Positions 1-21,863 of a DNA stretch of 21,863 nt are shown here, one piece after another. Numbering within the stretch: position 1 is the first letter of the stretch; each line of letters opens with the position of its first letter. Both the position numbers and the translations under genes were made by a program. The DNA is from Ramicandelaber brevisporus (Eukaryota; Kickxellomycota; Ramicandelaberales; Ramicandelaberaceae). The notes under the pieces were generated by a model. It ran no database searches and was not told the origin of the DNA. It saw nothing but the letters and a program-made list of their open reading frames with translations. Location: positions 8,161-30,023 of the forward strand of contig MU602862.1 of NCBI GenBank assembly GCA_025201865.1, in the 5' to 3' direction.

Positions 1-1284
1 AAGGTAGGTACTAAGCGCAAACGCGATGGGGCCGCCGGCGATGGCGGCGATGGCTTGATGTCAATGGTTGGCTCTGCCACTGCAAGAGTGATCAAGAAGC
101 CACGTATGAGCCAGCATCCACGTGTGGAATATGCTTATCAACTAGGACAGCAGCTCACTCGAGGTACTGCTGGCATTGGTGGTATTGGTGGCATTAGTAG
201 CATTGGTCGCATTGGCGGCGTTGCTGGCATTGGTGGTATTGGTGGCGTTAGTAGCATTGGTAACATTGGTAGCATCGGTAACATTGGTCGCATCGGTGGT
301 ATTGGCCACAGCATCAACAAAAACAAAAACAACGTGCCTTTGGATTCAACAATCAACTCGACTGGTGGCTCTTTGAACAGCACCATTTCTATGACTGGTG
401 CAGCTCTAGCGTCATCTACAGCCCCGGGTCTATTCAGCAGTCCAGTGTCTTCCATGGCTGGTAACAGTATTGCTGCCATGCTATCAACATTCAGTCCGGC
501 TGGAGCACTTACTAGTGGTTCCATTGGCGGCACTCAATCCTCCCTGCTTTCAACGCTGACACCTCAATCACAAGGTCAACAAGCAACTCTACCAATGACG
601 TCTACACCTGGTGTCATTGCTGGTGGTAGCAGCTTATTGGACATTTTGGGAACTAACTTGTGGCCACCATTACAGATGCCTCCACTCACTGGTATATCCA
701 CAGCCATACCCGATGTCATTAGCAGTCTTGGTATCACAGCAGCACCACTGCCAAGCCTGTCTACATCTCTGTTGCCCAACCCAACGCTTCTCGGTGCCAG
801 CCAGCTCATTTCTCCTCCGCTTTCTAGTGGTGGATTATCAGCTGGGCCGGGCAATGTCCTCAGTGGCTCTGGTATTGGCACAAGCACTCCAACGTCGCTG
901 CCAACCAACATGCCTTCATCACTTCACATTCGCCGTGGTTCAACAGTTGGCACCATTGGTCACATGACTGCAGCTCAGTGGTCCGTAGGCAGTCAAACCG
1001 TCAGCAACATTCCTGTGGCCGCTCCCTCGACGCCTCTTGGTGGCGGGACTTTGGCCAGTTTTGATTTTTCATCAATTGACATTGCAAACCTCCGGAGTAC
1101 TCTACGGCCATCAGACTTGCAAGCAGTCTTAGCCGCATCAATCGTGCCATCACTTCCAACCACACAACCCATGCCATCACTTCTAACCACACAACCCATG
1201 CCATTGCTCTCAACGACACAACCTGTGCCACCACTCTCAACGACTCAAATTATGCCCTCACTTTACCCACGGTTAACAAGGTGA
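1..1284 (+). CDS. C-terminal part of an unrecognised low-complexity protein (5' truncated by window edge)
   Basis: The frame is open from base 1 to a TGA at 1282-1284, so about 427 residues are visible and the true start lies outside the window. An in-frame ATG at 58 is possible but need not be the start. Near the left edge there is a basic KRKR stretch (bases 13-24) and another basic patch (VIKKPR), which could be nuclear signals. Bases 166-310 encode a run of Ile-Gly-Gly / Ile-Ser-Ser type triplets. The rest is rich in Ser, Thr, Pro, Gly and Leu, and the C-terminus holds four 9-residue repeats of PSLxTTQPM type. No catalytic or folded domain is recognisable. It converges on the BARD1-like gene. 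I do not recognise the family, and it is probably largely disordered. That it is coding is supported by the length of the frame and its end close to a plausible 3' region. Confidence 0.6.
   Translation, partial: KVGTKRKRDGAAGDGGDGLMSMVGSATARVIKKPRMSQHPRVEYAYQLGQQLTRGTAGIGGIGGISSIGRIGGVAGIGGIGGVSSIGNIGSIGNIGRIGGIGHSINKNKNNVPLDSTINSTGGSLNSTISMTGAALASSTAPGLFSSPVSSMAGNSIAAMLSTFSPAGALTSGSIGGTQSSLLSTLTPQSQGQQATLPMTSTPGVIAGGSSLLDILGTNLWPPLQMPPLTGISTAIPDVISSLGITAAPLPSLSTSLLPNPTLLGASQLISPPLSSGGLSAGPGNVLSGSGIGTSTPTSLPTNMPSSLHIRRGSTVGTIGHMTAAQWSVGSQTVSNIPVAAPSTPLGGGTLASFDFSSIDIANLRSTLRPSDLQAVLAASIVPSLPTTQPMPSLLTTQPMPLLSTTQPVPPLSTTQIMPSLYPRLTR
166..310 (+). repeat. Degenerate 9-15 bp repeat encoding Ile-Gly-Gly/Ile-Ser-Ser
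   Basis: Repeated GGTATTGGTGGCATT-like words in frame within the first gene give a chain of Ile, Gly, Ser and a few Asn/Arg residues at a three-residue period. Units vary by synonymous and conservative changes, so it is a degenerate coding minisatellite. Confidence 0.8.
1147..1266 (+). repeat. 27-bp coding tandem repeat (PSLxTTQPM), about 4.4 units
   Basis: Units start at 1147, 1174, 1201 and 1228, with a partial unit at 1255. Each encodes Pro-Ser/Leu-Leu-x-Thr-Thr-Gln-Pro-Met/Val at the C-terminus of the first gene. Neighbouring units differ at several bases, so the array is not a fresh expansion. Confidence 0.85.
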
Positions 1285-1656
1285 CAACCACAGGATGGAT
1301 TGTTGATCATCCACTTAAATCCAGCAGCTCTCCAGACAAATGGACATCTGTTACTGCTGTGGCTGTTGTACTTACCTCTTTACTCTATCAATCTATCAAT
1401 ACCTTGCGCTTCGACACTTATTTCTATTATTCATTATTATTATGTCGATTATTCATCACCTTGCCCTTTTAAACTTGTGCCTATTCATCCACTTCTTTCT
1501 TTTATATTTTCTACTTTTACTTCTTTGTTTTAACACTACAAAAACTACAAAATGTGCTCAGACAGTGATGAAACGCATATTATTAGTAAACAAAAGGACA
1601 AATAAATAAAAGGACGAGGTAATAGGGCAGTAGTTAGTATATATATATAATTAGTT
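1285..1656. other. Gene-free stretch between two convergent genes (3' flanks)
   Basis: This AT-rich stretch separates the stop codons of the first gene (+) and the BARD1-like gene (-). It holds pyrimidine-rich and TTATTATT-rich sequence, AATAAATAAA at about 1601-1610 (a candidate polyadenylation signal for the plus-strand gene) and a short TATATATATATA tract near 1638-1650. I see no convincing reading frame or RNA gene; the short frames here start with no supporting signal. Confidence 0.6.
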
Positions 1657-4600
1657 TTAAGCTGAGGATTTGGCATTGGCCAGCGGCAGCATCTTATATG
1701 TCGAGATACAATTAAACAGCCAGTGTACATGTCTCAAGCAAACATTCGAATCCGGATTAACGCCAACAGTGGCAAATGGCTGGTACGCTTTCCATTGGTT
1801 CTGCGCAACGAGCACAATAACTCTGTTGGAGTAATCAATCGATTCTGAAGGCTGCGGTTCTGCTTCAGATGAACTTGTAGTGGATTTGGATGAGGATGGA
1901 CTCGGGATGCCAGCTGGCTTGCGAGTTAACACTGCACCACCTCCGAGCTTGATTAGCTGGACCAAATCATTACGCTTGATCTTTGGAGGACCAGCTGCCA
2001 CATCGCCCATAATGTAAAACTGCAGTCCGCTGAACAGCTTGTCACCATCAGGTTTGTTACGAAGAGCAGTATATGATAGTCTCGGACCACTGGTCTCGAG
2101 TAGCTGTGATGAATCGGCATCGTCATCAGTGGCTGTGGGCAGGCGAAATCCAGGCACAATTGACGAGTCGCCCTTGACCATGTAGTCAGCCTCAGGGTGC
2201 CACTTTCCATCACGAATGCTGTCAGTAAACCACTCATATCGTACAACCGCTACACCAGCTAGCACGCCGCACATGTACTTGGCAGTTCGCGTGCATCTTC
2301 CATGGTTGTTGACAGAGACCAGAACATGAGTAATTGGCTCATTTGATGACGATAGAGAAGTGGTAGATTCGCCATGGCCAGATGCTGAGCGGACCGATGA
2401 CTGTGATGAGGGAACGCCACCGGATGATGGCCGTGAGCCAGATGATGGGAAACTGTCATGCTGAGCTGCAGCCATGTTAGTGCCTGGACAATAGCCCTTT
2501 TGCAGTTTGGCGAGTGCCTCGTCCACTAGCTTCTGCTGCCAGTCTGCAAGCGCTGTGGTGAGAAACCGAACGGTATTCGAGGAAGTTACGCTACTAATAC
2601 TAGCAGGTTGCTGATGTGATCTCCACGCGACACTGTGGTCTTGAGGTGAGGATGGTGGTGGTGGTGTTAATGGAGATGATGGAAGTGGCATTTGATCACG
2701 CTCCACCGATTCAATCGCAACTGGTTCAGGCTGCGGTTGATTGATGACTGGAAGTTCCAGAGCTGGAGGCGGGACTGAGGTTGCAGACACTGGGGCTGGA
2801 GTACATGCCGTGCACTTGGCCGATCGATGTGTCTTAGCTGCACCGCACTTTGAACACTTGAATCCACTACCACTACCACTACTGCTGCTGCTTCCACCAA
2901 CAGATACTCTCGCTAGCCTCTTTGATGGTCTGCCTGAGCGCGATGGTGTAACACTGGACACTGTATCAACACTCTTTGCTTGTTGTTGCTGTTGTTGTTG
3001 TTGCTGTTGCTGTTGCTGGGGTGTCTTTTGCGGTTGAATGTCACCGAGTATATTGCCCGCACTCTTTCGACGATGAATATCTGCCAAGCTGGCTGGGCGG
3101 CCTGCACTTGACTCTATAGCACCTGTCTTGTCGCCTTCATTCATTGGCACAGCTGATGTAGCGATGGTGGCTCTACGTGAGTACACAACTGGCTTCTTGG
3201 CCAATGCTCGCGCTCGTGGATCAATGTTCTCTTTACCTGGGAAATCCTCATCATCTGCACCGTGGTAGAGATGCCCACCAGCTAACCGTTCTTGTAGCTG
3301 CTTGTCATAGCTATTTTCGGCATCAGATGGCGTTTCGGGATATGTGGATGTGCCTTGAGTATATTGGAATGGAGTTCGCGCTGCAAGAGGCTCTTCCTCA
3401 CGCGCTGCCACATCATCATCCACTGGCGCTGCAGAATTGTTCTCGATACCGTCTTCATCATCATCATCATCGTCCTCACGCCGCCGTTTCATTGGTGAAG
3501 AGACTCGTTGATCAATAAGCTCCATGCTGGGGACAGATGAGAGCTGATGCTGGAAGGATACGTTGGATGCATGTTTCCGTAACTCAGTCGTCGCCAATAC
3601 AGCAGCTTGAGCCGCAATAGATGAAATGCTGCCACTGTTCATACTCTGTAGAGCCGTCATCGATGTCGTTGCTACTGCTGTTTCTGCTGCTGCTACTGTT
3701 GTTGTCTGGATAATACCGCCACCTGCTGGCAGCATGAATCCGTCATCTTCATTCAAAATCTGTGTTTGTTCATGGAGTAAGCTATCCATTTTAGCTATTC
3801 TTTGATTCAAATGCAGGCTTTCATCACTCTGCATGGTTGAATCCAGCTGAATCGGCCGAGGTCCAGACTCATCGTGACCAGGAATAATTATAGTTGGAAG
3901 CTGATGCTCGTCTGGCAATTCTACTGTGGCTTCCCGCTCTACATCGCTCTCTGTTAGACCAGTCGGCTGTGCTACGAGTAAATGGTGACTGTGATGTTCA
4001 TCAACTGGACGGCGTGCCATCATAGAGAATCCCTCTGGAGTGGCGCCAGGCAGTGTGACTTGAGATGTGACATTGCTTGACATTAAAGGCTTTGCAGAAG
4101 GCACGTCGTCTGAATTGTCTGAACTCATACTTTCAGTAGCTGACTGCTGTTGCTGTTGCAACTGCTGAGACTGCTGCTGAGACTGTGGTTGAGACTGTTG
4201 CTGTGGTTGTGATGAATCTCGTTGCTGTCGTTCCTTGTGACGCTGCTGCTGTTGGAGTTGATTTGGTGCAGGTGAGTAAAAGTCCATTGTATCAGTTCGT
4301 GCTATTGATGGCTGCTGCTGAACCTCTCCAGGATTGACTGCGTCTCCACTTACTACAGTTGCTGTATCACTTGCAGATTGGAACGGAGAAAGCAATAAAT
4401 CGCGCAATCTTGATGCATATCGAGATATCATTGTAACTCTGTCGTTAACCTGCGTCGTGGCTGGATCAATCGGCCGACTGCAATGGCTGCAACTGTTTGA
4501 CTTGGATGCGCAATCTGAACAGCACCAGTTGCCACAGAGTTGATGAGTGACAATACTTGGTGATTCGCTGGAATTGGGTTGAGACACTCGATTACTGCAA

Positions 4601-4910
4601 CAAATGAAACAATAATAAAAAATAACAAGCAAACAAGTAAACAAGTAAACAAGTAAACGAGTAAATAAATACATATGTCAGTTGCTCAGTTTGAGAGTGA
4701 TATCGAAGGCAGTGTGTACCTGATTGCGAGGATGCTGCTGTCAATGTTGTCTGTGTTACAGGTGCTGCGGAGTTGCCGTTTCAGAATCGTCAACATCACG
4801 CTTGCCAAGCAGACAAACAGCTCGTAATAAAAACAAACCAAAGTAACATACCAGCTGGGACAACGAAGGTGGCCTTCGAGAGCAACCAGAGCTGCCTCTA
4901 CACGCTGCAT
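1657..4910 (-). CDS. BARD1-like RING / tandem-BRCT protein (two exons)
   Basis: Join exon 1 (4910-4852) and exon 2 (4594-1657), giving 998 residues. Splicing makes a TG|T cysteine codon and completes a RING: C17, C20, C40, N42 (normally His), C45, C48, C55, C58. A helical segment follows (residues 69-87, VNDRVTMISRYASRLRDLL) resembling the helix after the BARD1 RING. The middle is disordered, with Gln runs (4140-4260 and 2979-3020) and acidic and Ser tracts. A CX2CX10CX2C zinc ribbon lies at 600-617. BRCT1 starts near 695, has a low-complexity insert after its first helix, and continues from 774 with K792 in the phosphate-binding position. BRCT2 runs from about 872 and carries GGGAVLTRKP and a C-terminal LLPLA-type end, both BARD1-like. 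In animals and plants BARD1 pairs with BRCA1 as a nuclear ubiquitin ligase in homologous recombination. Animal-type ankyrin repeats are not visible. The start was chosen as the only ATG shortly before the RING; an in-frame Gln-rich N-terminal extension cannot be excluded. Confidence 0.8.
2979..3020 (-). repeat. CAG/CAA triplet run encoding polyglutamine
   Basis: On the minus strand, mixed CAA and CAG codons encode about 14 consecutive glutamines in the disordered middle of the BARD1-like protein. Codon mixing argues against a recent pure-repeat expansion. Confidence 0.85.
4595..4851 (-). other. Intron of the BARD1-like gene
   Basis: The minus-strand donor GTATGT starts at 4851 and the acceptor TTGCAG ends at 4595 after a T-rich tract (257 nt). 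Removing it joins phase-2 TG to T, making the fourth residue of the CPSC pair and restoring a full RING. Left unspliced, exon 2 would acquire a hydrophobic N-terminus (4674 downwards) that is translated intron. Confidence 0.85.
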
Positions 4911-5488
4911 ACCGCACAACACACTGCTTGCAACTCTTTTGGAAAGAAAGAAATGAGGTGAGGTGAGGGCTGGCGGGAGCGTGTTGTTGTTTTCTTTTTG
5001 TTGTTGTTGTTGTTGTTGTTGTTGCGGCGTGCAACTGGAGGAAGAGGAGGAGTGTTCTGGAAGAGAAAAACAAAACATGATATCAATCTCAAGCACGCGT
5101 TCTCTCTCTCTCTCTCTCTCTGTCAACCTCTGTGTCTCTCTGGAAGCCAACCCCCAGGCATTCAAACTCAAAGAGAATAAATAACGCGAAAACTATGTGT
5201 TACAAACATGACCATAGAGAGAGAGAGAGCCAAGTTCGTGTTATTTTCCCCATCCCAAGTGGCGAATGAAATGAACTGCAAGCAAAGACATTGCAGTGCA
5301 AGTCCTCTTTGGACAGTCTCTTTAGTGGAGCACTTGCATAGTTGACTGCGGATTATTGTTTACTATATGATTTACCCAATCAAGCTTTTCAAGACTGAAA
5401 ACGACATTAAGCTCCCTCTTCAAATGTCGTTTCAATCCTACCTTCAAAGCAGACACTTCTTTTACTTGTCCAAACAAACCTGAGAAGT
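4911..5488. promoter_or_regulatory. Divergent promoter region between BARD1-like and shugoshin-like genes
   Basis: The 578 bp between two divergent start codons hold a TTG run (4983-5024, CAA in the sense of the BARD1-like mRNA), a TC run (5100-5121), a GA run (5215-5229), ACGCGT at 5095-5100 (the MluI cell-cycle box sequence) and CGCGAAA at 5185-5191 (an SCB/E2F-like sequence). No convincing coding frame is present; the frames here are products of the simple repeats. Core promoter elements cannot be placed. Confidence 0.6.
4983..5024 (-). repeat. CAA trinucleotide run upstream of the BARD1-like gene
   Basis: In mRNA sense (minus strand) there are nine CAA triplets, followed downstream by an A-rich piece and more CAA, 73-114 nt before the chosen ATG. 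On the plus strand it reads TTG. Confidence 0.85.
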
Positions 5489-6436
5489 ATGTTGAGTAAG
5501 AACGAGAACAAGACAATCGTAAAGCAGTCTAGTGACAACGTCGACATTATGACATCAAACGAGAGTGTTACGGAACCTCCACAACTGACTCTTCAACAAC
5601 CTCCATCGCGCCTTCGTCGTCTGAGCCAAGTCTTCCGCCACCGCATGACAAGCTCAGCAACAACCGCTGCTGCTCCAACAAACTCAACTTCGACGGATGA
5701 CAGTGTTCCAACGTCAACGAGCGACCTTGCCATGAGCATCCTTCGCCGTCAGAACCACGACATCATTGTTCGGCACGCTCGCCTCAAGGAGCAACTGCAC
5801 AACACAGCGGAAAATACAAAGCTACTCGGTATTGCCAACATTGGTTTAACATCGACCGTCTCAAAGCTACAAAAGGTAATGAAGACGATTCTGAAGCGTA
5901 ACCATGAGATGAAGCATCGGATGGATGCCTTGAAATGTGAATTGGTAAAGATCACAGAGCGCCATTGCGGTCGAATTGCTGCAGTGAAGACAGTGGTTGA
6001 AGGAATGGAGAATGATGCAGTGAATCTGAAGCAGCTTATTGACAGCATCGATTCCTTCAACTTTGATACCTCTACTCAATACGATTATGAGCCAGAGGAG
6101 TCAGCAGTCGAGAAGATAGCAAAAGTCGAAGGTAATTGGAAAGCTCATCCATGCTCATATATAAAGACAGCTCGAATGGATGTGATAGTGGAGTCTAACG
6201 AATGCGATATCAATGTCCCAAAGGAACCACCGCTGATTCTTCACACACCTGTGCCAGCTCAATCATCGACACAGCCATCAATACCATCTCCATCTCCATC
6301 ACCTCTATCATCCACTGAGCATCGAGCTTTAGAACGCAGCGATCGTTTGCGCCGCAGCACTCACACTGTGAATTATGCAGAGCCAGCACTTAAGGGCAAG
6401 CTCCGTAAGGGCGATAAACATACATTTGGCAACTAA
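5489..6436 (+). CDS. sgo1: Shugoshin-like protein
   Basis: A 315-residue protein. The C-terminus (residues 283-312) carries the basic shugoshin C-box, seen as RRSTHTVNYAEPALKGKLRK followed by GD, the part that binds phosphorylated histone H2A and anchors shugoshin at centromeres. Residues about 80-190 are strongly heptad-like and should form the N-terminal coiled coil that dimerises and recruits PP2A to protect cohesin during meiosis and mitosis. The linker is short and rich in Ser/Pro. The first ATG (5489) is used; a second in-frame ATG at 5549 would remove 20 unstructured residues. It is divergent from the BARD1-like gene and shares its promoter region. Its stop lies 48 bp from that of the G-patch gene. 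The family call rests mainly on the C-box; the coiled coil is compatible but not diagnostic. Confidence 0.82.
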   Translation: MLSKNENKTIVKQSSDNVDIMTSNESVTEPPQLTLQQPPSRLRRLSQVFRHRMTSSATTAAAPTNSTSTDDSVPTSTSDLAMSILRRQNHDIIVRHARLKEQLHNTAENTKLLGIANIGLTSTVSKLQKVMKTILKRNHEMKHRMDALKCELVKITERHCGRIAAVKTVVEGMENDAVNLKQLIDSIDSFNFDTSTQYDYEPEESAVEKIAKVEGNWKAHPCSYIKTARMDVIVESNECDINVPKEPPLILHTPVPAQSSTQPSIPSPSPSPLSSTEHRALERSDRLRRSTHTVNYAEPALKGKLRKGDKHTFGN

Positions 6437-6484
6437 ATTAGACTCTTTAAATATACAAACACTTGCAAAAAATAATAATAATGG

Positions 6485-7507
6485 CTATTTGCCATAATTG
6501 GACCTCAACAGCGTTTTATGTATCGGTCGATCTGTTCGCTGAATCATAATCTCGTCTGTACTTTGTGTGGCAGCCAATGATGATGATGATGAACTGTTAC
6601 TGGCATGCGATGTATCAAACCCTCGAGCTCTGGTTTGTTTAGGTATAAGAGGACCTTGATGCTCTCGACCAAGACCTTTGCCCTCTTCCCAGCCCATTGT
6701 CATTAGTAATGCATCTGCAAATGAATCAACTGGTACATCATCATACTCGTTAAGTGTTGGCTCCTCTTCAGGCTCATCATCGCTGCTATCGTTTGCCTCT
6801 TCATTTTCTGTTTTGTTATTGGCATTTAGTGATGATGAATATTGGGCAGTCATCTTCGATGCAAGCACCGAGGCACTGGTCGATGACTCTGCTTTCCTCC
6901 GAGAGTTGTTCAAAGTGATGAAACCAGATTCGTCGACACTGTATTCTTCTTTATTACCGCTGTCGCTCTGTTGCTGATTACCTGATTTCTCGGCAGCTCG
7001 CCGCAATGCTCGATGAAACCTGGATTCCTGTGCATCTCGCTTCCGCTTGTGTTTCTGTGCTGAAGATGCACAATCACCTTCATCATCATCGTCGTCGTCA
7101 GAGTGTTCATCATTACCAGCCAGTCTATCTAATGACATGCGCTCGACTGGTTTTGATCTCGCGTGTATTAGTCCTTGTTTGTGGGGTCTCATTGCTGTGA
7201 TTGATGAAGATGGCTTCTTGATTCCCATTGAAAATGAAGATGGAACTGACGATACAACATCTGTGTCGTTATCATGAACAGGCTGGAGTGCATCTGGTGT
7301 AAATGTCGATTCTTCAGTGTCGTCTTTCCTTTCACTATCGCTATCATCGGATGAAGTTGCTTCTGCTGTTTCTGCTGCCATTGCCGCTGTTGCTGCTGCT
7401 GTTAGGATATTCGCACTGAACTGGATAGCTGGCTTGCTGCTACCACTGCCACCACTCGAAAGACCGCCTCTGCCGCTCCTCGATCCCGCTAGCTGATGTT
7501 TACGCAT
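6485..7507 (-). CDS. spp2: Spp2-type G-patch splicing factor
   Basis: 340 residues. The G-patch lies at about 258-297, with DVPVDSFADALLMTMGWEEG and KGLGR. The VPV-x-x-F-x-x-A-L-L-x-x-M-G-W pattern is that of Spp2 and GPKOW/MOS2 rather than of other G-patch proteins. In yeast Spp2 binds and activates the DEAH helicase Prp2 in the spliceosome before the first catalytic step. The N-terminal 250 residues are disordered, with Ser/Asp/Glu-rich acidic blocks and a basic KHKRKR stretch (152-157) suitable as a nuclear signal. No KOW domains follow the G-patch, so it matches yeast Spp2 rather than the longer GPKOW. It converges on the shugoshin-like gene with 48 bp between stops, and a shared AATAATAATAAT tract there may serve in 3' end formation. 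Confidence 0.82.
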   Translation of the reverse strand: MRKHQLAGSRSGRGGLSSGGSGSSKPAIQFSANILTAAATAAMAAETAEATSSDDSDSERKDDTEESTFTPDALQPVHDNDTDVVSSVPSSFSMGIKKPSSSITAMRPHKQGLIHARSKPVERMSLDRLAGNDEHSDDDDDDEGDCASSAQKHKRKRDAQESRFHRALRRAAEKSGNQQQSDSGNKEEYSVDESGFITLNNSRRKAESSTSASVLASKMTAQYSSSLNANNKTENEEANDSSDDEPEEEPTLNEYDDVPVDSFADALLMTMGWEEGKGLGREHQGPLIPKQTRARGFDTSHASNSSSSSSLAATQSTDEIMIQRTDRPIHKTLLRSNYGK

Positions 7508-8167
7508 CCTCTTGTCTACACTTTACGCAGTTTCGCACTGTTTCCTGTTTCCTGTTGCTCTTTTCTTTCTTTTTTCTTTTTCTTTCTTTCTTTTTTTGGA
7601 GGGTTTACCTGCCCCATCTTTACCAACCCGCTTCGAGACAGCTAGCAAGCTACAGGCGCTTGACCACCACTGGCTTGGCAGACAGTAGTAACCAGCTCGT
7701 GATTATCCTACTCCTACTCCCCTTCCTCCGAAAGCAACACCAAACTAGCTCGCCACTTTCTGCAAATCGGCCACTGTTTCGCATACTCACTTTACTTCAT
7801 CACACTATCTTTTGCATCCTTTCCTATTTCGACACTGCCTCTTTCTTTTCTTTCTTTTCTTTTCTTACTTTTACTAACTACCATGGGTATGTCCAACTAG
7901 CTGAAGACAAGCGCTCATCTTCTGCGATCTTTACTTCAGGCAGTCATTTGTCTCATTGTAATCATTGGTGTTCTTTCTTTATCATGGCGGATAGATTGAC
8001 TGACTGATTGATGAACTAAGGTATTGGGCTAACTGACACATCTGAGTTCTACTTTGATTTTGATTAAGGTATAATGCATTTGAACAGCTCAACCGCAGCG
8101 TACCTTGATTCAGCAAGCTGGAAATGTATCAAATGTGCATCAGCGACAGCTCACTAGCACTAATTCT
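7508..8167. promoter_or_regulatory. Divergent intergenic region with polypyrimidine tracts (Spp2-like / Sgf73)
   Basis: These 660 bp separate two divergent starts. Two C/T-rich tracts (7556-7598 and 7846-7875) are prominent. A short ATG frame at 7984 ends after seven codons and could be a leader peptide of the SGF73 transcript. The SGF73 frame is open upstream of its ATG to 8084, after a TGA at 8081. An upstream exon joined at AACAG (8084-8086) or CGCAG (8094-8098) is therefore possible but unproven. The 150-codon frame at 7555-8007 starts at TTG and reads pyrimidine tract; I do not accept it as a gene. Confidence 0.55.
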
Positions 8168-10531
8168 ATGGCTGATCAGCACCGCATATATGCCAATCCA
8201 GATGAGGCTAAGCGTCAAGCATTCTCTCAGATCATGCGCTTCCCACCGCCAGCACCATCCACTGCCAGCTCAGCAGCAGCAGCATTTGCAGCAGCCACTG
8301 CCACCTCTCCGTCAGCAACATCGCCAGTTAGACGTGGTCGCAACAGTATCAGCGGTCTGAATATTCCGTATATTCAGCGGGACGCACTGATCTCGCTTGC
8401 ATCAAATGACACTCTCAATATCTTTAGCAAAGAGGATTGGCAGCCACTAAGAAAACGTCCATTTGCATCAGTTGATCAAATACCACAATTAACCACTCAA
8501 TCGCTAGATCAAATGAAGTCATCAAAAACACACGGTCTATCATCGCCATCTTCATCATCATCATCATCCAAATCAAACATTCGCAAATGGCTAAATACAC
8601 TGAGTAAACCGTCATCGACACTGGCCAACCAAATTACAGCCACACCTCATTTAACATCGCCGCTGATTGTGGAATGCAAGGGATGCGGGAAAGTAGTTTT
8701 AGCAGTATCACTAAGGGCACATCATGACAACAGCTGTCCAAAGCCACCCGAGAAACCACCCAGAGGTGCCAAAGCATCAGCATCAACAACATCAGCAGCG
8801 ACAGCGGCAGCAACAGCAAGCACGGCAACAAACAGAAGGATGAGCATTTCTCAGCAGGATCAACAGACTGCGGTGAGTCAGGGTTTCAGTGATATCAATG
8901 ATGCAGCCAGTGAAGCTGCTCCACCTCCTATTAAAAAGCGAAGAACCATCAAAGCAAAGGCAGGAGCAGCAGCAACCGTCAAGTCAGAACCGCAGCCAGC
9001 GTCATCGATTGCTGAACCAGCAGACGAAGATCTCTCTGATGCGCCATTGGCTTCTCGTGATACCCAGGACCGTCCACCGCCCAATACAGAGACTCTCATG
9101 GAATCGGTGACGACTGGGCTGCTTGCATCTGGGAAGGCACCTGCTACGCCACTCACTGCCCAGAGTACAAAGAAGAAGGCTGTGAAACCTCGTCAAAGAA
9201 CGTCAAAGCCAACAAAGGGAAGTTCAGCCGGTGGTGAAGAGTCAATAGTCGCTAACACAGCTACAGCTACGGCTACAGCTACAGCTACAGCTATAGATAC
9301 AGCCACAGCTACGCCAGTTACTACAAATACTGCGGCAATTGTGGAAGAGGAGCTCATTGGAATGGATGATTCTGCATCAATTATTGCAGAGACACCTGTC
9401 CAAGCGAATGCAACTATTGGACAGGCGCACCAGGAAGGCACAATCAGCATTGCCGGATCTGAACCACCGGCAGACTCAACACCAGCACTAGCCACGAATG
9501 CACCTAAACCGGCACGATCCAGAGCAGCCAAAGCTAAGAAGCCGCCACCGGTATTGGATTTGGGCAAACACTGTGCAGTGCAAAAGAATTCAGGAGATGC
9601 ACCATGTATGAGAGCATTGACTTGCAAAGTGCATGCAATCAACGATAGAAGAGCAGTTCCTGGAAGACCTGATCAATTCGATAAGCTGCTGGCCAAATAC
9701 CAGGCTGAGACTAGAATAGCCAATGCTGAGAAGAAGAGACTGAAGAATCCTGAATTGGCTTCATCGATGACGTCTGATAAGTCAACAGCAGATGCAAGTC
9801 TGCAAACACTACAACAGCAGCATCAGCAATCACAACAGTTGGGGTTTGGGAGCGGAATGGATGGTTCTGGACTAAATTTGGCCAATGGTTTAATGATGGA
9901 TGGTGAGCCAGATAGTGACTTAGATGGACCTCCGATGACAGTTGAGCAGGAAATGGCTTTAGTATTAAGTGTAACTCGAGCGTTAATGCCGCGTCCTCTA
10001 GCATCAAAAAAGTACTATGGAGGCGCGTTGGATACTGTTTTGTCGACCACATTTACTACGCCGCTCTCTTCAGGCGCACTGCTTGGCGATAGACATCCTG
10101 TCAATGGTGACATGCTATTATACGAAAGAAGAGATCGAGTGATTGATGCATTGATTGCTGCAGCTCCGCATCGAAGTCTGGATGTATCCGCATCCAGCTC
10201 CAGCATCCCACTGCGATCAACAGCCACAGCCACCACGCAGTCAACCCTCAACCCCACTCTGAATTCAGCACCAGGCAGTGGTCCAAACTCCACAGCTATC
10301 GCTGCGCTTCATCCGATTGCGCAGTCTGTTTCCACATTGCCAATGGCCTCACTCCCTCAAGGATATCCTGCAAATCCAACACTATCAATATTCTCTACTG
10401 CGAACAATCCTCCTCCTCCTCATCCAACAGCTGCGATGCAAATGGCAAGGAATCATCAACATCCGCACCAGCAGCTGCAACAGCACGGCATGCTTGGTAG
10501 TCTGGCTGCTCCAATGGTCATGTCGCCTTAA
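8168..10531 (+). CDS. sgf73: SAGA complex subunit Sgf73 / ataxin-7 homologue (SCA7 domain)
   Basis: 787 residues from the ATG at 8168. A first zinc finger (C170, C173, H185/H186, C190; ECKGCGKVVLAVSLRAHH) matches the Sgf73/ataxin-7 N-terminal finger that sits in the Ubp8 deubiquitinase module. The SCA7 domain at about 462-515 (C469, C480, C486, H489, then RRAVPGRPDQFDKLLAKYQ) is diagnostic and is linked to nucleosome binding. A conserved-looking helical stretch follows near 590-660. Flanks are low complexity: Ser runs, Ala runs, an Ala-Thr repeat and a Gln-rich segment. The product should anchor the H2B deubiquitinase to SAGA in the nucleus. The ATG was chosen as the first in frame; the frame is open for 28 codons upstream, so an extra 5' exon is possible. 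Confidence 0.9.
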   Translation: MADQHRIYANPDEAKRQAFSQIMRFPPPAPSTASSAAAAFAAATATSPSATSPVRRGRNSISGLNIPYIQRDALISLASNDTLNIFSKEDWQPLRKRPFASVDQIPQLTTQSLDQMKSSKTHGLSSPSSSSSSSKSNIRKWLNTLSKPSSTLANQITATPHLTSPLIVECKGCGKVVLAVSLRAHHDNSCPKPPEKPPRGAKASASTTSAATAAATASTATNRRMSISQQDQQTAVSQGFSDINDAASEAAPPPIKKRRTIKAKAGAAATVKSEPQPASSIAEPADEDLSDAPLASRDTQDRPPPNTETLMESVTTGLLASGKAPATPLTAQSTKKKAVKPRQRTSKPTKGSSAGGEESIVANTATATATATATAIDTATATPVTTNTAAIVEEELIGMDDSASIIAETPVQANATIGQAHQEGTISIAGSEPPADSTPALATNAPKPARSRAAKAKKPPPVLDLGKHCAVQKNSGDAPCMRALTCKVHAINDRRAVPGRPDQFDKLLAKYQAETRIANAEKKRLKNPELASSMTSDKSTADASLQTLQQQHQQSQQLGFGSGMDGSGLNLANGLMMDGEPDSDLDGPPMTVEQEMALVLSVTRALMPRPLASKKYYGGALDTVLSTTFTTPLSSGALLGDRHPVNGDMLLYERRDRVIDALIAAAPHRSLDVSASSSSIPLRSTATATTQSTLNPTLNSAPGSGPNSTAIAALHPIAQSVSTLPMASLPQGYPANPTLSIFSTANNPPPPHPTAAMQMARNHQHPHQQLQQHGMLGSLAAPMVMSP
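9258..9312 (+). repeat. 6-bp ACAGCT-type coding repeat (Ala-Thr run)
   Basis: Imperfect ACAGCT/ACGGCT units within SGF73 encode an alternating Thr-Ala run of about eight pairs, broken by Ile-Asp. It lies in the disordered region between the N-terminal finger and the SCA7 domain. Confidence 0.8.
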
Positions 10532-10793
10532 ATCTGTGTGTAACTTAACTATTAATATGTTTTATCCTCTTTCTCTTTTTCTTTCTCGTTTGAAATAATC
10601 CGTCAAAGAATCGAGAAGCCCAAATGCAAGTCAACCGGGAGTAACCCAGGCCGCATCACAAGCAACCCAAATCAATCCACCAATGGCAGTCTCGTCCCTT
10701 TTTTTCTCACTCTGCCTTTCAAGTCAACACTACGTTCTCAGTTTTTTTCTTTATTTTTTTCTTTTTCTCCTTTCAACAGTAGAGTAAGTGCAG
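10532..10793. other. Intergenic region with pyrimidine tract before the F-box-like gene
   Basis: These 262 bp lie between two tandem genes. The last 60 bp form a long T-rich tract ending in TTCAACAG at 10772-10779 (approximate), and another AG (TGCAG) sits directly before the ATG. This looks like a possible 3' splice site of an intron in the 5' leader, but no donor could be fixed. Confidence 0.4.
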
Positions 10794-12530
10794 ATGAGAC
10801 TCGGCTCATTACCGTCAGAGCTTGTTGAGCTGGTCATCGCCTACTGCGATGTGCAGGCGTTGCTTTCATTACGAGCTACCAGCCGTTCACACCGCGACAC
10901 TGTCACGAAAGCGCTAGCTCGAATTGTTGATACCGCTGGCTCAGACAGCCCTAACAGTGCCATTGACCGCGGTCTGCCGTCGGCTCTGCTGCGTGCTTTG
11001 CTCACGTCTCGTAAACATGCCGCTGATGTGATTGGGTTGGTAGTGCGCGAGACTCGGCGCGAGGTGAGTGAAATGCGTGGCTTTCGATTCAAGGAGAATG
11101 TGCCGATAGGCTTTGAAGAGGCCGATGAGTTTATACTGCAGCATCGTCGCTTGTCTCTGATTAGTCATGCGGATAACGTGGTTGGCAAGGGTAGCGGTCG
11201 TCAGATTGATGCATATCGCCCGCAGAATGCAAAGGTTCAGGCGTGGTTGAAGCCTGAAGTGCTGAGTGGCTTGCCAAACTTGAAGAGACTGTGTATCCTG
11301 AACCGCAACAGTGCATGGATGCCGCGTAACCTGCCTCGAGCTATTTTGGACAGATTGACATGGCTCGAAATTGAGGTTGACGGTGTACTGGCCAAGGTTA
11401 CTGACGAGGATTTGGATGCAATTGCGACTCATTGCAAACAGCTCACTCACCTGCGCATTGTATCGTCGACGTATGGGCCATCAAAGGAGGCTTGGCTCGG
11501 GTTTGTGAACAGCTTGGAGCCAAACAAGTTCCGTGTGCTGGATTTGGTTGGATATCCACATTTGAGCACTGAAGTGTGGAAGGCTATTTACGACACGCAG
11601 CGCCGGAGTCTTCGTGCTGGCGTCTTCTTCCAGGCGCCGGATATGATTGAGTACATTGTCTCAAAGCAAGCGCCGAATGACAACTTGGCACCCTTCAGCC
11701 ACAACATCGCTCATTTGCTTCTGATCAACACTCAAATGAGCAGTGGCGAAGGTATTGCCGACCTGTCTCACTGGTTCCCAAATGTTCGTCATCTCCAAAT
11801 ATCGAATGCAACTGGTGACGAATCTAGCTTTTTGGAAGAGTTACCACAGGTTGAATCTATTGTACAGCGTGGTCGCATGGCTGGCTCAACCAGTTCTTGG
11901 CTGTTTAGTATCGATGCTATTTTGGAAGAAAAGATCGAGGCTGACATGCCAATGCCAGACTACAAGCTCAGCACAGTCCACCTCGTTTGGGAGTCTGTTT
12001 CCAGGGACAGCGATCTGGTTGATTTGTTGACTGAACCAAACTTGCACACTCTGTCAATTAAGCAAAGTCGCAGTCAAGAGTCGGATCCAGTTGATCCGAA
12101 TGATACAATTCAAGCGGCGATGGACCTGTTTGACAATCCAGATTCACTGAAGCCAGCTCCGGGCTTGCGTGTTTTGCGTCTCCTCTTTTGGCGCAATGCC
12201 ATTAACATTGAAACGGTGCGCAAGATTCTGGATCGCTTCCCGCGTCTCGGTTCACTACAGCTATGCCAGCATCCAATGGCTGCTGAGGATGTAGCTGCAA
12301 TTCGTGCAGAGTTTGGCGAACTTCGGGTTGGATTTGAATCAATGGATCATGGCGAGATGGACATTACGCACGGTGTGTTGACGTTGAATGGTCAGTCGCT
12401 CACTAACGATCCTGGCCAGCCTCGCTGGACTGGCGACGAAGACGATCCAAATTTTGTTGAAGACCTTGACGAGACTCGGCGTTTGACTGGATTTAGCTAC
12501 CCATATTACGGTGAAGCCGGTTGGGACTAA
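10794..12530 (+). CDS. F-box / leucine-rich-repeat-like protein
   Basis: 578 residues from the ATG at 10794. The first 40 residues (LGSLPSELVELVIAYCDVQA, then LLSLRATSRSHRD) fit an F-box: the LPxELxxxI start, a hydrophobic middle and the conserved L-R-x-x-S-R stretch. After that come spaced segments of LxxLxLxxN/C type (for example LPNLKRLCIL, KQLTHLRIV, FPNVRHLQI, LRVLRLLF, FPRLGSLQL) expected of an irregular leucine-rich repeat or solenoid. F-box proteins bind Skp1 and bring substrates to SCF ubiquitin ligases; the LRR part would select the substrate, which cannot be named. The C-terminus is acidic (about residues 543-560). No intron is visible. Many such proteins are lineage-specific, so orthology is not claimed. 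Confidence 0.7.
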   Translation: MRLGSLPSELVELVIAYCDVQALLSLRATSRSHRDTVTKALARIVDTAGSDSPNSAIDRGLPSALLRALLTSRKHAADVIGLVVRETRREVSEMRGFRFKENVPIGFEEADEFILQHRRLSLISHADNVVGKGSGRQIDAYRPQNAKVQAWLKPEVLSGLPNLKRLCILNRNSAWMPRNLPRAILDRLTWLEIEVDGVLAKVTDEDLDAIATHCKQLTHLRIVSSTYGPSKEAWLGFVNSLEPNKFRVLDLVGYPHLSTEVWKAIYDTQRRSLRAGVFFQAPDMIEYIVSKQAPNDNLAPFSHNIAHLLLINTQMSSGEGIADLSHWFPNVRHLQISNATGDESSFLEELPQVESIVQRGRMAGSTSSWLFSIDAILEEKIEADMPMPDYKLSTVHLVWESVSRDSDLVDLLTEPNLHTLSIKQSRSQESDPVDPNDTIQAAMDLFDNPDSLKPAPGLRVLRLLFWRNAINIETVRKILDRFPRLGSLQLCQHPMAAEDVAAIRAEFGELRVGFESMDHGEMDITHGVLTLNGQSLTNDPGQPRWTGDEDDPNFVEDLDETRRLTGFSYPYYGEAGWD

Positions 12531-12961
12531 AACTAAACTCTGTTTGTGTCTCGATATCATTTAAATACATCCTATCACATTTAAAAGCGCTCTAAAGTGA
12601 GCAAATCTGTCTAAATCCAGGCGTGAAAAAGACTCAATGCTTTTGGAGTTTGAGTGGCGTTCACCGCTAGGGCGTAAAGAAAAAACTCGAAGAATGTTCC
12701 CCGATGTTGATTTTTGTTTTACGCCCAAAAGAAGACCCAAACCCCAATGCCATGGAATTTCTTGGCAGTATAACTCAGCCCTCGCGGCCCGTGCTGTGCT
12801 GTCCACTCATGCACTCTCCTACTTTGCTTTTTATGTGTACAAGCGAAACCGTCCGGTTTCTTTTTTTGTGCTACCATCCACTTTCTCTATTTACAGCAAT
12901 TCTGTCTCTTTCTTTTACATTATTTTGAAACCAAAGCAACAGCAACACTCACAAGCACGCA
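12531..12961. promoter_or_regulatory. Upstream region of CHS7 with repeated GGCGT motifs
   Basis: These 431 bp lie between the F-box-like gene and CHS7. GGCGTGAAA occurs at 12620-12628, GGCGTTCA at 12656-12663, GGGCGTAAA at 12670-12678 and its exact inverse TTTACGCCC at 12718-12726. GAAACCG-TC-CGGTTTC (12845-12860) is a 7-bp inverted repeat with CCG/CGG at its centre. A CA-rich stretch (12938-12961) precedes the ATG. I see no coding frame; those that appear here lack support. Confidence 0.5.
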
Positions 12962-13861
12962 ATGGTATACGGAAGTTTTACAGGCATTTGCAACCGAGTT
13001 GCTCTACCATCCTGCAGATTACTCGGCCAATACTCCAATTTCACACGCTCCTGCAACATCTCTCCTTTGCTTTCCACGGACCGCTCGTCATGGCTCGTCA
13101 ACGTTGGTGACTTTTCCGTCTCGCTCTTTTCAATTCTGGTTGGGCTGCTCCTGATTGCTCGCGTTTCCCGGGCTCGTAAGCGGGTTGCAGTTGGCCAGAC
13201 CGAAATGGTGGTTCTGTTTACGCACTTTGTGCTTGTCATGATTATGCAGAGTGTGTCTGCGGGCTGGTCGTTCAAGGATGGCAACGGCGAGAGCGAACTG
13301 GACCGGTGGATGGCTGGTGTCCACACTGCGGTCGTTGTCTCGTTCTTTATCGACCTGCTGGCTATGGGATTAACCGGCTACCAACTGCTTCCGGATGGAT
13401 CGACAAAGGCTGTGTCAAGCATTCTGTTGGGTGTACTGATCACGTTCTTTGTGGCAGGATGGATTGCGCTGGGAACATCGTACGGCGTTCCAAGTGCTTT
13501 GAGCCCATATCTCAAAGATGGACTCGTGGTGGCTCCGGCACTGTTCACCATCCTGTTTATAGTGCCACTCGCCTGTATCGGCATCTATTTGGTTGCTCAG
13601 ACGCTGCTGGTGTGCACGCATTTGGCGGTGAGCAACTCCTTGTGGTGGCTCGTGGCGTCGCTAGTGGCATTTGCAGCAGGCCAGGTCATCTCAATTCTGG
13701 CAAGTCAGAAGATTTGCGAGGCGACCAACAAGAAGATTGATGGGCTGATGTTTGGAACGCTGCTGACATTGATTGCAATGGTGTTGCAGTATGTGTATTG
13801 GAGTAAGATTACTGAAGAGGACGATGATTCATTTGTGCGCATCAACGAATCCATCTACTAA
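12962..13861 (+). CDS. CHS7: Chitin synthase export chaperone Chs7
   Basis: 299 residues with seven hydrophobic segments at about 47-67, 81-101, 119-141, 150-172, 187-212, 224-246 and 261-281. The N-terminal FTGICNRVALPSCRLLG with a later Cys (C31) is the signature extracytoplasmic start of the Chs7 family. KRVAVGQTEM (73-82), the segment ending in GYQLLPDGS (139-147) and the acidic tail WSKITEEDD (280-288) are also family features. In yeast Chs7 is an ER membrane protein needed for chitin synthase III (Chs3) to leave the ER, and it remains with it later. It follows the F-box-like gene in the same orientation and converges on RIP1 with 209 bp between stops. Length and topology are normal for the family, and no intron is needed. 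Confidence 0.9.
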   Translation: MVYGSFTGICNRVALPSCRLLGQYSNFTRSCNISPLLSTDRSSWLVNVGDFSVSLFSILVGLLLIARVSRARKRVAVGQTEMVVLFTHFVLVMIMQSVSAGWSFKDGNGESELDRWMAGVHTAVVVSFFIDLLAMGLTGYQLLPDGSTKAVSSILLGVLITFFVAGWIALGTSYGVPSALSPYLKDGLVVAPALFTILFIVPLACIGIYLVAQTLLVCTHLAVSNSLWWLVASLVAFAAGQVISILASQKICEATNKKIDGLMFGTLLTLIAMVLQYVYWSKITEEDDDSFVRINESIY

Positions 13862-14070
13862 GCATAACAAACCAAAAGCATGCCATCTCTTACATTCCTA
13901 TCCATATCCTTGCTCTTATCCTTATTTTCTTCTTCAAAGTTACAACTTCCATTCATATATATATCATTCAAGAAAGAGTACTGCTTTCTTGTCACTTTCC
14001 CATCATTCTTTATTCATTTCATCACCTGTGAATTGACATGTTTGCTTTAAATAATCTGAAACGGGTTGAT

Positions 14071-15261
14071 TTAACCGACAACGATGGAGCTTTCAGTGAA
14101 CTCGTGGTCTGGGATTTCCAAGTTCAATGGAGCTGGACCCTTGCGAATACGGCCGGAGATGTCGTAGTGGGAACCGTGGCATGGGCAGAACCAGCCACCA
14201 AAGTCACCAGCCTCGCCAACTGGCACGCAACCCAAGTGGGTGCAGACACCAATGACAACGAGCCACTCTGGACGCTCAAAGCGCTCGGCATCGGTCTGTG
14301 GGTCACGCAGCTCGGAGATGCTGACAGCCTGGGCCTCCTCAATCTCCTCCTTGGTGCGGTGGCGCACAAACACGGGCTTGCCACGCCACTTGACGATCAA
14401 GGACTTGCCCTCTGGGATGGAGTTGAGGTCAATCTCAACCTTGGCAAGAGCCAACACATCGGCGGAGGCGGACAGGTTGGTCAAGAACTCGTGGACCACG
14501 GACTTGGCACCGGAGAAGAAGACACCACCGGTGGCACCGACCATCATGTAGGCAAACGAGCGGGAAGTGTCAACGCCGGACTCCTTCTTGGAGGAGCTGA
14601 AGTCTGGGATCTTGTGGGTGCCCTCGCCAGCGGCATAGGTGAACTTGAGGCGCTTCTGGTGAACAAACGAGGTGAGAGGAGCTGTTTGATATCAATCACA
14701 GTAGTAGCAATAACAACAAATCAATGATCAAACAAACAATGTCAGTGATAACAGTTTCACAAAGTATTATTGCTAACTCGAGATTCGGATTGAAATCGGG
14801 ATTGAGATTGAGATTGTGATCAGAGATACACCGAATGCCATCCGCTTCAAACTGGAGCCTCTTCCAAATCATCGTCTCCTTTGCTGCTACGAGCATTATG
14901 GACATCGCACGCATGTATTTGATCGTTTCTCGCCCTTCTCTTCCGAAATGTTTCATAATAACTGCCGCCGCTGATAGGGAAAAAAAAATATAGGGAAGCT
15001 GATACACATACTGGTCATGGAGGTGGTTGCAGCTGGAGCCAGCAACGACGCGCTACGCGGCTTCGAGAGCTGCTTGTAACCAGGCAACGCGTGATATCCT
15101 CCATGAGAGGAGTGATCGTGGGTTGCCTTTGGATCGTGGACTGATCCCGAACGAGCGGCAAGATTGCGCATACCGGCAGTAGACAGCGGTGCGGTCATGC
15201 AGGTGCGCGACAGGGCAGCTGCAGACGCCAACCGCGGCACGAAACGAGTCACCGAGGCCAT
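14071..15261 (-). CDS. RIP1: Rieske iron-sulfur subunit of mitochondrial complex III (two exons)
   Basis: Join exon 1 (15261-15012) and exon 2 (14681-14071), giving 286 residues. The N-terminus is rich in Arg, Ser and Ala without acids, as expected of a mitochondrial presequence. One transmembrane segment lies near 126-150 ([16 protein letters not shown]). The Rieske fold carries CTHLGC at 230-235 and CPCHGSH at 249-255. C230, H232, C249 and H252 would bind the 2Fe-2S cluster, and C235-C251 would form the disulfide. The protein carries electrons from ubiquinol to cytochrome c1 in the inner membrane. The splice A|GTATGT...AAACAG|CT makes a Thr codon and keeps frame. It is divergent from the mitochondrial MetRS gene. 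Confidence 0.95.
14682..15011 (-). other. Intron of RIP1
   Basis: The minus-strand donor GTATGT begins at 15011 and the acceptor ATCAAACAG ends at 14682 (330 nt, phase 1). Splicing joins the presequence region to the conserved tether and head with no frame change. The donor is the same hexamer as in the BARD1-like intron. Confidence 0.85.
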
Positions 15262-15588
15262 TATTGCTGTAAATGAAGAGGAAGAATAAGAAGAGGAGTC
15301 CTTTTTGTAGCTGGTTCAGAGGTCAACTTTTTTGGCAGTGAAATTCGCAACACGATGGAGCGTTGTCGCTGTTGTTGCCGTTGCCGCCGTTGTTGGTCGT
15401 TGTTTCTGTGTCGCCGGCGAGGTTGCAGCTATGAAAAAAAAATGAATATTTTTTGGTGGCGAATGCTATGAAAAGTGCGGAATTGCTCGGAAAGCATCCA
15501 CAATACAAACAGCAACAACAACAGCAAAAAAACAGTAACAGTAACAGCAACAACAGTAACAACAACAACAACGGTAACAAACTTGGAG
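15262..15588. promoter_or_regulatory. Shared upstream region of RIP1 and mitochondrial MetRS
   Basis: These 327 bp separate divergent starts of two nuclear genes for mitochondrial proteins. The MetRS side holds a CAA/AAC-rich tract (15506-15577) directly before its ATG. The middle holds GTTGTTGCCG-type words and short A and T runs. The MetRS frame is open upstream to a GTG at 15475, but that part reads only Asn/Thr simple repeat and is taken as leader. Confidence 0.55.
15506..15577 (+). repeat. CAA/AAC/CAG-rich simple repeat in the MetRS leader
   Basis: Interrupted CAACAACAACAG and AACAGTAAC words form a purine/C-rich, T-poor tract ending 12 nt before the chosen MetRS start. In mRNA sense it is CAA-rich, as in the leaders of the BARD1-like gene and POLD2. 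Confidence 0.8.
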
Positions 15589-17406
15589 ATGCTAATCGCG
15601 CGGCATCTACTAACTGCGAGGCGACCGCTCGCCCAAGCCGCTGGCCACCAACTGCGGCGTTTATCATCATCATCTTCATCATCCTCGCTGGTATCTGCCA
15701 CCACCAATAGCAAGCCAACTTATATCACGACTCCAATCTTCTACGTCAACGCCAAACCTCACATTGGACATTTGCATTCAGTCGTTCTTGCCGATACTCT
15801 TCGTCGCTACGCTCTTCTCCGCAAAGGCATTGCAGACACCAACCATTCATCTAGCAACAGCGAGCGTGTTTTCCTCAGTGTCGGCACAGATGAACACGGT
15901 CTCAAGATTCAAAATGCCGCAAAGGCAGCCAACATGCCGCCGCAGCAGTTTTGCGACCAAATCACAGTGGCGTTTAAAGAGCTGTTTGATCGCGCCAACA
16001 TTGGATACTCGGATTATCTGAGAACGACTCAGCCGAGACATCACAAAGCAGCGCAGGAATTGTGGAGGAGATTGGAAGCACAAGGATATATTTATAAAGG
16101 TGGACATGAGGGATGGTATTCGGTATCCGATGAGGCATTCTATCCATCAACGCACGTAAAAGATGTGGAGGGTGGCGATGGTAAACTGCAGAAAGTGTCT
16201 ATGGAAACTGGATCAGCAGTGGAATGGGTTCGAGAAGAAAACTACATGTTTAGACTATCGAAACTGCAAGACAGGCTGAGGGAATGGCTCAAGTCTGGCA
16301 CTGGAAATGATGCAGTTGTGTGCCCGCCAAACAGATTAAACGAGACACTTGGCTGGCTGTCAGGCCCAGTTGAGGACATTTCCATTTCGAGACCACATTC
16401 TCGAGTACAATGGGGCATTCCAGTGCCCAGTGATCCGGCTCACACAATGTACGTCTGGATTGAGGCTCTCAGTGTCTATCTCACCGCAACCGGTTTCCCT
16501 TGGTCACCATCAGCATCATCATCACCACCAACACCATCGCAAAACCTATTTCCACCAACTGTCCAAATTGTAGGCAAAGACATTTTAAGATTCCACGCAG
16601 TGTTTTGGCCGGCATTTTTAATGGCTGCAGATTTGCCTCTACCGCGTCGAATTATGGCCCATGCACACTGGACAATGGGCATGCAAAAGATATCGAAAAG
16701 CCGCGGCAACGTCGTCAACCCGTTTGACATCATGGACCAATATGGAGTTGATACAGTTAGATACTATTTGATGCGAGAGAGCAGTTTGGCGGACGATAGT
16801 AATTTTACAGTCGAGATGATTGAGCGCCATTACAAGAAGGACTTGCAGTCACTGTGGGGTAACTTGGTATCGAGATGCACCTCTCCGTCGTTTAAAGGGT
16901 ACATTGCCGATGCACTGAGCAATTCACAGCAGCGGATTGAGCGAGTGATGGAGGCCACACCAGCACTGGATGGTTGGTTGACGCTTGAGGAGAACTGCGC
17001 ACATCATTTTGAAAGTGGCGAAATTGGCCGTGCTATTGCGTTGGTGCGGGAGAGACTCACCGCTGCCAACTTGTACGTGTCCACTGTTGAGCCATGGTCA
17101 CTCGCCAAGCGGCTCAAGGCTGATCCCGAGTCAAGCAACAGCCAATCGCTTAAGCAGCAGATTGAGGATGCGCTGTTCATTGGGCTGGAAACTGCAAGAC
17201 AAGCCGCTATCATTCTGCATCCGATTATGCCGACCAAGACATCTCAGATCCTGGATGCACTCGCCATTCCAACCGGTGAGCGTTCCTGGGATTTCGCCAG
17301 AGTCGGTCGTGGCTGGCAGTCCGATGATTTAAATCAGGTTGCTACTCAGTTAGCTGGCAAGAAGATGAAACCACTCTTCCCCGAGCTCGACATTACTAAT
17401 AAATAG
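15589..17406 (+). CDS. MSM1: Mitochondrial methionyl-tRNA synthetase
   Basis: 605 residues from the ATG at 15589. The start gives an Arg-rich, acid-free N-terminus (MLIARHLLTARRPLAQ) fitting a mitochondrial presequence. This class I synthetase shows the HIGH motif at 58-61 after TTPIFYVNAKP, GTDEHGLKIQ shortly after, and KISKS at 367-371 followed by RGN. The segment GGHEGWYSVSDEAF lacks the zinc-knuckle cysteines seen in some bacterial and cytosolic enzymes, as in mitochondrial ones. The C-terminal helical anticodon-binding domain follows, with no tRNA-binding extension. A Ser/Pro-rich insert lies near 303-323. It charges mitochondrial initiator and elongator tRNA-Met. Length is close to yeast Msm1 and human MARS2. 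It converges on POLD2 with 44 bp between stops. Confidence 0.93.
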   Translation: MLIARHLLTARRPLAQAAGHQLRRLSSSSSSSSLVSATTNSKPTYITTPIFYVNAKPHIGHLHSVVLADTLRRYALLRKGIADTNHSSSNSERVFLSVGTDEHGLKIQNAAKAANMPPQQFCDQITVAFKELFDRANIGYSDYLRTTQPRHHKAAQELWRRLEAQGYIYKGGHEGWYSVSDEAFYPSTHVKDVEGGDGKLQKVSMETGSAVEWVREENYMFRLSKLQDRLREWLKSGTGNDAVVCPPNRLNETLGWLSGPVEDISISRPHSRVQWGIPVPSDPAHTMYVWIEALSVYLTATGFPWSPSASSSPPTPSQNLFPPTVQIVGKDILRFHAVFWPAFLMAADLPLPRRIMAHAHWTMGMQKISKSRGNVVNPFDIMDQYGVDTVRYYLMRESSLADDSNFTVEMIERHYKKDLQSLWGNLVSRCTSPSFKGYIADALSNSQQRIERVMEATPALDGWLTLEENCAHHFESGEIGRAIALVRERLTAANLYVSTVEPWSLAKRLKADPESSNSQSLKQQIEDALFIGLETARQAAIILHPIMPTKTSQILDALAIPTGERSWDFARVGRGWQSDDLNQVATQLAGKKMKPLFPELDITNK

Positions 17407-17450
17407 AGAACGATTTAACTAAAAACAGCGATACATACACTATTTCTTTT

Positions 17451-18902
17451 TTAAATTGACATGTTAAACTTAAATGGATGTGCCTGCAGTGTGGTTAAAT
17501 TAACCAAGGCAACAGTTCCAGTCTCTGCAAAGCTCGGAACCATAACCACACGAACGACCGACTCCTTCTCCATATCCTCTCTAGGGCTCGGATTGTGCTG
17601 GCGCATGATCGATGTTGCGAACTCCGGTTGATTGCCCACAAAGTAAATGTGAGGACACTTGTCAGCTTCCAGTACAAACGGATCCGAATCGGCATATGGG
17701 AATGACAGCAGCGTATCTGGGGAAGTTGGCGACAGGTGTCTCCATAGCAAGGTATGCTCTGCAGCAACGAGACGAGAAGCCACATCGCAAGACTTGACGA
17801 TGTCATCAACGGTTTGGCCAGCAACACCGAGCAGCTGCACACCGTCAATATCGAGGTGCTGAGGGTTGGTGATGCATCGGAAATCTCTAGCAAGAGAAGC
17901 ACGTGGAAGTAAAGCGGAGTGGAGCTGCTGCTGTGGTAGAGTTACTGTGGACGGATCTGTGGCACCTGGCATGAGGTCGACACTTGTGACGGATGCCCAT
18001 TGTGAGAGGGTTTCGTCAAGTGTATCGAGAGCCTGGTCAATGTCAGTTTTATCAGTGCCATCAGGAACTGCTGGAATGTTGACTGAATTGCCGGCTACAA
18101 TGACTTTGACAATGCGAGAGCTGAGTTGATCCAATGCGCCTAGTGTACCATTTGAACCACAAATGAAGGTTGTGAGCGTTTGTAACCACAGTGCAGATTT
18201 CGCTGTTGATGAGCCAATGTTTAGACCAGACATCAGCAGTACATATTTGGCCGACATGTCAAACCCACTGTTTGACGCAATGTTATCATTATCCTCGTCG
18301 TTTGCACCATCAAACACTGGCTTGATCCCCGGGAACTGTCTCGGAATCTTTACTTGTCCAGGCAAATCCGCAAAGCACACTTCCAAAACCTCAAACGTAC
18401 TGTCTGATTCCACACCCAAGAATCCAGCAATAACTCCCGTCACCAGCAACTTGTTTTCCAGCACATCTCCACTCAGCGTGATTCTTCCCGACTCATCTTC
18501 CAATGTCAGTTCATCATCTTGGCCCGTGTACTTGTCGAGCTTAGGTGGCATTTGGACGTGCAAATTGGTTTTCAAATCGTCAATCACATTTGGCTTCTTG
18601 GCCATTTCGCGATACACTGTGCCAATTATAAAACATGGCTTCATGGTTGGAACGTTGAGCACTTTGGGGATATATGTGGCCTGCGGCGGCTGATCTTGGT
18701 TTGGTGAAGAGAGGACTTCACGCCAGTATTCGCGGCAGTTGGCAAGGACGATGGGTTTAAGGGCAGCCAGGCGGTAGTAGTACATGTGGGCGAACTGGCG
18801 CTTGTAATTACGCTCGCGTATAATGTACTTTTGGAGACGATCGCCGTCCAGAGTTGAGTCAAACTCTGCAGCTGGTCGTGCTCCAACCGATGCTGAAGTC
18901 AT
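17451..18902 (-). CDS. POLD2: DNA polymerase delta small (B) subunit
   Basis: 483 residues from the ATG at 18902, close to the length of yeast Pol31 and S. pombe Cdc1. The N-terminal helical part (FAHMYYYRLAALKP) is followed by an OB-type region with the conserved YTGQDDELTLEDESGR (near 125-140), and then the inactive phosphoesterase-like domain (YVLLMSGLNIG, HLDIDGVQLLGVAGQ, and a C-terminal strand ending HPFKFNMSI). This subunit links the catalytic subunit of polymerase delta to its other subunits for lagging-strand synthesis. The frame runs upstream only to a GTG at 19016 through a Gln run encoded by the CAA leader, so the first ATG is preferred. The 242-bp array starts 108 bp upstream of the ATG. 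Confidence 0.92.
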   Translation of the reverse strand: MTSASVGARPAAEFDSTLDGDRLQKYIIRERNYKRQFAHMYYYRLAALKPIVLANCREYWREVLSSPNQDQPPQATYIPKVLNVPTMKPCFIIGTVYREMAKKPNVIDDLKTNLHVQMPPKLDKYTGQDDELTLEDESGRITLSGDVLENKLLVTGVIAGFLGVESDSTFEVLEVCFADLPGQVKIPRQFPGIKPVFDGANDEDNDNIASNSGFDMSAKYVLLMSGLNIGSSTAKSALWLQTLTTFICGSNGTLGALDQLSSRIVKVIVAGNSVNIPAVPDGTDKTDIDQALDTLDETLSQWASVTSVDLMPGATDPSTVTLPQQQLHSALLPRASLARDFRCITNPQHLDIDGVQLLGVAGQTVDDIVKSCDVASRLVAAEHTLLWRHLSPTSPDTLLSFPYADSDPFVLEADKCPHIYFVGNQPEFATSIMRQHNPSPREDMEKESVVRVVMVPSFAETGTVALVNLTTLQAHPFKFNMSI

Positions 18903-18920
18903 TCTCTGTTGATTTGTTTT

Positions 18921-18947
18921 TTGTTGTTGTTGTTGTTGTTGTTGTTT
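18921..18947 (-). repeat. CAA trinucleotide run in the POLD2 leader
   Basis: Eight or so CAA triplets in mRNA sense (TTG on the plus strand) lie about 20-45 nt upstream of the POLD2 ATG. Confidence 0.85.
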
Positions 18948-19010
18948 TCTTGCTGTGGATCTTGCCAGAAGCCTGTGTGTGTGCGATTTGTTTGTTTGTG
19001 CCCGCAGTCT

Positions 19011-20694
19011 GAACACAGAGGAGAAACTCAGAAATCGAGCAGATTAAACACTCGAGACTTGTGAATGATCCACATTGATCAACATCATTCACAATTCTAC
19101 TTGATGGACACTATTATTATTGGAAAGTAAAAGAGTACAGTTTTTAAGGATTAGACAGGGTAGAAGCTGGAGGACGAGTCGGCCCTTGTGCCAGCGAAGT
19201 GTAATTCGGCAGTGGATCGACTGATACAACTTGGTGATTAGATTTTTTTTTTGAACACAGAGGAGAAACTCAGAAATCGAGCAGATTAAACACTCGAGAC
19301 TTGTGAATGATCCACATTGATCAACATCATTCACAATTCTACTTGATGGACACTATTATTATTGGAAAGTAAAAGAGTACAGTTTTTAAGGATTAGACAG
19401 GGTAGAAGCTGGAGGACGAGTCGGCCCTTGTGCCAGCGAAGTGTAATTCGGCAGTGGATCGACTGATACAACTTGGTGATTAGATTTTTTTTTTGAACAC
19501 AGAGGAGAAACTCAGAAATCGAGCAGATTAAACACTCGAGACTTGTGAATGATCCACATTGATCAACATCATTCACAATTCTACTTGATGGACACTATTA
19601 TTATTGGAAAGTAAAAGAGTACAGTTTTTAAGGATTAGACAGGGTAGAAGCTGGAGGACGAGTCGGCCCTTGTGCCAGCGAAGTGTAATTCGGCAGTGGA
19701 TCGACTGATACAACTTGGTGATTAGATTTTTTTTTTGAACACAGAGGAGAAACTCAGAAATCGAGCAGATTAAACACTCGAGACTTGTGAATGATCCACA
19801 TTGATCAACATCATTCACAATTCTACTTGATGGACACTATTATTATTGGAAAGTAAAAGAGTACAGTTTTTAAGGATTAGACAGGGTAGAAGCTGGAGGA
19901 CGAGTCGGCCCTTGTGCCAGCGAAGTGTAATTCGGCAGTGGATCGACTGATACAACTTGGTGATTAGATTTTTTTTTTGAACACAGAGGAGAAACTCAGA
20001 AATCGAGCAGATTAAACACTCGAGACTTGTGAATGATCCACATTGATCAACATCATTCACAATTCTACTTGATGGACACTATTATTATTGGAAAGTAAAA
20101 GAGTACAGTTTTTAAGGATTAGACAGGGTAGAAGCTGGAGGACGAGTCGGCCCTTGTGCCAGCGAAGTGTAATTCGGCAGTGGATCGACTGATACAACTT
20201 GGTGATTAGATTTTTTTTTTGAACACAGAGGAGAAACTCAGAAATCGAGCAGATTAAACACTCGAGACTTGTGAATGATCCACATTGATCAACATCATTC
20301 ACAATTCTACTTGATGGACACTATTATTATTGGAAAGTAAAAGAGTACAGTTTTTAAGGATTAGACAGGGTAGAAGCTGGAGGACGAGTCGGCCCTTGTG
20401 CCAGCGAAGTGTAATTCGGCAGTGGATCGACTGATACAACTTGGTGATTAGATTTTTTTTTTGAACACAGAGGAGAAACTCAGAAATCGAGCAGATTAAA
20501 CACTCGAGACTTGTGAATGATCCACATTGATCAACATCATTCACAATTCTACTTGATGGACACTATTATTATTGGAAAGTAAAAGAGTACAGTTTTTAAG
20601 GATTAGACAGGGTAGAAGCTGGAGGACGAGTCGGCCCTTGTGCCAGCGAAGTGTAATTCGGCAGTGGATCGACTGATACAACTTGGTGATTAGA
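19011..20694 (-). repeat. Tandem array: seven copies of a 242-bp unit derived from a gene 3' end
   Basis: Units start (plus coordinates) at 19011, 19253, 19495, 19737, 19979, 20221 and 20463. The first six end in a T10 tract; the seventh ends at 20694 without it. By eye all copies are identical. On the minus strand unit 7 continues the open frame of the neighbouring small membrane-protein gene: it supplies the last 32 codons, the stop (20598-20596) and 133 nt beyond. The other units repeat that 3' end, each separated from the previous one by A10 (minus sense). Identity implies recent expansion or efficient homogenisation. The unit holds an inverted repeat (see separate entry). The array also forms the upstream region of POLD2. 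Confidence 0.95.
19056..19097. repeat. Inverted repeat in each 242-bp unit
   Basis: GACTTGTGAATGAT (19056-19069) and ATCATTCACAATTC (19084-19097) pair as a 14-bp stem with one mismatch, the inner 11 bp being perfect, around a 14-nt loop that contains TTGATCAA. The same structure recurs every 242 bp, seven times, in the trailer of the small membrane-protein gene. Confidence 0.8.
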
Positions 20695-21219
20695 ATCGAT
20701 ATGGACATGTTCTGGCATTGACCTGATAAATGTCCTCGCTGGTCGCGGTTCTCGCACTCTCGCTGTTGGCGCATCCTGCATCAAATCTGCAGCCCATCCG
20801 GCACTCGGTGCATCTTGTAACAACACATCGTTGTTATTGGCCTGCTCATCTCGGCTCTCTCCGCGATCATGACATCCAAACAGATTATTCAATCCAGAAT
20901 ACACTGAACAGCCAGCACAGACTATCATACAATAGAATAGAACCGTGAGCTCCGTTGTTTTAAACTTCCCTTGATTGCCAAGTGCACCCCACAGTAGACC
21001 TGCTGCAACGCCAAAGAGAACCAGACAACCCAGCAGGTGTTTAGTAAATAAGATTTACCTCCTTTATTCTATTCTGACCTTTTAGGCAGAGACTCATCCT
21101 TTCACACCGCCTTGATACAAGACCACGGGGGCTTTTCTTCTACACACACACAATAACCATCTTTAATAGCAAACTTTAAATAGCAGGTCGCCACGAAACT
21201 CCTTCCAGCTCCTCCCCAT
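20596..21219 (-). pseudogene. Small putative membrane-protein gene interrupted by a 143-bp insertion
   Basis: On the minus strand the ATG at 21219 opens a frame for 38 nt. It is then broken by an insertion (21181-21039) and resumes in the same frame to the stop at 20596. Without the insertion and one target-site copy it is 474 nt, 157 residues. The protein would have two hydrophobic segments (residues about 12-28, LLGCLVLFGVAAGLLWG, and about 44-62, LTVLFYCMIVCAGCSVY) and a polar tail with PLPNY and RPPAS near the end. No family is recognised. As it stands, translation from 21219 stops inside the insertion. A shorter product from the ATG at 20928 (110 residues) would keep part of the second segment. 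The last 32 codons lie in unit 7 of the array. Coding status is supported by the partial duplicate, where this frame is conserved better than its flank. Confidence 0.6.
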
Positions 21220-21382
21220 TGTCACAACCTGTTCAACGTATGCTTTTTTGTTGTTATTTCGGTATTGCTTTTGGAGTAGCAAGAATAAGAGTAGAAAGTT
21301 CCAGCGGGAGAAAAGTATGCTGAACTTTTTGGAGTGTCACGAGTTTATTAACGACAGAGAGAAGATGGCCCCAGGACAGTAG
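20985..21382. repeat. Direct duplication, copy A (with insertion)
   Basis: From CACCCCACAG at 20985 to the shared end CCCCAGGACAGT, this block matches 21621-21863 once the 143-bp insert is removed. It contains the 5' end of the small membrane-protein gene and its upstream sequence. There are about nine substitutions and one 3-bp indel, nearly all upstream of the ATG. Confidence 0.9.
21039..21181. mobile_element. 143-bp insertion flanked by a 7-bp target-site duplication
   Basis: AGCAGGT occurs on both sides (21032-21038 and 21182-21188), while the duplicate at 21621-21863 has a single AGCAGGT and no insert. The insert is AT-rich at its ends and has a short AC run (21144-21151, approximate). 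It has no coding frame and no clear terminal inverted repeats beyond a few bases. It may be a MITE-like, SINE-like or introner-like element; the class is not decided. On the plus strand it begins GT and ends AG when the boundary is placed inside the duplicated AGGT. Confidence 0.75.
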
Positions 21383-21498
21383 TTTTGCCAAGTGGTCACC
21401 CAGATCGAGCTGTCAATCCGATTATTGCTGTGTCACAGTATTAATTTGTTTGTTCATTCATTTAAAAGGTATTTATGTGGAGAGCAGCATCTGTCAAA
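21383..21498. other. Spacer between the two duplicated blocks
   Basis: 116 bp upstream of copy A and downstream of the copy B frame. It is AT-rich with no repeat or frame that I can support. Confidence 0.5.
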
Positions 21499-21705
21499 CT
21501 ACCTTGCATTCACCAATGTCACACGTGCAACCTCACCAAATACACGTTTTGAAAGATGATTGTGCAGAATAACGGATTGCGTTTGCTGAGATTGCAATGA
21601 AAATAATAAACCAATTTTTTCACCCCACAGTAGACCTGCTGCAACGCCAAAGAGAACCAGACAGCCCAGCAGGTCGCCACGAAACTCCTTCCAGCTCCTC
21701 CCCAT
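21499..21705 (-). pseudogene. Partial duplicate of the small membrane-protein gene, fused to unrelated sequence
   Basis: The ATG at 21705 gives the same first 28 residues as the neighbouring gene, including the whole first hydrophobic segment. The homology then ends and 40 unrelated residues follow to a stop at 21499. It could be a 68-residue chimeric product, or the GTGAAA at the break could be a splice donor to an unseen exon, or it may be a dead fragment. The only difference in the shared coding part is a synonymous Gly codon (GGT/GGC). Confidence 0.5.
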
Positions 21706-21863
21706 TGTCACGACCTGTTCAGCGTGTGCTGTTCTGTTATTTCGGTATTGCTTTTGGAGTAGCAAGAATAAGAATAGAAAGTTCCAGCGAGAGAAAAGTA
21801 TGCTGAACTTTTTGAAGTGTCACGAGTTTATTAACGACAGAGAGAAGATGGCCCCAGGACAGT
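21621..21863. repeat. Direct duplication, copy B (empty site, runs off the window)
   Basis: This is the second copy of the 5' block, 486 bp away measured start codon to start codon (21219 and 21705). The homology ends at the last visible base, so the duplication may extend further. It stops sharply at 21621, just inside codon 29 of the gene. Confidence 0.9.

What the first reader, a model, noticed from the sequence alone, without database searches (positions are those of the whole stretch)
1657..4910. A BARD1-like RING/tandem-BRCT protein in a fungal genome
Seen: after splicing one 257-nt intron the gene encodes a RING at the extreme N-terminus, a BARD1-like helix after it, a long disordered middle and two BRCTs whose motifs (THVLV, T-x-K-Y, GGG-x-x-L-T-R-K-P, C-x-x-x-x-K-M-L-P-L) track BARD1 more than BRCA1. 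Known: BRCA1/BARD1 are described in animals, plants and some protists, and model yeasts lack them. Inference: this fungus may retain an ancestral BARD1-type partner, raising the question of whether a BRCA1-like RING partner exists elsewhere in the genome.
Basis: partly seen in the sequence, partly recalled or inferred. Interest (0 to 1): 0.8.

Follow-up and report, generated by a model that had tools for sequence, protein, structure and literature searches.

The report
Fungal BRCA1-BARD1-type protein pair
An early-branching fungus carries not one but two relatives of the human breast-cancer proteins BRCA1 and BARD1, so this DNA-repair pair, missing from model yeasts, may survive in some fungi in a strongly altered form.

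Summary
The gene is real. Splicing out 4851..4595 gives 998 aa: a RING-like N-terminus with flanking helices, a disordered middle and a C-terminal tandem BRCT. Against PDB sequences the BRCTs hit BRCA1 and BARD1 (E 2e-7 to 7e-6) and no Crb2, Brc1 or TopBP1 at E<=10. The RING's best four hits are BARD1, but weak (E 0.12 to 0.24). The genome is Ramicandelaber brevisporus, a Kickxellomycotina fungus. Its RING scores higher with human BRCA1 than BARD1; the window's does the opposite. BRCA2 is present. Which gene is BARD1 stays open: RING and BRCT2 favour BARD1 for the window gene, BRCT1 favours BRCA1, trees do not resolve it. No ankyrin repeats were found, and RING ligands are permuted. BRCA1 homologues in early-diverging fungi are in print (PMC11061109), and a 2014 survey hints at BARD1 in non-model fungi (PMC3969565). 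Best filed as a divergent BRCA1/BARD1-family pair.

The parts
1657..4910 (-). whole gene: RING-like + tandem BRCT protein, 998 aa after splicing
4852..4910 (-). exon 1: N-terminal helix (AALVALEGHLRC, aligns with AALDRLEKLLRC of BARD1) and first CxxC up to two bases of its second Cys
4595..4851 (-). intron, 257 nt, GTATGT...TTGCAG (inferred; one CTGAC branch-like site)
1657..4594 (-). exon 2, including stop codon
4480..4862 (-). RING-like domain, residues 17-58 (interrupted by the intron): C17/C20, H37/C40, C45/C48, C55/C58
   Evidence: ligand assignment is inference
4384..4458 (-). post-RING helix, residues 66-90, aligns with BARD1 INRQLDSMIQLCSKLRNLL (helix by analogy, not predicted here)
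   Evidence: alignment (to residue 87)
2803..2856 (-). CxxC-x10-CxxC motif, residues 600-617, possible small zinc ribbon in the middle part
   Evidence: read from the sequence (position); no Pfam match
2179..2574 (-). BRCT 1 (residues about 694-825), with a low-complexity insert; T-A...K at the phosphate-binding positions
1675..2040 (-). BRCT 2 (residues 872-993), closer to human BARD1 BRCT2 than to human BRCA1 BRCT2

Best explanation
The gene encodes one half of a divergent BRCA1/BARD1-type heterodimer of Ramicandelaber brevisporus, most likely the BARD1 half; the gene at G000:C142 (L028:2836-5688, minus) is the other, BRCA1-like half. Shown here: both genes have an N-terminal RING or RING-like domain and C-terminal BRCTs whose best matches among solved structures are BRCA1 and BARD1. 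The C142 gene is the only other hit of the window BRCTs in the genome, and a BRCA2 gene is present. Inferred: helices around the two RINGs pair into a heterodimer; the tandem BRCTs bind phosphorylated partners or ubiquitin-marked chromatin at breaks; the complex promotes BRCA2/RAD51 recombination. Also inferred: ubiquitin-ligase activity is weak or uses a changed E2 contact. The residue at the E2-contact position of BRCA1 (Ile26, recalled) is Gly in the partner and Ser in the window protein, and the partner has Asn at the Lys65 position (recalled). The window RING has permuted ligands.
For: BRCT pair: the 24 PDB sequences at E<=1e-3 are all BRCA1 or BARD1. Controls: the genome's own C16 gene (Tudor-like region by eye + BRCTs) hits 53BP1 first, and the multi-BRCT gene on C140 hits MDC1, PTIP and Brc1, so the test separates families. 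Bits of the window BRCT pair as query: 53.6 AtBRCA1, 47.2 AtBARD1 (both typed from recall), 43.2 L028, 35.1 hBRCA1, 31.4 hBARD1, against 16.1 and 15.1 for the own-genome C16 and C140 genes. Genome search with the window BRCTs: besides itself, only the C142 gene, both BRCTs (E 2.4e-4 and 1.5e-3). Of 64 RING matches of PF13923, only the one on C142 lies in a frame that also holds a BRCT match. RING partition with human references: window 18.9 bits BARD1, 7.6 BRCA1; L028 with loop cut 24.5 BRCA1, 16.1 BARD1. Human quartet, RING+BRCT: window+BARD1 / L028+BRCA1 is best (RELL 0.81), swapped assignment AU 0.03. BRCA2 OB1 domain E 8.5e-27.
Against: RING match of the window to BARD1 is not significant on its own (E 0.12), and it scores only 0.1 to 1.2 bits with Arabidopsis BARD1. 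The L028 RING scores as well with AtBARD1 (25 bits) as with hBRCA1 (23-24). BRCT1 of the window is nearer BRCA1; the L028 BRCT pair is nearer hBARD1 (43.4) than hBRCA1 (36.8). The RING-only quartet prefers window+L028. The six-taxon BRCT tree resolves nothing; in the eight-taxon tree the free best topology puts the window next to C140 and C16 inside the group, with weak support. No ankyrin repeats. BRE, PALB2 and BRCC36_C models found nothing, though for BRE and PALB2 no control genome rang either, so that is no proof of absence. Structure models failed (pLDDT 31.5 and 30.1).
Confidence: 0.65

Rival explanations
1. The two fungal genes arose by a duplication within the fungal line from one BRCA1/BARD1-like gene, so neither is an orthologue of BARD1 or BRCA1 alone.
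For: The C142 gene is the only other hit of the window BRCTs in the genome. Window-L028 BRCT score is 43.2-46.1 bits, above the window's scores to human proteins (31.4-35.3) and about equal to L028's best (39.8-43.4 with hBARD1). RING-only quartet best tree is window+L028 (RELL 0.74), and in the six-taxon tree it is as good as the best (AU 0.58).
Against: The two RINGs score only about 4 bits with each other, and each scores more with a different human RING. Full quartet prefers the BARD1/BRCA1 split (RELL 0.81 against 0.18).
Confidence: 0.2
2. Labels are the other way round: the window gene is the BRCA1 orthologue and the C142 gene the BARD1 orthologue.
For: Window BRCT1 scores 37.4 bits with BRCA1 against 13.2 with BARD1. 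L028 BRCT pair scores 43.4 with BARD1, 36.8 with BRCA1, and BARD1 tops its PDB list. L028 RING scores 25 bits with AtBARD1.
Against: Scores with human RINGs and BRCT2 point the other way. Quartet AU 0.03 for this topology, though 0.27 in the six-taxon tree.
Confidence: 0.1
3. The N-terminal RING is an artefact of the assumed splice; the gene is a BRCT protein with an unrelated N-terminus.
For: No Pfam RING match; RING E 0.12; no RNA; frame open upstream of M1.
Against: Canonical splice sites; a neighbouring gene that looks like a Rieske protein seems to use a GTATGT donor too (read by eye); the junction itself completes the CxxC. The match to BARD1 runs from residue 5 to 87 and beats 2000 of 2000 shuffles.
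Confidence: 0.1
4. It is a fungal Crb2/53BP1, Brc1/Rtt107 or TopBP1 protein.
For: The eight-taxon tree cannot exclude pairing with the own-genome C16 or C140 genes; its free best topology puts the window beside C140.
Against: None of these families appears at E<=10; the genome holds separate candidates for them (TopBP1-like only by eye); scores are 15 to 17 bits with C16 and C140 against 31 to 54 with BRCA1/BARD1 proteins.
Confidence: 0.03

Closest known systems
Animal BARD1
   Same: N-terminal helix-RING-helix register, C-terminal tandem BRCT, BRCT2 with LF-x-G...FY...GGG-x-x-L-x-RKP and C-terminal LPL
   Different: No ankyrin repeats found; RING ligands permuted (H-x2-C); BRCT1 nearer BRCA1; very long low-complexity middle
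Plant BRCA1 and BARD1 (Arabidopsis; sequences typed from recall, unverified)
   Same: Highest BRCT scores of the references tested (53.6 and 47.2 bits), shared G-x-C-x-R-T-x-K and LF-x-GL-x-FY motifs; no ankyrin repeats (recalled)
   Different: No PHD-type domain was found by Pfam, only a CxxC-x10-CxxC motif; the window RING hardly matches the plant RINGs (0.1 to 6.1 bits)
BRCA1 (FANCS) homologues reported in early-diverging fungi, PMC11061109
   Same: BRCA1-type gene in non-Dikarya fungi; the C142 gene would be a further case
   Different: That paper maps FA genes; BARD1 has 0 occurrences in the listing, and Ramicandelaber, Kickxellomycotina and Zoopagomycota have 0; domain layout of its BRCA1 hits was not seen
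Crb2/Rad9/53BP1 and Brc1/Rtt107
   Same: Tandem BRCTs in fungal DNA-damage proteins
   Different: Separate genes that match those kinds are present in the genome; no match of the window BRCTs to them

Membership tests
BRCA1/BARD1 family (RING + tandem BRCT) | C-terminal tandem BRCT of BRCA1/BARD1 type | tested here: met
   by scores; controls; the eight-taxon tree does not resolve it
BRCA1/BARD1 family (RING + tandem BRCT) | N-terminal RING flanked by two helices | tested here: inconclusive
   BARD1 is best in PDB but E 0.12; 0 of 2000 shuffles reach 18.9 bits; no Pfam RING; ligand order not canonical
BRCA1/BARD1 family (RING + tandem BRCT) | second RING + tandem BRCT protein in the same genome as partner | tested here: met
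   C142 gene, L028:2836-5688 minus; its RING and second BRCT are below Pfam cut-offs
BARD1 as opposed to BRCA1 | groups with BARD1 in a tree | tested here: inconclusive
   best in the human quartet (RELL 0.81), unresolved with plants added
animal BARD1 | ankyrin repeats before the BRCTs | tested here: not met
   no ankyrin family at E<=1
plant BARD1/BRCA1 | PHD-type domain in the middle (recalled) | tested here: not met
   no PHD family at E<=1
BRCA1 (for the C142 gene) | C3HC4 RING with BRCA1-like post-RING helix | tested here: inconclusive
   ligands C23 C26 C39 H41 C44 C47 C122 C125; 22-24 bits to BRCA1, 25 bits to AtBARD1, below Pfam cut-offs, TRIM25 slightly ahead in PDB
BRCA1/BARD1 family (RING + tandem BRCT) | heterodimer formation and ubiquitin ligase activity | not testable with these tools
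   needs proteins
Crb2/53BP1, Brc1/Rtt107, TopBP1 | BRCTs closest to these families | tested here: not met
   none at E<=10; 15-17 bits to the own-genome C16 and C140 genes; trees inconclusive

The most novel reading that the evidence does not exclude
[quoted passage not shown] In this lineage both RINGs lost the E2-contact residues while the BRCTs and dimer helices stayed, i.e. a natural BRCA1-BARD1 complex that works in recombination without classical ligase activity.
Probability: 0.25. Interest if true: 0.7.

Novelty: new member of a known kind. Interest (0 to 1): 0.45.

Why it matters
Whether BRCA1-BARD1 needs its ubiquitin-ligase activity for recombination is a long-standing question (recalled). 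A fungal pair with divergent RINGs, beside BRCA2 and away from animal-specific layers, would be a natural test and would show that the pair, not only BRCA1, survived into fungi. It also gives names and a hypothesis to two genes: one is public only as a hypothetical protein, and the other did not turn up in two protein searches.

Tried and rejected
AlphaFold models of both BRCT pairs from a two-row alignment were useless (mean pLDDT 31.5 and 30.1), so no fold search was run. The protein database gave no relatives of the window BRCTs (none at E<=0.01 among 2569 candidates; one fish TopBP1 at E 9.3 among 4638 candidates) and only the record itself for the C142 BRCT region (among 4718 candidates). 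That search needs shared 5-residue words and bounded lengths, so it does not show that relatives are lacking. Viral contigs: nothing. NCBIfam: nothing for either protein (for the window gene exon 2 only). Trees with six and eight sequences did not resolve the question. BRE, PALB2, BRCC36_C: no match, weak evidence. An intron inside the C142 RING loop was looked for; no donor of the pattern GT[AG][ATG]G was found there, and the public protein equals the unspliced frame. The names of BRCT genes in the notebook entry were provisional, made.
Full report
Observation. The minus strand from 4910 to 1657 carries the gene as described. One search tested six donors and three acceptors around the proposed junction. 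The pair 4852/4594 leaves GTATGT and TTGCAG at the intron ends, 257 nt apart, and keeps the frame to the stop at 1657. The product has 998 residues. The intron has no RNA support here. A neighbouring gene that I read by eye as a Rieske protein seems to use a GTATGT donor too. The frame stays open upstream of the first Met, with another Met about 56 codons earlier, so the N-terminus may be longer.

Domains. Pfam gives BRCT_2 at 872-993 (1.5e-9) and BRCT at 771-813 (2e-6), both over the curated cut-off, and no RING, ankyrin or PHD family at E<=1. In the first 100 residues Cys and His stand at 14 (H), 17, 20, 37 (H), 40, 44, 45, 48, 55, 57 (H), 58. Four pairs can be read as C17/C20, H37/C40, C45/C48, C55/C58, which keeps eight ligands but with H-x2-C in place of C-x-H; this assignment is mine. 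Against all PDB chains the first 91 residues find BARD1 as the best four of six hits, aligned from residue 5 to 87, at E 0.12 to 0.24. In a direct test the score to the human BARD1 RING is 18.9 bits, reached by 0 of 2000 shuffles (best 12.7); to BRCA1 it is 7.6 bits, reached by 3 of 2000.

BRCT pair. Of 32 PDB sequences at E<=10 the first 25 are BRCA1 or BARD1 (E 2.4e-7 to 1.7e-3), followed by four of MDC1 (0.12 to 0.13), two of microcephalin (0.93, 1.1) and one unrelated protein. As controls I searched two other BRCT genes of the same genome. The C16 gene hits 53BP1 first (1e-6), then Mdb1 and Brc1. The C140 gene hits MDC1, PTIP, Brc1 and SLF1. So the search separates families, and by score the window gene is not the genome's Crb2/53BP1 or Brc1/Rtt107 type. 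The remaining BRCT genes I named only by eye (RFC1, FCP1, Chs5-like, DBF4, PES1, a MAPKKK, TopBP1-like).

Organism. The C142 gene is identical over its 950 aa to a public protein named hypothetical protein GQ42DRAFT_12970 [Ramicandelaber brevisporus], on a contig of 47471 bases, the length of C142. The taxonomy puts this species in Fungi, Kickxellomycotina, Ramicandelaberales. The genome has a full alpha-aminoadipate reductase (TIGR03443, 1523 bits, cut-off 1030), as expected of a fungus (recalled). The window protein itself did not turn up in the protein database.

The partner. The genome search with BRCT models gave 14 and 9 matches. One frame on C142 holds a tandem BRCT at its end and, read by eye, a RING at its start; it is 950 aa from its first ATG without intron. 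Its BRCTs find BARD1 (2.1e-9) and BRCA1 (4.5e-8) first, then microcephalin (5e-5). Pfam finds BRCT over cut-off (2.8e-7), BRCT_2 below it (0.0047), and six RING models at 1.9e-4 to 0.037, none over its cut-off. Its RING finds TRIM25 (0.024) and BRCA1 (0.032) in PDB. The ligands C23, C26, C39, H41, C44, C47, C122, C125 fit C3HC4 with an insert of 74 residues before the last pair. With the loop cut, it scores 24.5 bits with the human BRCA1 RING (0 of 2000 shuffles) and 16.1 with BARD1 (1 of 2000). Searching the whole genome with the window BRCTs finds only the window gene and both BRCTs of this gene (2.4e-4, 1.5e-3); the reverse search was not run. Of 64 RING matches with PF13923, only the one on C142 shares a frame with a BRCT match. 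PF14835 gave four matches, none in a BRCT frame; other RING models were not run over the genome.

Which is which. Human references were typed and checked against PDB. By domain, the window gene scores: RING 18.9 BARD1 against 7.6 BRCA1; BRCT1 13.2 against 37.4; BRCT2 26.9 against 3.8. The C142 gene scores: RING 16.1 against 24.5; BRCT1 30.7 against 33.5; BRCT2 5.7 against 3.9; whole BRCT pair 43.4 against 36.8. A quartet of the four proteins gives window+BARD1 / L028+BRCA1 as best tree for BRCT (RELL 0.92) and for RING+BRCT (0.81). The swapped tree has AU 0.03 in the latter (0.10 for BRCT alone), the fungal-pair tree 0.20; RING alone prefers the fungal pair (0.74). With Arabidopsis proteins (typed from recall, unverified), the BRCT pair of the window scores highest with AtBRCA1 (53.6) and AtBARD1 (47.2), the two plant proteins are each other's nearest, the window RING hardly matches plant RINGs (0.1 to 6.1), and the L028 RING scores 25 bits with AtBARD1 and 19 to 21 with AtBRCA1. 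In the six-taxon BRCT tree all three arrangements are within one log unit. With the own-genome C16 and C140 genes added, the free tree puts the window beside C140 and C16 inside the group, at weak support, and nothing tested is excluded. The naming as BARD1 is therefore a lean, resting on the human RING and BRCT2 scores.

Function. BRCA2 is present (PF09103, 8.5e-27). The phosphate-binding positions of BRCT1 (S-G...K in BRCA1, recalled) read T-G...K in the C142 protein and T-A...K in the window protein (alignment), so phosphopeptide binding is plausible for both. The position of BRCA1 Ile26 (recalled E2 contact) is Gly in the C142 protein and Ser in the window protein; Lys65 (recalled) corresponds to Asn in the C142 protein. 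I infer a heterodimer acting in recombination with BRCA2, with weak or altered ligase activity. None of this was tested. The structure predictions failed.

Literature. PMC11061109 (abstract, passages, sections 5, 11, 12 and part 1 of 13 read) mapped 40 Fanconi-related proteins on 183 fungal proteomes, lists BRCA1 as FANCS and reports BRCA1 expression in a Mortierellomycotina species, Mucor and Rhizopus; BARD1 has 0 occurrences in its text by the listing. [quoted passage not shown] its figure was not seen, so I cannot tell whether that means a fungal BARD1. PMC8483008 (passages) says databases hold no BRCA1 orthologues from fungi. PMC12818731 (passages) names a BRCT protein of Mucor and Rhizopus Brca1; the word RING has 0 occurrences in it. 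Two reviews (PMC9097270, PMC10386641; passages) did not bear on the question. Ten paper searches, seen as listings, showed no paper describing a fungal BARD1 gene beyond that remark, and none on this species with BRCA1; the library lacks most subscription journals.

Verdict. Observation confirmed, interpretation partly supported: a divergent BRCA1/BARD1-family pair in a Kickxellomycotina fungus, window gene probably the BARD1 side. New member of a known kind.

Noticed in passing
window 5492-6436, + strand: Divergently transcribed neighbour whose C-terminus weakly matches Shugoshin_C (1.5e-4, 22.0 bits, just under the cut-off 23.3): probably a shugoshin next to the BARD1-like gene.
   Followed up: partly
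window 2803-2856, - strand: CxxC-x10-CxxC motif (residues 600-617) in the low-complexity middle of the protein; perhaps a small zinc ribbon, in the middle part where plant BRCA1/BARD1 have a PHD-type domain (recalled).
   Followed up: no
L035 (G000:C28:9001-18900): Frame of over 1900 aa with a BRCT-like N-terminus followed by what looks by eye like an SSK2-type MAPKKK with a kinase domain; a BRCT on a MAPKKK would be unusual. The BRCT match is weak (19.6 bits, below cut-off).
   Followed up: no
L028, residues 48-121 of the 950-aa frame: A 74-residue insert rich in serine and arginine sits between the third and fourth ligand pairs of the partner's RING.
   Followed up: partly
window 8165-10531 and 17454-18905: SCA7 zinc-binding domain protein (4.1e-19) and a DNA polymerase delta subunit B-type protein (2.1e-38), ordinary neighbours.
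   Followed up: yes
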